Origin: Brucella pseudogrignonensis
GTDB lineage: Bacteria > Pseudomonadota > Alphaproteobacteria > Rhizobiales > Rhizobiaceae
Direction: 5' to 3'
DNA length: 64,000 bases
NCBI RefSeq assembly: GCF_002252525.1
Contig: NZ_NNRM01000041.1
Location: forward strand, 124,001-188,000
The first letter of the stretch is position 1, and the number at the start of each line of letters is the position of its first letter. The notes below the pieces were generated by a model, which was not told where the DNA came from, searched no databases, and saw only the letters and a list, made by a program, of their open reading frames with translations. Position numbers and translations under genes: made by a program. This document shows, piece by piece, positions 1 to 64,000 of this stretch.

Positions 1-42
1 GCATCCCGAAAAGTGTGAAACGGTTTTCGGATAAAGATGCGC
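1..42 (-). repeat. Dispersed GTGTGAAACGGTTTT repeat, copy 1 (edge)
   Basis: This is an imperfect palindrome containing GAAAAGTGTGAAACGGTTTTC flanked by GCATCC and GATGCGC. The left edge may be cut by the window. It lies directly behind the stop codon of the minus-strand MFS gene. Five related copies occur near 13634, 36933, 38023, 50214 and 54268. Confidence 0.75.
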
Positions 43-45
43 GTC

Positions 46-1674
46 CTAGTGTAAATCGAGATGTGCTTTGAGCGGCATGTCATCGTGGATGGATACAGTC
101 TGCCGCTCAATCATACGGTGCACTAACGGGGGCGTTGCCCCTTTATGCAGCGCCAGAAGCCTTTCTGACACTTCGGCATCTGACTGCGTGCGGCGCTGAT
201 TGTGGCGCACATATTCCACCCATGTCGGAACGTGATAACTCTCCGTCCAGGTTTCAGGGTTTTCGAGATCGCGCAGCAAAGCCCATTGTCGCGCGCCGTC
301 GCGAATGCGAATGCGTCGTCTCAATGCCATTGCAGCCAAAAATGCCGGAACGTCTTCCTGAGCGATCTTATAGTCGACCATGATCATTATCGGGCCGCTG
401 CGTGATCGAAGATCAAGCCGCAGCTTGGGTTCACTGAAGCGATTAAGCGGATCGAGATTGAGCGATTCAAATTCCGGCTGTGGTAATAAAAACCCGACGA
501 GCGCTCCGAACAGCAAAACTCCTGCTGCAGCCATCAAGGCACCGGGCACACCAAACTCGTCAGCCACCGCACCCCAAAGCCAGCTGCCTGCTGCCATGCC
601 ACCAAACGTAGCAGTCTGATAAAGAGCCAGTGCGCGACCAACCACCCAGCGAGGGGTCGATAGCTGAACCGTCACATTGAAAAGCGAAAGAGCTAAAACC
701 CAGGACAGACCAGCCGGAAGTAAGAATACACAGCTCATCCATATGCTGCGGCTGACCGAAAGCAAAAGACAGCTGACCGCGAAGGCAGCAAAGGCGCTGC
801 GGACCAGCCATTCATTACCGAGCAATTCGCGCAGACGAGCACTTGAAAGCGCGCCACCAATGGCACCAATGCCGAAAAAGCCGAGCATGATGCCATAGGT
901 AAGTGCGGTCCCCTGAACGAGATCACGCGCCACAAGCGGCAAAAGCGCAAGAATCACAATCGCAGACAAACCGAATAGAAAGCCGCGAAACATGACTTTC
1001 AAAAGATTGGGGGACATGGAGACGTAGCGCAGCCCCGCTACCATCGCCGGGCCGAGTGCTTCACGCGGCAAGGTGGATTTTGCTATCTGTGGCTGCCAGC
1101 GCCAGAGCGCGAGGATGAGCGCGCAATAGCTGAATGCATTGAAAATAAAGGCAAAAGCCGCACCGGCGACTGCAACGATCGCACCGCCAATGGCGGGTCC
1201 GATGCTGCGCATCAAATTGAAGCTCATGGAATTGAGTGCAACAGCGGCAGGCAGGTCGGCTCGCGGGACAATATCGCCCATCGAAGCTTGCCATGAAGGA
1301 TTGTGCAAAGCGCCACCGCAGCCGATGAGGAAGGTAAACCCAAGCAGCATCCATGGCGTAAGGATGCCAAGATAGGCGGACACCGCAAGCACGACAGAAA
1401 CCAGAAGAAGCAAAACCTGCGCGGTCAACATGATGCGACGGCGGTCGAAATTATCGGCAAGCGCGCCAGCCGCAACCGAGAAAATCATCACAGGCAGCGT
1501 TGTAGAGGCCTGAACCAGCGCGACCATATCATCGGAGCGAGCAATGGTAGCCATCATCCAGCCCGCGCCGACTGTTTGCACGAGACCGCCAAGATTTGAA
1601 AATAGTGTCGCAGACCAGAGCGCGCGAAAAGTTCCGTATTGGAACGGCGCCAGGGGGGAATTTCTTTGCGGCAT
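46..1674 (-). CDS. MFS transporter with C-terminal accessory domain
   Basis: This is a predicted inner-membrane exporter of the MFS_3 / transmembrane secretion effector type. Residues about 1-415 carry roughly twelve hydrophobic segments, with the loop motif ADNFDRRR after TM2 (about residues 73-80), which matches the MFS motif A region. Residues about 425-542 form a soluble tail containing YHVPTWVEYVRHN. A tail of this kind is known in this subfamily and resembles the antibiotic-biosynthesis monooxygenase fold. The substrate cannot be read from sequence; relatives export siderophores or drugs. The gene is divergent from the secreted protein at 1872. Its stop codon abuts a dispersed repeat. 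The ATG at 1674 starts directly into MPQRNSPLAPF, as in relatives. Confidence 0.85.
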   Translation of the reverse strand: MPQRNSPLAPFQYGTFRALWSATLFSNLGGLVQTVGAGWMMATIARSDDMVALVQASTTLPVMIFSVAAGALADNFDRRRIMLTAQVLLLLVSVVLAVSAYLGILTPWMLLGFTFLIGCGGALHNPSWQASMGDIVPRADLPAAVALNSMSFNLMRSIGPAIGGAIVAVAGAAFAFIFNAFSYCALILALWRWQPQIAKSTLPREALGPAMVAGLRYVSMSPNLLKVMFRGFLFGLSAIVILALLPLVARDLVQGTALTYGIMLGFFGIGAIGGALSSARLRELLGNEWLVRSAFAAFAVSCLLLSVSRSIWMSCVFLLPAGLSWVLALSLFNVTVQLSTPRWVVGRALALYQTATFGGMAAGSWLWGAVADEFGVPGALMAAAGVLLFGALVGFLLPQPEFESLNLDPLNRFSEPKLRLDLRSRSGPIMIMVDYKIAQEDVPAFLAAMALRRRIRIRDGARQWALLRDLENPETWTESYHVPTWVEYVRHNQRRTQSDAEVSERLLALHKGATPPLVHRMIERQTVSIHDDMPLKAHLDLH

Positions 1675-1871
1675 TCGGACGAACCTCCATCCTCATCCGT
1701 TACTCTAGGCGATACGCGAATCGCACCCAGGTAACAAGCGCGTTCCGCCGAGCGCGACGGGACGACACACTCAAGCGATTGAAACGGCTTGAAGATAATG
1801 AATGCGGACACTCCCACTTTCTGGTGGAATAAGGTAAGCAGGCTTATTCCTTCATAAAAAACGCGTTCAAG

Positions 1872-3197
1872 ATGACACAGCTTTCCCGCTCTTCGCTATT
1901 TGGACTTGCCTTTGTTTGCCTCTCGGTTGGCTTCACCGGCACTTCGCTTGCGCAAAGCAAACTGCTGCAACTCACACCCGATACGGATGTCGAAGCGCAT
2001 GTCGCAAAGACAGATAGAGGCTATGTGATCGTGCAACCTGATGGTTCAGAGCTTGTGATGATCGATGCCGAGTGGGCTAAAAATTTTGAAGGTGAACCCA
2101 GCTTCACTGTCGCTGACTATAATTTTGACGGCTTTCCCGATGTCGCAATTGGCGCAACAACCAGCGACAGTACGGATACTGGCTTCGGCATCTTTCTCTA
2201 TGACGCTGACAGAAAATCCTACGCATCGCTTGATCTCCCGGAAGACTTCAACGATCGACTCAACTGCAGTGGATTGTGGAATGTCGAGCTGATTGAAAGC
2301 CAGAATGCCATCAAAAGCAGCTGCTATTTTGAGGGCGACGACGATAGGCGTGTCGATATCGTTCAGATTGATCCGGATGGTTCGCCTCATTTGCTGGAAC
2401 AATCGCGCGCGAAAGAAGAAGCTTGGCACTGGCCTTATATCGATAAACCAGCCCGCATGATAACCTATGATCGGGAAGGCAACGTCACGCTGGAAACAAT
2501 CGCTGCCCAGGATGACACCGAGAATAGCTGGACTGTTCCGGTCACCAAGCTGGAAATATATAGCAAACCCGATCCACAGACCCGCACGCCTGCTTATCTT
2601 CTGGAAGGCGAAACCGTCCGCATTTTGGCATTCAGTGGCGATTTCATGAAATTTGCTCGTGATGGCAGCGCCGGCATGTCTCAAGGCTGGATCTCGCTCA
2701 CGCAAGCCTATGATCTTGTTGCCCGATACGATACCGACGGCACCAAGCCACAAATGGCCTCTCTTGCCCTTTCCGACTATAAAGACACTGCGGAAAACCC
2801 TGACTACTATCGCAACCTATTCACGCTGACCGTGAAAAACACCGGCGATACGGATATGGAACTCACCAACGCAGAACTGTTTCTTGTGTTCAATGGCGAC
2901 AATGGCACACGCGTCGCGCACAAACTCTATGACATTTCAGGCCCAACGCTTAAGCCTGGCGAAAGCCATATGATCGACGATAATCCGATTGAGCAACGAG
3001 ACGGAAAATATGTGATTTACCATAGTGAAGACGGTCAGGATTCCTATCCGCTGTTTTTCCCGGCAGATCTGCCCGATGGCAAATACCGAGTCATCCCAAT
3101 CATAACAGATCCGGCCCTCAGCGGTTTTATCTATGGTGAGAACGAAATCGAACTTGAATATCCGCCGAAGCTCGATGCAAGTCTGATCAAGAATTAA
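1872..3197 (+). CDS. Secreted FG-GAP-like protein of unknown function
   Basis: The 441-residue product begins with a signal peptide (hydrophobic residues about 8-26, cleavage likely after SLA). Residues 82-90 read DYNFDGFPD, a calcium-binding-like FG-GAP/DxDxDG loop followed by VAIGA, as in XAC2610-type proteins. Residues about 225-285 (KLEIYSKPDPQ... LLEGETVRIL... GWISL) look like a bacterial SH3 domain. The C-terminal third is beta-rich and resembles an Ig-like or CARDB fold. The product is probably periplasmic or cell-surface. No enzyme motif is seen. Its last four bases (TTAA) overlap the convergent flavoprotein gene, so the two stop codons are interleaved. Function unknown. Confidence 0.8.
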   Translation: MTQLSRSSLFGLAFVCLSVGFTGTSLAQSKLLQLTPDTDVEAHVAKTDRGYVIVQPDGSELVMIDAEWAKNFEGEPSFTVADYNFDGFPDVAIGATTSDSTDTGFGIFLYDADRKSYASLDLPEDFNDRLNCSGLWNVELIESQNAIKSSCYFEGDDDRRVDIVQIDPDGSPHLLEQSRAKEEAWHWPYIDKPARMITYDREGNVTLETIAAQDDTENSWTVPVTKLEIYSKPDPQTRTPAYLLEGETVRILAFSGDFMKFARDGSAGMSQGWISLTQAYDLVARYDTDGTKPQMASLALSDYKDTAENPDYYRNLFTLTVKNTGDTDMELTNAELFLVFNGDNGTRVAHKLYDISGPTLKPGESHMIDDNPIEQRDGKYVIYHSEDGQDSYPLFFPADLPDGKYRVIPIITDPALSGFIYGENEIELEYPPKLDASLIKN

Positions 3198-4372
3198 GCG
3201 ACCTGCCCAGCACTCCAGCCGGACGACCATGCCCATTGGAAATTGTAGCCGCCAAGCCAGCCGGTGACATCGACCACTTCGCCTATGAAATAGAGGCCGG
3301 GAACGTTCTTTGCTTCCATCGTCTTGGAATCGAGATCACGCGTATCAACGCCGCCCAACGTGACCTCAGCCGTGCGGTAGCCTTCTGATCCAGCCGGTTT
3401 CACACGCCAGTCATTGACCGCAGCAGCGGCGCGGCGCAACGCGGCATCTGACAGGTCAGCGAGATTGCTCGCTGGAAAATCGGCGGCAATAAGCTGGGCC
3501 AACTTTTTGGGTATGAAATAGGAAAGTGCGGTTTGTAGAGCCTGCTTACCATTTTTGGACCGCTGTTCGCGCAGCGCTTCAAACAGATCGGTCTGCGGCA
3601 GCATGGAAATGACGATTTCATCCCCTTCCCGCCAGTAAGAGGAGATCTGCAGAATAGACGGGCCACTGATGCCGCGATGTGTGAACAGCATTGCCTCTGC
3701 AAAATTTGTCTTTTTGCATGAAACAACTGCATCAACGGCAACACCCGCAAGCGGCTTTAGCCGTTCGAGGAGATGCGGCTCAAATGTCAGAGGCACCAGA
3801 CCGGGACGTGTCTCGACCATACGAAGACCAAAGCGCGTGGCAATCTCATAGCCAAAGCCGGTCGCCCCCATCTTTGGGATCGACTTGCCACCGCTAGCAA
3901 TGACCAGCGATTTCGCTGAAACTGTGCCGCCCGAATGGCGAATAACAAAACCGCGCTCGGTCTTCTCGACATTCTCAACTGCTGTTTCCAGCTGCAAACG
4001 CGCACCGTAGCGATGCATCTCATCAAGCAACATATCAATAATCTGTGTTGCCGAACCATCGCAGAAAAGCTGCCCAAGCGTCTTTTCGTGATAGGCAATC
4101 CGATAGCGCTCAACGAGTTTGATGAAGTCGCGCTGGGTATAGCGGCTCAGTGCGGAAATACAGAAGTGTTTGTTCTGCGATAGAAAATTCTTTGGGCTTG
4201 CATGGATATTGGTGAAGTTGCAGCGACCCCCACCCGAAATACGGATTTTATCACCCGGCTTTTTCGCGTGATCCAGCACCAGCACTGAACGCCCGCGCTT
4301 CGCGGCTTCAATCGCGCACATCATGCCAGCAGCGCCAGCGCCTATTACCAAAACATCGACGCTCTGCAACAT
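3194..4372 (-). CDS. NAD(P)/FAD-dependent oxidoreductase, BaiN/HI0933 family
   Basis: This is a 392-residue cytosolic flavoprotein. The N-terminus has the dinucleotide-binding GAGAAG (residues 11-16), followed by GDKIRISGGGRCNFTN, the signature of the HI0933-like/BaiN family. The C-terminal FAD motif LYFIGEVVDVTGWLGGYNFQ is intact. Family members are often annotated as TIGR00275 flavoproteins or tricarballylate-dehydrogenase-like. The physiological substrate is generally unknown, and nothing nearby assigns one. Length is typical (about 390). It converges with the secreted-protein gene with a 4-bp overlap at the stops. Confidence 0.85.
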   Translation of the reverse strand: MLQSVDVLVIGAGAAGMMCAIEAAKRGRSVLVLDHAKKPGDKIRISGGGRCNFTNIHASPKNFLSQNKHFCISALSRYTQRDFIKLVERYRIAYHEKTLGQLFCDGSATQIIDMLLDEMHRYGARLQLETAVENVEKTERGFVIRHSGGTVSAKSLVIASGGKSIPKMGATGFGYEIATRFGLRMVETRPGLVPLTFEPHLLERLKPLAGVAVDAVVSCKKTNFAEAMLFTHRGISGPSILQISSYWREGDEIVISMLPQTDLFEALREQRSKNGKQALQTALSYFIPKKLAQLIAADFPASNLADLSDAALRRAAAAVNDWRVKPAGSEGYRTAEVTLGGVDTRDLDSKTMEAKNVPGLYFIGEVVDVTGWLGGYNFQWAWSSGWSAGQVA

Positions 4373-4507
4373 TCAACTCCGGGTCAATTCTTCGCGGCAC
4401 CATATTGTTGTATATCGCAAGCGCAAGACGTGTTTTGGAGTTTTTAAACGTCTGGGAGTTAGAAAGAGTATAAAGTTGGACCATTTTCAAGGAAGCGGGG
4501 GCAGAAT

Positions 4508-6199
4508 TTGAAAGCTTCGGTCTCTTCAATACCGGATAACCAATCTGGAAGATCCCGTTTTATAAGCGGCCCGATCTTCTGGATGGTGCTCATTCTTGCC
4601 TTGCTTGTCGTCCTTTTGGTCCTGCCGCTAGTTGTGCCAATCGGCCCAATGTATTGGGACACCTATATCTATCTCGATGCAGCGCAGCGGATAGACACCG
4701 GACAAATACCGTCGGTTGATTTCTTCACCCCTGCAGGGCCACTCGGGTACTATCTGTTCGCCTGGGGACTGAACGTGTTTTCCTACGCGCAGCCAATGCT
4801 GCTCGCGCAATGGTCGACACTCATAGTCGCAGCACCATTAATGGCTGTCGTTCTTGCCGATGTTGACCGTCAAAGCCGATCCACCGCTTTCGCATTGCTG
4901 ATCCCGTTTCTGATTTTCGCCATCTCTCCGGCAAACGCTCAGTTTGAAACATCTTTTCCCGGTCTCGACGGTTTCGGCATTTATAATCGACAAGTGTGTC
5001 TGCTGCTTTATGTGCTGGTCGCCGGGCTTATTTTCATCCCCAACGGCAGAAAGCTTGCACTGTTATGTGCCGCGACGATGCTTTGTCTTTTCCTGACAAA
5101 GATCACTGGTTTTCTCGTTGGAGGGCTCTTCGGATTTACAGCTCTGCTTGCCGGGCGGATCTCAGTAATTAATGCTCTGATCGCCATTGTTGCAGCCCTC
5201 GTGGTGCTCGCCGGACTGGAACTCAATGGCCATATGATATCCGCCTATCTCGCAGATATCGGCCAATTGCTTGTGCTAAACGAAGCAGCGTTGCTGCCAC
5301 GCTTTCTCACAGTCATATCCGGCAAGCTTGATGTTATTCTGCCAGCAGGCGTTCTGGTTCTTGTGCTGTTCTTGCTCGAAACACGCCACAACATTACGCA
5401 AACCCGCTTGTTTGATCGCGGCTCAGTTTGGCTCGCAATCACAATTACCGGCGGGGTTTTTGTCGAAACACAAAACACGGGCAGTCAGGAATTCATTTTT
5501 CTGTGGCCAGTTCTGCTGATGATCTGGCAACGCATCAAGCCGTTGAGCGACAATAAAATCAAGATGACTGTGCTGATCCTTACAGCCTTCATCGCGGTCC
5601 CCACGGTAAGCAAGGTTGGGCATAAGGTGTTGCGCGCAATTGCTGTCGCTCCAACCTATGTTCAGCCGCCCGTTACCGAGCTGAAAAACATGGCTCAGGT
5701 TTCAACCAGAGCCGATATGATGGAGCGGGCGAAACTCCTGCCGCAGCATTATGCGGATTATTCTGCACCTTATGAGGCACTGGCACAGCAAGGACAACTG
5801 CCAAGCTGGCGGCTTTATTCCGAGCTCGACTATCAGATTTACTGGCTTATCTCGGTTGATGAAGCGGTCAAGGCGCTCAAAAAATTCGAGAAAGAAAACA
5901 GCATCCAGTTAAAAGCGCTGATGACACTCGACTTCACCGATCCGTTTCCGTGGCTCCTCAACCGAGAAGCCACCCGGAAAATCCAGATCGGTGCCGACCC
6001 TTTCCGCACTGTCGGGGCAATGACACCGGAGACAAAGGTCGCAGTTGAAGCAACGGATGGCATCTTGCAGCCTAAGTGCCCAATGACAACATCCCGTCTA
6101 GCCTTGCAGAAAATCTATGCCGATGCACTCAAAGATCGCGATGTGGTTGCGCTCGACCCTTGCTGGGATTTACTGCTACGCCCCGGCATTCTTAAATAA
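4508..6199 (+). CDS. Polytopic membrane protein, GT-C (PMT/ArnT-like) glycosyltransferase candidate
   Basis: The product has 563 residues with about ten or more hydrophobic segments and a soluble C-terminal part of about 180 residues. After TM1 comes an extracytoplasmic loop, MYWDTYIYLDAAQRI then GQIPSVDFFTPAGPLGYYL. This matches the GT-C pattern in which an acidic residue in the first loop binds a polyprenyl-phosphate-sugar donor (PMT, GT39 and ArnT relatives). I infer that it transfers a lipid-linked sugar to an envelope acceptor. It converges on the operon at 6232-11846, which appears to make such a donor, and shares a terminator with it. The start is a TTG after a purine-rich stretch; the next in-frame ATG is at 4583. 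Acceptor unknown. Confidence 0.65.
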   Translation: MKASVSSIPDNQSGRSRFISGPIFWMVLILALLVVLLVLPLVVPIGPMYWDTYIYLDAAQRIDTGQIPSVDFFTPAGPLGYYLFAWGLNVFSYAQPMLLAQWSTLIVAAPLMAVVLADVDRQSRSTAFALLIPFLIFAISPANAQFETSFPGLDGFGIYNRQVCLLLYVLVAGLIFIPNGRKLALLCAATMLCLFLTKITGFLVGGLFGFTALLAGRISVINALIAIVAALVVLAGLELNGHMISAYLADIGQLLVLNEAALLPRFLTVISGKLDVILPAGVLVLVLFLLETRHNITQTRLFDRGSVWLAITITGGVFVETQNTGSQEFIFLWPVLLMIWQRIKPLSDNKIKMTVLILTAFIAVPTVSKVGHKVLRAIAVAPTYVQPPVTELKNMAQVSTRADMMERAKLLPQHYADYSAPYEALAQQGQLPSWRLYSELDYQIYWLISVDEAVKALKKFEKENSIQLKALMTLDFTDPFPWLLNREATRKIQIGADPFRTVGAMTPETKVAVEATDGILQPKCPMTTSRLALQKIYADALKDRDVVALDPCWDLLLRPGILK

Positions 6200-6206
6200 T
6201 AAAATA

Positions 6207-6229
6207 GCCGGGATTTACCCGGCTTTTTT
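6207..6229. terminator. Bidirectional intrinsic terminator
   Basis: Stem GCCGGG/CCCGGC with loop ATTTA is followed by six T on the plus strand and preceded by an A-rich run. It serves the GT-C gene and the convergent aminotransferase operon. Confidence 0.85.
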
Positions 6230-6231
6230 CT

Positions 6232-7656
6232 TTACTTGATCTGCGCTTTTACGAAGTCCTTGACGATGCCAACAATGCCGCGTCCAAGAATTTCATCAAG
6301 CGCTGTGATGAACTCATCCACATGCGCGCGTCCACAAATCAGTGGTGGCTCAAGGCGGATCACGTTGCGATTATACTCGGTGAAAGCCACCAGTACGCCG
6401 TGATCACGCAGCAGATGACTGCCGATAAAGCCCGGCAACGAGCCTTTCAGCTTGTCATCAAGCATAGCCAGCACAGGGCGAAGTACCATTGGCATTGCGT
6501 TGGAGAAGTCATGGAACTCCAGCCCAACCATCATGCCCTTGCCGCGCACTTCCTTGATGAGTTTAGGATAACGTGTGTGCAGCTCATTCAGACGCTCCAG
6601 CAGATAATCGCCGGTTTCCGCCGAGTTATCGATGAGATGCTCGTCGTAAAGCACGTTGATCGTCTCGATCGAGGTGATGCAGGCTTCACCAATGCCGCCG
6701 AAAGTCGCCATTGCATGGATCATCGCCGTCTTCGGCGTACCATAGGCTTTCATATAGACGTCGCGCTTGGCAATCATCGCGGCCATAGCCGTCTTGCCGC
6801 CACCGAGCGACTTGGCAAGGGCAGTAACATCCGGAATGACGCCGTAATGCTCAAAGGCATAGAACTTTCCGGTACGGCCAAAGCCGCACTGCACTTCGTC
6901 AGCGACCCAAATCACACCATACTGATCACAGAGCTGGCGCAGCTTTTGCCAGAATGCGGTATCGGCCTGAATGATGCCGCCGCCGCCCTGAACGGTTTCA
7001 AGCACGATGACGCCAATTTCAGGGTCCGAGCGGAACGCATTTTCGATTGACTCAATATCGCCGAACGGTACGCGCACCGTATTGTCGACCAGCTTGAACT
7101 CACCACGATAAAGCCCGCCATCGGTGATCGACAGCACACCCTTGGTTTTGCCGTGGAAAGAATTTTCGGCATAGACGATCTTCGGCTTCTTCGGCCCTGC
7201 AGCACGTTCTGCGACCTTGATCGCAGCTTCCATAGCTTCCGAGCCGGACGAGCCCAAGAACACCATATCAAGATCGCCCGGCGAGCAGGCTGCAATGTCA
7301 TAGGCAAGGGCCGCCGCATATTGCGACATGAAAGCGATGGCGATTTCGTGCCGCATTTCTTCCTGAAACTTGCGGCGGGCTTCCAGAATACGCGGATGAT
7401 TGTGCCCCAGTGCCAGAGACCCGAAGCCACCGAAGAAATCGAGAATCTTGCGACCATTCTGATCGTAATAATACATGCCTTCGGCACGCTCGATTTTAAC
7501 CTTGTGAAAGCCAAGCAGCTTCATGAAATGAAGCTGTCCCGGATTAAGGTGTCCAGTGAAAAGCTCCGTCATGCGTGGCAGGTCAAGCGCCTTGGCGTCT
7601 TCAACCGTCAGAAGCTTCGGCTTAGGCGTGGTATTCGTTATAACTTTATTGGTCAT
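6232..7656 (-). CDS. Class III (fold type I) PLP aminotransferase
   Basis: This is a 474-residue PLP-dependent aminotransferase of the ornithine/GABA/putrescine class III group. Seen in sequence: SSGSEAMEAA (PLP phosphate binding, about 136-145), DEVQCGFGRTG (253-263) with the cofactor-ring Asp253, and ALAKSLGGG with the Schiff-base Lys282. It is the last gene of a five-gene operon, 9 bp after the SDR gene. Class III enzymes usually transaminate aldehydes or terminal keto groups. In this operon it could aminate the keto-sugar made by the DprE1-like oxidase or an aldehyde made by the SDR. That role is inferred from context only. Confidence 0.85.
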   Translation of the reverse strand: MTNKVITNTTPKPKLLTVEDAKALDLPRMTELFTGHLNPGQLHFMKLLGFHKVKIERAEGMYYYDQNGRKILDFFGGFGSLALGHNHPRILEARRKFQEEMRHEIAIAFMSQYAAALAYDIAACSPGDLDMVFLGSSGSEAMEAAIKVAERAAGPKKPKIVYAENSFHGKTKGVLSITDGGLYRGEFKLVDNTVRVPFGDIESIENAFRSDPEIGVIVLETVQGGGGIIQADTAFWQKLRQLCDQYGVIWVADEVQCGFGRTGKFYAFEHYGVIPDVTALAKSLGGGKTAMAAMIAKRDVYMKAYGTPKTAMIHAMATFGGIGEACITSIETINVLYDEHLIDNSAETGDYLLERLNELHTRYPKLIKEVRGKGMMVGLEFHDFSNAMPMVLRPVLAMLDDKLKGSLPGFIGSHLLRDHGVLVAFTEYNRNVIRLEPPLICGRAHVDEFITALDEILGRGIVGIVKDFVKAQIK

Positions 7657-7665
7657 GGCCTGTCC

Positions 7666-8649
7666 TCACGCTGCCTTCGATGCAAGCTTTTTGTGATATT
7701 CGCTATAGGCTGCAATCAGCATGTCTTCATCGCGATATTGCGGCACCCAGCCCAGTTCCCGCTCGCCTTTCGACACATCGAGAACGCACATTTCGTCAGC
7801 AATCAGATATTGCTCCGGGTCCATCAAAGGCTTGTTGAGCCAGTCGAGGAAATCCAGCGTGCGCTTGACCGCCCAGGCTGGTGTCGGCACCAGAATGGAT
7901 TTCGAGCCTGCGTGCTTGACCAGATCGCCGAGCAATTTGCGCACCGGCGGCGGATTGAGCGAGCCTAGATTATAAACCTCGTTCGGCACGCCTGCCTTGA
8001 AAGCGGCATAGCAAGCAGACGCACAGTCGAACACGGAAATGAACTGATAAGGATTTTTGCCAGAGCCGATCATCGGCACCGGCAGGTTGTTATCGATCAG
8101 CTTGAACAGCTTTTCCAGAATGCCAAGGCGTCCGGGTCCGATAATCAGGCGCGGACGGAACAGCGAAATGTTCATCCCTTTCTTGCGCCATTCTGCTGCC
8201 AATTCCTCGGTCTTTAGCTTCGACAGGCCATATTCGCCCAGCGGATTGCATGGGTGGTCTTCCTTCTGCGGCCAGACATAGGTGTGGCCATAAACCATGT
8301 CGGTGGTGAAATGCACGAGACGCTTTGCACCAGCCTCGTCCATCGCCTTGATAATGTTTTCCGTACCGTAATAGTTGACCGGAAAGAAGAAATCGTGACG
8401 CTTGGCCCGCACTTGAAGCGGAGAAAGCATTTTGGCCGAGAGATTATAGACCATATCGTCGGCGCGAAGCCCAAGCTTGCGGATTGCTTCCGGGTCGGTC
8501 ACATCCGTATGCACGAAAGTCGCTTGCGCATAATGCGCGAGATCGCTTTTCACGATGTCTGCGACGATCACTTCATGCCCGTCAGCGAGAAGCATGGGAG
8601 CCAGATAACGCCCCACAAAGCCATCGCCACCGAAAATAATATGTCTCAT
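7666..8649 (-). CDS. NAD-dependent epimerase/dehydratase (extended SDR)
   Basis: This is a 327-residue extended short-chain dehydrogenase. It has the nucleotide-binding GGDGFVG (7-13), catalytic TTD (115-117) and Y140xxxK144 (YGLSK), and the SDR C-terminal NLGS region. Such enzymes act on nucleotide sugars (epimerase, dehydratase, reductase). DprE2, the usual partner of DprE1, is a shorter classical SDR of about 250 residues, so this is not a simple DprE2. It is third from the start of nothing else but this pathway operon: it lies between the SMR and aminotransferase genes (22-bp and 9-bp gaps). The substrate may be a lipid-linked or nucleotide-linked sugar; this is unproven. Confidence 0.82.
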   Translation of the reverse strand: MRHIIFGGDGFVGRYLAPMLLADGHEVIVADIVKSDLAHYAQATFVHTDVTDPEAIRKLGLRADDMVYNLSAKMLSPLQVRAKRHDFFFPVNYYGTENIIKAMDEAGAKRLVHFTTDMVYGHTYVWPQKEDHPCNPLGEYGLSKLKTEELAAEWRKKGMNISLFRPRLIIGPGRLGILEKLFKLIDNNLPVPMIGSGKNPYQFISVFDCASACYAAFKAGVPNEVYNLGSLNPPPVRKLLGDLVKHAGSKSILVPTPAWAVKRTLDFLDWLNKPLMDPEQYLIADEMCVLDVSKGERELGWVPQYRDEDMLIAAYSEYHKKLASKAA

Positions 8650-8670
8650 AATCCTGCCCCAACCTTAAAT

Positions 8671-9090
8671 TTATGATGCTGAACGGTCTTGAACCGCCAC
8701 GTTCTGTTCGGCATCCGGCGTCTTGCCGCTCTGCGCGATCAGCACTGTTCCAATGCAAATGAAGGCGATGCCCGCAATCTTATAGGCGCCCAGTTCTTCC
8801 TTGAACAAAAGCCACGCAAAGACTGCGACGGCGACATAGGCAAGGCTCAGAAAAGGATAAGCAAAAGACAAATCGACTTTTGAGAGCACATACATGTGTG
8901 ATGCCATGGAAATCACGAACATGGTCAAACCAGCGAAAACCCACGGATTAAAGACAATCTGAAAGATCCGGTAAATCAACGTATCCGCTGTATAGCTGGC
9001 ATTACTGAACGTCATCATGCCATATTTGAGCAGCAGCTGTGCTGCTGCATTGGTCATGACCGTGAAGAGAATGAATGGGATATATTTCAT
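8671..9090 (-). CDS. Small multidrug-resistance/EamA-type protein, ArnE-like flippase candidate
   Basis: This is a 139-residue, four-TM inner-membrane protein. The segment VDLSFAYPFLSLAYVAV (72-88), followed by FKEEL, matches the conserved core seen in ArnE/ArnF (LPLS-AYP-LSL), the SMR subunits that flip undecaprenyl-phosphate-aminoarabinose. About 20 polar residues follow the last TM. Its place between a DprE1-like oxidase and an SDR suggests it flips the polyprenyl-phosphate-sugar made by the operon. A drug-efflux SMR role is less likely because EmrE-type proteins are about 110 residues and have a TM1 glutamate that I do not see here (TM1 is FILFTVMTNAAAQLLL). Confidence 0.75.
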   Translation of the reverse strand: MKYIPFILFTVMTNAAAQLLLKYGMMTFSNASYTADTLIYRIFQIVFNPWVFAGLTMFVISMASHMYVLSKVDLSFAYPFLSLAYVAVAVFAWLLFKEELGAYKIAGIAFICIGTVLIAQSGKTPDAEQNVAVQDRSAS

Positions 9091-9105
9091 CGTCTGTCCC
9101 GTGGT

Positions 9106-10410
9106 TTAATTTTTTAATGCGGTACGCCGCCAGAAATCGGAGCAGAACCGCGCATCGCGCATGTCTTCAAGCTGCTGCCACTCTGGAAAGCCTGCCTTGA
9201 ATGTTTCAGCACTCATGCGCTGATCCTTGTATGGATTAACGCGCCCGCCTGCCTCAACGGTCATTTTGTCAAGCTGGTCCAGTAGATCAAGCGTCTTGCG
9301 CCCGCGATTGGGAAAATCCATCGTAAGCGTATAACCGGGCTTTGGAAATGACAGCAGCCCCGGAGAATGCAGATCGCCGAAGCGCTTGAGAACTGTCAGG
9401 AAAGAGGACTGTCCGGCATCACGACTTGCTGCCAGCATTGCCGGGATTGTCTTCTCAGCCGCCTCAAAAGGTATGACGCTCTGATGCTGATATAGCCCGG
9501 CTGGGCCGTAAAAGCGGTTCCAATTGCGCAAACCATCCAGCGGATAGAAGAAGCCCGCAAAGCCTGTCAGATGCGGCTCCTGCTTGCGGCGTTTTGCATG
9601 AAAATAGAGTTCGTTGAATGCCGTCAGGCTCAGCTTATTGAGCATCGAAAATGGCAGATCGAACGGGACACCGAGCCGCGCTTCACCACTGTTCACGCTA
9701 CGGTTGCCATTAATCGCGTGATGCCCGGTCATCAAGACACCGCGCCCTTCCGAGCGACCAGTTGCCAGTTGATCCACCCAGGCCACTGCATATTCATTGT
9801 CGCGGTCGGCTTCTTCCGCAATCGCGAAATACTCAGACAGGCTTTTAAACGGCGTGATGCGTTCTTCTACATCCAGCGACCCAACCGGCATCAGACGGAT
9901 ACGAGCATTGAGGATAAGCCCTGTCAGACCCATACCACCAATCGTTGCCGCGAAGAGCTCGGCGTTTTCAGCGCTTGAGCAAATGTAATGCACACCATCA
10001 GAACGAAGTAGCTCCAGGCTCTCAACGTGGCTTCCAAATGTTCCGCGCAAGTGGTGGTTTTTGCCGTGCACGTCATTGGCGATTGCGCCGCCAAGCGTCA
10101 CAAAACGCGTACCGGGCGTTACCGGCAGAAAATAGCCGTATTTGGCAACGGTCTGGATAATGTCACTTAACAGCACGCCGGATTCTGCCTCCAGAATTCC
10201 GGTATGCGGGTCAAAACTGACAATGCGATTGTGCGTGCGCATCGGCACAAGCAAACCCGCGCCATTATGGCAGCTGTCGCCATAAGACCGTCCATTGCCA
10301 AAAGCGAGCAGACTTTCTGGACCTTCCAGTTTGGAGAACACATCGTCAAACGCAATCGCGTTGCGCTTGTCGCGATAGATGCGTCCAAAGCTGTCGAAAG
10401 ACTGTTCCAT
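9106..10410 (-). CDS. FAD-linked oxidase, DprE1-like (decaprenylphosphoryl-ribose 2'-oxidase family)
   Basis: This is a 434-residue VAO/PCMH-type flavoenzyme. GNGRSYGDSCHNG (38-50), VTPGTRFVTLGGAI (97-110) and HGKNHH (115-120) match the FAD-binding signature of mycobacterial DprE1. The C-terminus also matches, with YKDQRMSAETF (394-404) and a SDFWRR ending. DprE1 oxidises the 2'-OH of decaprenylphosphoryl-ribose. At the position of the benzothiazinone-target Cys387 of the mycobacterial enzyme (from memory, in a PGWNICVDFP context), this protein has Thr363 (PGYTLTMDFP). The start codon overlaps the UbiA-HAD stop by one base (TAATG), indicating translational coupling. Confidence 0.85.
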   Translation of the reverse strand: MEQSFDSFGRIYRDKRNAIAFDDVFSKLEGPESLLAFGNGRSYGDSCHNGAGLLVPMRTHNRIVSFDPHTGILEAESGVLLSDIIQTVAKYGYFLPVTPGTRFVTLGGAIANDVHGKNHHLRGTFGSHVESLELLRSDGVHYICSSAENAELFAATIGGMGLTGLILNARIRLMPVGSLDVEERITPFKSLSEYFAIAEEADRDNEYAVAWVDQLATGRSEGRGVLMTGHHAINGNRSVNSGEARLGVPFDLPFSMLNKLSLTAFNELYFHAKRRKQEPHLTGFAGFFYPLDGLRNWNRFYGPAGLYQHQSVIPFEAAEKTIPAMLAASRDAGQSSFLTVLKRFGDLHSPGLLSFPKPGYTLTMDFPNRGRKTLDLLDQLDKMTVEAGGRVNPYKDQRMSAETFKAGFPEWQQLEDMRDARFCSDFWRRTALKN

Positions 10411-11846
10411 TACCGCATCCCGGCTACAAACAGCAGGACTGCGCCAATGGCGATCACTACCTGACTGCGCCAGTCATTGGCGAGAAATACAACAGGATCG
10501 TCGTCCATTTCCTTGCGATGCGCCAAAATCCACACGCGGATGATGATATAGAGCACGATCGGAACAAGCGGCCAGATAAGCCATGGATAAGTGTATAGCT
10601 GCTGGACTGCGGAACTGTTGATATAAAGCGCCAAAACCACGACGGCCGTAAAGCCGGAGGCCACGCCACTTTGCCCGACAATATCAATATCCTCAGGGCG
10701 ATAACCGCGGCCAGCAATGCGGTCTTTTTCCGTCGCCGTTGAGTTTTGTAGCTCGACATAGCGTTTGACCAGCGCAAGTGAAAGAAAGAAGAACATGGCG
10801 AATGCCATCAGCCAAAATGACTGAGGAATATCTGTCGCCGTTGTCCCCCCCAATAGTCGCAGCGTATAAAGCGCAGCAAGGCAGATTACATCGACCAGCA
10901 ACATCCGCTTGAGCGCTAATGAGTAAGCAGTCGTTGCGATCAGGTAAAGGCCTATGACCAGTGCAAACTCAGGCGGCAAGAAAAAGCATGTCGCAGCTGC
11001 TATCAACAGCAGCAAAGCCGAAACCTTAAGCCCAAACGGGATACTGAGCGTCCCGCTAGCAAAGGGGCGTAATTTCTTACGAGCGTGCTGACGGTCTAGC
11101 GGCAGATCAATGATATCATTGAGAATATAGATCGCAGAGGCCGCAGCGGAAAATGCGGTGAAAGCCAGAATCGACGACAGCAATACATCTGGGTAAAAGA
11201 TTGTATGGGCAAGGATTGCGGGCACAAACACCAGCAGGTTCTTTAGCCACTGATGAACACGCAACATTTTCAGATAGGGTTTGATACCCCTGGAATTATT
11301 TTCAAACAGCCGGCTGCCATTGGCTTTCTGAAAGCGCGAGGCTGCGCGGTCGGGAGCCACGACAACCGCCTCACGCGCTGCCGCAAAGACTGCGAGATCC
11401 GCGCGGTCGTTGCCGGCGTAGTCAAAGCCTTTCGGACCATAGTTCTCGTTCAGCGCCTTTGCCTTACGATGCGATGACAGGTTGGTCTTCCCGCTCGTCG
11501 CAAGCACTGCTTCGAAAATGCCGAGTTCCACCGCCACCGCTTGGGCAAGAGGTTCTGCTGCAGCTGTCGCCAGAACGAGCCTGCGGCCACGCATATGCTC
11601 CTGACGTAGATAATCCAGAAAATCCTGACGATAAGGCAGTAACCCCGCATCCATGGAAATGCGGCTCGCAATCTGCTGCTTCAAGTTGGCCTTGCCAGAC
11701 AGCAACCAGATTGGAAACAAAAACAGAAACAAAGGGTTCCGCTTCAAAAGAATGAAAGCGCTTTCCCATAGAAGATCTGTCGCGACCAGTGTTCCGTCGA
11801 GGTCTACGGCCAAAGGCACTTCCTGGCTTTTTAGCCGCTCATCCAT
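10410..11846 (-). CDS. UbiA-type phosphoribosyl/prenyl transferase fused to N-terminal HAD phosphatase
   Basis: This 478-residue fusion has an N-terminal HAD hydrolase domain with DLDGT (15-19), a motif II Thr/Ser near LATAA (92-96) and motif IV-like GNDRADLAV (145-153). From about residue 190 there is a polytopic UbiA domain with NDIIDLPLDRQH (243-254) then RPFASG. That NDxxDxxxDxxH form is typical of decaprenyl-phosphate phosphoribosyltransferase (DPPR synthase), not menaquinone or ubiquinone enzymes. The predicted two-step activity transfers phosphoribose from PRPP to polyprenyl phosphate and then removes the 5-phosphate. It is the first gene of the operon. NoeC-type proteins for Nod-factor arabinosylation share this architecture, from memory. 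Confidence 0.82.
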   Translation of the reverse strand: MDERLKSQEVPLAVDLDGTLVATDLLWESAFILLKRNPLFLFLFPIWLLSGKANLKQQIASRISMDAGLLPYRQDFLDYLRQEHMRGRRLVLATAAAEPLAQAVAVELGIFEAVLATSGKTNLSSHRKAKALNENYGPKGFDYAGNDRADLAVFAAAREAVVVAPDRAASRFQKANGSRLFENNSRGIKPYLKMLRVHQWLKNLLVFVPAILAHTIFYPDVLLSSILAFTAFSAAASAIYILNDIIDLPLDRQHARKKLRPFASGTLSIPFGLKVSALLLLIAAATCFFLPPEFALVIGLYLIATTAYSLALKRMLLVDVICLAALYTLRLLGGTTATDIPQSFWLMAFAMFFFLSLALVKRYVELQNSTATEKDRIAGRGYRPEDIDIVGQSGVASGFTAVVVLALYINSSAVQQLYTYPWLIWPLVPIVLYIIIRVWILAHRKEMDDDPVVFLANDWRSQVVIAIGAVLLFVAGMR

Positions 11847-12142
11847 TTTTAGTCATTATCCTCAAACCCGCCCCGGCAACTCTCGTCAGCCAAGCCCCCT
11901 TGGCAACGAATAAAACGAGAGCACAAATGAACAATGATTAGTCTTCGCTACAATCGATAATTGTTATTCATGGGCTTGTCTCTACCAAACTGCCCTTTAA
12001 GCAATCGCTACGAGTTTTGGTTAATAAACACGTCATCCTACATAATTGCTGGTCTAACTTGTCATCGCGTAATATAAGGCATCGATTAATTTCCGTTATG
12101 ATCTGCGCTCATTGCACGGACGCCTCAGGTTTAGAGCCGACT
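11847..12142. other. Intergenic region between divergent transcription units
   Basis: These 296 bp separate the lipid-sugar operon (minus) from the diguanylate cyclase (plus) and must hold both promoters. The stretch is AT-rich around 11930-12090. I see no strong palindrome and no convincing -35/-10 pair. An in-frame upstream extension of the cyclase to 12017 is possible but has no family support. Confidence 0.5.
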
Positions 12143-13606
12143 ATGAATATTGAATCTGCCTTGAATGACGGTGCCAGTGTCTTTGAGTTGGCGCCAATTT
12201 CCCTGTGGCTTGAGGACTATAGCGGATTGCGAGCGCAGTTCGAGCAATGGCGCAAACTCGGCGTTACAGATTTCAGAGCGTTTCTTTACGAAGACACGAC
12301 CCGCTTGCGCATCTGCACAAGTCTCATCCGTGTTCTAAAGGTCAATCGAAAAACCCTGTCGCTTTACGAAGCACGCGATGTCAATCACCTGATCGGAAAT
12401 CTGGAGCGTGTTTTCCGTGACGATATGCTCGATCCGCATATCGAAGAAATGGTTCAGCTCTGGAATGGCGACAATGCCTTCACCAGCGATACAGTGAATT
12501 ATTCACTCAGCGGTAAACGTCTCGACATCCAGCTGAAAGGCGTGGTTCTGCCGGGCCATGAGGATAGCTGGGACCGGGTACTGCTTTCGATAGAAGATGT
12601 AACGGCACGCGAAGAAGCACGACGCGAGCAATATAAACACAAGCAACACGCTGAAGGTCTGTTCGAACATTCACCCGTCTCGCTTTGGGTTGAGGATTTC
12701 AGCCGTATCAAACAGCTGATGAACGACATTCGCGAACGCGGTATTGTCGATTTCCGCGTTTTCACCGATGTCCATCCGGAGTTTGTGCGTCAATGCATGA
12801 GTGAAATCCGGGTTCTGGATATTAATAGGGAAACACTGGATCTGTTTCTCGCACCCGACAAACAAACCCTGCTCAAAAATCTGCCTAACGTCTTCAAAGA
12901 CGATATGGAGACAAATTTCCGCGAGCAGCTGATCGATCTCTGGAATGGCGTATATTTTCAGCGCCGCGAAGTGGTCAACTATGCGCTTGATGGCACCGAG
13001 CGCCACCTCTTGCTGCAGTTCTCGGTGCTACCCGGCCACGAAGACGATTGGTCGCTGGTTCAGGTTGCGCTCGCCGATATTACGGCGCGCAAAAAGGCCG
13101 AAGCCTATCTCGAATATCTCGGCAAGCATGATGTGCTGACCAAGCTGCATAACCGCGCATTCTATGTTGATGAATTGAACCGACTTGAGCGCAAGGGCCA
13201 TACGCCCGTTTCCATCATCATTATCGATCTCAACGGTTTGAAAGCAGCCAATGATCAGTTGGGCCATGCCAGCGGCGACGGCTTGCTTCGGCGCATCGGA
13301 GAAGTGCTTAATGAAGCTGTGAACCTGCCCGGCCATGCTGCCCGTATCGGCGGCGACGAATTCGCAGTTGTGCTGCCTTATGTGGATGAGCGCGGTGCAG
13401 ATGCGGTCATGGAAGACATCCGCCGGCTGGTCGACATCAACAATCAGTATTATTCGCAGCTCAAAATTGAGCTTTCGATGGGCGCCGCTACCAGTATGCA
13501 AGGCGAAAAACTGGAAACTGTTGCGAAGCGGGCTGACCTGCTGATGTATGAAGACAAGCGCAAGCACTATTCGGCAGAAGCACTTCGGAAGTCACAGCTC
13601 TCTTAG
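12143..13606 (+). CDS. Diguanylate cyclase with tandem duplicated PAS-like sensor
   Basis: The 487-residue product probably makes cyclic di-GMP from GTP. Two similar sensor units of about 160 residues follow each other. The first begins FELAPISLWLEDYS (residue 14) and the second FEHSPVSLWVEDFS (residue 174); each continues through a V(L/N)DIN..TL, WNG, NY.L.G and LPGHED core. A GGDEF domain follows, with intact RIGGDEF (G403-F407). No RxxD inhibitory site lies five residues upstream, so product inhibition may be absent. There are no TM segments, so the protein is cytosolic. The chosen start is ATG 12143; ATGs at 12098 and upstream are alternatives. The TAG stop runs straight into a dispersed repeat. 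Confidence 0.85.
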   Translation: MNIESALNDGASVFELAPISLWLEDYSGLRAQFEQWRKLGVTDFRAFLYEDTTRLRICTSLIRVLKVNRKTLSLYEARDVNHLIGNLERVFRDDMLDPHIEEMVQLWNGDNAFTSDTVNYSLSGKRLDIQLKGVVLPGHEDSWDRVLLSIEDVTAREEARREQYKHKQHAEGLFEHSPVSLWVEDFSRIKQLMNDIRERGIVDFRVFTDVHPEFVRQCMSEIRVLDINRETLDLFLAPDKQTLLKNLPNVFKDDMETNFREQLIDLWNGVYFQRREVVNYALDGTERHLLLQFSVLPGHEDDWSLVQVALADITARKKAEAYLEYLGKHDVLTKLHNRAFYVDELNRLERKGHTPVSIIIIDLNGLKAANDQLGHASGDGLLRRIGEVLNEAVNLPGHAARIGGDEFAVVLPYVDERGADAVMEDIRRLVDINNQYYSQLKIELSMGAATSMQGEKLETVAKRADLLMYEDKRKHYSAEALRKSQLS

Positions 13607-13680
13607 AGCGCATCGCGCTCGAATTTTTACTTTGCGCGCATCTTTGCCCGAAAACCGTTTCACACTTTTCGAGATGCGCC
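13604..13680 (+). repeat. Dispersed GTGTGAAACGGTTTT repeat, copy 2
   Basis: The cyclase stop TAG is followed by AGCGCATCGCGCTC, a small hairpin. From 13634 comes GCGCGCATC, CCCGAAAACCGTTTCACAC, TTTTCGAGATGCGC. This is an imperfect palindrome related to five other copies. It lies between two convergent genes and may act as their transcription end. Confidence 0.75.
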
Positions 13681-13684
13681 CTGA

Positions 13685-14272
13685 TCAATCGTCAAATTTG
13701 ATGATTGTCTTGCCGCGCGTAAGATCGGTGGCAAGCTGCGCCAGCTCACTTTGAACTGCGAGCGGCATAGTGCCGGTGATTTCGACGCCTGTTGCCGTGA
13801 AATTTTCATGCACAATCGTCACATGCTCGGCGGCTGTAAGTCGCGCTTTCAAAAGCGCATGGTCGGAAAAATCGCAGGCAAGCGAAAAGCCGATTAACGG
13901 GATCACTTCGGTCTTTTCCGCCTGACGCAGACACATGGCAGCCGTGCCGCCATATGCACGCATCAATCCGCCACTGCCGAGCAGAATGCCTCCAAACCAG
14001 CGCGTGACCACAACCACGATATTATCGAGCTGCTGCCCGTCTATTGCCTGCAGAATGGGCTTGCCTGCCGTGCCGCTCGGTTCGCCATCGTCGCTGAAGC
14101 GATAGTTCTGTCCGATGCGCCATGCCCAGCAATTGTGATTGGCAGCGGGATCGGAGTGCTCAGCCAGAAAATCTTTTGCTGCCTGTTCATTGGCCACAGG
14201 AGCGGCCACACCCAAAAAGCGGCTCTTTTTTATCTCCTGCGTGACGGTTTCAATGCGGCTGATGGTGAACAT
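13685..14272 (-). CDS. yigZ: YigZ/IMPACT family protein
   Basis: This is a 195-residue protein of the UPF0029/IMPACT family. The core includes KKSRFLGVAAPV near the N-terminus, DDGEPSGTAGKPIL and VTRWFGGILLGSGGLMRAYG, which are the family's signature motifs, and a C-terminal ferredoxin-like DUF1949 domain. Bacterial members are of uncertain function; the eukaryotic relative IMPACT regulates Gcn2. I chose the ATG at 14272 (MFTISRIETV) because family proteins start there and are about 200 residues; the reading frame stays open to 14413. It converges with the cyclase. Confidence 0.85.
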   Translation of the reverse strand: MFTISRIETVTQEIKKSRFLGVAAPVANEQAAKDFLAEHSDPAANHNCWAWRIGQNYRFSDDGEPSGTAGKPILQAIDGQQLDNIVVVVTRWFGGILLGSGGLMRAYGGTAAMCLRQAEKTEVIPLIGFSLACDFSDHALLKARLTAAEHVTIVHENFTATGVEITGTMPLAVQSELAQLATDLTRGKTIIKFDD

Positions 14273-14439
14273 GGCTACCCTGTAAGCAATATTCTGGGGG
14301 CCTAGCATTTTACGCTGCGGATGACGACCCCTTATGGCTCCGTTAGCATTGCGCACGCTCAACGTTGGGTATAAGGCAATGAAATATGAGCCTGCGCCCC
14401 ACCCGCCGCTCACCCTGCTAAAACATGAAAGGTCCGCCG

Positions 14440-15729
14440 ATGTTCGATTTGATTGTGAGAAACGCCAATCTTCCCGACGGACGTGAAAAGCAGGACATTC
14501 TGGTCAAGGATGGCAAGATTGCTGATATTGTGCCATCCAAGGGTGAACATCAGGCCGCCAAGGAAATCGACGCTTCTGATCGTCTCGTCACACCGCCTTT
14601 CGTCGACCCTCATTTCCATATGGACGCGACTTTGTCGCTCGGCCTGCCGCGCTTAAACCGCTCGGGCACGCTACTGGAAGGCATCGCGCTTTGGGGCGAA
14701 TTAAAGCCAATGCTGACGGTTGAAGCCATGGTCGAGCGCGCCTTGCGTTATTGCGATCTGGCAGTAAGCCAGGGCCTGCTTGCCATTCGCAGCCATGTCG
14801 ATGTCAGCGATCCACGTCTGCTCACGGCTGAGGCTATGATCGAAGTCCGCGAAAAGGTGAAGCCATATATCGACCTCCAGCTCGTGGCGTTTCCGCAGGA
14901 TGGCTACTATCGTTCGCCCGGCGCTGTCGATCTCGTCAACCGTTCGCTCGATATGGGCCTTGATGTCGTCGGCGGCATTCCGCATTTCGAACGCACCATG
15001 TCGGATGGTGCGGCCTCGCTTGAAGAACTCTGCCGCATTGCCGCGGAGCGTGGACTGCCGGTTGATATCCACTGCGACGAGACAGACGATCCAATGTCGC
15101 GCCATGTTGAGACATTGGCTGCACAGACGGTGCGTTTTGGTCTGCAGGGCCGTGTATCCGGCTCGCATCTCACTTCCATGCACTCAATGGATAATTATTA
15201 CGTTTCCAAGCTCATTCCGCTCATTGCGGAAGCTCAGATGAACGCAATTCCAAATCCGCTGATCAACATCACCCTGCAGGGCCGTGCCGACACCTACCCG
15301 AAGCGTCGCGGCATGACCCGCGTGCCTGAACTGATGGCGGCTGGTGTCAACGTGGCCTTTGGCCATGACTGCGTGATGGACCCTTGGTATTCGATGGGTT
15401 CGGGCGACATGCTCGAAGTCGGTCATATGGCCGTTCATGTCGCACAGATGACATCGATTGAAGGGAAGAAGCAGGTCTTCAACTCTCTCACTGTTAATTC
15501 GGCAAAGGCGCTTGGCCTTGAAGGCTATGGCCTTGAAAAAGGTTGCAACGCAGATTTCGTGGTGTTGCAGGCACGCGACCCGCTGGAAGCTCTGCGTCTC
15601 AAGGCAAACCGTCTGACAGTTGTGAAACGCGGCAAGATCATCGCCGAAACTCCGCAGCGTGTCAGCGCACTCAACCTTGAAGGTCGCCCTTCATCAGTCG
15701 ACGGTTCCGACTATGCACCACAAGGATGA
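14440..15729 (+). CDS. Cytosine deaminase-like amidohydrolase
   Basis: This is a 429-residue metal-dependent amidohydrolase of the CodA type. Metal-site motifs are visible: VDPHFHMDA near residue 60, HCDETDD, GSHLTSMHS and the late GHDCVMDPWYSMG. These match cytosine deaminase and related isoguanine or triazine deaminases. The product likely deaminates cytosine or a related N-heterocycle in the cytosol. It lies upstream of a BMP-type nucleobase/nucleoside importer and an amidase, which supports a salvage or nitrogen-scavenging role. ATG 14440 is preferred over 14425 because AAAGGT lies seven bases upstream. Confidence 0.8.
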   Translation: MFDLIVRNANLPDGREKQDILVKDGKIADIVPSKGEHQAAKEIDASDRLVTPPFVDPHFHMDATLSLGLPRLNRSGTLLEGIALWGELKPMLTVEAMVERALRYCDLAVSQGLLAIRSHVDVSDPRLLTAEAMIEVREKVKPYIDLQLVAFPQDGYYRSPGAVDLVNRSLDMGLDVVGGIPHFERTMSDGAASLEELCRIAAERGLPVDIHCDETDDPMSRHVETLAAQTVRFGLQGRVSGSHLTSMHSMDNYYVSKLIPLIAEAQMNAIPNPLINITLQGRADTYPKRRGMTRVPELMAAGVNVAFGHDCVMDPWYSMGSGDMLEVGHMAVHVAQMTSIEGKKQVFNSLTVNSAKALGLEGYGLEKGCNADFVVLQARDPLEALRLKANRLTVVKRGKIIAETPQRVSALNLEGRPSSVDGSDYAPQG

Positions 15730-15908
15730 TATACCCACAAAGATACGACGAAAAACCAGTGCCTCTTTTTCAATCGCCTGATAAAAGCGCTTGAATTAAC
15801 GGCAGATTCGTCTGAAATACGTGACGTTGCTCATAAGCCTCGAGAAAAGAGGCAAAGCAATCAGTCGCGCATAATTGCACGTCTACACATCACCCAAGAG
15901 GGGTTCCC

Positions 15909-16898
15909 ATGACCACAACGTCCAAACTCACACGCCGCAGCGTTCTCGCAATGTCTGCGGCATTCGGCGTAACAGCAATTTCAACCCGCGTTTTTGCAGC
16001 AGATGAGAAATTGAAAGTCGCAGGCATTCACGCGTCACCAGTTGAGAACGCATGGAATTCGCGCCTTCATGAAGCACTCAAGCAGGCACATGACGAAGGC
16101 GTCATCGAATATGTCTTCTCAGAAGGCGTTTCTGCCAGCGATTATCCACGCGCCATGCGCGAATATGCCGAACAAGGCATCAAGCTGATCGTCGGCGAAT
16201 CCTATGCTGTTGAACGTGAAGCACGCCAGGTTGCAGGCGACTATCCGCAGACGACATTCATAATGGGCTCTTCCGGCAAGCCACAGGGCGACAATTTCGG
16301 CGTGTTCGGCACCTGGAATTTTGAAGCCGCATATCTTGCAGGTATGCTCGCAGGCGGCATGAGCAAGTCGGGCACTTTTGGCTCGGTTGGCGCTGTGCCA
16401 ATTCCGGAAGTCAACATGCTCATCAATGCTTTCCAGGATGGCGTTAAAGAAACCCGCCCGGATGCAAAGTTCAATGCTTCGTTCATCGGCACATTCTTTG
16501 ATCCTCCAAAGGCCCGTGAAGCTGGTCTTGCCCAGATCGACGCCGGTGCAGATATCCTGTTTGGCGAACGTATCGGTACAGCAGATGCCGCCAAGGAACG
16601 CGGCATCAAGGCAATCGGTTCGCTGATCGATTACACGCCACGCTACCCGGACACCGTCTTCGCCAATGCGATGTGGTATTTCCGCCCGATCCTCAATGCA
16701 GCCATTGCTGACGTTAAGGCAGGAACGCCGACCGGCAAGGATTACACGCCATTCAGCCTGATGAAGGAAGGCGGCAACGACATCGTTTATGTCAAGGGCT
16801 CAGCACCAGCAGAAGTCGAAGCCAAGATGGAAGCACGTCGCGCCGAGATCAAGGCTGGCACTTTCAAAATCGAGCCAAATCCGGCTGAACCTAAGTAA
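15909..16898 (+). CDS. BMP family ABC transporter substrate-binding protein
   Basis: This is a 329-residue periplasmic binding protein of the BMP/PnrA/Med family, which binds nucleosides or purine-like ligands. The N-terminus has a Tat-type signal (TRRSVLAM, residues 8-15, hydrophobic stretch, cleavage near VFA-ADEK). Family features include SEGVSASDYPRAMREYA, FGVFGTWNFEAAYLAGMLAG and the C-terminal GKDYTPFSLMKEGG. It is the first gene of the transport operon; the amidase follows after 20 bp, then the ATPase and two permeases. A candidate Shine-Dalgarno, AAGAGGGG, precedes the ATG. Confidence 0.88.
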   Translation: MTTTSKLTRRSVLAMSAAFGVTAISTRVFAADEKLKVAGIHASPVENAWNSRLHEALKQAHDEGVIEYVFSEGVSASDYPRAMREYAEQGIKLIVGESYAVEREARQVAGDYPQTTFIMGSSGKPQGDNFGVFGTWNFEAAYLAGMLAGGMSKSGTFGSVGAVPIPEVNMLINAFQDGVKETRPDAKFNASFIGTFFDPPKAREAGLAQIDAGADILFGERIGTADAAKERGIKAIGSLIDYTPRYPDTVFANAMWYFRPILNAAIADVKAGTPTGKDYTPFSLMKEGGNDIVYVKGSAPAEVEAKMEARRAEIKAGTFKIEPNPAEPK

Positions 16899-16918
16899 AC
16901 GATTTCAGGACAGCAGAC

Positions 16919-18319
16919 GTGGCACTCGATATCAAGCAACAGGATGCAACAGCGCTCGCGGAAGCGATTGCGAAAGGCGTTTTGACCGCACGAGAGGCTA
17001 TGGATGCCGCGATTGAAGCCGCAGAAAAATGGCGCCCTCTGGGCGCCATTGCATATCTCGACGAAGAGTTGGGGCGCAGAAATGCGATCGCTTTTGATCA
17101 CAACGCTCCATTTGCCGGAGTGCCGTCGCTTTTCAAAGATCTTGGCGGCCCCTGCGCTGGCCTGCCGATCCGGCTTGGCTCACGCGCCTGCGCAGATGCG
17201 CCGCGCGAACTTGATTCAGAACTCGCTGCCCGTTTGCGCAAAGCCGGGCTTAATTTCTTCGGGACAACAACCGTTCCCGAATTCGGTATGGCGCTTGCAA
17301 GCGAGCCGACAGAAGGCCCCCTCGCTCGCCACCCTATCGATGAAAAACTTTCGCCTGCCGGCTCATCCGGCGGTGCTGCCGCAGCCGTGGCAGCTGGTAT
17401 CGTGTCAATAGCCCATGCAACCGATGCTGGAGGCTCGATCCGCGTTCCAGCGGCAACCTGCGGGCTGATTGGTTTCAAGCCGAGCCGTGGTGCTATGCCA
17501 GCTGGTCCGCATTTCGGTAATTACCTCGCAGGTATCGCAAGCGAATTTGCACTTTGTCGTTCAATCCGCGATACAAAAGCGCTATTCCCACTGGTCGCTG
17601 GAAATACCGAAAGCTTTCTTCCCGATGTCGCCTTCGCATCGGGCACGAACCTTTCGAAGTTGCGCATAGGCGTTGTTTCGGGCGATTTGACCAAATACCC
17701 CGTGACAGAAGAACGCCAGCAAGTTGTTGCCGATGCGGCGCGTTTTCTGGAAACGCAGGGCCATACAATCCGCACGATCGATGCAGACGCGCTTTCATCA
17801 CCTGTCGATGCCAGCGCGACGGCTTTTGACCGGATTATTTCGGCCAATCTGGCATTTGCGATTGATGCATTTTCCATTGATGAAGCAAAGCTCGAAAGAC
17901 TAACACAGGCCGTGGCATCACGCGGGCGCAAGATGAGCGCAGTCGAACTCTACAACGCTATGAATGGTGGCGTTACGACCGCCTATCAGCTCTGGCAGAT
18001 TTTCCATGATATCGATGTGCTGATTACGCCGATGCTGGCGCGTGGTCCGCAGCCCATCGGCTCATACGCGATGGATCATGACGATGTGGACGCACATTGG
18101 CATAAGATGAATGCATTTGCCCCTTATGCGGCATTGGCTAATATTTCCGGCTTCCCGGCGCTTTCCATGCCTTTTGGCGAGGATGCAAACGGTATGCCGC
18201 TTGCAATTCAGTTGATTGCTCCGATGGGAGCGGACAATCTTCTCTTGAACCTTGGCGAGCTGATGGAAGAGGACCATCGTTGGCAGCACAAATTTCCCGT
18301 TGCGGGGTTGAACACATGA
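16919..18319 (+). CDS. Amidase (amidase signature family)
   Basis: This is a 466-residue amidase-signature hydrolase. The Ser-cisSer-Lys triad is visible as a lysine in PSLFKDLGGPCAG (near residue 67), a serine in SPAGSSGGAAAAVAAG (near 145) and a serine in ATDAGGSIRVPAATCG (near 169). It likely hydrolyses an amide taken up by the BMP transporter that surrounds it in the operon. The start is a GTG, 20 bp after the binding-protein gene. The stop overlaps the ATPase start as ATGA. Confidence 0.85.
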   Translation: MALDIKQQDATALAEAIAKGVLTAREAMDAAIEAAEKWRPLGAIAYLDEELGRRNAIAFDHNAPFAGVPSLFKDLGGPCAGLPIRLGSRACADAPRELDSELAARLRKAGLNFFGTTTVPEFGMALASEPTEGPLARHPIDEKLSPAGSSGGAAAAVAAGIVSIAHATDAGGSIRVPAATCGLIGFKPSRGAMPAGPHFGNYLAGIASEFALCRSIRDTKALFPLVAGNTESFLPDVAFASGTNLSKLRIGVVSGDLTKYPVTEERQQVVADAARFLETQGHTIRTIDADALSSPVDASATAFDRIISANLAFAIDAFSIDEAKLERLTQAVASRGRKMSAVELYNAMNGGVTTAYQLWQIFHDIDVLITPMLARGPQPIGSYAMDHDDVDAHWHKMNAFAPYAALANISGFPALSMPFGEDANGMPLAIQLIAPMGADNLLLNLGELMEEDHRWQHKFPVAGLNT

Positions 18320-19845
18320 CCACCACAGTTCTTGAACTGCAAAACATCACCAAGCGGTTCGGCGCGCTGACCGCCAATGACGATATTTCGTTAAAGCTTG
18401 AGCGTGGCGAGATCCTCGCTTTCCTGGGCGAAAACGGCGCTGGCAAAACGACGCTGATGAATATCCTCTTTGGCCATTATGTTCCCGATAAAGGCCGCGT
18501 CTTCGTCAAGGGCGCCGAAATCCCGCAAGGTAAGCCACGTGCCGCAATCGATGCGGGCGTTGGTATGGTGCATCAGCATTTTACGCTGGCTCCCAATCTC
18601 ACGGTTCTGGAAAACATCATCACCGGCACCGAAAGCCTCTGGAAGCTGAAGTCAGCGCATGGCGCTGCTCATGCCAAGATCGCAGAAATCGCCAAGCGCT
18701 TTGGCTTGCAGGTCGATCCCGATGCGCGGCTTGGTGATCTTTCGGTCGGCGAGCAGCAGCGCGTGGAAATTCTCAAAGCGCTATATAACGACGCGGACAT
18801 TCTCATCCTCGACGAGCCGACTGCCGTTCTGACCACCCAGGAAGCCGAAAACCTGTTTGCGACATTGAAAGAAATGGCACGTCAGGGCCTGTCGTTGATT
18901 TTCATTTCGCATAAGCTGCATGAAGTCATGTCTGCCGCTGACCGCGTTGTGGTCTTGCGTGGCGGCACGCTTGTGGCTGAGCGCAAAGCGTCCGAAACAT
19001 CCAAGGAAGAATTGGCTGAACTTATGGTCGGTCGCCGTGTTTCGCGCCCTTCGCGCGCAGCCGCTACTCCCGGTGAGACTTTGCTCGAGGCAAAGAACGT
19101 AACCGTGATAGAGGATGGCGCGACACGCTTGACCGATCTCGATTTTCATCTGCGTGCAGGCGAGACGTTGGGCATCATCGGCGTTTCCGGAAATGGTCAG
19201 GCAGCGCTGGGTCGTCTTGTTTCGGGACTTAGCCAGCCTGCCAATGGTTCACTCGCTCTATTCGGACAAGCGGTGACAAAGTTTGACCCCCGTCAATTTG
19301 TGGCAGACGGTGTTGGCCGCATCCCTGAAGATCGCAATGCAGAAGGTGCAATCGGTGACCTGACGCTTTGGGAAAATGCCGTACTTGAACGCGTGCGTGA
19401 TCCGCAGTTTTCCAATGGCATTCTGGTCAATCGAGCGGCAGCGCGTGAATTTACGGATCGCATCATCAAGGACTTCGACGTGCGTGGCGGCACGCCTGAT
19501 AGTCGTATTCGCCTGCTCTCGGGCGGCAACATGCAGAAGCTTATCCTGGGTCGCAATCTTGAAACAGCTCCGCGCATTCTGATTGCAGCGCAGCCGACAC
19601 GCGGTCTCGATGAAGGTGCCGTAGCTGCCATTCATGCCCGCATTCTGGAAGCGCGTGACAAGGAGGCTGCCGTGTTGCTTATCTCGGAAGACCTTGACGA
19701 AATCATCGGCCTTGCCGACCGCGTGCAGGCCATCGTCAAGGGCAAGCTGTCACCACCGATTGATGCAGCCGAGGCCAATGCGCAAAGACTGGGCCTGATG
19801 ATGGCTGGGGAGTGGCAGACACATACCTCGAAGGGGCTGAACTGA
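18316..19845 (+). CDS. Sugar/nucleoside ABC transporter ATP-binding protein (duplicated ABC)
   Basis: This is a 509-residue cytosolic ATPase with two ABC domains. The first has Walker A GENGAGKTT, signature LSVGEQQRVEILKAL and Walker B ILILDEPTAVL. The second is degenerate: GVSGNGQAALG in place of a canonical P-loop, and IAAQPTRGLDEG in place of Walker B. This asymmetry is normal for the family that includes RbsA, MglA and the nucleoside importer NupA. ATG 18316 gives an ATGA overlap with the amidase gene, and TGATG joins it to the next permease, so the operon is translationally coupled. Confidence 0.9.
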   Translation: MTTTVLELQNITKRFGALTANDDISLKLERGEILAFLGENGAGKTTLMNILFGHYVPDKGRVFVKGAEIPQGKPRAAIDAGVGMVHQHFTLAPNLTVLENIITGTESLWKLKSAHGAAHAKIAEIAKRFGLQVDPDARLGDLSVGEQQRVEILKALYNDADILILDEPTAVLTTQEAENLFATLKEMARQGLSLIFISHKLHEVMSAADRVVVLRGGTLVAERKASETSKEELAELMVGRRVSRPSRAAATPGETLLEAKNVTVIEDGATRLTDLDFHLRAGETLGIIGVSGNGQAALGRLVSGLSQPANGSLALFGQAVTKFDPRQFVADGVGRIPEDRNAEGAIGDLTLWENAVLERVRDPQFSNGILVNRAAAREFTDRIIKDFDVRGGTPDSRIRLLSGGNMQKLILGRNLETAPRILIAAQPTRGLDEGAVAAIHARILEARDKEAAVLLISEDLDEIIGLADRVQAIVKGKLSPPIDAAEANAQRLGLMMAGEWQTHTSKGLN

Positions 19846-20888
19846 TGCGTATTGAACGACGCGAAACACGGCCCATGGCTTTGGTGGCAACCGCGCCGGT
19901 TATCGCTGTTCTCGCTGCCTTTGTGCTCGCTGGCCTGCTGATTGCAGCTGCCGGTGCGCCGGTGCTTGAATCTTTCCGCCAGATCGCAATTGGTGCATTT
20001 GGCACAAAGCTTTCGATCACCGAAACACTGACGCGCGCGGCCCCTCTGATGCTGACGGGTCTTGCTGCCGCTGTCGCCTTCCGTTCCAAGCTCTGGAATA
20101 TCGGCGCTGAAGGTCAGTTCTATATGGGCGCCCTTGCAGTTGTTGCCTGCGGTACGCAATTAGCGCTCCCTGCGCCCTTGCTTATTCCGCTGCTGCTGAT
20201 TGTTGGCGCGATCGCAGGCATGATATTTCTGCTTATCCCACTCGGTCTGCGCCTGCGCTTTGGCGTCGATGAAGTGGTGACAACCCTGCTTCTAAACTTT
20301 GTCGCAGTGCTCTTTGTGTCGATGATGATCGAAGGGCCAATGAAAGACCCTCTGGCTTTCGGCTGGCCGCAGTCAGAACCTGTACCGGACGCAGCCGTGC
20401 TGCCAAAAATCATGTCAGGTATGCGGCTCCATATCGGCATTCTGATTGCCATCGCCCTTGCTCTCGTCATCGCCTATGTGCAGAAGCGCACTGTCTTTGG
20501 CCTTGAAACCAAAGCAGCTGGACTTAATCCACAGGCCGCTCGTTTCGCTGGTGTACCGCTCGGCAAAACGCTGGTCAAAGTTGCTTGCATTTCCGGTGGT
20601 CTGGCTGGTCTTGCCGGTGCAATACAGGTCATGGGTGTTAAAGGCTATGTCACGACCGACCTGTCGCCGGGCTTTGGTTATTCCGGCATCATTGTTGCCA
20701 TGCTGGCCAATTTGAACCCCATCGGAGCTATTTTCTCAGCACTCTTTGCTGCCGCAATGTTCGTAGGAGCAGATGGAATGAGCCGCGCCATTGGCATTCC
20801 AAGCTTCATCGCCGATGTCACCGTCGCACTTTCGCTGCTCGCCATGCTGGTTGCACTCTTCTTCACCCAATACAGGATCGCCCGATGA
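19845..20888 (+). CDS. ABC transporter permease (nucleoside/simple sugar type)
   Basis: This is a 347-residue inner-membrane permease of the BPD_transp_2 family, with about eight to ten hydrophobic segments. It contains LWNIGAEGQFYMGA and GVDEVVTTLLLNFVAV, motifs characteristic of the NupB/YufP-type permeases that partner BMP binding proteins. ATG 19845 overlaps the ATPase stop (TGATG). The end overlaps the second permease by four bases. Confidence 0.9.
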   Translation: MRIERRETRPMALVATAPVIAVLAAFVLAGLLIAAAGAPVLESFRQIAIGAFGTKLSITETLTRAAPLMLTGLAAAVAFRSKLWNIGAEGQFYMGALAVVACGTQLALPAPLLIPLLLIVGAIAGMIFLLIPLGLRLRFGVDEVVTTLLLNFVAVLFVSMMIEGPMKDPLAFGWPQSEPVPDAAVLPKIMSGMRLHIGILIAIALALVIAYVQKRTVFGLETKAAGLNPQAARFAGVPLGKTLVKVACISGGLAGLAGAIQVMGVKGYVTTDLSPGFGYSGIIVAMLANLNPIGAIFSALFAAAMFVGADGMSRAIGIPSFIADVTVALSLLAMLVALFFTQYRIAR

Positions 20889-21829
20889 ACGAGTTGATGG
20901 ATATCCTGCTTTCTGCCGGCCTTTGGGTCTCGGTCCTGCGCATCGCAACACCACTGATTTTCGGCACGCTCGGCGCGCTTTATTGCGAACGCGCGGGCGT
21001 TCTTAATCTGGGCATCGAAGGTATCATGACCTTTGGCGCGATGATCGGCTGGCTGACAGTCTTTAATGGGGCTGACCTTTGGATAGGCGTGCTTGCTGCT
21101 GCCGCATCGGGTGCGGTGTTCGGTCTGCTGCACGCAGCCCTCACCGTGCCGCTCGGCCTGTCGCAGCATGTGGTGGGCCTGGGCATCACGCTGTTTGCTT
21201 CGAGCCTCAGCTACTTCCTGTTCCGTCTTCTGGTGCCATTGTCTTCGACCCCGCCTACGATCACGCCATTCCAGCCGGTCAATCCGTCATGGCTTGCGGA
21301 TATTCCGTTTATCGGACAAGTGCTTGGTACCCAGACCGCACTCACATGGCTTGCTATTCCACTGGCGCTCCTGCTCGGTTATGTGCTCTTCCGCACTCCC
21401 ATTGGTCTTGCAATTCGCATGACGGGCGAAAATCCACATGCCGCCGAAGCGCAAGGCATCAACCCGATCCGCGTTCGTATATTCACGATCATGTTCGGCA
21501 GCGCATTGATGGCCGTTGGCGGCGCGTTCCTCACGCTCTCCGCGTTCAACTCGTTTTTCCCAACCATGATGCAGGGGCGCGGCTGGGTGTGTATTGCACT
21601 CGTCGTATTTGCCTCGTGGAAGCCCGCACGCGCGCTTTTAGGCGCTCTGCTCTTCGCGCTGTTTGACGCGTTCCAGCTGCGCCTACAGACGGTTTACGGC
21701 AAGATCGTTCCTTATCAGCTTTTCCTGATGATCCCGTATATCATGTCGATTGTAGCGCTGATCGTCATGGCGCGCCGCGCACGCGTTCCACAGGCACTGA
21801 TGCAGCCCTATCGCCGCGGCGAGCGTTAA
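20885..21829 (+). CDS. ABC transporter permease (nucleoside/simple sugar type), second subunit
   Basis: This is a 314-residue inner-membrane permease of the same family as its neighbour, corresponding to NupC/YufQ. RIATPLIFGTLGALYCERAGVLNLGIEG near the N-terminus (residues about 18-45) is diagnostic. The last gene of the importer operon, it ends at a long perfect inverted repeat. With the preceding genes it forms a full BMP-type importer (binding protein, double ATPase, two permeases). Confidence 0.9.
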   Translation: MNELMDILLSAGLWVSVLRIATPLIFGTLGALYCERAGVLNLGIEGIMTFGAMIGWLTVFNGADLWIGVLAAAASGAVFGLLHAALTVPLGLSQHVVGLGITLFASSLSYFLFRLLVPLSSTPPTITPFQPVNPSWLADIPFIGQVLGTQTALTWLAIPLALLLGYVLFRTPIGLAIRMTGENPHAAEAQGINPIRVRIFTIMFGSALMAVGGAFLTLSAFNSFFPTMMQGRGWVCIALVVFASWKPARALLGALLFALFDAFQLRLQTVYGKIVPYQLFLMIPYIMSIVALIVMARRARVPQALMQPYRRGER

Positions 21830-21870
21830 ACAAAAAAGGCGGCTGCACATTGCAGCCGCCTTTTTTGTTT
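21828..21870. terminator. Bidirectional terminator, perfect 20-bp stem
   Basis: AAACAAAAAAGGCGGCTGCA, loop CAT, and its exact reverse complement ending TTTTTTGTTT. It serves the importer operon and the convergent amidohydrolase gene and overlaps the permease stop. Confidence 0.9.
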
Positions 21871-21882
21871 CAGACGTCAAGC

Positions 21883-23640
21883 TCAGGCGCTGTAACGCTT
21901 CTGACCATCCATCCAGGTTTCGCTGACCTTAATCTTGCTGATCTTGGTCGGCTCAACTTTTGTCGGATCTTCTTCCAGAATTGCAAAATCCGCGCATTTA
22001 CCTTCATCCAGGCTACCGACGATATCATCCATCTTGCAGTGATAGGCAGCATCGATGGTAACGGCACGAAGTGCAGCCTCGGCCGGAATACGCTCATCCG
22101 GGAAAAACACTTCACCGCCGTCATTCATGACACGAGCAACAGCATCTTCGACATAGCGCAGCGGCTCAATCGGCGTGACGTTCCAATCGGAGTGGAAAGA
22201 AATTCGCAGACCTTGTGCCAGTGCCGTCGCGCATGGATCGTAGAACTTTGCGCGGTCCGGTCCGAGAATCTCATCACGGAATGCCTTGCCCCACCAGCGC
22301 ACATGCCCAATAAGGAATGACGGCTGCAGCCCCAGCGTTTTAGCTTTCTGCATTTGCTCCTCATGGAAAATGCTGCAATGCTCAATACGATGGCGATGAT
22401 CGTCGCGCGGGGTTTCCTTCAACACAGTTTCGTAGGCTTCAATGGTCGCGTCGATTGCAGCATCGCCATTGGCGTGAACACCAACCTGCCAGCCACCCTG
22501 ATGCGCACGACGGATCGCAGCCGTCAGCTGCTCCGGCGTATAGTTCATCGCACCACGGTCATTCGTGCCAAGATAGTTTTCGCGCTGATAACCCGTGCGG
22601 GCCTGATTGGAACCATCGGCCCAGGCTTTTATGCCATCATAGCGATAGAGATCCGTGCCGCGACCCGGCTTAATGTTCATTTTTTCCCACTGATCCATGG
22701 CCGTCGAAACCAGCATGCCGCGATAACGGATCGGTGGGTTCTGCGACATGACCTGATCGAGCAAGGCCAGATGTTCTGCTGGTGCCATCATACCAACGCC
22801 GCAATCATGCAATGACGTGCAGCCAACCGAGGCCGCCTTATCCAGCATACGGCGAATACTGGTTGAAACTTCTGCTGCTGTCGGCAGAGGCATCTTTTCG
22901 AGAAATGCGTTGAATGCCGGCGGCTCTTCCAAACGTCCGCTCAGTTTACCATCGGGTGTTTTGGCATAGCGCGCTTCAGCCGGGTTAGGAGTCGTATCTG
23001 TGATCCCGACCAGCGCAAAGGCTTTGCTATTGGCATAAGCAATATGGCCGTTGCTCTCCATCATGAAAAACGGATTGTTCGGCGCCAGTTCATCCAGTTC
23101 CGCAAGGGTCGGGATGTGCGAACCCTTGGTGATGCTCGGATCGAACTGCTTTGCCCGAACCCATTCCCCTTCCCGAGCCTTGCTAATGCCGTTGCGCAGC
23201 ATGCTCCAGACTTGTTCGAAAGTCGGTGTCGTGATCGGGCCCACATCGATCCAGTCGTCCATCACAACGAAGACCGAATGCATATGCGGATCGATCAAAC
23301 CCGGCATCAATGTTCTGCCGTCTAAGTCGATCGTACGCGTGGTGCTACCGCGAAACTTATCGACATGCTCTGCGGTGCCGACGGCCAGAATACGGTTGCC
23401 ACGAATAGCAATTGCCTCAGCTCGCGGAGTTTCAGCATTCATTGTCAGAACGGTTCCACGACGGAAAATGACATCGGCCGGTGCATTAGCAGACGCGCGG
23501 TTGCCCATCGCTGCAGCTGGTTCGACCGCCGTTGCCGCAAAAGCGGATACCGCCGCACCGCCCATGTACTTGAGGAAATCACGCCTTGACGTTGCGTGTT
23601 TGAATACAGCTATCAGTCCGGGATTGCAGGCTAAACACAT
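21883..23640 (-). CDS. Tat-exported amidohydrolase (YtcJ/amidohydrolase 3 family)
   Basis: The 585-residue product has a Tat signal, TSRRDFLKYMGG (residues about 17-28), with a following hydrophobic segment ending near AAA. Amidohydrolase features are RTLMPGLIDPHMH, HANGDAAIDATIEAYE, HRIEHCSIFHEEQM and FHSDWNVTPIEPL. YtcJ-like enzymes act on formamide- or imide-like substrates. The product is probably periplasmic. It converges with the importer operon, so it may supply or process a related substrate outside the cytoplasm; this is inference from position. The unusual N-terminus MCLACNPGL before the Tat motif is recurrent in this family. Confidence 0.82.
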   Translation of the reverse strand: MCLACNPGLIAVFKHATSRRDFLKYMGGAAVSAFAATAVEPAAAMGNRASANAPADVIFRRGTVLTMNAETPRAEAIAIRGNRILAVGTAEHVDKFRGSTTRTIDLDGRTLMPGLIDPHMHSVFVVMDDWIDVGPITTPTFEQVWSMLRNGISKAREGEWVRAKQFDPSITKGSHIPTLAELDELAPNNPFFMMESNGHIAYANSKAFALVGITDTTPNPAEARYAKTPDGKLSGRLEEPPAFNAFLEKMPLPTAAEVSTSIRRMLDKAASVGCTSLHDCGVGMMAPAEHLALLDQVMSQNPPIRYRGMLVSTAMDQWEKMNIKPGRGTDLYRYDGIKAWADGSNQARTGYQRENYLGTNDRGAMNYTPEQLTAAIRRAHQGGWQVGVHANGDAAIDATIEAYETVLKETPRDDHRHRIEHCSIFHEEQMQKAKTLGLQPSFLIGHVRWWGKAFRDEILGPDRAKFYDPCATALAQGLRISFHSDWNVTPIEPLRYVEDAVARVMNDGGEVFFPDERIPAEAALRAVTIDAAYHCKMDDIVGSLDEGKCADFAILEEDPTKVEPTKISKIKVSETWMDGQKRYSA

Positions 23641-23803
23641 TGTTCGCAGTTCCTATAAACCGGGAATACTTTGCCTTACTCACAGTAAGGAAACAGCAAA
23701 AACTGATAACAATCAATTAAAAATAGAAAATCCTTATTATATTACATTTTACTAATTAAAAGACTTTGTCAAACTACCAACTTTTACTTGAATGATAAAA
23801 TAA

Positions 23804-23827
23804 AAACGGCGCCGAATGGCGCCGTTT
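23804..23827 (-). terminator. typA intrinsic terminator
   Basis: Stem AAACGGCGCC/GGCGCCGTTT with loop GAAT, followed on the minus strand by a T-rich run (TTTTTATTTTATC). Confidence 0.85.
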
Positions 23828-23851
23828 CTCTTATCAGATCGTCAGAAGCAA

Positions 23852-25675
23852 TCAGGCAGCGCCCTTGCCGCTCTTTTCAAAACGCTTGCGCTCGTTTGGA
23901 TCGAGGTAAAGCTTGCGCAGACGGATCGACTTTGGCGTCACTTCAACCAGCTCATCGTCCTGAATCCAAGACAGAGCGCGCTCCAGCGTCATACGGATCG
24001 GAGGCGTCAGCTTCACGGCTTCATCCTTACCGGCGGCGCGGATGTTGGTGAGCTTCTTGCCCTTGAGCACGTTGACTTCAAGATCGTTGTCGCGGCTGTG
24101 AATGCCGATCAACATGCCCTGATAAACCTTGACGCCAGCGTCGATAATCATCGGACCACGATCTTCGAGGTTGAAGAGAGCGTAAGCAACAGCTTCACCC
24201 TGATCGTTGGAAATCAGAACGCCGTTGTTACGGCCCGAGATTTCGCCCTTGTATGGCTGATAATCATGGAACAGACGGTTCATGATCGCCGTACCGCGTG
24301 TATCGGTCAGAAGTTCCGACTGATAGCCGATCAGACCACGAGTCGGTGCGTAGAACACCATACGAACGCGATTGCCGCCCGAAGGACGCAGCTCGACCAT
24401 TTCGGCCTTACGTTCAGACATCTTCTGAACAACAGTGCCCGAATATTCTTCATCGACGTCGATGACAACTTCTTCAACAGGCTCAAGCTTCTCGCCGTTT
24501 TCGCCGTCTTTCATGACAACGCGTGGACGCGAAACGCCAAGCTCAAAACCTTCACGGCGCATGTTTTCAATGAGAACTGCGAGCTGCAATTCGCCACGAC
24601 CGGAAACGAAGAATGAATCCTTTTCGTTGGATTCTTCGATCTTGAGCGCAACGTTGCCTTCCGCTTCTTTCAGCAGACGGTCACGAATAACGCGGCTCGT
24701 AACCTTGTCGCCTTCAGTGCCAGCATAAGGGCTGTCATTGACGATGAAGGACATGGTAACAGTTGGCGGATCGATTGGCTGAGCTGCGAGAGGCTCGCTG
24801 ACCGAAGGATCGCAGAATGTGTCAGCAACGGTGCCCTTGGAGAGACCGGCGATAGCAACGATGTCGCCTGCCTGTGCTTCTTCAATCGGCTGACGCTCGA
24901 TGCCGCGGAATGCAAGGATCTTCGAGATACGACCATTTTCGAGCAGTGAACCATCCTGACCAAGAACCTTGACGGCCTGGTTGGACTTGATCGAACCCGA
25001 ATGGATGCGACCGGTGATGATGCGGCCAAGGAACGGATCAGCTTCAAGGATCGTACCGATCATGCGGAACGGGCCTTCGGCAACCTTTGGCGCTGGAACG
25101 TGCTTGAGAACCAGATCGAACAGTGGTGCCAGACCTTCGTCCTGCGGGCCTTCTGGGTTCAGCGCCATCCAGCCGTTACGGCCTGAACCGTAAAGAACCG
25201 GGAAGTCGAGCTGTTCGTCAGTTGCGTCGAGATTGGCGAAGAGGTCGAAAACTTCGTTGATGACTTCTTCATGACGGCCATCCGGACGGTCGATCTTGTT
25301 GATCGCAACGATCGGACGCAGGCCAACCTTCAGTGCCTTGCCAACAACGAACTTCGTCTGTGGCATTGGGCCTTCAGCAGCATCGACGAGAACGATAGCG
25401 CCGTCCACCATCGAAAGAATACGCTCAACTTCGCCGCCGAAGTCGGCGTGGCCTGGCGTGTCGACGATGTTGATGCGGGTGTTCTTCCAGACAACCGAAG
25501 TGGCTTTCGCGAGAATGGTGATCCCACGTTCCTTTTCGATGTCGTTCGAATCCATCATGCGTTCTGCAACGCGCTGATTGTCGCGGAACGAGCCCGACTG
25601 CTTCAGCAGTTCATCGACCAATGTGGTTTTGCCATGATCGACGTGTGCGATAATAGCGATATTACGCAATTCCAT
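23852..25675 (-). CDS. typA: Translational GTPase TypA/BipA
   Basis: This is a 607-residue ribosome-binding GTPase that supports 50S assembly and stress growth. G1 is [10 protein letters not shown] (10-19), the switch I region reads ERGITI, G3 is DTPGHADFG, and G4 is [11 protein letters not shown]-Tu domain II, two alpha/beta domains and the TypA-specific C-terminus ending in KRFEKSGKG follow. Length is typical. It is monocistronic between two intergenic gaps, with its own terminator. Confidence 0.95.
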
Positions 25676-25770
25676 ATGGAGATCACTTCTATATGAGTTG
25701 GGAGCCGCGCCAAGATGGATGCACGGAAAATCAATGGGGCGCTCTTACAGGTTTTTTTGCGTTTTAGAAA

Positions 25771-25791
25771 GGGGCAGCGCGAAACTGCCCC
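25771..25791 (-). terminator. Probable mgtE terminator
   Basis: Stem GGGGCAG/CTGCCCC with a 7-nt loop; on the minus strand it is followed by TTTCTAAAA. The T tract is short, so confidence is moderate. Confidence 0.55.
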
Positions 25792-25864
25792 TTAATTAAC
25801 CCGAAAAGCCCGGATTTAATTGCGTTTTTACACTGTATTTCTAACAGTTTTTTGTCGCCAGAGC

Positions 25865-27250
25865 CTATAAAAGCGTTCCCGACAAAATAACCAGCGCCAC
25901 GCTGAAATAGATCACAAGCCCCGTCACATCGACCAATGTGGCAACAAAAGGTGCCGATGCACTGGCCGGATCAAAGCCCAGCCGTTTGAGAATAAACGGC
26001 AGCATTGATCCCGTTACCGAGCCAAAAGTCACGATACAGACGAGTGCCATGCCAACGGTAGCACCGACCAGAATCCAATGCTCGCCATAATCGTAAATGC
26101 CGAGCTTCTGCCACAGGGCGATACGAACCATGCCGATGAGGCCAAGGAAACTGCCTAGCGCTAGCCCGGTTGGCACTTCGCGGATGGCAACGCGCCACCA
26201 ATCTTTCAGTTTGACTTCCTGCAGCGCAAGCGCACGAATAATCAAAGATGTTGCCTGCGAGCCGGAATTGCCACCGGAAGACATGATGAGCGGAATAAAC
26301 AGCGTCAGAACGAGTGCTTTTTCAAGTTCCAACTCGAAATGCTGCATCGCACTTGCAGTCAGCATTTCGCCCAGAAACAGAATGCCCAGCCAGCCAGCGC
26401 GCTTCTTCAGCATCTCGCCAAAACCGATACGCATGTAAGGCTTGTCGAGTGCCTCCATACCACCGAAACGATAGGCGTCTTCGCTCGCCTCTTCTGTCAT
26501 GGCATCCAGCACATCATCGACAGTTACAATGCCGATGATGTGGCGGCTGTCATCAACGACAGGAACGGCCAGAAGATCATGCTTACGAAACAGACGGGCT
26601 ACGTCTTCACGATCTTCATGCGGCGAAATCGTAATTGGATCATCGTCGCGTGCAAGCGAGAGAATCGGCTCATCAAGTTCACGAATAATAAGGCGACGCA
26701 GGCTGACCACGCCAAGAAGAACGCGGGTCTGCGGATCAACCACATAGATTGCGTAAACCGTTTCGCGCGTGCGCTCAACCTTACGAATATGGTCAAGTGT
26801 TTGCCCGACATTCCAATCGGAAGGCACCGCGATGAACTCAATGGTCATCAGACTACCAGCCGTGTTTGGCGGATAGCCCATCAGCTTCTTCAGCGCGGCC
26901 TTTGTTTCTGGTGCCAGAATTGGGAATAAGCGCGCACGATCGGCATCTTCCAGTTCCTGAAAGACGTCGGTTGCACGGTCAGCAGACATGCCATCCAACA
27001 ATTGGCTGGCAATGTTTGGCGGAAGAATAGCCAAAATTTCTTTGGCACGTTCCAGCTCCGGCTGATCAAGCAGGCGGATGGCATCTTCGTGCGAAAGCTG
27101 GGCGACAACGGCGACTGCGTCATCTGCATCAAGTTCATTGACGATCTCTACCGCGTCGCCCGTACGAATATCGGCGATGCGGCTGGCAATTGCTGCAGCA
27201 GGGAGGTCGGCAACATTGAGTACTTCTGGGGCGAAGTTGTTGTCGGTCAT
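25865..27250 (-). CDS. mgtE: Magnesium transporter MgtE
   Basis: This is a 461-residue Mg2+ channel of the SLC41/MgtE type. An N-terminal helical superhelix domain (residues about 20-130, DADDAVAVVAQLSHEDAIRLLDQ type repeats) is followed by two CBS domains (VVDPQTRVLLGVVSLRRLI, AVPVVDDSRHIIGIVTVDDVLDAM). The C-terminal membrane domain has five TM segments, with SGGNSGSQATSLIIRALA near the pore. The ATG at 27250 (MTDNNFAPEV) is chosen over an upstream codon at 27295. The 5' region holds a TTGACT but no recognisable M-box riboswitch. Confidence 0.93.
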   Translation of the reverse strand: MTDNNFAPEVLNVADLPAAAIASRIADIRTGDAVEIVNELDADDAVAVVAQLSHEDAIRLLDQPELERAKEILAILPPNIASQLLDGMSADRATDVFQELEDADRARLFPILAPETKAALKKLMGYPPNTAGSLMTIEFIAVPSDWNVGQTLDHIRKVERTRETVYAIYVVDPQTRVLLGVVSLRRLIIRELDEPILSLARDDDPITISPHEDREDVARLFRKHDLLAVPVVDDSRHIIGIVTVDDVLDAMTEEASEDAYRFGGMEALDKPYMRIGFGEMLKKRAGWLGILFLGEMLTASAMQHFELELEKALVLTLFIPLIMSSGGNSGSQATSLIIRALALQEVKLKDWWRVAIREVPTGLALGSFLGLIGMVRIALWQKLGIYDYGEHWILVGATVGMALVCIVTFGSVTGSMLPFILKRLGFDPASASAPFVATLVDVTGLVIYFSVALVILSGTLL

Positions 27251-27503
27251 AGGCTTGCCTTTCTGTCGATCCGCCGTCGAAGACAGACCGTGCAAGCTGA
27301 CCCCAAACGATCAGATCACGAACTGCCTTGACGGCTGAAACAATCGACTGTGACTGTCGCTTGGCATAAGAGAATAAGACTCCGGTTGAAATGCAGCCAA
27401 AGAAAATGCGGCTGCGTGGGTCATGTGCGCCCGGCGGCAATCAAAGTCAAGCCCCGGCGGATAATCATGAAAGCTTTTTCATACGAGTTTGAAATTGTGA
27501 TTT

Positions 27504-28727
27504 TCAGGCCGTCTGCGGCAGACGCAGCCAGAGTAGAAAAGCAATCGCAGCGATGAAGCCGAGCGCCGGGATAAGCGTTGCAAGGGCGATGACCGGATCA
27601 CCCATCAGCGCCGCAATTGCGCCGCCAATCAGCCCGCCACCCATCTGAAAGAAACCCATCATGGCCGAAGCCGCACCGGCCATCTTGGGAAAGGGTGCCA
27701 TGCCAGCGGATGTCATCACCGGCATGACCAGCGCAACTCCAAATGCAAAGAGCCCCATGGGCAGCATCACCAGCAGATACACCGGCTCGAACACCCGGAG
27801 CAGCGTCGCAATCAGTATGCTTGCCGCAACCATTGCAACATAACCGGCAGCGGCCAGCTGTCGCGGGCGATAGATCGTCATCAGCCGCCTGAACAACAGG
27901 CTCCCGACGAAATAGCAACTCGTCTGCAAAAGCAGGCCAATACCGAATTGCGTTGCCGTCATACCCACCCGCCCCATCAGCACAAACGGCAAAATGGTAG
28001 CTGCCGTATAAAGGCCTCCGGTCGTACCGCCGACGCCCAGACTTGCGTAGACAAACTGGCGACTTGTCAGCAACGTGCAGTAGGAACGCAGCAATTCCTT
28101 TGGTCGAATACGGCTGAGATCGCGACTGACGGTTTCCCTGATAATGAAGATTGCCATCAGGACAACCAAAATTCCCAGACAGACCATGACGACAAAAATC
28201 GCCTGCCAGCCAAACAGCTCCATCGTCACCCCGCCAAGTGTGGGCGCGACAGCAGGGCCGACCGCAATAACGATGCCGATAAGGTTCATCACCCGCGCGG
28301 ATGCGTCATGGGTGAAAAGATCGCGAACGATTGCGCGTGAAATCGTGACGCCGACAGCCGCACCAACGCCTTGCAGGAACCGCGCAACCAAAAGCGTGTC
28401 GATGGTCGTTGCGAACAACGCGAGGATGCTGGCAGCGAGATAAATCACCATGAAGGCGATTGTGATGGGTCTTCGCCCGAAGCCGTCCGACAACGGCCCG
28501 CAGATAAGCTGTGAGACGCAGAAGCCAGCGAGATAGACTGATATGGTGAGCTTCACCATCGCTTCAGTCGTGCCAAAGGCATGAACGATCTCGGTCATAG
28601 CCGGCGTATAAAGCGCCATCGACATGAGACCCAGCGCTGCGAGAAGACCGCCGATGACGCCGACCCGCAATTCGCTCATTACGGGTTGCGCATCCTGGGC
28701 ATTACGATGGTCAGGCGCGACATTCAT
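27504..28727 (-). CDS. Bcr/CflA family multidrug MFS exporter
   Basis: This is a 407-residue drug/H+ antiporter with twelve TM segments. Motif A appears as GPLSDGFGRRP and motif C as ALGLMSMALYTPAMTEI near TM1, typical of the Bcr/CflA family (bicyclomycin, chloramphenicol or sulfonamide efflux, or pyrimidine/cysteine export). The start is ATG 28727 (MNVAPDHRN); an in-frame extension upstream to 28871 is unlike family N-termini. The substrate is not predictable. Confidence 0.88.
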   Translation of the reverse strand: MNVAPDHRNAQDAQPVMSELRVGVIGGLLAALGLMSMALYTPAMTEIVHAFGTTEAMVKLTISVYLAGFCVSQLICGPLSDGFGRRPITIAFMVIYLAASILALFATTIDTLLVARFLQGVGAAVGVTISRAIVRDLFTHDASARVMNLIGIVIAVGPAVAPTLGGVTMELFGWQAIFVVMVCLGILVVLMAIFIIRETVSRDLSRIRPKELLRSYCTLLTSRQFVYASLGVGGTTGGLYTAATILPFVLMGRVGMTATQFGIGLLLQTSCYFVGSLLFRRLMTIYRPRQLAAAGYVAMVAASILIATLLRVFEPVYLLVMLPMGLFAFGVALVMPVMTSAGMAPFPKMAGAASAMMGFFQMGGGLIGGAIAALMGDPVIALATLIPALGFIAAIAFLLWLRLPQTA

Positions 28728-28976
28728 AGACTGCAACAATCGCTCTCCGCGTGACCACGAAAAAGAAAACCCGTAATCAGAAAGCCTAAATTGGAGGAAC
28801 CTGTAAGAACTCCCATTTGTATGGGAGCAAGACCGTCTTTCATCCCTATTATCTGTGGGAGACAGGGTCAAGCCACGCTATCCGGCAATGCGAAACAACA
28901 GCAAATGCCCTTGCCCGAAAGGAGATGAACTCCTAAATCTGGTGCATATGGAATTCAATTGATGTGGAGTTTTCTG

Positions 28977-31025
28977 ATGTCCGAAAAGCCAGCTTACAAT
29001 CACGCGCTTATCGAATGGAACGGACCGCTTGGCCTGCCGGACTTCAACGCATTTAAGGACAACGATTTCGCCGCCACGTTTGATGCAGCTCTGGTTGATG
29101 ACCTTGCGGAAGTGGAAGCAATTTCTCATGAGACCGCTGAAGCCACGATTGAAAACACGCTGAAAGCTTTACAGCTGACGGGCAAGTCCCTTGATCGCGT
29201 TTCCTCCATTTTCTGGCTGCGTGCCGGTGCTCACACCAACGAGACTATTCAGACACTGGAGCGCGAAATCGCACCCAAAATGTCGCGCCACTATTCGCGC
29301 ATCATGATGGACCCGAAGCTGTTTGCACGCATCGATGCACTTTATGAGAATCGCGACCATCTTGATCTGGATTTCGAAACCAAACGCGTTTTGGAGAAGA
29401 CCTGGAAAGGCTTTGTTCGCTCCGGTGCCAAGCTTGATGAAGCCGGCAAAAAAGAACTCGCAGGCATCAATGAAAAGCTGGCGGGCCTCGGCGCGCGCTT
29501 CGGTCAGAATGTTCTGAAGGATGAATCAAGCTGGGCTTTGTTCATCACCAATGAGGCCGATCTCGCGGGGCTTCCTGATTTCCTCAAAAACGCCATGCAA
29601 AGTGCCGCAGCCGAGCGTGGTCAGCCGGACGCATGGGCAGTCACGCTATCACGCTCGATTGTTGAACCATTCCTGACCTTCTCGGAAAATCGTGAACTGC
29701 GCGAGCAGGCTTTCAACGCCTGGGGCAAGCGCGGCGAAAATGGCGGCGAGACCGACAACCGTGAGATCGTGCGCGAAATGGTGGAACTGCGCGAACGCAA
29801 GGCCCATCTGCTCGGCTATGCCAACTTTGCCGCATACAAGCTCGATGACACCATGGCCAAGACGCCAAAGGCCGTCATGGACCTGCTGGAACCAGTCTGG
29901 GACAAGGCGCGTGCCAAGGCTCATGAAGAAGAAACCGAACTTGAACGTCTGATCGCGGCCGACGGCCATAACCACAAAGTAGCGCCGTGGGACTGGCGTT
30001 TTTACGCCGAAAAGCTCCGTGCCGAACGCTTTGCCTTTGATGAGGCGGAACTCAAGCCATATCTGCAACTCGAAAAGATCATCGAAGCAAGCTTTGATGT
30101 TGCAACCCGCTTGTTCGGTATCCGTTTCGAGGAAAAGAAGGGCATCACCGCCTGGCATCCGGATGTAAGGGTGTTCCAGGTATTGAACGCTGACGGCAGC
30201 GAACGCGGCCTGTTTTTAGGCGACTATTTTGCCCGCACCTCCAAGCGCTCTGGCGCATGGATGAGTTCGCTGCAATCGAGCCACAAGCTCAATGCCGGGC
30301 AGAAGCCTTTCATCTACAATGTGATGAATTTTGCAAAGCCGAAGGCCGGTGAGCCCGCGCTTCTTTCGCTTGACGATGCCCGCACACTGTTCCACGAATT
30401 TGGTCATGCGTTGCATGGGCTTTTGTCGGATGTGACATGGCCCGCCGTTTCTGGCACCGCCGTTTCGCGTGACTTTGTCGAACTGCCATCCCAGCTCTAC
30501 GAGCATTGGCTGACAGTCCCTGCTGTGCTTGAAAAATATGCCGTGCACTATCGCACTGGAGAAGCAATGCCAAAGGCACTGCTCGATAAGGTGCGTGCAG
30601 CGCGCTCTTTCAATGCAGGCTTCAATACGGTGGAATTCACCTCATCCGCGCTAGTTGATATGGCTTTCCATACAGGTACTGAAAAGATCAGCGATCCGCT
30701 GGCCTTTGAGGCGGCGACGCTGAAAAAACTGTCGATGCCTGATGCGATTATCATGCGTCACCGCACGCCACATTTCACCCATGTCTTCTCCGGCGACGGC
30801 TACTCCGCCGGGTACTATTCCTACATGTGGTCAGAAGTGCTGGATGCCGATGCATTCTCGGCATTTGAGGAGACGGGCGATGCGTTTAATCCGGAACTGG
30901 CCGCAAAGCTCAAGCAATATATCTATTCAGCCGGTGGCAGCCGTGATCCGGAAGAGCTTTACAAAGCCTTCCGCGGCAAGATGCCAACGCCGGATGCGAT
31001 GATTGAAAAGCGTGGGTTGAACTAA
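28977..31025 (+). CDS. M3 family oligopeptidase (Dcp/OpdA type)
   Basis: This is a 682-residue zinc metallopeptidase that cleaves short peptides in the cytosol. Thimet-family zinc site FHEFGHALHG (HExxH, near residue 470) is intact, as is the downstream GDGYSAGYYSYMWSEVLDADAF substrate-binding region. No signal peptide is present. Length and layout match peptidyl-dipeptidase Dcp and oligopeptidase A. ATG 28977 (MSEKPAYNHAL) is chosen; an in-frame ATG lies 18 bp upstream. Confidence 0.9.
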   Translation: MSEKPAYNHALIEWNGPLGLPDFNAFKDNDFAATFDAALVDDLAEVEAISHETAEATIENTLKALQLTGKSLDRVSSIFWLRAGAHTNETIQTLEREIAPKMSRHYSRIMMDPKLFARIDALYENRDHLDLDFETKRVLEKTWKGFVRSGAKLDEAGKKELAGINEKLAGLGARFGQNVLKDESSWALFITNEADLAGLPDFLKNAMQSAAAERGQPDAWAVTLSRSIVEPFLTFSENRELREQAFNAWGKRGENGGETDNREIVREMVELRERKAHLLGYANFAAYKLDDTMAKTPKAVMDLLEPVWDKARAKAHEEETELERLIAADGHNHKVAPWDWRFYAEKLRAERFAFDEAELKPYLQLEKIIEASFDVATRLFGIRFEEKKGITAWHPDVRVFQVLNADGSERGLFLGDYFARTSKRSGAWMSSLQSSHKLNAGQKPFIYNVMNFAKPKAGEPALLSLDDARTLFHEFGHALHGLLSDVTWPAVSGTAVSRDFVELPSQLYEHWLTVPAVLEKYAVHYRTGEAMPKALLDKVRAARSFNAGFNTVEFTSSALVDMAFHTGTEKISDPLAFEAATLKKLSMPDAIIMRHRTPHFTHVFSGDGYSAGYYSYMWSEVLDADAFSAFEETGDAFNPELAAKLKQYIYSAGGSRDPEELYKAFRGKMPTPDAMIEKRGLN

Positions 31026-31031
31026 AAAATG

Positions 31032-31055
31032 AAAAGGCCGGGAAACCGGCCTTTT
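31032..31055. terminator. Bidirectional intrinsic terminator
   Basis: Stem AAAAGGCCGG/CCGGCCTTTT with a GAAA tetraloop and flanking A and T runs, between the M3 peptidase and the convergent glyoxalase gene. Confidence 0.9.
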
Positions 31056-31056
31056 T

Positions 31057-31410
31057 TCATTGCTTATGACTGAGAATATTCACAAGCCGTCCGTAGGGAT
31101 CACGCACAAAGAAGCGCCGCACACCCCATTCCTCGTCGCTCGGCCCATATTCAATTTTAAAGCCGGCGGCAATCATCCGCCCAAGCACCGCATCGGTATC
31201 ATCTACTTCTATGGAGAGATCGGGCACCGGAGTGCCCGAACCTCCTTCGGTGGCAAAACTGATCTGCACCCTTGCGTCCGCATCTGTGGCATAGGTGACA
31301 ATCCAGCCATGGTCCATCACCACATCAAGTTCCAATACGTCTCCGTAGAAGCGTTTCGCGGCCGCGAGATCATCGGCCGCTATGTTGGATACGATGCGGC
31401 GGACAGCCAT
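31057..31410 (-). CDS. Glyoxalase/bleomycin resistance/dioxygenase (VOC) family protein
   Basis: This 117-residue single VOC domain contains NIAADDLAAAKRFYGDVLEL near the N-terminus and FFVRDPYGRLVNILSH at the end. Members are small metal-binding enzymes or antibiotic-binding proteins; the ligand is not evident. ATG 31410 overlaps the DUF1737 gene stop by one base (TGATG), so the two are translationally coupled. It is the last gene of a three-gene operon with a CoA-ester lyase. Confidence 0.82.
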   Translation of the reverse strand: MAVRRIVSNIAADDLAAAKRFYGDVLELDVVMDHGWIVTYATDADARVQISFATEGGSGTPVPDLSIEVDDTDAVLGRMIAAGFKIEYGPSDEEWGVRRFFVRDPYGRLVNILSHKQ

Positions 31411-31622
31411 CAATATTCGCCAAGCTTGATGTCTGGTGTGTAATCGACGCCGTCGACTTCCTTCACCACAGGCTGACCGCAATGCAGAACACCAGTTGCC
31501 GCATTGAACGCATAGGTCGGCGAGCCATAAAGCTGCCAACCTTTGTTAAGCGCTGCGGTAACACGGTGACAGAACGCGGAATCGTCTGGGCCAGTGATGA
31601 AACGATAGAGCTTCATAGTCAT
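31410..31622 (-). CDS. DUF1737 small protein
   Basis: This 70-residue protein reads KLYRFITGPDDSAFCHRVTAALNKGWQLYG at its N-terminus (residues about 4-33), the DUF1737 signature, followed by a short beta-rich tail. Function is unknown. It sits 10 bp after the CoA-ester lyase gene and is coupled to the glyoxalase gene. ATG 31622 or 31616 may be used. Confidence 0.75.
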   Translation of the reverse strand: MTMKLYRFITGPDDSAFCHRVTAALNKGWQLYGSPTYAFNAATGVLHCGQPVVKEVDGVDYTPDIKLGEY

Positions 31623-31632
31623 TCTTCCTCGG

Positions 31633-32508
31633 TTATGATGACGAATTTGATTTTGCGAGAACGCGCTCGGCCATTTCGAGATGCAGACGCTCAACCATCT
31701 GCCCATCGAGCGACACGACGCCCTTCTCAGCATTTTCGGGCTGCGCAAACACTGAAATCACCGCGCGGGCATGGGCCACATCTTCATCCGACGGGGAGAA
31801 GGCGCGATTGGCCACCTCAATTTGTGAGGGGTGAATGAGCGTCTTGCCATCAAAGCCCATGAGAGCTGCCTGCAAGCATTCCGCTTCAAAGCCCACACTA
31901 TCCCGAAAGTCATTGAAAACGCCGTCCAGCACATCAATGCCGCCAGCGCGCGCAGTCAGAATGATTTGCATCAGCCATGGGATCAGATAAGGCCGTCCAG
32001 CTTGCGGACGAACGCCGGTGGCGCGCGCAATATCATTTGGGCCCACCACAAAGCAGCCAAGCCTTGCCGCCGAACGATGGCCAAGTACGGCAATCTCATC
32101 CGCATTGAGGATGCCGCGCGGCGTTTCAATCATCGCCCAGACACGCATATCAGGGTCCGCATCGTGGCGGTCTAGCCGATTGGCGGCGTCAATCACATCC
32201 TGCGGACGCTCAACCTTGGGCAGCAACACAGCGTCTGCACCCATATTGGCTGCGGCAGCAACATCGCCTTTGCCCCATTGCGTATCGGCGGTATTCACCC
32301 GCACGACCCGCTCGAATTCAACCTTTGCATGCTCGGAAAAATGTGCGGACAGCGCGTCTCGCGCCGCAATTTTGGTCTCGGGCACTACGGAATCTTCCAG
32401 ATCGTAGATCACGCAATCGGCTGCAAGCGTCAGCGACTTTTCAAGCGCACGACTATTGGATGCCGGTACGAACAAGACGGAACGACGTGGGCGAGCAATT
32501 ATTTTCAT
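31633..32508 (-). CDS. HpcH/HpaI aldolase/citrate lyase family (CoA-ester lyase, CitE-like)
   Basis: This is a 291-residue TIM-barrel lyase. RPRRSVLFVPASNSRALEKS near the start, YDLEDSVVPETK (Mg2+-binding acids), AMIETPRG and GPNDIARATG are the CitE/malyl-CoA lyase motifs. It likely cleaves a (3S)-malyl-CoA or beta-methylmalyl-CoA-like ester to acetyl- or propionyl-CoA and glyoxylate. It is first in an operon with DUF1737 and VOC genes. ATG 32508 (MKIIARPRR) is preferred to 32523. Confidence 0.82.
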   Translation of the reverse strand: MKIIARPRRSVLFVPASNSRALEKSLTLAADCVIYDLEDSVVPETKIAARDALSAHFSEHAKVEFERVVRVNTADTQWGKGDVAAAANMGADAVLLPKVERPQDVIDAANRLDRHDADPDMRVWAMIETPRGILNADEIAVLGHRSAARLGCFVVGPNDIARATGVRPQAGRPYLIPWLMQIILTARAGGIDVLDGVFNDFRDSVGFEAECLQAALMGFDGKTLIHPSQIEVANRAFSPSDEDVAHARAVISVFAQPENAEKGVVSLDGQMVERLHLEMAERVLAKSNSSS

Positions 32509-32564
32509 GCGCAATTTGTGCACTGATCTGCATCAGCAGACAAGCGCTCGCCCGACAAAGTTTT

Positions 32565-33014
32565 TTAAATTCCGCTCGCTTCGTGTTCGAGCGTTCCGGT
32601 GAACTCACATGATGCGCCATGGTAATAGGTGCATCCACCGACCTCTTCGATCTCAAGCTTATATTCACCAACGAAATTCATCTTGATCTCGCAATAGCGC
32701 GGGTTTCGGGCGGACTCTGCTTCTTTCGGATCAAAACCTTCGCTCTGGATTTTGAATACCGCCTTTTTGTCTTTAATGGTGACATCACCGGAGACGCCAC
32801 CACCGCAGCCTGGCTGATTATCGACCATTGGAACGTTTGTCGACAGAGATACGGCATATTGATCGCCACTTTTGTGCGTCACATCAGCCTTAAGTTCCAT
32901 GCCTTCATTGCTTGTAAAAAGTCCTTCATGCGGATTGAAGCCAGGCTTGTTTTCCGCAGAAGCTGGCAAACTCATCACTGCAACTGTTAATCCCAAGAGA
33001 AAAAAACGAAGCAT
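32565..33014 (-). CDS. Small secreted cysteine-containing protein, unknown function
   Basis: This 149-residue protein has a Sec signal peptide (MLRFFLLGLTVAVMSLPASA). The mature part holds four cysteines (PGCGGG, RYCEIK, GGCTYYHGASCEF), likely two disulfides, and a C-terminal beta-sheet pattern. The GGCxYYHGAxCxFxG ending recurs in periplasmic proteins of proteobacteria, but I cannot name a function. The frame is open upstream to 33461 without homology-like content, and the signal peptide fixes the start at 33014. Confidence 0.7.
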   Translation of the reverse strand: MLRFFLLGLTVAVMSLPASAENKPGFNPHEGLFTSNEGMELKADVTHKSGDQYAVSLSTNVPMVDNQPGCGGGVSGDVTIKDKKAVFKIQSEGFDPKEAESARNPRYCEIKMNFVGEYKLEIEEVGGCTYYHGASCEFTGTLEHEASGI

Positions 33015-33359
33015 ATTCCACCCATCACTGCTAATCATAAGACATAAAAACGTAGATAAGACTTTGATTATTTGGGCGATCCGGTCAAGCACATATAATA
33101 TTTCCGTGCTGTCAGCATAATTGATCTTTCGGGAGCGAAAGTTGATAGAAGTGAGGTGTTGCAATACCTCCCATTCAGAAGACTTGAAATCCGCCTTAGG
33201 CCTGCTTATTTTCCAGCCTACGGTTGGAATGCACCCGCCGCTCGCAGCCTCACGGCCTTGGTAAAGCATTCTGAATTCACGTTCCTGTTCCGGTGACGGC
33301 AGAAACGGCAATGCGAGCGCCCGTTTACGAAAATGCTGCTCACATTCAGGAGCGAAACC
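33015..33359. other. Intergenic region between divergent small genes
   Basis: These 345 bp separate the secreted protein (minus) and the Glyoxalase_8 protein (plus). At 33153-33170 there is a near-palindrome GAGGTGTT-GC-AATACCTC that could be an operator. No convincing gene was found on either strand. Confidence 0.45.
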
Positions 33360-33824
33360 ATGACCACAGCTATCCTTGCTGGGCACAATACAACTGATTT
33401 CAAACATCAGGCTCGCCGTTTGCGGCAGGCTCTGGGTGAAGAAGGCATTCATATCAGCCACGGAAAGGCACTAGACCTCGTTGCTCGCCAGTCCGGCACG
33501 CGTGATTGGAACACCCTTGCAGCCCATGGCGTGAAAGCTGAAGCAGCTCTCATCGAAGAAAGTGCTGCCCCTTATCGTGTCAGCCAACGCGTTTCAGGCA
33601 TGTTCCATTCAACCGCCTTTGAAGCCCGCATTATCGGTGTTGAAGAAACGATCAAGCCTGATCTATGGCGGATAACCCTGCAGTTTGATCCAGCGATTGA
33701 TGTCGCAGTTTCACCAAACCTCTCGATGCTGCGCAGACGCTTTACGGTCGTTGTTGGTGCAGACGGGAAATCTCGCAGGTTGACCGGCAGCGAGACCGGC
33801 GGCATTGCACTTAACGTGCAATAA
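33360..33824 (+). CDS. Glyoxalase-superfamily (Glyoxalase_8-like) protein
   Basis: This 154-residue protein begins with a helical segment, FKHQARRLRQALGEEG then SHGKALDLVARQSGTRDWNTLAAHG, which is the signature of the so-called glyoxalase superfamily PF20066-type proteins. The C-terminal half (FHSTAFEARIIGVEE... LRRRFTVVVGADGKSRRLTGSETGGI) is beta-rich. Cytosolic; the biochemical role is unknown. ATG 33360 is the family-like start. Confidence 0.7.
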   Translation: MTTAILAGHNTTDFKHQARRLRQALGEEGIHISHGKALDLVARQSGTRDWNTLAAHGVKAEAALIEESAAPYRVSQRVSGMFHSTAFEARIIGVEETIKPDLWRITLQFDPAIDVAVSPNLSMLRRRFTVVVGADGKSRRLTGSETGGIALNVQ

Positions 33825-33842
33825 TTTCGTCTAACTTCGCCT

Positions 33843-33894
33843 CGGCGCATGATTCTGATTATTTAATTCGATTTTCAGACATATTCATGCGCCG
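33843..33894 (+). other. Long-range inverted repeat between Glyoxalase_8 gene and leuD
   Basis: CGGCGCATGA (33843-33852) and its exact complement TCATGCGCCG (33885-33894) flank a 32-bp AT-rich centre that itself holds TCTGA/TCAGA. No T run follows. A second hairpin with TTCCGGC/GCCGGAA arms follows near 33908-33936. They could end the upstream transcript or structure the leuD leader. Confidence 0.6.
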
Positions 33895-34059
33895 AACACG
33901 CTAACTGTTTCCGGCTTGCCTCAAAACAGGCCGGAAGCGCTGCTAATCTGCCCCAGGGTTGCGACCTATTAGGCAGTTATGGCCTGAAACATTGACTCTG
34001 TGCGGTGCTGATGTAAATCAGACTGCAAATTTAAAATACCCAACCGACAGGTCAGGAAC

Positions 34060-34665
34060 ATGGATAAGTTCACCAAGCTCACGGGCGTCGCGGCCCCCCT
34101 GCCGATCGTCAATATCGATACGGACATGATTATCCCAAAGGATTATCTGAAGACGATCAAGCGCACGGGTCTGAGCAAGGGGCTTTTTGCCGAAATGCGC
34201 TTTAACGAAGACGGAACCGAAAATGCGGATTTCGTGCTCAACAAGCCCGGCTATCGCAACGCCCAGATTCTGGTTGCTGGCGACAATTTTGGTTGCGGCT
34301 CCTCGCGTGAACATGCGCCTTGGGCTCTGCTCGATTTCGGCATTCGTTGCGTAATCTCGACCTCGTTCGCCGACATCTTCTACAATAACTGCTTCAAGAA
34401 CGGCATTCTGCCGATCAAGGTTAGCCAGGAAGAACTCGACAAGCTGATGGACGATGCATCGCGCGGTGCGAATGCTACGCTCACCATTGATCTGGAAGCC
34501 AAGGAAATCCATGGCCCGGATGGCGGTTCAATTTCCTTTGACCTCGATGATTTCAAGCGTCACTGCCTGCTCAATGGTCTCGATGACATCGGCCTGACCA
34601 TGGAAAAAGTAACGAACATTGATACATTTGAAGCAAAGAACGCCCAACAGCGTCCTTGGGCATAA
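34060..34665 (+). CDS. leuD: 3-isopropylmalate dehydratase small subunit
   Basis: This is a 201-residue small subunit that, with LeuC, isomerises 2-isopropylmalate to 3-isopropylmalate in leucine synthesis. [21 protein letters not shown] and [17 protein letters not shown] are the family signatures. leuC is not in the window; leuB is at 45716. CAGGAAC lies just before the ATG. Confidence 0.95.
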
Positions 34666-34737
34666 TGGTCATTGCAGTAAACGCCTCTGGTCGATGCGTG
34701 GTGGCCTGAACAAGTGAATAGGACACGATTGGCTGAA

Positions 34738-35160
34738 ATGGCCCGAGAAGATCAAAGCGGTGACTGGGCGGCACGTTTGTCGCCCTCGCTAGACGAAATC
34801 GAATCCATCGCGATTGAAGCTCTTGCGCATCTGCCGCAAGAGTTCAGGACGCTGTGCGGCGATATCATTATCCAGATCTCTGACTTTCCCGAAGAACAGA
34901 TCGTCGAGGACATGGGATTGGAAACGCCTTTCGACCTGTTAGGTCTGTTCGAGGGCACCGGTATTGGTGAACGCTTCAGCCTACAAACCGGCGAAGGCCC
35001 CAATCGCATCACGCTCTTCCGCCGTGCAATTCTGGATTACTGGTCCGAACACGAAGAAACGCTTGGCGATATCATCACTCATGTTCTCATCCATGAAATC
35101 GGCCACCATTTTGGCCTGTCGGATGACGATATGGAAGCGCTGGAAGCTCAGGCGGAATAG
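34738..35160 (+). CDS. Zincin-like metallopeptidase family protein (DUF1025)
   Basis: This 140-residue protein carries the zinc-binding HEIGHHFGLSDDDME (HExxH, near residue 124). It belongs to the zincin-like/acetylglutamate-kinase-neighbour family known as metallopeptidase family protein. The N-terminal part (PSLDEIESIAIEALAHLP) is typical. Its substrate is unknown. ATG 34738 is preferred over a GTG at 34714. Confidence 0.82.
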   Translation: MAREDQSGDWAARLSPSLDEIESIAIEALAHLPQEFRTLCGDIIIQISDFPEEQIVEDMGLETPFDLLGLFEGTGIGERFSLQTGEGPNRITLFRRAILDYWSEHEETLGDIITHVLIHEIGHHFGLSDDDMEALEAQAE

Positions 35161-35314
35161 AATTACGGATTTGCGATGAACGGCACTGTTTTGCTATTTC
35201 TGACCAAAACAGTGACAATTTCGGTATTTTTCCAGTAGATTTCGATACAATCGCATACAGATATTGCATACGGAGAATGCTATTGATTGCCTCAGTTCAA
35301 ACTGAGTGACGATC

Positions 35315-35956
35315 ATGAGCCCTTCTCCGGCGGCCTACCAGCTTCTCCTCGTTTACACGACCTATGTTATTGCTGCCGGAAGTCCCGGCCCCAGCAATAT
35401 GCGCATCATGAGCGTTGCCATGAACCAAGGCCGAAAAGCAGGACTGATGTTTGCCGCGGGCGTCGTGACAGGCTCCATCTTGTGGGGTTTGATGGCTGCG
35501 ACCGGAGTTTCAGCGATCCTCACACGTTTTGCTGAGGCACTGATTGTTCTCAAGATTTTCGGCGGGCTTTACCTCCTGTATCTGGCCTTCAAAGCGGCAC
35601 GCGCTGCTATGACATCGGATGAGAAAATCGCTGCCCGCGCAACGAGCGGTGATGCTTTCCTATCAGGCGGAGAGCTTTATCGACGCGGCTTGCTGCTGCA
35701 TCTTTCCAATCCCAAGTCTATCCTGTCATGGATCGCGCTGGTAACGCTTGGCCTTGGCACAAACTCGTCTTGGCCGCAGCTGACGGCATTTCTCGGCGGC
35801 TGTATAGCGCTGAGCATCACTATCTTCTGCGGCTACGCCATTGTGTTCTCTACCGCGCCCATGGTGCGCATGTATCGGCGTGCTCGCCGCTGGATCGAAG
35901 GCGTTCTTGCAGCCGTCTTTGCTGTCGCTGGCATTCGCCTGCTTCTGTCACGCTGA
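35315..35956 (+). CDS. LysE/RhtB family amino-acid exporter
   Basis: This is a 213-residue inner-membrane translocator with six TM segments. AAGSPGPSNMRIMSVAMNQGRKAGLMFAAG near the N-terminus is the LysE family motif (PGP). It likely exports an amino acid or homoserine-lactone-like solute. It is 13 bp upstream of the DapA-like lyase gene and probably cotranscribed. ATG 35315 is preferred to GTG 35306. Confidence 0.85.
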   Translation: MSPSPAAYQLLLVYTTYVIAAGSPGPSNMRIMSVAMNQGRKAGLMFAAGVVTGSILWGLMAATGVSAILTRFAEALIVLKIFGGLYLLYLAFKAARAAMTSDEKIAARATSGDAFLSGGELYRRGLLLHLSNPKSILSWIALVTLGLGTNSSWPQLTAFLGGCIALSITIFCGYAIVFSTAPMVRMYRRARRWIEGVLAAVFAVAGIRLLLSR

Positions 35957-35969
35957 ACCTGTCTGAGAA

Positions 35970-36881
35970 ATGAGTATCGCAATGAAGATTTTCAAAGGCC
36001 TCTCCGCTTTCCCCCTCACCCCAATCGATGCAGCAGGCAATCTTATCGAGGACGCGCTCAACGCATTTCTCACCCTCATCCATGACGCAGGCGCGGACTC
36101 GATTGGGCTGCTGGGAAGCACTGGCGGCTATGCCTTCCTCACACGAGAACAACGTCGACATACGGTCAGGACTGCAGTGAAATACATCGGCGGCAAGACG
36201 CCACTGATCGTGGGCGTCGGCGCATTGCGCACCGATGAAGCGCAAGCGCTTGCCCGCGATGCGGCAGATGCCGGGGCTGATGCGCTTTTGCTCGCGCCAG
36301 TGTCCTATACGCCGCTCACACAGGAAGAAGGCTTTCAGCATTTCAAAGCTGTTGCCGAGACGACGGATCTACCTTTGTGTATCTACAACAATCCCGGCAC
36401 CACCCGTTTCATTTTCACCGATGAACTGATTGCTCGCTTGGCAGATCTCAAAAACATCAAGGCAATCAAAATGCCACTACCTGCCGATAATGACTACGCG
36501 GGAGAGGTCGCGAAGTTGCGCGCTACAACGCCCGATGATTTTGCCATCGGTTATAGCGGCGATTGGGGAGCAAAAGACGCTCTGCTCGCAGGCGCTGATG
36601 CTTTCTACAGTGTCGCTGCGGGCCTTCTACCAAAGCAGTTTGCAGCACTGGTGCGTGCTGCGCAAAGTGGCAAACAGGAAGAATCTGAGAATATCAACGC
36701 TGCATTTGAGCCGCTCTGGAACCTGTTCAAAGCCCATGGCAGTTTCCGCGTCATGTATCTGATCGCCGATCTGCTTGGTCTTGCAAAGATCGAACCACCG
36801 CGACCCATTCTGCCATTGGGCGGAGAAACGCGTGCACAGGTTGAGGCGGCATTGAAAGCGTTGAATGACCTGCCTCAATAA
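35970..36881 (+). CDS. Dihydrodipicolinate synthase family protein
   Basis: This is a 303-residue class I aldolase of the DapA/NanA superfamily. IYNNPGTTRF carries the catalytic Tyr (near residue 134), and IKAIKMP carries the Schiff-base Lys. G(S/T)TGG is present as LLGSTGGYAFLT. The lysine context (KMP rather than KEA) and N-terminus differ from true DapA, so it may use another pyruvate-derived aldol (keto-deoxy sugar acid or hydroxyproline route). It follows the LysE exporter gene. Confidence 0.82.
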   Translation: MSIAMKIFKGLSAFPLTPIDAAGNLIEDALNAFLTLIHDAGADSIGLLGSTGGYAFLTREQRRHTVRTAVKYIGGKTPLIVGVGALRTDEAQALARDAADAGADALLLAPVSYTPLTQEEGFQHFKAVAETTDLPLCIYNNPGTTRFIFTDELIARLADLKNIKAIKMPLPADNDYAGEVAKLRATTPDDFAIGYSGDWGAKDALLAGADAFYSVAAGLLPKQFAALVRAAQSGKQEESENINAAFEPLWNLFKAHGSFRVMYLIADLLGLAKIEPPRPILPLGGETRAQVEAALKALNDLPQ

Positions 36882-36888
36882 ATGAAAC

Positions 36889-36912
36889 AAAGGCGCCCAT
36901 TTGGGCGCCTTT
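36889..36912 (+). terminator. Intrinsic terminator of the LysE/DapA-like operon
   Basis: Stem AAAGGCGCCCA/TGGGCGCCTTT with a two-base loop, followed by TTTTGC. Confidence 0.85.
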
Positions 36913-36932
36913 TGCTTCACTCGTTTGACCAC

Positions 36933-36978
36933 GCATCCTATTCCGAAAGCCGGTACCCACTTTTCGGGATGCGCTTTA
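36933..36978 (-). repeat. Dispersed repeat, copy 3
   Basis: GCATCC ... CCGAAAGCCGGTACCCACTT ... CGGGATGCGC. On the minus strand it reads TAA-AGCGCATCCCGAAAAG, the TAA being the ohr stop codon. It is a diverged copy in its centre (GTGGGTACCGG instead of GTGTGAAACGG). Confidence 0.7.
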
Positions 36979-37398
36979 TGCCACGCTCAAGCGGACATCG
37001 ATATTACCGCGTGTTGCATGTGAATAAGGGCAAACGATGTGCGCGGCATTGACCAGTTCTTCCGCCTTGGCTTTTTCAACACCCGGCAGAGCAACTGCCA
37101 GAGCCACATCCAGACCAAACCCTGTACCATCTTCACGCGGACCGATACCCACGGTGGCAGTCACTGTGCTTTCAGCGGAAATGGAAACCTTTTCTTTCGC
37201 TGCGACAAATTTCAATGCGCCGAGGAAACAAGCTGCATAGCCGGATGCAAACAGCTGCTCAGGATTGGTACCTTCGCCACCCGAACCGCCGAGCTCCTTC
37301 GGTGTGTCGAGAACAACACTTAAACGACCATCAGCGGTCTTGGCGCTGCCTGTGCGGCCGCCAGTTGCTGTTGACTGGGTCGTGTAAAGAATAGCCAT
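36976..37398 (-). CDS. ohr: Organic hydroperoxide resistance protein Ohr (OsmC family)
   Basis: This is a 140-residue thiol peroxidase that reduces organic and lipid hydroperoxides. The two catalytic cysteines are C57 (ASGYAACFLGA) and C123 (HIVCPYSHATRGN), as in the family. It is divergent from ohrR, with candidate operators in the 156-bp gap. Its TAA stop lies at the first bases of a dispersed repeat. Confidence 0.93.
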   Translation of the reverse strand: MAILYTTQSTATGGRTGSAKTADGRLSVVLDTPKELGGSGGEGTNPEQLFASGYAACFLGALKFVAAKEKVSISAESTVTATVGIGPREDGTGFGLDVALAVALPGVEKAKAEELVNAAHIVCPYSHATRGNIDVRLSVA

Positions 37399-37457
37399 TG
37401 AAAATCTCCATTGATGGGTGTTCGTTTATCTTCGCAACCAAAATCGCAGAATAATGA

Positions 37458-37469
37458 ATTGTGCACAAT
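37458..37469. promoter_or_regulatory. Candidate OhrR operator 1
   Basis: Perfect palindrome ATTGTGCACAAT in the ohr/ohrR divergent gap. OhrR sites in other bacteria are AATT/ATTG-rich palindromes of this type. Confidence 0.55.
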
Positions 37470-37507
37470 CTAATTTTGCAAAATATATTATCACAAATAT
37501 GTGACGC

Positions 37508-37520
37508 GCAATTCAATTGC
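37508..37520. promoter_or_regulatory. Candidate OhrR operator 2
   Basis: Perfect palindrome GCAATT-C-AATTGC, 35 bp upstream of the ohrR ATG. Its AATT half sites resemble known OhrR boxes. Confidence 0.55.
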
Positions 37521-37554
37521 ACCTCATGTAAAGTTCTGCCATGGAGCTTGCGCT

Positions 37555-38010
37555 ATGAAAGAAGACCCAAAAGAATCCCATCTCAATCTGTCGGATATGG
37601 TCTGTTTCGCGATCTATTTGACCGCGAATGCGCTAACCCGCGCTTATCAACCGATCCTCAGCAAACTGGAACTGACCTATCCGCAGTTTCTGGTCATGAT
37701 TGTTTTGTGGGAACAGGATAACCGCACGGTTTCTGAAATCGGCGCGAAACTCGGTCTCGATTCCGGCACCCTCACCCCGCTTTTGAAGCGGCTGGAAGCA
37801 GCAGGGCATATCGCGCGTCGCAGAGACAGCCAGGATGAGCGGCAGGTCCGCATTACGCTGAGCGATGGAGGCAGGGCTTTGCGCCTAGAGGCCGAAAGCA
37901 TTCCTGAGCAGGTCTTCTGTGCACTCGGTCAGCCCATCAGTGACTTGCAGGATCTTCGAGCACAGCTGCTTGATGTCCGCAACAATCTCAAAGGCAGTAT
38001 CTCGGGTTAG
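37555..38010 (+). CDS. ohrR: MarR family organic-peroxide sensor OhrR
   Basis: This is a 151-residue MarR repressor. The sensing cysteine C17 (SDMVCFAIYL) is present, and a second cysteine C122 (EQVFCALGQ) suggests a two-Cys mechanism like that of Xanthomonas OhrR. The winged helix spans about residues 45-110 (EIGAKLGLDSGTLTPLLKRLE, DERQVRITLSDGG). It likely represses ohr and itself from the shared gap. ATG 37555 is chosen. The TAG stop sits just before a repeat. Confidence 0.9.
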   Translation: MKEDPKESHLNLSDMVCFAIYLTANALTRAYQPILSKLELTYPQFLVMIVLWEQDNRTVSEIGAKLGLDSGTLTPLLKRLEAAGHIARRRDSQDERQVRITLSDGGRALRLEAESIPEQVFCALGQPISDLQDLRAQLLDVRNNLKGSISG

Positions 38011-38022
38011 ATTCCGAACGCA

Positions 38023-38058
38023 CATCCCGAAAACCATTCCACACTTTTCAGAACGCAC
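38023..38058 (+). repeat. Dispersed repeat, copy 4
   Basis: CACATCCCGAAAACCATTCC-ACACTTTTCAGAACGCAC, a degenerate copy 13-15 bases after the ohrR TAG stop. Confidence 0.65.
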
Positions 38059-38066
38059 TATTAAAA

Positions 38067-38090
38067 AAAGCGCCGGTTTCCCGGCGCTTT
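38067..38090. terminator. Bidirectional terminator between ohrR and asd
   Basis: Stem AAAGCGCCGG/CCGGCGCTTT, loop TTTC, with a flanking A run on one side and TTTTGTTTTG on the other. Confidence 0.88.
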
Positions 38091-38114
38091 TGTTTTGTCA
38101 AACTGCAATCTCGA

Positions 38115-39149
38115 TTAAGCAGCAAGTGCCTTTGGCGTAATCAGGCCACGAGCAACAAGCAGTTCTGCGATCTGGATCGTGTTAAGAGCAGCGCCCTTGC
38201 GCAGATTGTCGGAAACAACCCAAAGTGCCAGACCGTTTTCAACCGTGATGTCTTCACGGATACGGCTGATGTAGGTTGCATCTTCGCCAGCCGATTCATA
38301 CGGCGTGATATAGCCGCCGTCTTCGTGCTTATCGACAACCTGACAGCCAGGCGCTTCGCGCAGAATTTCGCGCGCTTCTTCAGCCGAAATCGGATTTTCA
38401 AACTCGATGTTGACTGCTTCCGAGTGACCGATGAACACAGGTACACGAACAGCCGTTGCCGTAAGCTTGATCTTTGGATCGAGCATCTTCTTGGTTTCGG
38501 CCACCATCTTCCATTCTTCCTTGGTGTAGCCGTCTTCCATGAAGACATCGATATGCGGGATCACGTTGAACGCGATGCGCTTGGTGAACTTCTGAGCGGT
38601 GACAGGATCAGCAACAAATACTGCACGCGACTGCTGGAACAATTCGTCCATGCCTTCCTTGCCAGCACCCGAAACGGACTGGTAGGTCGAAACAACAACG
38701 CGCTTGATCTTGGCTGCATCGTGCAGAGGCTTCAGAGCCACGACGAGCTGCGCAGTCGAGCAGTTCGGGTTAGCAATGATGTTCTTCTTGCGGAAACCTT
38801 CAATCGCATCAGGGTTCACTTCAGGAACAATGAGCGGCACATTGGCGTCATAGCGCCATGCGGACGAGTTATCGATAACAACGCAGCCCTGCGCACCGAT
38901 CTTTGGCGACCATTCCTTGGAAATGTTGCCGCCAGCGGACATGAGGCAGATGTCGGTATCTGAGAAATCATACTGGTCGAGCGGCTTAACCTTCAGCGTC
39001 TTGTCGCCATAGGATACTTCCGTGCCTTGGCTGCGACGCGAAGCAAGCGCTACGACTTCATCAGCCGGAAAGCCACGTTCTTCGAGGATATTGAGCATTT
39101 CGCGCCCGACATTACCGGTGGCGCCGACGACTGCAATCTTGAAACCCAT
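38115..39149 (-). CDS. asd: Aspartate-semialdehyde dehydrogenase
   Basis: This is a 344-residue NADPH enzyme that reduces aspartyl phosphate to aspartate semialdehyde, the branch point to Thr, Met, Lys, Ile and diaminopimelate. GATGNVGREM (9-18) binds NADP, and the catalytic C130 is in NPNCSTAQ. SD AGGAGAAGG precedes the ATG. A threonine-rich leader peptide and a terminator lie in the 5' region, so attenuation by charged tRNA-Thr is likely (see the leader feature). Confidence 0.95.
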   Translation of the reverse strand: MGFKIAVVGATGNVGREMLNILEERGFPADEVVALASRRSQGTEVSYGDKTLKVKPLDQYDFSDTDICLMSAGGNISKEWSPKIGAQGCVVIDNSSAWRYDANVPLIVPEVNPDAIEGFRKKNIIANPNCSTAQLVVALKPLHDAAKIKRVVVSTYQSVSGAGKEGMDELFQQSRAVFVADPVTAQKFTKRIAFNVIPHIDVFMEDGYTKEEWKMVAETKKMLDPKIKLTATAVRVPVFIGHSEAVNIEFENPISAEEAREILREAPGCQVVDKHEDGGYITPYESAGEDATYISRIREDITVENGLALWVVSDNLRKGAALNTIQIAELLVARGLITPKALAA

Positions 39150-39178
39150 TTACCTTCTCCTGTCCTCTCCGCTTCCAT

Positions 39179-39198
39179 AAAAACCCGCGACCAGCGGG
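39179..39198 (-). terminator. Candidate attenuator terminator of asd
   Basis: On the minus strand CCCGC-TGGTC-GCGGG is followed by TTTTTA, ending about 30 nt before the asd ATG and 50-70 nt after the leader-peptide stop. GGGTC (39215-39219) could pair with GGCCC (39196-39200), which overlaps the stem, as an antiterminator. The stem is only 5 bp but all G-C. Confidence 0.6.
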
Positions 39199-39247
39199 CC
39201 TTATCCCTGGGCCGGACCCGGGGAGAGAGGGCGAGCAGGCCAAGGGG

Positions 39248-39376
39248 TCAGACCGTTTTGGTGGTCGTTTTAATGCAAGTGGCCGTGGTAGTTTTGGAAA
39301 CGGACGCCATAGGGCTGTCAATGGCGATGAGGCCATTCAGTCCACACAGGCTATGTGATGCGCGAGAAGCGTTCAC
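39248..39376 (-). CDS. Threonine-rich leader peptide of asd
   Basis: This 42-codon reading frame starts with GTG and has SD AGGAG (39385-39389) eight bases upstream. Its last 15 residues read SKTTTATCIKTTTKTV-like: eight threonine codons, three lysine and one isoleucine, then TGA. That is the composition of thr-type attenuation leaders and matches the pathway that Asd serves. It lies 98 bp upstream of asd on the same strand, before a hairpin with a T tract. I read it directly from the sequence; it has no protein family. Confidence 0.7.
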   Translation of the reverse strand: MNASRASHSLCGLNGLIAIDSPMASVSKTTTATCIKTTTKTV

Positions 39377-39401
39377 GGGATTGTCTCCTTTTCCGATTGC
39401 G

Positions 39402-39429
39402 CTTTTAAGCCCTTTGAAAAAAGAGTCAA
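39402..39429 (-). promoter_or_regulatory. Candidate sigma70 promoter of the asd leader
   Basis: TTGACT (39424-39429) and TAAAAG/TTAAAA (39402-39408) are spaced 15-16 bp on the minus strand. A transcript would start about 20 nt before the leader-peptide GTG. Confidence 0.5.
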
Positions 39430-39511
39430 TGTGTTTGCAGCGATGAGCGCAACAAAACTGCTCAAATATGCAGGAACGATCCCGCTTATTACGCAGAGAC
39501 CACGAAATGAC

Positions 39512-39545
39512 AAAGGCCCGCGCAGCGAATGCTGCGCGGGCCTTT
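39512..39545 (-). terminator. serA intrinsic terminator
   Basis: Perfect 15-bp stem AAAGGCCCGCGCAGC/GCTGCGCGGGCCTTT with loop GAAT just downstream of the serA stop. No extended T run beyond TTTG. Confidence 0.85.
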
Positions 39546-39562
39546 CAAAAATGATGCTCTAA

Positions 39563-40846
39563 TTAGTAAAGCAGACGCGTGCGAACCGTACCCGGAATTT
39601 CGCGCATTGCCTGAAGCACATCTTCGGCATGTTCTTCCATCGCATCGCCTTCGATAACCACATAGCCGACTTCACCATCGGTCTGCAGAAACTGACTGAC
39701 GATGTTGATATTGTGCGATGAGAAGATGTTGACGAGGCTGTTGAGGATGCCCGGACGGTTCTCATGCACATGCATGAAGCGCGTGCCGCTTGGACGTGCA
39801 GGCAGCTGAACCTGCGGGAAGTTAACCGCACCCAGCGTAGAACCGACATCGGAATACTCAACCAGCTTGCGGCTGACTTCCATACCGATGCGCTCCTGCG
39901 CTTCTTCGGTGGAACCGCCGATATGCGGGGTCAGGATAACGTTTTCCAGTCCCTGCAATGGCGAAACAAACGGGTCCTTGTTCGAAGCCGGTTCAACCGG
40001 GAAGACGTCAATTGCCGCACCGGCAAGATGACCTTCTTTGAGCACTGTAGCCAATGCTTCCAGATCGACCACAGTTCCGCGTGCATTGTTGATGAGGAAG
40101 GCACCCTTCTTCATCTTGCGCAGCTTCGCTTCGGTAATCATCTTGGCCGTCGACTTGTTCGATGGCACATGGAGGCTGATTACGTCCGAAATTTCGAGCA
40201 ATTCATCAAGCGTGTCCGTCGGGATCACGTTGCCATATTGCAGCTTGTCGGTCATGTCGAAATAGCGGACCGTCATGCCGAGGCTTTCAGCAAGATTACC
40301 AACCTGCGAACCGATATTGCCGTAGCCAACGATACCCAGCGTCTTGCCACGGACTTCGCGGCTGCCAGTCGCGCTCTTGTCCCAGCCGCCGACATGGGCT
40401 GCATTGGAGCGTGGGAAAATACGACGCATCAGCATGATGATTTCGCCAATCACCAGTTCAGCAACCGAGCGGGTGTTGGAGAAAGGTGCGTTGAATACCG
40501 GAATACCACGCTTGCGGGCGGCTTTCAGATCAACCTGATTGGTGCCGACCGAGAAACAACCGACTGCGATCAGACGCTGCGCCGCTTCAAACACTTCGTC
40601 GGTGAGCTGCGTGCGAGAACGAATGCCAACGATATGCGCGGATGAAATCGCCTCGATCAGCTCAGCCTTGTCGAGTGCCTTGGGCAGATGAACGACGTTG
40701 GTGTAACCGGACGATTTGAAATAATCGACAGCAGACTGGTTAATGCCTTCGAGAAGAAGAACGTTGATACGCTCGCGCGCGAATGAAAGACGTGCAGTCA
40801 TGTTTGGGGCTTTCAGGCTCTGGGCTCGATGTTCGCTCAGCGACAT
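39563..40846 (-). CDS. serA: D-3-phosphoglycerate dehydrogenase
   Basis: This is a 427-residue NAD-dependent enzyme catalysing the first step of serine synthesis. The Rossmann motif is GIVGYGNIGSQVG; the catalytic His is in LTPHIGGSTEEAQ; the Arg and Glu of the D-2-hydroxyacid dehydrogenase triad are also present. A C-terminal ACT domain (FMHVHENRPGILNSLVNIFS) suggests serine feedback. It resembles the shorter E. coli-type SerA (about 410 residues) rather than the long 520-residue form usual in many alphaproteobacteria. ATG 40801 is an equally good start (412 residues). Confidence 0.92.
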   Translation of the reverse strand: MSLSEHRAQSLKAPNMTARLSFARERINVLLLEGINQSAVDYFKSSGYTNVVHLPKALDKAELIEAISSAHIVGIRSRTQLTDEVFEAAQRLIAVGCFSVGTNQVDLKAARKRGIPVFNAPFSNTRSVAELVIGEIIMLMRRIFPRSNAAHVGGWDKSATGSREVRGKTLGIVGYGNIGSQVGNLAESLGMTVRYFDMTDKLQYGNVIPTDTLDELLEISDVISLHVPSNKSTAKMITEAKLRKMKKGAFLINNARGTVVDLEALATVLKEGHLAGAAIDVFPVEPASNKDPFVSPLQGLENVILTPHIGGSTEEAQERIGMEVSRKLVEYSDVGSTLGAVNFPQVQLPARPSGTRFMHVHENRPGILNSLVNIFSSHNINIVSQFLQTDGEVGYVVIEGDAMEEHAEDVLQAMREIPGTVRTRLLY

Positions 40847-41119
40847 AAATCAATCTGCAAATGTCGTCACTGCGATATTTTAGGGCATGCGGATGAATTT
40901 AACTCTGGGAATTTGTCGGCATTTATCGCGAGAGCGACTTAACACCCAATGCGTGAGAAAAAAACCAAATTCGACGAAAAATGGCTGTTAGAGGTCGTAT
41001 TTGGATAATCATTCCTATTTCATCGTCACAGCGTACGCGGTCACGCCTAAAATAAAGGCATTCCAACGCCAAACGGACAGGAATAGCGCGCACATTACCA
41101 TCTATCAGCGTTGCCTGAT

Positions 41120-41512
41120 CTAGTCTTCGCTGCGAGTCGTGCCATCGCGGTCACGTTCATAGTGTCTTTTGAGTGGAAATGGCGGCAACCAGGATTCACG
41201 CCGGATAGTCCAGAGCTCATAGGTTGGCTTGAACTGATCTGGGGAATCTAGAGACCCCAGATTGATTTCAACCTCATCTTCCGATCTTGAAAAGACCGAG
41301 GAGCCACAACGCGGACAGAAATATCGTCCCGCATAATCCTTTGTTTCACCGTCAATTGTTACCGCACTGTCTGGAAAAATCGCCGATGCGTGAAACAAAG
41401 CGCCGTGATGCTTACGACAATCAAGACAATGGCAAATTCCTACGCGGTAGGGTGAACCGGAAACAACAAACCGCACATTGCCGCAAAGGCAGCCCCCTTC
41501 AAAACGCTTCAT
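41120..41512 (-). CDS. GFA family (glutathione-dependent formaldehyde-activating-like) protein
   Basis: This is a 130-residue zinc-binding protein. Cysteines occur as GGCLCGNVRF, GICHCLDCRKHHGALF and YFCPRCGSSVF, the full GFA metal set. Members bind glutathione-type adducts or act as formaldehyde scavengers; the specific role is unclear. ATG 41512 with GAGGAG upstream gives the family length. Confidence 0.85.
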   Translation of the reverse strand: MKRFEGGCLCGNVRFVVSGSPYRVGICHCLDCRKHHGALFHASAIFPDSAVTIDGETKDYAGRYFCPRCGSSVFSRSEDEVEINLGSLDSPDQFKPTYELWTIRRESWLPPFPLKRHYERDRDGTTRSED

Positions 41513-41749
41513 GTATGATCTCCTCAAGAAAAGAGCTGCCAGATTTTCAGTTCTGACAATATTGCGACCACGCTCGTCTTCGGCTCGCAGCCTGTCAACT
41601 TTCACGGGGCAACAAGCCGAGCGGTTCTCATACTAAAAGATAATAAACGGATTAAACGATTCAGTTCATCATGCTTGCGTGGAAAAAGTGCGTGGAAGTT
41701 GGAGGAGAACGTCCGCGCACATCAGCAAAAATGCTGTTGGGAGGAATTA

Positions 41750-43639
41750 ATGTCAGTTCAATCGAGCGCCAAGGCCGGCGCACCTAAAATGACGCGTGAA
41801 GAAAAGAAGGTGATCTTCGCTTCTTCGCTCGGCACTGTATTTGAATGGTACGATTTTTATCTCTACGGAACACTTGCTGCCTTTATCGGCGCTGCGTTCT
41901 TCAATGAATATCCTGAAACAACCCGTAATATTTTCGTGCTGCTCGCTTTCGCAGCAGGCTTTCTCGTACGCCCGTTTGGCGCACTCGTCTTCGGACGTAT
42001 CGGCGATCTCGTTGGTCGTAAATATACGTTCCTCGTTACCATCGTCATCATGGGCGCATCGACGTTCCTCGTCGGCATTCTGCCCGGATCGGCAACGCTC
42101 GGTATTGTTGCACCTGCGATCCTGATCATTCTGCGCATGTTGCAGGGTCTGGCGCTTGGCGGCGAATATGGTGGCGCTGCTACCTATGTTGCCGAACACG
42201 CCCCGAACGGTCGTCGCGGCTTCTACACATCCTGGATTCAGACAACCGCAACACTGGGCCTGTTCCTTTCATTGATGGTTATTCTGAGCATTCAGAACGT
42301 GATGACGACTGAGTCCTTTGCTGCCTGGGGCTGGCGTATTCCGTTCTTGGTGTCGATCATTCTTTTGGGTATCTCGGTCTGGATTCGTATGCAGATGAGT
42401 GAATCCCCAGCCTTCAAGAAAATGAAGGAAGAAGGAAAGACATCCAAGGCACCGCTTTCTGAAGCTTTCGGTCAGTGGAAAAATGCAAAGATCGCCCTCA
42501 TCGCGCTGTTCGGCCTTACCATGGGTCAGGCTGTCGTCTGGTATTGCGGTCAGTTCTACGCTCTGTTCTTCTTGCAGAACGTGCTGAAGGTTGAAAACCA
42601 GACCGCAAACATCATGGTGGCTGCAGCCCTTCTGCTCGGCACCAGCTTCTTCGTTATCTTTGGCTGGCTGTCCGATAAAATCGGCCGTAAGCCAATCATC
42701 ATGGCAGGCCTGCTGCTTGCAGCAGTAACTTACTTCCCGCTGTTCAAAGCTCTCACGCAGGCCGCAAACCCGGCGCTGGCACAGGCCGAGCAGACAATCC
42801 GTGCAACCGTTACGGCAGCTCCTGGCGACTGTAACTTCCAGTTCAACGCAACAGGCACTTCAAAATTCACCAGCTCCTGCGATATCGCAACGAGCTTCCT
42901 GTCGCGCAGTGCTGTGCCTTATGATGTTGTAATCGGCCCTGCCGGACAGCCTGCAACGGTCAAGATCGGTGAATCCACTGTAACTTCGTTTGATGCGAAT
43001 GCAGCTGGTGCAGAAGCAACTGCAAAGCAGGCTGCTTTGACCCATGACATCAACCTCGCCCTGCAAAAGGCTGGTTGGCCGCTCGTACGCAGCCCTGCCA
43101 AAGTTGCAGATTCCAAGCTCGATGCCTTCATCGCAGCCAATCCGGAACTGGAACTGAATGCGGAAGCTGTACGTGCCGGTGAAAAGGCAACCATGTCGAG
43201 CGCTGATCTGGTCAAGAACAAGATCATCACGCAGGCGGAAGCCGATGCTGCAGCTCAGCCCGAACAGGCTGTCTACACCATCCCGAATGCAGGCGCGTTC
43301 AAGATGGTCGCCGATCCTTCGCAGATCAACTGGGTTATGACGATCGCCATTCTCACCATTCTCGTGATTTACGTCACGATGGTTTATGGCCCAATCGCCG
43401 CTATCCTGGTTGAAATGTTCCCGACCCGCATTCGTTACACCGGTATGTCGCTGCCATATCACATCGGTAACGGCTGGTTCGGTGGCCTGCTGCCAGCAAC
43501 CGTCTTCGCGATGAGTGCTGCTAAGGGCGACATATACTACGGACTTTGGTATCCGATTGTGCTTGCAACAATCACGCTCGTAATCGGCCTCCTCTTCGTC
43601 AAGGAAACCAAGAATGTCGATCTCAATAAGATTGATTAG
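41750..43639 (+). CDS. MHS family MFS transporter with about 190-residue periplasmic insertion
   Basis: This 629-residue protein belongs to the metabolite:H+ symporter family (ShiA/ProP/KgtP relatives): SSLGTVFEWYDFYLYGTLAAF near the start, RPFGALVFGRIGDLVGRKYTF (motif A) and GGEYGGAATYVAEHAP. After TM9, residues about 335-525 form an extra hydrophilic domain containing GDCNFQF and TSSCDIA, two cysteines that could form a disulfide. The loop between TM9 and TM10 is periplasmic in MFS topology. Without it the length would be about 440, the family norm. The substrate is probably an organic acid or osmolyte. SD GGAGGAA precedes ATG 41750. Confidence 0.85.
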   Translation: MSVQSSAKAGAPKMTREEKKVIFASSLGTVFEWYDFYLYGTLAAFIGAAFFNEYPETTRNIFVLLAFAAGFLVRPFGALVFGRIGDLVGRKYTFLVTIVIMGASTFLVGILPGSATLGIVAPAILIILRMLQGLALGGEYGGAATYVAEHAPNGRRGFYTSWIQTTATLGLFLSLMVILSIQNVMTTESFAAWGWRIPFLVSIILLGISVWIRMQMSESPAFKKMKEEGKTSKAPLSEAFGQWKNAKIALIALFGLTMGQAVVWYCGQFYALFFLQNVLKVENQTANIMVAAALLLGTSFFVIFGWLSDKIGRKPIIMAGLLLAAVTYFPLFKALTQAANPALAQAEQTIRATVTAAPGDCNFQFNATGTSKFTSSCDIATSFLSRSAVPYDVVIGPAGQPATVKIGESTVTSFDANAAGAEATAKQAALTHDINLALQKAGWPLVRSPAKVADSKLDAFIAANPELELNAEAVRAGEKATMSSADLVKNKIITQAEADAAAQPEQAVYTIPNAGAFKMVADPSQINWVMTIAILTILVIYVTMVYGPIAAILVEMFPTRIRYTGMSLPYHIGNGWFGGLLPATVFAMSAAKGDIYYGLWYPIVLATITLVIGLLFVKETKNVDLNKID

Positions 43640-43657
43640 TTGAGCTCAAATAAACTG

Positions 43658-43685
43658 AAAACGCCGCCTCATCGGGCGGCGTTTT
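43658..43685. terminator. Bidirectional terminator
   Basis: Stem AAAACGCCGCC/GGCGGCGTTTT with a six-base loop, between the MHS transporter and ada. Confidence 0.88.
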
Positions 43686-43699
43686 TTAATTGCGTCCAC

Positions 43700-44749
43700 T
43701 CAACGATATTGTGCCTCGATCTCGATAAGCTTCTGCTTTCGCCAAAGGCCTCCGCCATAACCGATCAATGAGCCATCCGCACCAATCACTCGATGACACG
43801 GAATGATGATGGCAATCTGATTGGCACCGTTCGCCCGCGCCACGGCACGAACCGCAAGCGGCTTTTCTACTGCCCTTGCAATCTCGCTATAGCTTCGTGT
43901 CTGGCCTGCTCCGATATTCTGCAATTCTCGCCAGACGTCGCGTGTAAATGCGCTCCCATGCAGCACCAGCGGAATATTGAAATTGGCGGATCGTCCTGCA
44001 AAAAATGCATCGAGCTCCCGTTCCAGCACATCATGCGACGGATATCGTCCGATACCGATTGCACCATAACAGGCCTTATGCAGCTTTTTCAGCTCTTGCG
44101 GCAACGCCTTGCGATCAGCAAATTCCAGCAAATGCAGGGATGACTGATCACACACGGCAATCATTGTACCGAGCGGCGTCTTAATCCAATCTGCGCGGAG
44201 CAAGCCATCCTTTTGTAACTGCGCCGGGGCCAGACCTAGAATTCGGGCGAAAGCATTGCGGAACGCATCGGGTGATTCAAAACCCGCATCGACTTGGGCA
44301 TCGATGACACGCTCACCCTGCGCAAGTGTCTGGAAACCCTGTCGCAACCGTTCCTGCCGAGCCATTTCAAGAAAGGTAATACCAAAATGCCGCCTGAAAC
44401 TACGTCGCACGGTCGATGGATCAAAGCCCATGCCAGCGACATCACCCTCGCTCCAGCGCCGTTGCGGCTGTGCTTCCAACGCCTTCAGCAGACGATCGAC
44501 AGAAACATCCGCTTCCGCTGCGGGCTGCAACGGGTGGCATCTTTTGCAAGCACGAAAACCGTCGGCAATGCATTCAGGTATTGAAGCAAAAAACCGGCAA
44601 TTCTCTTTCAACGGCTTTCGTGCAGGACAGGTCAGCCGGCAGAAAATGCCCGTCGAAAGCACGCCAACATAGGCTTTGCCTTCATACGCAGTGTTGCGGG
44701 CAAGCAAGGCGTCATACAAGGTGTTCATATCGGGAAGTGTGTTCAACAT
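43700..44749 (-). CDS. ada: Bifunctional alkylation-response regulator / O6-methylguanine-DNA methyltransferase Ada
   Basis: This is a 349-residue three-part protein. The N-terminal zinc domain has the phosphotriester acceptor cysteine in FCRLTCPARKP, with the zinc-ligand CKRCHPL. An AraC-type HTH follows (residues about 80-180), then a C-terminal MGMT domain with active-site IPCHRVIGADG. It repairs methylated DNA and, once methylated, activates its own regulon. No alkB or alkA is adjacent. ATG 44749 is chosen; a GTG six bases upstream and an ATG at 44728 are alternatives. Confidence 0.92.
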   Translation of the reverse strand: MLNTLPDMNTLYDALLARNTAYEGKAYVGVLSTGIFCRLTCPARKPLKENCRFFASIPECIADGFRACKRCHPLQPAAEADVSVDRLLKALEAQPQRRWSEGDVAGMGFDPSTVRRSFRRHFGITFLEMARQERLRQGFQTLAQGERVIDAQVDAGFESPDAFRNAFARILGLAPAQLQKDGLLRADWIKTPLGTMIAVCDQSSLHLLEFADRKALPQELKKLHKACYGAIGIGRYPSHDVLERELDAFFAGRSANFNIPLVLHGSAFTRDVWRELQNIGAGQTRSYSEIARAVEKPLAVRAVARANGANQIAIIIPCHRVIGADGSLIGYGGGLWRKQKLIEIEAQYR

Positions 44750-45053
44750 GACCACTATTCTTAGCGTCCTGGCGATAAATTGCAGCCGGAAATCGGGCGT
44801 TTATTTTCCAGCTATCCACTTTCTGCAGAGCGGCGAAACAACTTTACTATAACAAAACAATTCTATTCATTCTTAGTCAAACACACGCTATTTATTCTGA
44901 ATATCATAGCATTTCCAGCAAAAGTGCGAAGCGATTTTGCGTCGGATATTGCGCAAGAACAAACAGTTACAGCGGTTCCAACGATTCATTCTGAACTGGA
45001 ACCGCTGTAAGACAGCCGTGCATCCTTAACAAACTGAACAAGCAGGTGAAGAA
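44750..45053. other. Intergenic region with palindromic repeat
   Basis: These 304 bp, between divergent ada and the membrane-protein gene, contain an AT-rich stretch (44830-44910) and the 103-bp Bru-RS-like repeat at 44908-45010. No gene seen. Confidence 0.6.
44908..45010 (+). repeat. Bru-RS-like palindromic repeat, copy A
   Basis: The 103-bp element runs from AGCATTTCCAGCAAAAGTGC to GGAACCGCTGTAA. Its right end forms a perfect 12-bp hairpin ACAGCGGTTCCA/TGGAACCGCTGT. Length and palindromic nature resemble the Brucella Bru-RS elements; identity was not verified. Related copies lie at 47970 and 62258. Confidence 0.75.
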
Positions 45054-45650
45054 TTGCCTTCAGGAGTCGACACAGCAATCAGTGCTGCTGATGCTTTCTC
45101 TCATATGAGAATTATCAATGGCATGGGTATCAGTCTGTGCATGTCACGGCTGCTCATCTTTGCTTCGCGTTTCGTCCAGCATCCGAACAAGCATAAAATA
45201 TCTTATATGCATATCGGATGGGTTATTGTTGTTTTCCTCTGGATCATTCAGTTCTGGTGGGACTATCTTTTTGAAAGCAGCACAAAGACATACAATGTCT
45301 ATACCTATGTCTCAGACCTTCTTTATGTTTTCGGCCTGTTTTTCATGTGCGTTACTTTAACGCCGGACGACATTAAGGAATATGGCGACTATGAACGCTA
45401 TTTTATGTCGCGAAAAACATGGCTGCTGTCACTATTGATATTGCTCAATCTGATGGAACTTGTGCGCAGTGCTGGCCCCAGCATTTCAATCAATAATGAA
45501 GAATCTCCGCTCGGCGATTTCATTTTCTTTGCGATCGAAACTGCCGTGATATTGTTTGCAATGCGGATCAAAAGGAAGGGATTTCAATATTTCTTCATCG
45601 CCTTGCTGATAGCTGCGGTGTTCGCAAACTTCACAATACAGCTCGACTGA
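45054..45650 (+). CDS. Uncharacterised polytopic membrane protein
   Basis: This 198-residue protein has about six TM segments: residues about 18-40, 55-72, 83-102, 122-140, 155-168 and 176-195. An acidic loop, TPDDIKEYGDYERYFMSR, follows TM3. No enzymatic motif is visible. The TTG start is favoured by AGGTGAAG six bases upstream; ATG 45105 would delete part of the N-terminus but keep the first TM. Function unknown. Confidence 0.6.
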   Translation: MPSGVDTAISAADAFSHMRIINGMGISLCMSRLLIFASRFVQHPNKHKISYMHIGWVIVVFLWIIQFWWDYLFESSTKTYNVYTYVSDLLYVFGLFFMCVTLTPDDIKEYGDYERYFMSRKTWLLSLLILLNLMELVRSAGPSISINNEESPLGDFIFFAIETAVILFAMRIKRKGFQYFFIALLIAAVFANFTIQLD

Positions 45651-45663
45651 AAATAATAAAAAA

Positions 45664-45690
45664 GCCGCTGCGCGATCTCTGCACAGCGGC
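45664..45690 (-). terminator. leuB intrinsic terminator
   Basis: Stem GCCGCTG/CAGCGGC with a 13-nt loop; on the minus strand it is followed by TTTTTTATTATTTT. Confidence 0.8.
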
Positions 45691-45715
45691 CGTTTCTAAA
45701 AGGTATTATCAGCGA

Positions 45716-46828
45716 TTAAGCCGAAAGCGCCTTGAACTTTGCAAGAATTGCATCGCCCATTTCGGTGGTGCCAACCTTGTTGGTGCCTTCCGACCAGATG
45801 TCGGCAGTGCGCAGACCATCATCGAGAACACCGGCAATCGCAGCTTCCAGACGATCAGCTTCATCGATCAGGTTGAACGAGTAGCGCAGGCACATGGCAA
45901 GCGAGGCGATCATGGCAATCGGATTGGCAACACCCTGGCCAGCAATGTCTGGTGCCGAACCATGTACTGGCTCGTAAAGCGCCTTGCGCTTGCCGGTAAC
46001 ACCATCAGCAGCACCGAGCGAAGCCGACGGCAACATGCCGAGCGAACCGGTCAGCATAGCAGCAACGTCGGAAAGCATATCGCCAAACAGGTTGTCGGTC
46101 ACGATCACGTCGAACTGCTTCGGCCAGCGAACGAGCTGCATACCGCCAGCATCAGCCAGCATATGCTCAAGTTCAACATCCGAATGCTTTTCCTTGTGAC
46201 GAGCGGTAACGACCTGATTCCACAGGACGCCCGACTTCATCACATTGCGCTTTTCCATCGACGTAACTTTGTTGCCGCGGGTGCGCGCAAGTTCAAAAGC
46301 CACATCGGCAATGCGTTCGATTTCGTAGGTGTCGTAAATCTGCGTATCGATACCGCGCTTCTGGCCATTGCCCAGGTCGATGATTTCCTTAGGCTCGCCG
46401 AAGTAAACACCACCGGTAAGCTCGCGCAGGATCAGAATGTCGAGGCCTTCGATCACTTCCGGCTTCAGCGACGATGAATGTGCGAGGGCCGGATAGCAGA
46501 TTGCCGGACGCAAGTTCGCATAAAGTGCGAGATCCTTGCGCAGACGCAAGAGACCTGCTTCGGGACGTACTTCATAAGGAACGCTATCCCACTTAGGACC
46601 GCCAACCGCACCGAAAAGCACAGCATCAGCAGCAAGCGCCTTTTCCATATCCGCATCAGAAATCGCCTGACCGTGCGCATCATATGCCGATCCGCCAACC
46701 AGGCCTTCATCGGTTTCAAAACCGAGATTCAGACCCGAATTGAGGAAAGCGATAATTTTGCGGACCTCAGCCATTGCTTCGGGACCGATGCCATCGCCGG
46801 GCAGGAGAAGGAGTTTTCTGGATGCCAT
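45716..46828 (-). CDS. leuB: 3-isopropylmalate dehydrogenase
   Basis: This is a 370-residue NAD-dependent oxidative decarboxylase of leucine synthesis. [13 protein letters not shown] opens the protein; [10 protein letters not shown] and the signature [27 protein letters not shown] are intact. ATG 46828 ([13 protein letters not shown]) is the family start. A strong hairpin lies about 75 nt upstream. leuD is 11 kb away at 34060. Confidence 0.95.
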
Positions 46829-46901
46829 AATGCCAAGCCTCTGTTTTTTCTCACACAATAGCGGCAGGGAAATCAATTTCCGATATCGCGCTTTCAAGTT
46901 C

Positions 46902-46927
46902 CGCGAGGGTTATAGAACCCCCTCGCG
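46902..46927 (-). promoter_or_regulatory. Strong hairpin in leuB 5' region
   Basis: CGCGAGGGTT-ATAG-AACC(CC)CTCGCG forms a 10-bp stem with a two-base bulge, about 75 nt before leuB. A TATAAT (46985-46990, minus strand) lies upstream. A 22-codon frame (minus, from an ATG near 46977) ends inside the hairpin with CTA-TAA but has only three leucine codons, so classical attenuation is doubtful. Confidence 0.5.
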
Positions 46928-47001
46928 CGGCAAGCAACAACCCGCGATGCGAAATTTATGAAAAAGAACAGAGGACATGCAGAAATTATATAACGGCTTT
47001 A

Positions 47002-47036
47002 TCGGGCAGATTCGTTTAAACTTCAAATCTGCCCGA
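47002..47036 (-). terminator. Inverted repeat after the Trm112-like gene
   Basis: Perfect 11-bp arms TCGGGCAGATT/AATCTGCCCGA with a 13-nt loop just after the stop codon. There is no T tract, so it is a possible factor-dependent terminator or mRNA 3' stabiliser. Confidence 0.55.
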
Positions 47037-47049
47037 AGCTGGATACCCT

Positions 47050-47241
47050 CTATTCCAGAGGACGCGCTTCCGATGGCAGCATGATCGGAATACCGCCGCG
47101 AACCGGATAGGCAAGTCTCGCCTTTTGCGAGATCAACTCATTATTTTCCGCATCATATTGGAGCGGCCCCTTGGTTAGCGGACAAACAAGCAGCTCAAGC
47201 AGTTTCACGTCGAGGTTGCCGGTATTTTCATCTATTGCCAT
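47050..47241 (-). CDS. Trm112 family protein
   Basis: This is a 63-residue protein with [29 protein letters not shown] and a hydrophilic end, the bacterial YcaR/Trm112-like fold. The family is zinc-ribbon-like, although only one cysteine remains here, and bacterial members may partner methyltransferases. ATG 47241 has GGGGAAAC upstream; ATG 47262, overlapping the LON-gene stop as ATGA, is an alternative giving 70 residues. Confidence 0.85.
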
Positions 47242-47258
47242 TATTGTTTCCCCAGCAG

Positions 47259-47954
47259 TCATTGCAGACGCGAACCATAATCGTCTTTGGCCTTCGCCAG
47301 AACCATTTCGGTAATCGCGATGAGGGTCGCGGCCCGTGTTTTTAAATCTGCAGCTTCCAGAAGCGCCTGCTTTTCAGCAGGACCGAAGGGAGACATCATC
47401 GAAAGCGCATTGACCAGTGTGTCGTTGGCAGCCCGCGAAATACTATCCCAGTCCGCTTCCAGATTATGCACTTCAAGATAGTCCTTGAAAGCACGCAACA
47501 ACGCTTCTCGATCAATCTCACCGATATCGCGCGCCGCTTCAAGATCGGTCAGGAACGGTGCAATTTTGCATTGGCGATAAGGCCTGCGGCAGTTCACTTC
47601 TTCCAGAACCCGGAACCGGCAGATGCCCTGCAATGTAATAAGCACACGGCCGTCGCCAGTCTCGGAATAAGTGGTGATCCGTCCAAGACATCCAACCTGA
47701 CTCAATTGCGGTCGAGCAGTCTCGTCGAACGTCTCGCCTTCGTCGTCGTCATCTGCATCTTCAATACGAGGCTGGATCATCGCGATAATCCGCTTACCAG
47801 CGAGCGCGTCTTCGACCATTTCGAGATAGCGTGGCTCAAAAATGTTCAGTGGCAGCTGGCCACCGGGCAAAAGAAGGGCTCCCTTGAGCGGAAATACCGG
47901 AACAAGCTCCGGAATATCCGAAGCTGTCCGATATCGGGCATTGCCCACTTGCAT
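47259..47954 (-). CDS. LON peptidase substrate-binding-domain protein
   Basis: This 231-residue protein consists of the N-terminal LON domain only: [28 protein letters not shown] near the start and [17 protein letters not shown] in the middle, with a helical C-terminus. No AAA or protease part is present, as is normal for stand-alone members, which are thought to bind unfolded proteins. SD AGGAGAAAG precedes the ATG. It is coupled to the Trm112-like gene. Confidence 0.88.
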
Positions 47955-47969
47955 GACTTTCTCCTTCTG

Positions 47970-48070
47970 AGCATTTCCAGTAAAAGTGCGAAGCGGCTTT
48001 GCATATGAAAATGCATAAAAATAAAGAGATAAAGTGGCTTCAATGGTTCCGTATTATGAAGCCGCTTAAG
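47970..48070 (+). repeat. Bru-RS-like palindromic repeat, copy B
   Basis: The element begins AGCATTTCCAGTAAAAGTGCGAAG as copy A does and ends with GGTTCCGTATTATGAAGCCGCTT. The middle is shortened and diverged. It fills the gap between the LON-domain and thioredoxin genes, and its right edge overlaps the TAA stop of the thioredoxin gene (48066-48068). Confidence 0.65.
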
Positions 48071-49043
48071 AAAACAGGAGCGATGAAAGCTTGCGGCGCG
48101 CGCCCAGTGTCGCCGGATCTGCGTTGCCCCATGCCTCAAAGAATTGAAGAAGTTGCTTGCGCGCACCATCATCGTTCCAGCTGCGATCAGCCTTCATGAC
48201 AGCCAGCAACTCATCAGCCGCTTCAACACGTCGTCCCTGCGCATTGCGCACTTGCGCAAGATCGTAACGCGCCTGAAAATCGTTCGGATCAGCCTGAACA
48301 CGACGCTCCAGCTCTACCGGATCACCGATCAGCTTCACCTGATCAGCAAGTGCAAGCCGCGCTTCAAGCGCACGAACCGGCGCTGCATCCTGCTTGTCAG
48401 CAGGCAGGCTTGCCAGAATTTCGCGCGCCTTCTCAGCATCACCTGATTCAAGCAGGCAAGTCGCCAGACCGACAACAGCATCGACATTATCAGGCGCAAC
48501 CTGCAGGATTGACGAGAAAATCTGCGCCGATTGCACGAAATCACCAGCTTCAACCAGTTCCTTGGCCGCGGCCACGGCTTCGGCAATTGCCGCTTCCTGA
48601 TCGCTTGGGCCACCTATTTTCGCGATGAATTCCTTCACCTTGGATTCAGGCAGCGCTCCCATAAAGCCATCAGCAGGCTGTCCGTTCACAAAGGCAATGA
48701 CAGCTGGGATGGACTGGATGCCGAGCTGACCCGCGATCGACGGATGGTCGTCGATATTCATCTTAACGAGCTTGACTGCACCGCCTGCTTCACGAACCGC
48801 GTTTTCGATAATTGGCGTGAGCTGTTTGCAAGGGCCGCACCATGGCGCCCAGAAATCAACGAGGACGGGCTGATTTCGCGATTCCGCGATGACATCGGCC
48901 TGAAAGGCTGCAGTCGTTGTGTCCTTGATAAGATCATTGCCGCCCAGAGACGCGCCACCGGCGGTTGGAGCCGAGGTGCCAAAAGACACATTGCCGGTCA
49001 TTTGCGCACCTGAGTTCGAATAGGGATTGTTCTGGCTCGTCAT
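48066..49043 (-). CDS. Thioredoxin-TPR co-chaperone (YbbN/CnoX type)
   Basis: This is a 325-residue protein. The thioredoxin domain carries WAPWCGPCKQLTP, the intact CGPC redox site, near residue 65. C-terminal TPR-like helices (about 150-325, with LVEAGDFVQSAQIFSSIL, DAVVGLATCLLESGDAEKA) match YbbN/CnoX. E. coli YbbN has lost the redox motif but this protein keeps it, as alphaproteobacterial members do, so it may both hold and repair oxidised proteins. It lies upstream of the LON-domain gene. ATG 49043 follows AAGGAA. Confidence 0.88.
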   Translation of the reverse strand: MTSQNNPYSNSGAQMTGNVSFGTSAPTAGGASLGGNDLIKDTTTAAFQADVIAESRNQPVLVDFWAPWCGPCKQLTPIIENAVREAGGAVKLVKMNIDDHPSIAGQLGIQSIPAVIAFVNGQPADGFMGALPESKVKEFIAKIGGPSDQEAAIAEAVAAAKELVEAGDFVQSAQIFSSILQVAPDNVDAVVGLATCLLESGDAEKAREILASLPADKQDAAPVRALEARLALADQVKLIGDPVELERRVQADPNDFQARYDLAQVRNAQGRRVEAADELLAVMKADRSWNDDGARKQLLQFFEAWGNADPATLGARRKLSSLLFS

Positions 49044-49172
49044 CGGATATTCCTTATGTCTTCCAGCTTGCATATAGGGCAGCGGCAGGCCGGTTTCGAT
49101 ATGTCAGTTTGTATCTGCAGCAACCAATTGCAAGCCGCCATCGCACGGCAAGCGTCACTTACCAGTCTATAC

Positions 49173-49688
49173 CTATGAAGACGCCTTCGCATCCTCTGAA
49201 ACAGCAAGAATGCGCACGTCATGTCCTGTCGCAGCAAGAAAGCGCATCAGGTCGTCCCGCTTGATCGATGTCGTGGCTTCGTTCGTCAGAGGATGCCCAT
49301 TAATGATGTCGTTTTCCATCAGACTTGCGTCGAGGACGATCTGAACATTATGCCCTGTATCGTTTACCGCGCCAAAGACCGTAACACCGCCAGGCACCAC
49401 GCCGAGGTATTCCATCAGCTTCTCTGGCTTGCCAAAGGAAACGCGGCTGGAAGCACCAATAATCTGATGGATCGACTTGAGATCAACCACTGCTTCTTCA
49501 TCCACTGTCACCAGAAAGAAATTGTCTTTCTTGTCCTTCAGAAACAGATTCTTGGTGTGACCTCCGGCGATTTCGCCACGCAGGCTTTGTGAATCGGCGA
49601 CTGTGAACAATGGTGGATGCTCCACCGTCTTCACCTCGATATCGAGGTTTTTCAAATATTCATGCAGCTCGGCCGATGTCATGGGCAT
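49173..49688 (-). CDS. YbaK/prolyl-tRNA deacylase-like protein (ProX/PrdX family)
   Basis: This 171-residue trans-editing protein is predicted to hydrolyse mischarged aminoacyl-tRNAs such as Ala-tRNA-Pro. EHPPLFTVADSQSLRGEIAGGHTKNLFLKDKK is the family N-terminus, and GAVNDTGHNVQIVLD and HPLTNEATTSI are conserved core motifs. A perfect palindrome lies 24-40 bp upstream of the ATG. Confidence 0.88.
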   Translation of the reverse strand: MPMTSAELHEYLKNLDIEVKTVEHPPLFTVADSQSLRGEIAGGHTKNLFLKDKKDNFFLVTVDEEAVVDLKSIHQIIGASSRVSFGKPEKLMEYLGVVPGGVTVFGAVNDTGHNVQIVLDASLMENDIINGHPLTNEATTSIKRDDLMRFLAATGHDVRILAVSEDAKASS

Positions 49689-50077
49689 AAGATTCTGTTC
49701 CCTGAATGCGCGGTCTTTTCAAAAGACCATTATAGAAGCGTTGTTATACACTTAATCACGCAGGCCAAAGACGCAATAGCCGTATTTTGCCATCGCAGAG
49801 CGATTGCTTCCGAACAGGCCCGAAGCACCGTGATGAATCGTAAAAGCAAAAATATATGCATTCGAATGCAGCTGATTCACACTGATTTGGCGAGGCTGAG
49901 CCTAAGTTGCAAAGGCAAAGCATCTTATTCACAACGGGGCGAGGAATAATTTTTACTATTAATATCAATAGCTTATGTTATTTCAGCTTTTTCTTTTCAG
50001 GAAAGAACATTTTCCCTGTTGCAATATCAAAAGCGTTGGGCCATATAGCGCCTGCCTGACGGAAACGACTGGCGCGA
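49689..50077. other. Intergenic region upstream of tRNA-Gly
   Basis: These 389 bp contain a perfect palindrome GGTCTTTT-C-AAAAGACC (49712-49728) near the YbaK-like gene, TGCATTCGAATGCA (49857-49870), and an AT-rich stretch (49940-50000) that may hold the tRNA promoter. Short reading frames here show no protein-like features. Confidence 0.5.
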
Positions 50078-50152
50078 GCGGGTGTAGCTCAGGGGTAGAG
50101 CACAACCTTGCCAAGGTTGGGGTCGAGGGTTCGAATCCCTTCGCCCGCTCCA
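50078..50152 (+). tRNA. tRNA-Gly(GCC)
   Basis: The 75-nt cloverleaf has acceptor GCGGGTG/CGCCCGC, D arm AGCTC-AGGGGT-AGAGC, anticodon stem AACCTT-GCC-AAGGTT with anticodon GCC, T arm GAGGG-TTCGAAT-CCCTT, and an encoded CCA. It is isolated and followed by a terminator. Confidence 0.97.
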
Positions 50153-50179
50153 GTTTTCCGTTGAGTATAGGCAACAAAG

Positions 50180-50202
50180 TCCCGGTTTCGTCCGGGATTT
50201 TT
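50180..50202 (+). terminator. tRNA-Gly terminator
   Basis: Stem TCCCGG/CCGGGA with loop TTTCGT, followed by TTTTTGC. Confidence 0.85.
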
Positions 50203-50213
50203 GCTTTTTGTAC

Positions 50214-50250
50214 TCCAAAAACCGTTTCACACTTTTCGGAATGCGCTCTA
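50214..50250 (-). repeat. Dispersed repeat, copy 5
   Basis: CCAAAAACCGTTTCACAC-TTTTCGGAATGCGCTCTA. On the minus strand it begins TAG-AGCGCATTCCGAAAAG, the TAG being the permease stop codon. Confidence 0.75.
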
Positions 50251-51288
50251 AAGCGTACGACGATTGCTTGCCAGCAGCCACAAGAGATAGACGCCACCGA
50301 GCAGACCTGTCGTCAAACCTATTGGCATTTTTACATTGAGCGGAAAATGCTGGCTGACGAGATCAGCCCCTATCAGCAATGTCGCGCCCATAAGCGCGCT
50401 TGCAACAAGCGGCACACCGGCTGCACGCGTCAGCCGCCGCACCAGTTGCGGGGCAGCAAGCGCGATAAAGGCTATCGGCCCAGCCGCAGCCGTTGCAATT
50501 GATGTCAGGCCAACAGCGGCTAAAACCATGATTAGCCGCGTCGATTCAGTTGCGACACCCAGCTGGCGTGCAGCATCGTCCCCCATTTCGATCAGATCAA
50601 TCCGCTGGGCATGATAAATCGCAACCGGCAGGATCGCCGCGAAGCCGATGACGGCAGGCAACGCATGAGACCAGGTTCGGGTGTTCAGTGAGCCGGCAAG
50701 CCAGAGCTGTGCCGATGCCGCCTGATCAAGATCACCTGCGACAAGCATCACCGTATTTAAACCGGACAGAACCGCCCCCACACCAATGCCAACCAGGATA
50801 AGCCGATAACCACCCGTCGTTCGGCCTTTCATCGCGAGCAGAAACACAATCAGCGCTGTGCCGATACCGGATAAAACAGCAGCCAATGCAGTTTCAAATG
50901 GCCCGGAATTGAAGAGGATTATCTGGACGATAGCGCCCGTTGCCGCGCCCGTCGTAAACCCTATGATGTCGGGCGATCCAAGCGCATTGCGTGAGATGGA
51001 TTGAAAGATCGATCCCGCCATACCCAGTGAAGCACCAACGAAAAGTGCGGTTATCAAGCGAGGAAGGCGCACGCGAAAAATTATTCGGTCGGTCGTTGGA
51101 TTAAGACCATGGCCCGTGACGCTTTTGAGAATATCATTGGGGGTAAAACCCATGCTGCCTGTACCCAGATGCATGACGCCCATAGCGCAGGCGAGCACAA
51201 TCAGCAGAATACAAAAAAGCAATGTTCTCATTCGCCATTGAATGGAAAATGAACCGAAACGCAGGACAGATCGACGTTGAGCACTCAT
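50248..51288 (-). CDS. Iron-siderophore ABC transporter permease (FecCD family, FepG-like)
   Basis: This is a 346-residue permease with about nine to ten TM segments. RVRLPRLITALFVGASLGMAGSIFQSISRNALGSPDIIGFTTGA is the FecCD N-terminal signature, and GPIAFIALAAPQLVRRL is the conserved EAA-like loop that contacts the ATPase. It is the last gene of the minus-strand operon; ATG 51288 overlaps the preceding permease by four bases. Its TAG stop is the first codon of a dispersed repeat. Confidence 0.92.
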   Translation of the reverse strand: MSAQRRSVLRFGSFSIQWRMRTLLFCILLIVLACAMGVMHLGTGSMGFTPNDILKSVTGHGLNPTTDRIIFRVRLPRLITALFVGASLGMAGSIFQSISRNALGSPDIIGFTTGAATGAIVQIILFNSGPFETALAAVLSGIGTALIVFLLAMKGRTTGGYRLILVGIGVGAVLSGLNTVMLVAGDLDQAASAQLWLAGSLNTRTWSHALPAVIGFAAILPVAIYHAQRIDLIEMGDDAARQLGVATESTRLIMVLAAVGLTSIATAAAGPIAFIALAAPQLVRRLTRAAGVPLVASALMGATLLIGADLVSQHFPLNVKMPIGLTTGLLGGVYLLWLLASNRRTL

Positions 51289-52340
51289 AGTTTTGACAGC
51301 CGGAATCTGCGAACAACGAAAATGAAGAATGGTCCACCGAGCAGCATCGAAACGATGCCCGCCGCAACCTCTGAAGGTGCTGCGATCACGCGCCCGATAA
51401 TATCTGCGCCGAGCAATAGAATGGCTGCGAACAGCGCTGAATACGGTAAAATCCAGCGATAGTTCGGCCCAACCACAATCCGGGCGAGATGTGGAGCCAC
51501 CAATCCCACAAATCCTATCGGCCCGGCACCCGCTGTTGCAGCGCCAGCAAGAAGCATGACAGACAGGCAGGAAAGGAACCAGGTGCGATAGACATCCACG
51601 CCCAGTGCAGCAGCCAGTTCTTTGCCCAGTGCAAGCGCGTTCAATCGTCCGGCAATCGAAAATGCTGCAATCAATCCGGCAGCGATCGAAACAACAAGTA
51701 CCGCAATGACATCATATCCCCTGCCTTCGACGGAGCCCGCCGACCAGTGACGAAATTGATCCAAAACAGATGTTGGCGCATTGATGATGAGAATGCCCGC
51801 AACAGAAGCCAGAACGACGGATATTCCCGCACCTGCCAGCACCAGACGAACGGGATTGGTCCCAGCGCGCCTTTCCTGTCCCAGAAAGAAAACCGCGACC
51901 CCGGCAAGGCCCGCACCAGCAAAGGCAAACCAGACATATTGTGAAACACTTGTCAGGTTAAACGCCACGATCCCAAGGATGACCGCAACCGCAGCCCCTG
52001 CATTGATGCCCAGCAATCCCGGCTCAGCCAGTGGATTGCGGGTCACAGCCTGCATCACGGCACCTGCGACGCCCAGCGCCAACCCGACCATAATGGCAAT
52101 AATGGTACGCGGAACCCGCAATTCGCGGATGATCAGATGCTCATTACTTTGAAGATCTGGCATCCAGAGCGCCTGCACGGTATCGGCAAGCGAGATCGAA
52201 CGCGAACCGAGCACCAGGCTTGCGAAGACGGCAAGCAACAGCACCACAAGCCCCGCAATCAGCCCCCAAAAGCGGCGTTGCCTCTCCGATACGCGAGAGA
52301 ACCCACAAATTCTCTTTTGTTGAAACAAGCCGGCGATCAT
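51285..52340 (-). CDS. Iron-siderophore ABC transporter permease (FecCD family, FepD-like)
   Basis: This is a 351-residue permease that pairs with the next one. RELRVPRTIIAIMVGLALGVAGAVMQAVTRNPLAEPGLLGINAGA and GPIGFVGLVAPHLARIVVG are family motifs. It overlaps the binding-protein gene by four bases (ATGA), as expected for a coupled importer. Confidence 0.92.
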   Translation of the reverse strand: MIAGLFQQKRICGFSRVSERQRRFWGLIAGLVVLLLAVFASLVLGSRSISLADTVQALWMPDLQSNEHLIIRELRVPRTIIAIMVGLALGVAGAVMQAVTRNPLAEPGLLGINAGAAVAVILGIVAFNLTSVSQYVWFAFAGAGLAGVAVFFLGQERRAGTNPVRLVLAGAGISVVLASVAGILIINAPTSVLDQFRHWSAGSVEGRGYDVIAVLVVSIAAGLIAAFSIAGRLNALALGKELAAALGVDVYRTWFLSCLSVMLLAGAATAGAGPIGFVGLVAPHLARIVVGPNYRWILPYSALFAAILLLGADIIGRVIAAPSEVAAGIVSMLLGGPFFIFVVRRFRLSKL

Positions 52341-53299
52341 TTACGGAAATGCGGGACGACCATATCGATCATCTGAATGCCCGAATAATAGTCGATGCGA
52401 AAGGATGTCGGCCCAAGCGAATAGACCTGGTTGCCTTTCACGGCATCCAGATTGGCAAGCACCGGGTCACTCAGAAATGAGTGTACATCGCCTTCCAGGC
52501 CGCGCAGGAGAAACACACTCTTACCGGTTACAGCAGCGGAAAGGTTCTCGTGCGAAATGAAATCAAAATCCGAACTGCGTGTGACTTGCTTTGTGAGAGC
52601 ATCCGGCAAACCCGCGACTTTAAACCCAAGCGCTTCCAACAATTGTGCCTGTGCACTTGTTTGTTTGCCAATCGAGTAGCTGTTTCCGATATTATAACCG
52701 ACAATCGTTACCGGATCGACAGGCGCTGTGATCTCCGCTGCAGCCTTGGCAGCATAATCATCAAAGCGCGCAACGCTTGCGACAACCTCATCCTCAAGAC
52801 CTGCGGCCTTGCCGAGTTGCTTCGCAATATCCTGCCAGCTCTGATTGGAATAATTGACCACCATGGTCGGGATGCCTTGCGCGACAAGCTCTGCATATTG
52901 GGGCAGAACGCTGTCCGCACCTGTCGCTGAAACAACAACCAGATCAGGCTCGGCTGCGATAATTGCCTCAATATCGAATTCCAGATTGGAGTAGAGAACC
53001 TCGACGCCACGCTCATCCGCCACCTTGGCCCATTGTGAAAAGAAGCCCTTTTCATCGGTCAAAGGACTTGGCGTGGTTGCCGCACTGGCGACCAGCGGCG
53101 CATTGATGGCCAACAGAATACCCGTCAGGCTCGGCGCAGTCGAAACAATCCGCAAGGGTTTGGATTTCAGCGTCAGCGTGCCCGAATGATGTTCGATGGT
53201 TCGGGGCCATGCTGCATCTTCCGCAAGCGCCAATTTGAAGGGCAAAACCAGCAACGCAAGCATTACCAGAAACTTGAGAACATTCTTACTAAGTGCCAT
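52337..53299 (-). CDS. Iron-siderophore periplasmic binding protein (FepB/FecB type)
   Basis: This 320-residue protein has a signal peptide (LKFLVMLALLVLPFKLALA) and class III binding-protein lobes: RIVSTAPSLTGILLAIN, the Glu-containing EAIIAAEPDLVVVSATG, and a long bridging helix. It delivers a ferric chelate to the FecCD permeases. First gene of its operon and divergent from the ATPase gene across a 156-bp gap. Confidence 0.9.
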   Translation of the reverse strand: MALSKNVLKFLVMLALLVLPFKLALAEDAAWPRTIEHHSGTLTLKSKPLRIVSTAPSLTGILLAINAPLVASAATTPSPLTDEKGFFSQWAKVADERGVEVLYSNLEFDIEAIIAAEPDLVVVSATGADSVLPQYAELVAQGIPTMVVNYSNQSWQDIAKQLGKAAGLEDEVVASVARFDDYAAKAAAEITAPVDPVTIVGYNIGNSYSIGKQTSAQAQLLEALGFKVAGLPDALTKQVTRSSDFDFISHENLSAAVTGKSVFLLRGLEGDVHSFLSDPVLANLDAVKGNQVYSLGPTSFRIDYYSGIQMIDMVVPHFRK

Positions 53300-53373
53300 A
53301 GCTGATACTTCGTTGCCGCGTTATGCAATGGGATGAGAAGGCGCATCATAAAACATGATCGCGCCACTCCATA

Positions 53374-53398
53374 TTGCAGAACGCATTCTACAATGCAA
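53374..53398. promoter_or_regulatory. Nested palindrome in the fepB/fepC-like divergent gap
   Basis: TTGCA and TGCAA flank GAACGCATTCTACAA, which itself contains GCATT-CTAC-AATGC. This is a possible operator for both importer units. It does not match a textbook Fur box, and I cannot assign a regulator. Confidence 0.4.
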
Positions 53399-53455
53399 TA
53401 CGAGGCAATGCAGAGTGACACGCATACCCTGCCGACGATCCATCGAGGAGCCGCA

Positions 53456-54259
53456 ATGACACACCGCCTTCACGCTGAAGCCGTGACCCTGAAATACGAC
53501 GAGAGAACGGTTGCAACCGATCTGTCGGTATCTATTCCGGATGCGTCATTCACCGTGATTGTCGGCCCGAATGCCTGTGGAAAATCTACCCTGCTCAGAG
53601 CATTGTCGCGATTGCTCAAGCCAAGTCAGGGGAAGATCATTCTCGACGGCGGCGATATCGCGAGTTTGCCTGCAAAAGAGACCGCCCGACGGCTGGGGTT
53701 GCTGCCGCAAAGCTCGACTGCACCGGAAGGTATCACTGTTGCAGACCTGGTAGCTCGCGGCCGTTACCCGCATCAGTCATTTTTGAGGCAATGGTCAGAA
53801 GCTGATGAACTGGCCGTGGCGCAAGCGATGGACGCCACCCGCATCACCGAATTGGCGGGAAGGCTTGTCGATGAACTCTCCGGTGGCCAGCGCCAGCGCG
53901 TATGGATTGCGCTCGTTCTGGCACAGGAAACACCAATCCTGCTTCTGGATGAGCCAACAACCTATCTCGACATCGCACACCAGATTGAGCTGCTTGATCT
54001 GCTTGCGCAGCTTAATAGACAAGGGCGAACAGTCGTCGCCGTACTCCATGAACTGAACCACGCCTGTCGTTATGCGACCCACCTGATTGCCATGCGGGAA
54101 GGTGCTATTATAGCGCAGGGCAAGCCGTCTGAAATCGTCACCGAACAACTGGTTAAAGACGCATTCGGGCTGTCTTCGATCATCATTCCGGACCCGGTTT
54201 CGGGGACGCCGCTGATCGTTCCGAAAAGCAGCGCCGCCCATATCGAGCCTGCGGAATAG
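53456..54259 (+). CDS. Iron-siderophore ABC transporter ATP-binding protein (FepC type)
   Basis: This 267-residue ATPase has Walker A GPNACGKSTL (near residue 39), signature LSGGQRQRVWIAL and Walker B ILLLDEPTTYLD, with the H-loop in VLHELNHACRYA. It is typical of the FepC/FhuC group. It is transcribed away from its binding protein and permeases. ATG 53456 follows GAGGAG. The gene converges on the IclR regulator, with a dispersed repeat hairpin between. Confidence 0.92.
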   Translation: MTHRLHAEAVTLKYDERTVATDLSVSIPDASFTVIVGPNACGKSTLLRALSRLLKPSQGKIILDGGDIASLPAKETARRLGLLPQSSTAPEGITVADLVARGRYPHQSFLRQWSEADELAVAQAMDATRITELAGRLVDELSGGQRQRVWIALVLAQETPILLLDEPTTYLDIAHQIELLDLLAQLNRQGRTVVAVLHELNHACRYATHLIAMREGAIIAQGKPSEIVTEQLVKDAFGLSSIIIPDPVSGTPLIVPKSSAAHIEPAE

Positions 54260-54267
54260 CACGTATT

Positions 54268-54307
54268 CCACTCTGAAAACCGGACCCGGTTTTCGGGATG
54301 CGCTCTA
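54268..54307 (-). repeat. Dispersed repeat, copy 6, also hairpin between convergent genes
   Basis: GAAAACCGG-AC-CCGGTTTTC (54274-54293) is a nearly loop-free 9-bp hairpin followed by GGGATGCGCTCTA. On the minus strand it begins TAG-AGCGCATCCCG, the TAG being the IclR-gene stop. It may terminate both transcripts. Confidence 0.7.
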
Positions 54308-55123
54308 GCTGTTCGGCATTTCCAGTTTGGTATCGACGATAAGGCCACCTGTCGATTCATTGACGATGCAAGCTTCATGGAAAAGCGCACGGCGCTCCTC
54401 ATCCGTGCGCAACTGGCCGAGATCAGCAACCGTAGTCATCACACAGACAATCTCTCCCTGGGCATCGAGCACAGGCGAAGCCTGACCCGTTACATTCGAC
54501 AAAAGATGGCTGGTCATCTCGGACCAGCGGTCTTCACGCACCTTTTCAAGCAGGGCTTTGGACGGCGGCGTTCCGCGAAAATGCGCGGGCTGCACCTTGC
54601 GCGCTGCATCGACCGTGGCCTTTGGAAGATAGGACTGAAAAATATGGCCGCAGGCTGTATTGTCGATCGGCAAGGTATCTCCAAGCGCCAGCGGGTTCAC
54701 GGAAAAATAGGCGCTGCGATACCAGCGAACCAGCGTTGGCCCTCGGTCAGTCCAGATCGCCACCCCCCCACTCATCGCATGACTTTGCGATAGAGCTTTC
54801 ATGTGTTGTGCAGCAATTTCCACCGCATCGACCCGCCGAAGCGCGCCGATGCCAATGCTCAGTGCCGTTGGACCAAGATCATAAAAGCCACTGACCGGAT
54901 CCTGCTTGGCAAGCCCCTCTTTTACAAGGCTTTGCAAATAGCGATGCGCTGTCGAGCCGCCGGTTCCAGCTCGTTTTGCGACCTCCCCCAAAGGCAGCTC
55001 ATTCTCGGCATTGGCAAGAATTTTCAGAAATCGGGCAGCAATTGAAACAGACTGAATCGTGCCGGAACGTTTGTCGCTAACGACTTCCATCTCCTCACTC
55101 ACGGATTGATCCTGATCTTCCAA
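54305..55123 (-). CDS. IclR family transcriptional regulator
   Basis: This 272-residue regulator has a winged HTH at residues about 24-85 (SVSIAARFLKILA, GEVAKRAGTGGSTAHRYLQSLV) and a C-terminal ligand-binding GAF-like domain (ALGDTLPIDNTACGHIFQSYLP, SPVLDAQGEIVCVMTTV). An acidic 20-residue leader precedes the HTH. It is divergent from the TonB receptor gene, so it likely controls the receptor and monooxygenase genes in response to the chelator or a breakdown product. Confidence 0.88.
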   Translation of the reverse strand: MEDQDQSVSEEMEVVSDKRSGTIQSVSIAARFLKILANAENELPLGEVAKRAGTGGSTAHRYLQSLVKEGLAKQDPVSGFYDLGPTALSIGIGALRRVDAVEIAAQHMKALSQSHAMSGGVAIWTDRGPTLVRWYRSAYFSVNPLALGDTLPIDNTACGHIFQSYLPKATVDAARKVQPAHFRGTPPSKALLEKVREDRWSEMTSHLLSNVTGQASPVLDAQGEIVCVMTTVADLGQLRTDEERRALFHEACIVNESTGGLIVDTKLEMPNS

Positions 55124-55251
55124 TTGTCATGCCTCCCATAGATTCACCCCTTTCTTTAGCCCGATGGGCAAGTAAAGTCATGCCTTTCCAGATAGCTAAG
55201 CCGACAAAGTCCTCGTCGCACGATACCGCGCAAGCCATCCCACCCCAGAAC

Positions 55252-55326
55252 ATGTTGCGATTTGGCAACATACTCAACAAGCTTGCATTCATACTGTATT
55301 GCGGTATGCATTCCTTATTGCGGAAT
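55252..55326. promoter_or_regulatory. Candidate IclR operator region upstream of the TonB receptor
   Basis: ATGTTGC-GATTTG-GCAACAT (55252-55271) is a perfect 7-bp inverted repeat. TATTGCGGTAT (55297-55307) and TATTGCGGAAT (55316-55326) form a direct repeat spaced by 19 bp. Both lie in the 258-bp divergent gap and fit binding by an IclR dimer or tetramer. Confidence 0.45.
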
Positions 55327-55381
55327 CTCTTTAGTCAGCATAACAGAACATGACTTACACACTCATGTTTTGAGGCGACTT

Positions 55382-57520
55382 ATGATTACCCGCTCCTCCC
55401 GCAGCTTTTTCTACGGCGTCAGCGCATTGACGCTGGCAGCGATTTCAAGCTCATCAGCCTTCGCGCAAGATGCGGACGCATCAGGAAGCTCCAAAGGACT
55501 GGTGCTCGACACACTCGTCATCACCGGCGAAAAAGTTGCGCGTGATATCAAGAACACCGCCTCATCCGTGACCGTGATTACGGCAAAGGAAATCGACAAG
55601 GAAAAAACTGGCGACACTTCCGTATCCGAAGCGGTTCGCGGAACACCCAATGTTGTTTATACCGACACTGTTGGTGCACCGGTCATTCGTGGTCAGGACA
55701 CGCAGGGACCAAACAATGGTGCGACGGCCTTCTTCTCGGGCACCGTCCCCCGCGCAACGATCAATCTTGATGGTCATTACTTGAACTATAACGAGTTCAT
55801 CTTTGGCTCCACCTCGATCTGGGATCTCGACAGCATCGAGGTTTTCCGCGGGCCGCAGACCACATCGCAGGGCGCAAACGCGATTGCCGGTGCAATCGTG
55901 GTCAATACCAAAGACCCGACTTTTGAGCAGGAAGGCGCATATCAGGTCGAGATCGGCAGCTATAAATCCAAGCGCACTTCTATCATGCTGAATAGCCCGC
56001 TCTACAAGGATGAGCTCGCTGGCCGTCTGGCAATTGATTATTCGGGTCGCGACACCTTCATCGATTATGTCAATCCGGGTTTCTACTCTTCCGGCACCGA
56101 TCAGGATTTCCAGTCGCTGAACATTCGTTCGAAGCTGCTCTGGCAGCCTGCGGAAATCCCCGGCCTTGAGGCAAAGCTCACCTACTCTTTCAACAAAAGC
56201 AATCGCCCAACCTATGAAGCGGCCACGCCGTTTTACTATGATCTCGATTACAGTGGCGCCACCTTGCCGTCGTGGGATCAGCGTACCAATACCGGCATCC
56301 TGGATGTCAGCTACGAATTTGATAACGGCTTCAAACTCCACAACCAGACACAGTTCTCAGATTCATCGGTCGAGCGCAGAGTAGGTATCGCGCATAATGG
56401 TGATGCCAATATTGAGCAAACCAATATTTCGAATGAAACACGCCTCACTTTTGGAGATCAGGAGGATGTCCTGAGCGGTGTCGCCGGTGTTTATTTCGCC
56501 CATACGAAGACCGACGAGCTACTCGATATGGTGAACGCGGCCAATAAGGTCGCCGTCAACAACTATATCTCGACGTTTGACGATAAGAAAACGAATGTTG
56601 GCCTGTTTGGTGAACTAAGCTGGCGTATTAATGAGCAATGGACATTGACTGGAGGCGCACGCTTCCAGCACGACAAAATTCAACGCGATGGCGTCTCGGT
56701 CTATGCGCTCGACGCGATTAATTTCGATGAATCCTTCTCGGCTTTCTTGCCTAAAGTATCGCTGGCCTATGCTATCACCCCTGACCTTACAGTCGGTGGT
56801 CTTATCAGTCGCGGTTATAATCCCGGCGGTGTTTCGCTTTATATGAACACAGCCAACCCTGCGACGAGCAAATGGAACAAGTTCGATGAGGAAACTCTGT
56901 GGAACTACGAATTGTTCACCCGCGCGGAGTTCCTGGACAACAAGCTCGTTATAAACGGCAACGTGTTCTACATGGACTTCAAGAATGCCCAGTATAATAT
57001 TCCGGTTGTCATTTCTCCCGGCATCACCCAGTCATATACGATCAACGCGGAAAAGGCACATGCCTATGGGCTTGAACTCGGCGCCGATTATCAGATCCTC
57101 GATAATCTGACCCTCAAGGCAGGGGCTGGCATCATGCGCACGAAAATCGATGAGATCTCGAGCAACCCTGATTATGCAGATAACGAGTTCGCCAAATCGC
57201 CGGGCTATATGCTGAACTTCGGCGCAAGTTGGAATGTAACCGAAAAACTCAATGTTTCCGGTGATGTGCGCTACATAGACAGCTACTATTCCGATGTCGC
57301 GAACACCCCATCCTATTGGATTGACGCTTACACAATCGCCAACGCACGCGTGAGTTACGACTTTAACGAAAAATTCCAGCTCTACGGATTTGTGAAGAAT
57401 ATCTTCAACGAACGTGTACCAACATCCAAGCAAGCAACGCGCGGTCTAAGCGGAGCAACGACACAGGCCAGCATGACAATGCCACGCACTTTCGGCATCG
57501 GCATCAAGGGCAGCTTCTGA
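55382..57520 (+). CDS. TonB-dependent outer-membrane receptor
   Basis: This 712-residue protein has a signal peptide (residues 1 to about 28, ending SSAFAQ). A TonB-box-like stretch, LVLDTLVITGE, is followed by a plug domain (TASSVTVITAKEIDKE, VIRGQDTQGPN, LDSIEVFRGPQTTSQGANAIAGAIVVNTK) and a 22-strand barrel ending in a C-terminal aromatic Phe (GIGIKGSF). No N-terminal STN signalling domain is present. With the FepBCD-like importer and the monooxygenase gene it forms a chelate uptake locus; the ligand is unknown. Confidence 0.92.
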   Translation: MITRSSRSFFYGVSALTLAAISSSSAFAQDADASGSSKGLVLDTLVITGEKVARDIKNTASSVTVITAKEIDKEKTGDTSVSEAVRGTPNVVYTDTVGAPVIRGQDTQGPNNGATAFFSGTVPRATINLDGHYLNYNEFIFGSTSIWDLDSIEVFRGPQTTSQGANAIAGAIVVNTKDPTFEQEGAYQVEIGSYKSKRTSIMLNSPLYKDELAGRLAIDYSGRDTFIDYVNPGFYSSGTDQDFQSLNIRSKLLWQPAEIPGLEAKLTYSFNKSNRPTYEAATPFYYDLDYSGATLPSWDQRTNTGILDVSYEFDNGFKLHNQTQFSDSSVERRVGIAHNGDANIEQTNISNETRLTFGDQEDVLSGVAGVYFAHTKTDELLDMVNAANKVAVNNYISTFDDKKTNVGLFGELSWRINEQWTLTGGARFQHDKIQRDGVSVYALDAINFDESFSAFLPKVSLAYAITPDLTVGGLISRGYNPGGVSLYMNTANPATSKWNKFDEETLWNYELFTRAEFLDNKLVINGNVFYMDFKNAQYNIPVVISPGITQSYTINAEKAHAYGLELGADYQILDNLTLKAGAGIMRTKIDEISSNPDYADNEFAKSPGYMLNFGASWNVTEKLNVSGDVRYIDSYYSDVANTPSYWIDAYTIANARVSYDFNEKFQLYGFVKNIFNERVPTSKQATRGLSGATTQASMTMPRTFGIGIKGSF

Positions 57521-57540
57521 CCACTTGCATCAATCAATCA

Positions 57541-57565
57541 AACCGCGAGCTTTCGGCTCGCGGTT
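57541..57565 (+). terminator. Hairpin between receptor and monooxygenase genes
   Basis: Stem AACCGCGAGC/GCTCGCGGTT with loop TTTCG and no T tract. It could attenuate or process the transcript so that the receptor and monooxygenase are made in unequal amounts. Confidence 0.6.
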
Positions 57566-57592
57566 CTGCTGAAAAACTGACCGGATTTTGTC

Positions 57593-58897
57593 ATGACACC
57601 TCGCAAAACGCTCCACATCGGCATGTCGCTCGCTCCCACCTGGCTTAGCAATGATGGCTGGCGCCACGACAATAGCGATATTGAAGGTGTCTTCGGCTCA
57701 GACTTTTACGTCGACATCGCGCGGCGCGCGGAGGCTGCAAAACTCGACTTCGTGTTTCGTCCCGACAATCTGTTTCTCAACAGCCAGATCATGGAAACCA
57801 CGCCCGGGTTTGCCAGTCTGGATGCGACTTTGCTGATGGCAACACTTGCGCGCGAAACGTCCAAAATCGGTCTACTCACGACGATTTCGACCACCTTCAT
57901 GCCGCCCTATGCCGTCGCACGGCAGGTTCTGTCATTGCACCACTTAAGCAACGGGCGTGCGGGGTGGAACATCGTCACCGCCCTTGATGGCAATGTGAAC
58001 TTTGGTCTCGATGAAATGCCGACATCTGACGAACGCTATGCACGGGCAGCAGAGTTTACCGATGTCGTGCAAGCGCTCTGGCAAAGCTTCCCCGGCTCTG
58101 CTCTCAAGCGTGACCGGGCCAGCGGTAACTATGCCGACCCAGCACGTATCCAGCCAATCAATCATGAGGGCGCTTCGTTTAAAGTCAAAGGCCCGCTCAA
58201 TATTCCTTCACTGGAGAATGTTCCGATCCCGCTCGTTCAGGCGGGTGCTTCACCAGCCGGGCGCAATTTTGCAGCGTCAGTCGCCGATGCGATTTTCTCG
58301 GCAACGCCCGACATCGATGCGGCGATTAATCTTCGCAATGACCTGCGTTCTCTCGCACAATCTCACGGCCGGAATGCCGACGACGTGCGTCTGCTTCCGG
58401 GTCTCAGCCTCTATCTCGCATCAACGCGCAAAGAGGCGGAAGAGCTTTTTTCCTATACCCACGCGCGCGGCGACCGCACGCGCAAGATTGCCTATATTCG
58501 GGATATGACAGGCCTTGATCTTACCGACTGGCCCGAAGATCGCCTGATCAGCCCCTCGGACCTGCCTCCGCCACCAGAAAAAGTACGCAGTAAAACCCAT
58601 GCGGGATTGCTGCAGCGCCTTTTGCAGAAAGAGACGCTCAGCCTTGAAGACCTGCTACGCAGGCCGGAAGTGATCAGTGCTGCCCATTGGCAGATCATCG
58701 GCACGGTCGATGACGCTGCCGAGGCAATCCAGAAATGGTCTGATGCCGGTGCTATCGATGGTTTCATCACCGCACCCGGCGGTTCAACGTCATCCATGCA
58801 TCTCGCACTTGACGAGCTGATGCCAAGGTTGAGTGAAGCGGGCCTTCTGCGCACCGACTATTCCGGCGACACATTTGCCCATCACTTGAGCGAATAG
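57593..58897 (+). CDS. FMNH2-dependent monooxygenase, NtaA/EmoA/SnaA/DmoA family
   Basis: This 434-residue luciferase-like monooxygenase opens with KTLHIGMSLAPTWLSNDGWRH. It carries HHLSNGRAGWNIVTA, SDERYARAAEF and PLVQAGASPAGRNFAA, the signatures of the nitrilotriacetate/EDTA monooxygenase group. Such enzymes need a separate flavin reductase, which is not in the window. Members attack N-carboxymethyl chelators, sulfides or siderophore-like compounds. Lying 72 bp behind a TonB receptor gene, it may break the imported chelator to release iron or carbon; this is inference. Confidence 0.85.
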   Translation: MTPRKTLHIGMSLAPTWLSNDGWRHDNSDIEGVFGSDFYVDIARRAEAAKLDFVFRPDNLFLNSQIMETTPGFASLDATLLMATLARETSKIGLLTTISTTFMPPYAVARQVLSLHHLSNGRAGWNIVTALDGNVNFGLDEMPTSDERYARAAEFTDVVQALWQSFPGSALKRDRASGNYADPARIQPINHEGASFKVKGPLNIPSLENVPIPLVQAGASPAGRNFAASVADAIFSATPDIDAAINLRNDLRSLAQSHGRNADDVRLLPGLSLYLASTRKEAEELFSYTHARGDRTRKIAYIRDMTGLDLTDWPEDRLISPSDLPPPPEKVRSKTHAGLLQRLLQKETLSLEDLLRRPEVISAAHWQIIGTVDDAAEAIQKWSDAGAIDGFITAPGGSTSSMHLALDELMPRLSEAGLLRTDYSGDTFAHHLSE

Positions 58898-58907
58898 GCG
58901 TCACCGC

Positions 58908-59765
58908 TCACGCGAAGCTGAAATCAAGACCAATATCAAGGTTAGGCGCGCTATGCGTCGTCCAGCCTATTGAGATCAGATCGACACCGCTTGCAGCAAC
59001 GGCTGCAACGGTTTCAGGCGTAATCCCACCTGAAGCCTCGGCAATCGCCCGGCCATCGATAATGCCCACTGCTTCGCGCAATTGCGCGGGCGACATATTG
59101 TCGAGCAATACCGCATCGACGCCGATCGCCATTGCTTCAAGCAACTGCTCCAGTGTGTCGACTTCCACTTCAATCTTGACCATATGGCCTGCATTGGCCT
59201 TGGCGCGGGAGATTGCTTCGCTCACACCACCCGCAACTGCAATATGATTATCCTTGATGAGCACGGCATCATAAAGCGCAAACCGGTGGTTCATGCCCCC
59301 GCCTGCCCGCACGGCATATTTTTGGAAAGCACGCAGCCCCGGCATGGTCTTGCGCGTGCAGACGATTGCAGCTTTTGTCCCCGCAACAGCCTTGACCAGA
59401 TTGGCTGTTGCTGTGGCTACACCTGAAAGATGCCCCAGAAAATTGAGCGCCGTGCGTTCGGCAGCAAGGATACTGCGCGACGAACCCGATACGCGAGCGA
59501 TCTCCGTACCGGGCTGATGCGAGGTGCCATCGCTGCTCAACCGATCAAAGACAATCGCGGGATCAACCAGCCGGAATGCAGTTTCCGCTACGTCCAAACC
59601 AGCGACCACGCCCGGCTGCCGCAGGCTGAAAACCATTGTAGAGCGATGATCAGCAGGTACCACTGCGTTGCTCGTGATATCGCCTGCCAGTCCCAGATCT
59701 TCTAGAAGGGTCGCACGTACCAGCGGTTCGACAAGCAAGGGGGAAAGGCGCGGGAGGTCCATCAT
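58908..59765 (-). CDS. nadC: Nicotinate-nucleotide pyrophosphorylase (quinolinate phosphoribosyltransferase)
   Basis: This 285-residue enzyme converts quinolinate and PRPP to nicotinate mononucleotide. CTRKTMPGLRAFQKYAV, GGGMNHRFALYDAVLIKDNHI and EVEVDTLEQLLEA are the substrate-binding motifs. Start overlaps the nadB stop (ATGATG). Last gene of nadABC. It converges with the monooxygenase gene with only 10 bp between stops and no obvious terminator. Confidence 0.95.
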   Translation of the reverse strand: MMDLPRLSPLLVEPLVRATLLEDLGLAGDITSNAVVPADHRSTMVFSLRQPGVVAGLDVAETAFRLVDPAIVFDRLSSDGTSHQPGTEIARVSGSSRSILAAERTALNFLGHLSGVATATANLVKAVAGTKAAIVCTRKTMPGLRAFQKYAVRAGGGMNHRFALYDAVLIKDNHIAVAGGVSEAISRAKANAGHMVKIEVEVDTLEQLLEAMAIGVDAVLLDNMSPAQLREAVGIIDGRAIAEASGGITPETVAAVAASGVDLISIGWTTHSAPNLDIGLDFSFA

Positions 59766-61267
59766 GCGATCCTCGACAAAGGTTGATCTATGACAATTTC
59801 GCGTGCGAGTGCAAAAGCCTGTTCAAACGTATAGAAACTGCGCTGAGCCTGCTCATTTTTGCTGCGATAATCCGTGCGTGCGTGGCTACCACGAGACTCC
59901 TGCCGCTTGAATGCAGCAACACTCATGACAAGTGCCACAGCTGCCGCATCATTGGCTTTCACAAGCGGAAGCAGCGCCGCAATTGCGGCGCGCAGTTCAT
60001 CTTCATTGCGCAGCAAGCCAAGTGAACGTGAGACAATTGGGCGAACGACGGAGGGATCGCTTGATAGCGGTGCATTGGTGGCTGCAAGCAAGGGTACTGA
60101 CACCTTCGGCTCTTGCGCGATGGCACGGCCTGCCCGCAAACCCATGACAGCCGCTTCAAGAAGCGAATTGCTCGCCAGACGGTTTGCCCCATGAAGCCCG
60201 GTACAGGCAGCTTCCCCCACAGCCCACAATCCCTGCAGGCTGGTGCGACCATCACAATCAGTCGCCACCCCGCCCATATGATAATGGGTGGCAGGCTTCA
60301 CCGGGATCAGATCGCTGGATGGATCAATACCATGCCGCTTCAGGAGCGCATCAATAGCCGGAAACCGTGTTGCAAAACGCTCACCGAGACAAGCCCGTGC
60401 ATCAAGAAAAACGTTCCGACCAAGTGCAAGCTGCTCTCCAATCGCACGCGCAACAACGTCGCGCGGAGCAAGTTCCTGTCCATGGACATGCTGCATGAAA
60501 CGCTCACCGCGATCATCGACAAGGATTGCCCCCTCGCCGCGTACAGCCTCGCTGATCAGCGGCAATCGCTGCGCTGAAACGGCCAGAGCGGTCGGATGAA
60601 ACTGCACAAATTCCATATCTGCTAGAACGGCACCCGCACGACCGGCCAGCGCCGCTCCCTGACCAAGATTTCCAGGCGGCGTGGTCGTCGCCTCATACAA
60701 GCCGCCCGTTCCACCCGTGGCCAGGACGATAGCACAGCCTGCGACTGGCCCGACGCCTTCAAGCTCCACCCCGCAAACCCGCTTTTCATGCGTGATAAGG
60801 CGCAGTGCTTTTGTATTCTCCCGCACCGTGATTGATGGCGTGGCGAGAACTCTGGCAATAAGCGCGCGCATGATACCTGCGCCTGTCGCATCCCCATCAA
60901 CATGCGCAATGCGATGCCGGGCATGGGCGGCCTCAAGCCCCAGAGAATAGGTGCCATCCGGCTTGCGGTCGAAGCACACCCCATATTCTTCAAGCGTTGC
61001 AATCGCTTGAGGAGCGGCCTCGATAATATGCGCTGTTACCGTCCGATCGCAAAGACCCTCACCTGCCGCCAGCGTATCCGCAATATGCAAAGCTGCGCTA
61101 TCATCGGTGCCAAGAGCTCCGGCAATACCACCCTGAGCCAACGGGCTGGAGCCCGCCAGGCCAAGGGTTCCGGCAGTCACCAGCAAGACGGGATGGGAGG
61201 CAAGTGAAAGTGCGCTCATCAAGCCTGCAAGGCCGCTGCCTATAACGATGACAGGGGCCGTCGTCAT
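59762..61267 (-). CDS. nadB: L-aspartate oxidase
   Basis: This 501-residue flavoprotein oxidises L-aspartate to iminoaspartate. The FAD motif [14 protein letters not shown] is at the N-terminus; [13 protein letters not shown] and [22 protein letters not shown] are family signatures. ATGA overlap with nadA, ATGATG with nadC. A slightly short C-terminal helical domain compared with the 540-residue E. coli enzyme is normal in rhizobia. Confidence 0.95.
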
Positions 61268-62235
61268 ACCGCAAGCATCCGCTCGACAGCACGGCGTGCA
61301 GGTTCCGCAATCGCCGGATCGACGGTGACTTCATGCCTGCTGTTTTCCAACGCATCACGAATATTGCCAAGCGTGATCCGCTTCATATGAGGACAAAGAT
61401 TGCAGGGCCGGATAAATTCAACATCCGGATGATCGACAGCCACATTGTCACTCATTGAGCATTCGGTCAGAAGCACCACGCGTTGCGGCTTCTTTTCACC
61501 GACAAAGTCCGACATCACAGCCGTCGAACCGGCAAAATCAGCTGCCTCCACCACTTCAGGCGGGCATTCTGGATGTGCCAAAACCATGACACCGGGATGG
61601 CTTTCGCGCAGTTCGCGAATGTCGTCAGGCGTGAAGCGTTCATGCACTTCACAATGACCATGCCAGGCTAAAATTTCGACATTGGTTTCACGCGCAATGT
61701 TCTGTGCAAGATATTCATCAGGGATCATCAGCACGCGCGGCACGCCAAGCGACTCGACGACCTTTTTCGCATTCCCCGACGTGCAGCAAATATCGGATGC
61801 GGCCTTCACAGCAGCCGATGTGTTGACATAGGTGATGATCGGCACGCCCGGATGCGCCTCACGCAAAAGCGCTACATCCTGCGGCGTAATCGAATCCGCG
61901 AGTGAGCAGCCAGCGCCCATATCCGGGATCAGCACAGTCTTTTTGGGATTGAGCAGCTTGGCTGTCTCTGCCATGAAATGCACGCCCGCCAGCACGATCA
62001 CATCGGCTTCGACATCAATCGCCTTGCGGGCAAGTGCGAGACTGTCGCCGACAATATCCGCCACGCAATGGAAGATTTCCGGTGTCTGATAATTATGCGC
62101 GAGAATAACTGCATTGCGTTGGCGCTTGAGTTCAAGAATGGCCGCAACATCGTCTTCAAAGCGCATCCACTCAACCCGAGGCAGGACAGACGCCACGCGA
62201 TCATAAAGCTTTGAAACAGAAACAAACTCATTCAT
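61264..62235 (-). CDS. nadA: Quinolinate synthase A
   Basis: This is a 323-residue 4Fe-4S enzyme condensing iminoaspartate with dihydroxyacetone phosphate. Candidate cluster cysteines are seen in [18 protein letters not shown] and [20 protein letters not shown] and AHPECPPEV are conserved. ATG 62235 ([11 protein letters not shown]) is chosen over an in-frame extension. The 5' region carries a Bru-RS-like repeat from 23 bp upstream and two palindromic NadQ-type sites beyond it. Confidence 0.95.
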
Positions 62236-62257
62236 GGCAGCCTCCCGAGCAGCGCAT

Positions 62258-62357
62258 ACAGCGGTTCCATTTGAGAACGAACGATGGAGCCTCTGTAACT
62301 GTTTGTTTTTACGCATTATCCGATGCAAAACCGCTTCGCACTTTTGCTGGAAATGCT
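62258..62357 (-). repeat. Bru-RS-like palindromic repeat, copy C, in nadA 5' region
   Basis: Inverted relative to copy A: ACAGCGGTTCCA at the left, CGCTTCGCACTTTTGCTGGAAATGCT-type end at the right (62332-62357). It lies between the predicted nadA promoter and the nadA ATG, so it would be transcribed in the 5' UTR. Confidence 0.75.
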
Positions 62358-62387
62358 TTCAATTCCGCAATAGCGGAAAAATCTATT

Positions 62388-62404
62388 ATACTCATTATGA
62401 GTAT
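62388..62404. promoter_or_regulatory. Candidate NadQ operator 1
   Basis: Perfect palindrome ATACTC-ATTAT-GAGTAT. Its centre is 34 bp from operator 2. Confidence 0.65.
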
Positions 62405-62418
62405 TTCATAGATGTGGC

Positions 62419-62446
62419 GTTATACTCGATTCGAGCATATTGTCAA
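62419..62446 (-). promoter_or_regulatory. nadABC promoter with NadQ operator 2
   Basis: On the minus strand TTGACA (62441-62446) and TATAAC (62419-62424) are spaced 16 bp. The spacer is nearly filled by palindrome ATACTCGA-T-TCGAGCAT (62422-62438), one mismatch from perfect and sharing ATACTC/GAGTAT with operator 1. Binding there would block RNA polymerase. The -35 box overlaps the nadQ stop. Confidence 0.65.
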
Positions 62447-63375
62447 TCGCGAGAGAGAGGGAGCTTTGTTCCTGCAACATGGCGCTCGGAAAGTGCGCGT
62501 TCTTCGACAATCGAATAGCGGAAACGGAAGAGCTTGGCCGGGCGGCCACCGGTTTCGCTATCGCTTTCGCCCGTCTCTTCAACAAGGTCCTGCTGTTCGA
62601 TCAGGCGGCGGAAATTCTGCTTATGCAGCCGCAATCCGGCCAGAGCTTCGACGGTGCGTTGAAGCTGCAAAAGTGTGAAACTGTCGGGCATCAGTTCGAA
62701 TACGACAGGGCGATATTTGATCTTCGCACGCAACCGCGCGATGGCGGTTGCAAGAATCCGCCTGTGATCGGCAAACATATGCCTGCCGTTCTCCTCATCG
62801 CCTTTTCCGGCTTCACTGACGAGGCCCGCCTCATAGAGAAGCTCATAGCGTTGAAGCACCAGATCTTCGTTCCAGCGCTCACCATTCAGCCCGAACGAAA
62901 AACCTATGCGCCGCAGGCGCTGTGCCGTCAGTTCCGCACAAACGGCCTGATGCGCCCAGACGCGAAGACCATTGCTCAGGTGCCCGACAATCTCAGGCAC
63001 ACCCTGCCTATGATCTTCCCATGGCAGATAGTCATACCAGCCACGCCAACTGGCCTGACCGGACGCCGCATCGCCTTCACGCACCAACCCGAGATAGCTG
63101 ATTGAAATTGTCCGCTCGCCGAGCTTGTGACGGTCACGATCGGCAAAAGTATAGAGCTGCTCAAGATAGCCAACAGGATGAGCGGTTTCGGCCTGCACCC
63201 AGGCGCGCAGGCCCGATTGCAGCGAACGATGCTCGGTCTCAAATGGCCCGGATGGCAAAGCCTGCCCTTGGCGCACTGTCATAACGCGTGGCTGCTCACC
63301 CGTAACGGCAGTTAAAACGGCAATCAGCTCAGTATGGGCAATGTCGTCAGTCAACGCGGCAGCTTCTTTCTTCAC
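62443..63375 (-). CDS. nadQ: NadQ-type NAD biosynthesis regulator (Nudix-related, winged helix)
   Basis: This 310-residue protein belongs to the COG4111/NrtR-like group that includes NadQ, described in alphaproteobacteria as the repressor of nadABC. The N-terminal half is a divergent Nudix fold (VLTAVTGEQPRVMTV, LEQLYTFADRDRH). The C-terminal part holds a winged-helix DNA-binding domain (LRLHKQNFRRLIEQQDLVEETGE). It is 207 bp upstream of nadA on the same strand with palindromic sites between. The start is a GTG without a clear SD; no nearby ATG restores more sequence. Confidence 0.85.
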   Translation of the reverse strand: MKKEAAALTDDIAHTELIAVLTAVTGEQPRVMTVRQGQALPSGPFETEHRSLQSGLRAWVQAETAHPVGYLEQLYTFADRDRHKLGERTISISYLGLVREGDAASGQASWRGWYDYLPWEDHRQGVPEIVGHLSNGLRVWAHQAVCAELTAQRLRRIGFSFGLNGERWNEDLVLQRYELLYEAGLVSEAGKGDEENGRHMFADHRRILATAIARLRAKIKYRPVVFELMPDSFTLLQLQRTVEALAGLRLHKQNFRRLIEQQDLVEETGESDSETGGRPAKLFRFRYSIVEERALSERHVAGTKLPLSRD

Positions 63376-63478
63376 TCAACACCCGAAGGCATGCAGAACC
63401 GTATGAAATGGTTGTGCGTTGGATAATACATAAAATCAATTCAAAAGCTTGCCGCACACAAAGGCTATCCGCCATAAA

Positions 63479-63503
63479 AAACGCCGCCCGGTGGGCGGCG
63501 TTT
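63479..63503 (-). terminator. Terminator of the amino-acid binding-protein gene
   Basis: Stem AAACGCCGCCC/GGGCGGCGTTT with a three-base loop; on the minus strand it ends in a T run. Confidence 0.88.
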
Positions 63504-63524
63504 CAATCGGACTAATCGTCCCGA

Positions 63525-64000
63525 TTATGGGGTTACGTCGAAGCCGAACCACTTTTCGGAAAGCTTCTTGATCGTACCATCGGCCTTGGCTGCTTCAATG
63601 GCTTCATTGAACATCTTCTGCAGTTCAGGTTCATTCTTGCGGATACCAACTGCAACGCCGCGACCCAGAATGCCACCCTTGAAGTAAGGACCGGTCATGA
63701 CGATGTCTTCATTGCCCGGCTTCTTGGCTGCATCGGAGAGGTAAGCCAGCGAGGCAACAACCAAATCGACGCGGCCCGACTTGAGATCGAGGTCATGCTG
63801 ATCAGTGGTCTTGTATTCACGGATATCGGTTGAATCCTTGAAGTACTTATCCAGCAGCGAGAGGCCGAGCGAAGCGGTCTGAACGCCAACGGTACGACCC
63901 TTGATTTCAGCAGCGATCTCGTCGATTGCCTTCTGGTTCGCTTCTTCATCCTTGGCGAGATAAAGCGTTTCGCCAGTGTGTGGCAGCTTGGCAAACGGGC
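63525..64000 (-). CDS. Polar amino-acid ABC transporter substrate-binding protein (partial)
   Basis: The 5' part lies beyond the window; 157 C-terminal residues are visible. GRTVGVQTASLGLSLLDKY, SGRVDLVVASLAYL, GPYFKGGILGRGVAVGIRKNEPEL and the ending KLSEKWFGFDVTP match the lysine/arginine/ornithine- or octopine-binding branch of the SBP_bac_3 family. Periplasmic. Ligand not assignable. Confidence 0.88.
   Translation of the reverse strand, partial: PFAKLPHTGETLYLAKDEEANQKAIDEIAAEIKGRTVGVQTASLGLSLLDKYFKDSTDIREYKTTDQHDLDLKSGRVDLVVASLAYLSDAAKKPGNEDIVMTGPYFKGGILGRGVAVGIRKNEPELQKMFNEAIEAAKADGTIKKLSEKWFGFDVTP

What the first reader, a model, noticed from the sequence alone, without database searches (positions are those of the whole stretch)
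4508..11846. Putative pathway for a polyprenyl-phosphate-linked pentose or aminopentose: DprE1 chemistry combined with Arn-like export
Seen: one tight operon encodes a UbiA-HAD fusion with the DPPR-synthase motif NDxxDxxxDxxH, a DprE1-like oxidase, an ArnE-like SMR protein, an extended SDR and a class III aminotransferase. A GT-C-like transferase gene converges on it. Known: UbiA/DprE1 build decaprenylphosphoryl-ribose and its 2'-keto form in mycobacteria; ArnE/F and ArnT flip and transfer lipid-linked aminoarabinose in enterobacteria. Inference: this locus makes, flips and transfers a new lipid-linked sugar onto LPS or another envelope polymer. I know of no described system with this exact combination.
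Basis: partly seen in the sequence, partly recalled or inferred. Interest (0 to 1): 0.85.

Follow-up and report, generated by a model that had tools for sequence, protein, structure and literature searches.

The report
Putative lipid-linked aminopentose donor pathway
A conserved set of genes in rhizobia and their relatives appears to build a five-carbon amino sugar on a membrane lipid by putting an aminotransferase where the known arabinose pathway has a reductase; if right, it is an unrecorded way to make a surface sugar, but no chemistry has been shown yet.

Summary
Five co-directional genes (11846-6232, minus; gaps -1, 15, 21, 9 bp) encode a HAD-UbiA polyprenyl-phosphoribose synthase, a DprE1-like oxidase (DPRE), an ArnE/F-like SMR protein, an extended SDR and a class III aminotransferase (AMT). 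A GT-C-fold protein (best PDB match ArnT) converges on them. All five occur together in 68 of 80 DPRE loci from named genomes.

The new result: AMT takes the place of DprE2. In 80 DPRE-bearing genomes (28 of 60 relatives, 53 of 398 phylum-wide, one shared), 30 have AMT and 50 a DprE2-like reductase; none was found with both or neither. A Methyloprofundus contig whose UBI and DPRE group with the reductase type carries AMT and no SDR; genome G106, inside the AMT clade, lacks AMT and has a DprE2-like gene elsewhere. So AMT probably consumes DprE1's 2-keto product, giving a polyprenyl-phosphate 2-amino-2-deoxypentofuranose that is flipped and transferred outside. Five DPRE positions separating the types all lie at or beside active-site residues.

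Not shown: any activity, the aminated carbon, the SDR step, the acceptor. My open-access searches found no description. Closest known: the Citrobacter three-component pentofuranose system and mycobacterial DprE1/E2.

The parts
10410..11846 (-). UBI: HAD phosphatase-UbiA fusion (478 aa), predicted polyprenyl-phosphate phosphoribosyltransferase plus 5'-phosphatase; NDxxDxxxDxxH at residues 243-254, DxD at 15-17
   Evidence: PRK08238 over cut-off; 8j8j E 6e-28; function by homology to C. youngae ORF15 (PMC11127046)
9106..10410 (-). DPRE: DprE1-like FAD oxidase (434 aa), predicted to make the 2-keto sugar; conserved H115, K117, Q308, Q310, K395; T363 where Mtb DprE1 has its reactive Cys (Mtb residue roles recalled)
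   Evidence: (solved DprE1 chains, E about 1e-72)
8671..9090 (-). SMR: EamA/ArnE/F-like protein (139 aa, four TM-like segments), predicted flippase
7666..8649 (-). SDR: extended SDR (327 aa) with GGDGFVG, T116, Y140xxxK144; epimerase-like, step unknown
   Evidence: orthologs (E<=1e-45) in 8 of 398 genomes, all with this locus
6232..7656 (-). AMT: class III PLP aminotransferase (474 aa); K282 (PLP lysine, role recalled), D253, R434; replaces DprE2
   Evidence: partition against DprE2-like genes
4508..6199 (+). GTC: convergent GT-C-fold membrane protein (563 aa, TTG start as listed), predicted transferase using the lipid-linked sugar
   Evidence: no Pfam family

Best explanation
The operon makes a polyprenyl-phosphate-linked 2-amino-2-deoxypentofuranose. 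[quoted passage not shown] DPRE oxidises C2 to the ketone. Where the mycobacterial pathway (and its DprE2-bearing bacterial relatives) reduces that ketone to arabinose, AMT transaminates it. The SDR, present in the rhizobial form, changes another centre (my guess: a C3 epimerisation before DPRE, as ORF13 does in Citrobacter). SMR flips the product and a GT-C enzyme (GTC here) transfers it to an envelope acceptor that I cannot name. Shown by comparison: the gene set, its conservation, and the exchange of AMT for DprE2. Inferred: each chemical step, the aminated carbon, the flipping and the transfer.
For: Operon and families. Closest experimental precedent: a HAD-UbiA protein makes polyprenyl-P-Ribf from PRPP (PMC11127046); that paper reports DprE1/E2 homologs in candidate systems for Araf glycans. 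Partition: 28 of 60 relatives have DPRE (rows at E<=1e-50); 24 of these have AMT and the other 4 a DprE2-like gene. Of 398 phylum genomes 53 have DPRE, 7 have AMT, all among the 53; 45 have a DprE2-like gene next to DPRE and one (G106) has it elsewhere. Swaps: L076 has UBI-DPRE-AMT, and its genome no SDR ortholog and no DprE2-like gene (best 45 bits, 27%), yet its DPRE and UBI group with the reductase type (DPRE 100/96 support, AU p 0.015; UBI). SDR orthologs: 8 of 398 = the 7 AMT genomes plus G106. Five DPRE positions separating the types all lie at or within three residues of active-site positions. GT-C fold.
Against: No activity is shown. Class III aminotransferases nearest in the PDB act on aldehydes (PigE and putrescine aminotransferase, substrates recalled), which would fit a C5 aldehyde as well, though class III BioA takes a ketone (recalled). 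The remodelled DPRE pocket could mean that rhizobial DPRE oxidises another carbon or substrate. G106 keeps SDR, SMR and an AMT-type DPRE pocket without AMT. L076 is a MAG contig and the only such case; none of the other 150 genomes searched in its order has AMT. The partition counts are not phylogenetically independent. For 4 of the 30 AMT genomes (G114, G181, G229, G331) absence of DprE2 was checked only in 14-18 kb around the locus, and in several others only the best 46 candidates were scored. No aminopentofuranose turned up for these bacteria in the listings and passages I saw.
Confidence: 0.55

Rival explanations
1. Same pathway, but nitrogen goes on another carbon: DPRE (with a changed pocket) or the SDR makes a C3 ketone or C5 aldehyde, and AMT aminates that, giving a 3-amino or 5-amino pentofuranose.
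For: Nearest characterised class III enzymes act on aldehydes (recalled). DPRE pocket residues differ between the AMT and DprE2 types.
Against: L076 pairs AMT with a DPRE whose pocket is of the reductase type at 4 of 5 positions, and its genome has no SDR ortholog, so a standard 2-keto substrate is the simplest there; AMT stands where DprE2 stands.
Confidence: 0.22
2. The lipid-linked sugar is a neutral pentose: the SDR does the reduction in place of DprE2, and AMT modifies something else (the acceptor or a nucleotide sugar) in the same glycan.
For: The SDR is an oxidoreductase-fold protein found in all 7 AMT genomes of the 398 sampled. Class III AMTs have many substrates.
Against: L076's genome has neither SDR ortholog nor DprE2-like gene but keeps AMT. 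G106 has the SDR and still carries a DprE2-like gene. AMT orthologs are not found without DPRE in the 398 genomes or the 60 relatives.
Confidence: 0.15
3. The genes belong to hopanoid side-chain (aminotriol) synthesis, where a ribosyl intermediate is also aminated by an aminotransferase (recalled).
For: Analogy of ribose and aminotransferase; SDR scores to HpnA at 64 bits, far under its cut-off of 368.
Against: No hopene cyclase match in G000, G331 or G448; UBI motif and PDB match are to phosphoribosyltransferases.
Confidence: 0.02

Closest known systems
Citrobacter youngae O1/O2 three-component pentofuranose system (ORF15/ORF14/ORF12, ORF13 epimerase), PMC11127046
   Same: HAD-UbiA synthase with the same domain order and motifs; a flippase candidate; a GT-C transferase; an SDR epimerase acting on the lipid-linked pentose in O2
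   Different: The paper's text names no aminotransferase (0 occurrences) and its prototype needs no DprE1; MATE instead of SMR flippase; GT136 membership of GTC could not be tested (no GT136 sequence held)
Mycobacterial decaprenyl-phosphoryl-arabinose pathway (Rv3806c, Rv3807c, DprE1, DprE2, Rv3789, Emb/Aft; as described in PMC11127046)
   Same: Phosphoribosyltransferase, DprE1 homolog (E about 1e-72), SMR-type exporter, GT-C transferases
   Different: DprE2 absent and replaced by AMT; phosphatase fused as HAD; extra SDR; active-site Cys of DprE1 is Thr here (Mtb numbering recalled)
Enterobacterial Arn (L-Ara4N) pathway (recalled)
   Same: SMR protein resembles ArnF/ArnE; GTC model matches ArnT best; an amino-pentose is exported on a lipid
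   Different: Sugar would derive from PRPP, not UDP-GlcA; amination would happen on the lipid-linked furanose by a class III, not an ArnB-type, enzyme; SMR is under both Arn cut-offs

Membership tests
Three-component pentofuranose glycosylation system | Polyprenyl-phosphoribose synthase: UbiA with NDxxDxxxD motif, with a phosphoribose phosphatase | tested here: met
   sequence features only; compared with text of PMC11127046; activity not testable
Three-component pentofuranose glycosylation system | Dedicated flippase gene | tested here: inconclusive
   SMR/ArnF-like gene present; prototype is MATE; flipping not testable
Three-component pentofuranose glycosylation system | GT-C transferase (GT136 in the prototype) | tested here: inconclusive
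   GT-C fold supported; GT136 membership not testable, no member sequence held
DprE1/DprE2 arabinofuranose pathway | DprE1-type oxidase | tested here: met
   as a homolog: (342 bits, under the equivalog cut-off 500)
DprE1/DprE2 arabinofuranose pathway | DprE2 reductase in the genome | tested here: not met
   G000: no match at E<=1e-30; best 61 bits, 34%, all 58 candidates scored
Arn (L-Ara4N) pathway | ArnE/ArnF equivalog flippase subunits | tested here: not met
   54 of 99 and 38 of 92 bits
Arn (L-Ara4N) pathway | ArnA/ArnB/ArnC genes | not tested
   not searched in G000
Hopanoid aminotriol synthesis | Squalene-hopene cyclase in the genome | tested here: not met
   TIGR01507: 0 of 3 genomes incl. 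G000

The most novel reading that the evidence does not exclude
A pathway that makes an amino sugar directly on a lipid carrier: DprE1's 2-keto-pentofuranosyl phospholipid is transaminated instead of reduced, so a 2-aminopentofuranose donor exists in many Hyphomicrobiales and has been acquired elsewhere by exchanging one gene (DprE2 for AMT). In the rhizobial form an SDR acts first and the DprE1 pocket has been remodelled to its product.
Probability: 0.45. Interest if true: 0.82.

Novelty: new variant of a known kind. Interest (0 to 1): 0.7.

Why it matters
Pentofuranoses made from PRPP have no nucleotide-sugar stage in the known pathway, so any amination would have to occur on the lipid; I recall no described case. 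If true it adds an amino sugar to the known or proposed outcomes of the polyprenyl-phosphoribose pathway (Ribf, Xylf, Araf), explains a conserved but undescribed operon in symbiotic and soil bacteria, and turns a gene swap into a direct chemical test (m/z 435 versus 434). It also shows that a DprE1 homolog need not imply arabinan.

Tried and rejected
Hopanoid aminotriol synthesis: no hopene cyclase in three genomes. The SDR as a DprE2 substitute: G106 has both SDR and a DprE2-like gene, L076 has AMT without SDR. Pfam for the GT-C gene gave nothing at E 0.001 and one chance-level match at E 0.58. Literature searches for aminopentoses in rhizobial LPS, for this gene set and for lipid-linked 2-aminopentoses showed nothing relevant in the listings (15 of 2,356 listed; 12 of 111; none; 6 of 6; 12 of 45; 22 of 22, 15 of 43, 6 of 6). 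A term search of two lipid A papers found no pentose, arabinose, ribose or xylose (PMC5644692; PMC4103559, which has one passage on an 'unidentified amino sugar' in lipid A that I did not follow further). Comparison with C. youngae ORF12/ORF13 sequences was not possible, as none was held. A first gene caller picked antisense ORFs in high-GC loci and was replaced by a codon-scored one. That one still missed DPRE in L054 and the GTC match in L017 that tblastn shows, and its single-linkage clusters label a 492-aa ORF near AMT in L019 'E2', which tblastn does not support. No GT136 entry is named; that is no evidence either way.

Full report
What is there. Between 6232 and 11846 on the minus strand lie five genes with gaps of -1, 15, 21 and 9 bp; a sixth gene on the plus strand (4508-6199) converges with a 32 bp gap. 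In order of transcription: UBI, DPRE, SMR, SDR, AMT; then GTC opposite. UBI is a HAD-UbiA fusion scoring 654 bits to PRK08238 (cut-off 351) and matching the solved Mtb phosphoribosyltransferase 8j8j (E 6e-28); it has NDIIDLPLDRQH and DLDGT. DPRE matches solved DprE1 chains over residues 30-429 of 434 (E about 1e-72). SMR has four TM-like segments and resembles ArnF/ArnE below their cut-offs. SDR is an extended SDR with T116, Y140 and K144 conserved, nearest in the PDB to epimerases and a 4,6-dehydratase. AMT is class III with K282, D253 and R434 (roles recalled). The window lies in a 5.53 Mb genome whose same-genus relatives include named Brucella (sensu lato) records, as judged from matching coordinates.

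Conservation. Of the 80, by tblastn, 68 hold UBI, SMR, SDR and AMT; 1 (L076) holds UBI and AMT only; 8 hold a DprE2-like gene, 7 of them with UBI; 2 hold UBI and DPRE only (L067, L090); 1 holds DPRE alone (L081). The order UBI-DPRE-SMR-SDR-AMT is kept in nearly all of the Hyphomicrobiales loci; Bosea and Hoeflea show two modules, UBI-DPRE and SMR-SDR-AMT, divergent or apart.

AMT takes the place of DprE2. Sample one, 60 relatives including the window's genome: DPRE at E<=1e-50 in 28 (read off the rows; one, G001, in pieces), AMT at E<=1e-90 in 24, DprE2-like at E<=1e-30 in 4 (G013, G016, G045, G054); the two sets together are exactly the 28. The four DprE2-like genes lie beside their DPREs (G013 and G016 read), and two of these genomes belong to the window's genus. 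Sample two, 398 phylum genomes including the window's: DPRE in 53, AMT at E<=1e-110 in 7, all among the 53. Of the 52 other neighbourhoods fetched, 45 have a DprE2-like gene beside DPRE, 6 have AMT, and 1 (G106) has neither there. G106 has no AMT ortholog (best matches 32-34% identity) but carries a DprE2-like gene elsewhere (42%, E 1e-51). With the shared genome counted once this makes 80 genomes: 30 AMT, 50 DprE2-like, none found with both or neither. AMT was sought in all these genomes whole; DprE2 was sought whole in 26 of the 30 AMT genomes (in one search only the best 46 candidates were scored in several) and only near the locus in G114, G181, G229 and G331. These counts are not independent in the phylogenetic sense.

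Swaps. L076, an 11 kb MAG contig filed under Methyloprofundus, reads LPG-synthase-TM protein, UBI, DPRE, AMT, PMT-like GT-C. Its genome has no SDR ortholog at E<=1e-20 and no DprE2-like gene (best 45 bits, 27%). Its DPRE sits among reductase-type sequences (100/96 support; holding all AMT rows together is rejected at p 0.015), and its UBI lies in a starred set of 23 reductase-type rows plus itself, while its AMT is 64-66% identical to rhizobial ones. G106 looks like the reverse case: its DPRE lies inside the AMT clade, AMT is absent and a DprE2-like gene is present. One gene standing in for the other in two lineages is what one expects if both act on the same intermediate, the 2-keto sugar.

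The SDR and the DPRE pocket. SDR orthologs (E<=1e-45) occur in 8 of 398 genomes, exactly the 7 with AMT plus G106. Five DPRE columns separate 74 AMT-type from 53 reductase-type rows (L306, S311, T363, N392, Y394 in at least 90% of the first; F, C, A, Y, A in at least 80% of the second). All five lie at or within three residues of active-site positions (H115, K117, Q308, Q310, T363, K395; roles recalled from Mtb DprE1), against 17 of 87 equally conserved shared columns (Fisher p 0.0005, definition made after the fact). G106 and L067 carry the AMT-type residues; L076 carries reductase-type residues at four of five. So the changed pocket goes with the SDR-bearing clade rather than with AMT. My reading is that the SDR acts before DPRE and hands it a different pentose, as ORF13 turns Ribf into Xylf in C. 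youngae, and AMT acts after DPRE. Common descent alone could also give this pattern.

Known and new. Kelly et al. 2024 (PMC11127046; abstract, term passages, two sections and the first part of the Discussion seen) showed that a HAD-UbiA protein makes polyprenyl-P-Ribf, with a MATE flippase candidate and a GT-C completing the system, and linked DprE1/E2 homologs to Araf glycans. The window's operon is a variant of that kind. The word aminotransferase does not occur in that main text, and no title or abstract start in the listings (several capped; one search found none) described this gene set. UBI without DPRE occurs in 5 of 48 UBI-bearing genomes of the 398.

What is not shown. No substrate, product, carbon, flipping or transfer has been tested. 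The acceptor is unknown; a term search of two lipid A papers from Phyllobacterium and Mesorhizobium found no pentose, which says little about core, O-antigen or proteins.

Noticed in passing
window 9106-10410 (residue T363): The residue aligned with the reactive cysteine of Mtb DprE1 (C387, recalled) is Thr in all 74 AMT-type and Ala in 51 of 53 reductase-type rows, so covalent benzothiazinone-type inhibitors should not act here (inference).
   Followed up: partly
L018:8116-8379 and like places in 36 loci: A small protein of about 88 aa with a signal-peptide-like start precedes UBI in many Mesorhizobium- and Phyllobacterium-type loci; role unknown, not checked in the window.
   Followed up: no
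L074, L077, L082, L089, L133: Bosea-type UbiA proteins lack the HAD part (291-316 aa); the phosphatase must come from elsewhere.
   Followed up: no
L195:1790-2731: In G258 a UBI without DPRE has a distant SDR relative (31%, 157 bits) about 3 kb away, a candidate for an epimerase of the Citrobacter kind.
   Followed up: no
L198:6525-8710: G187 has UBI directly followed by a DprE2-like gene with no DPRE found (assembly 75% complete).
   Followed up: no
L084, L087: UBI-DPRE-DprE2-like loci or parts of them also occur in records labelled Acidobacteriota and Chloroflexota.
   Followed up: no
plasmid NZ_CP025513.1:875338-876735: The only plasmid of 72,556 with an AMT match at E<=1e-120 is a 1.17 Mb Neorhizobium replicon (86% identity).
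   Followed up: no
G001:C2:1483329-1484616; G006:C2:251922-253322: DPRE in pieces with stops (G001) and AMT with one stop (G006) in assemblies of 85% and 69% completeness; may be sequencing errors. Not mended.
   Followed up: no
window 12017-13606 and 3194-4372: Flanking genes encode a GGDEF protein (weak PAS match) and an HI0933-like flavoprotein; no link to the pathway seen.
   Followed up: no
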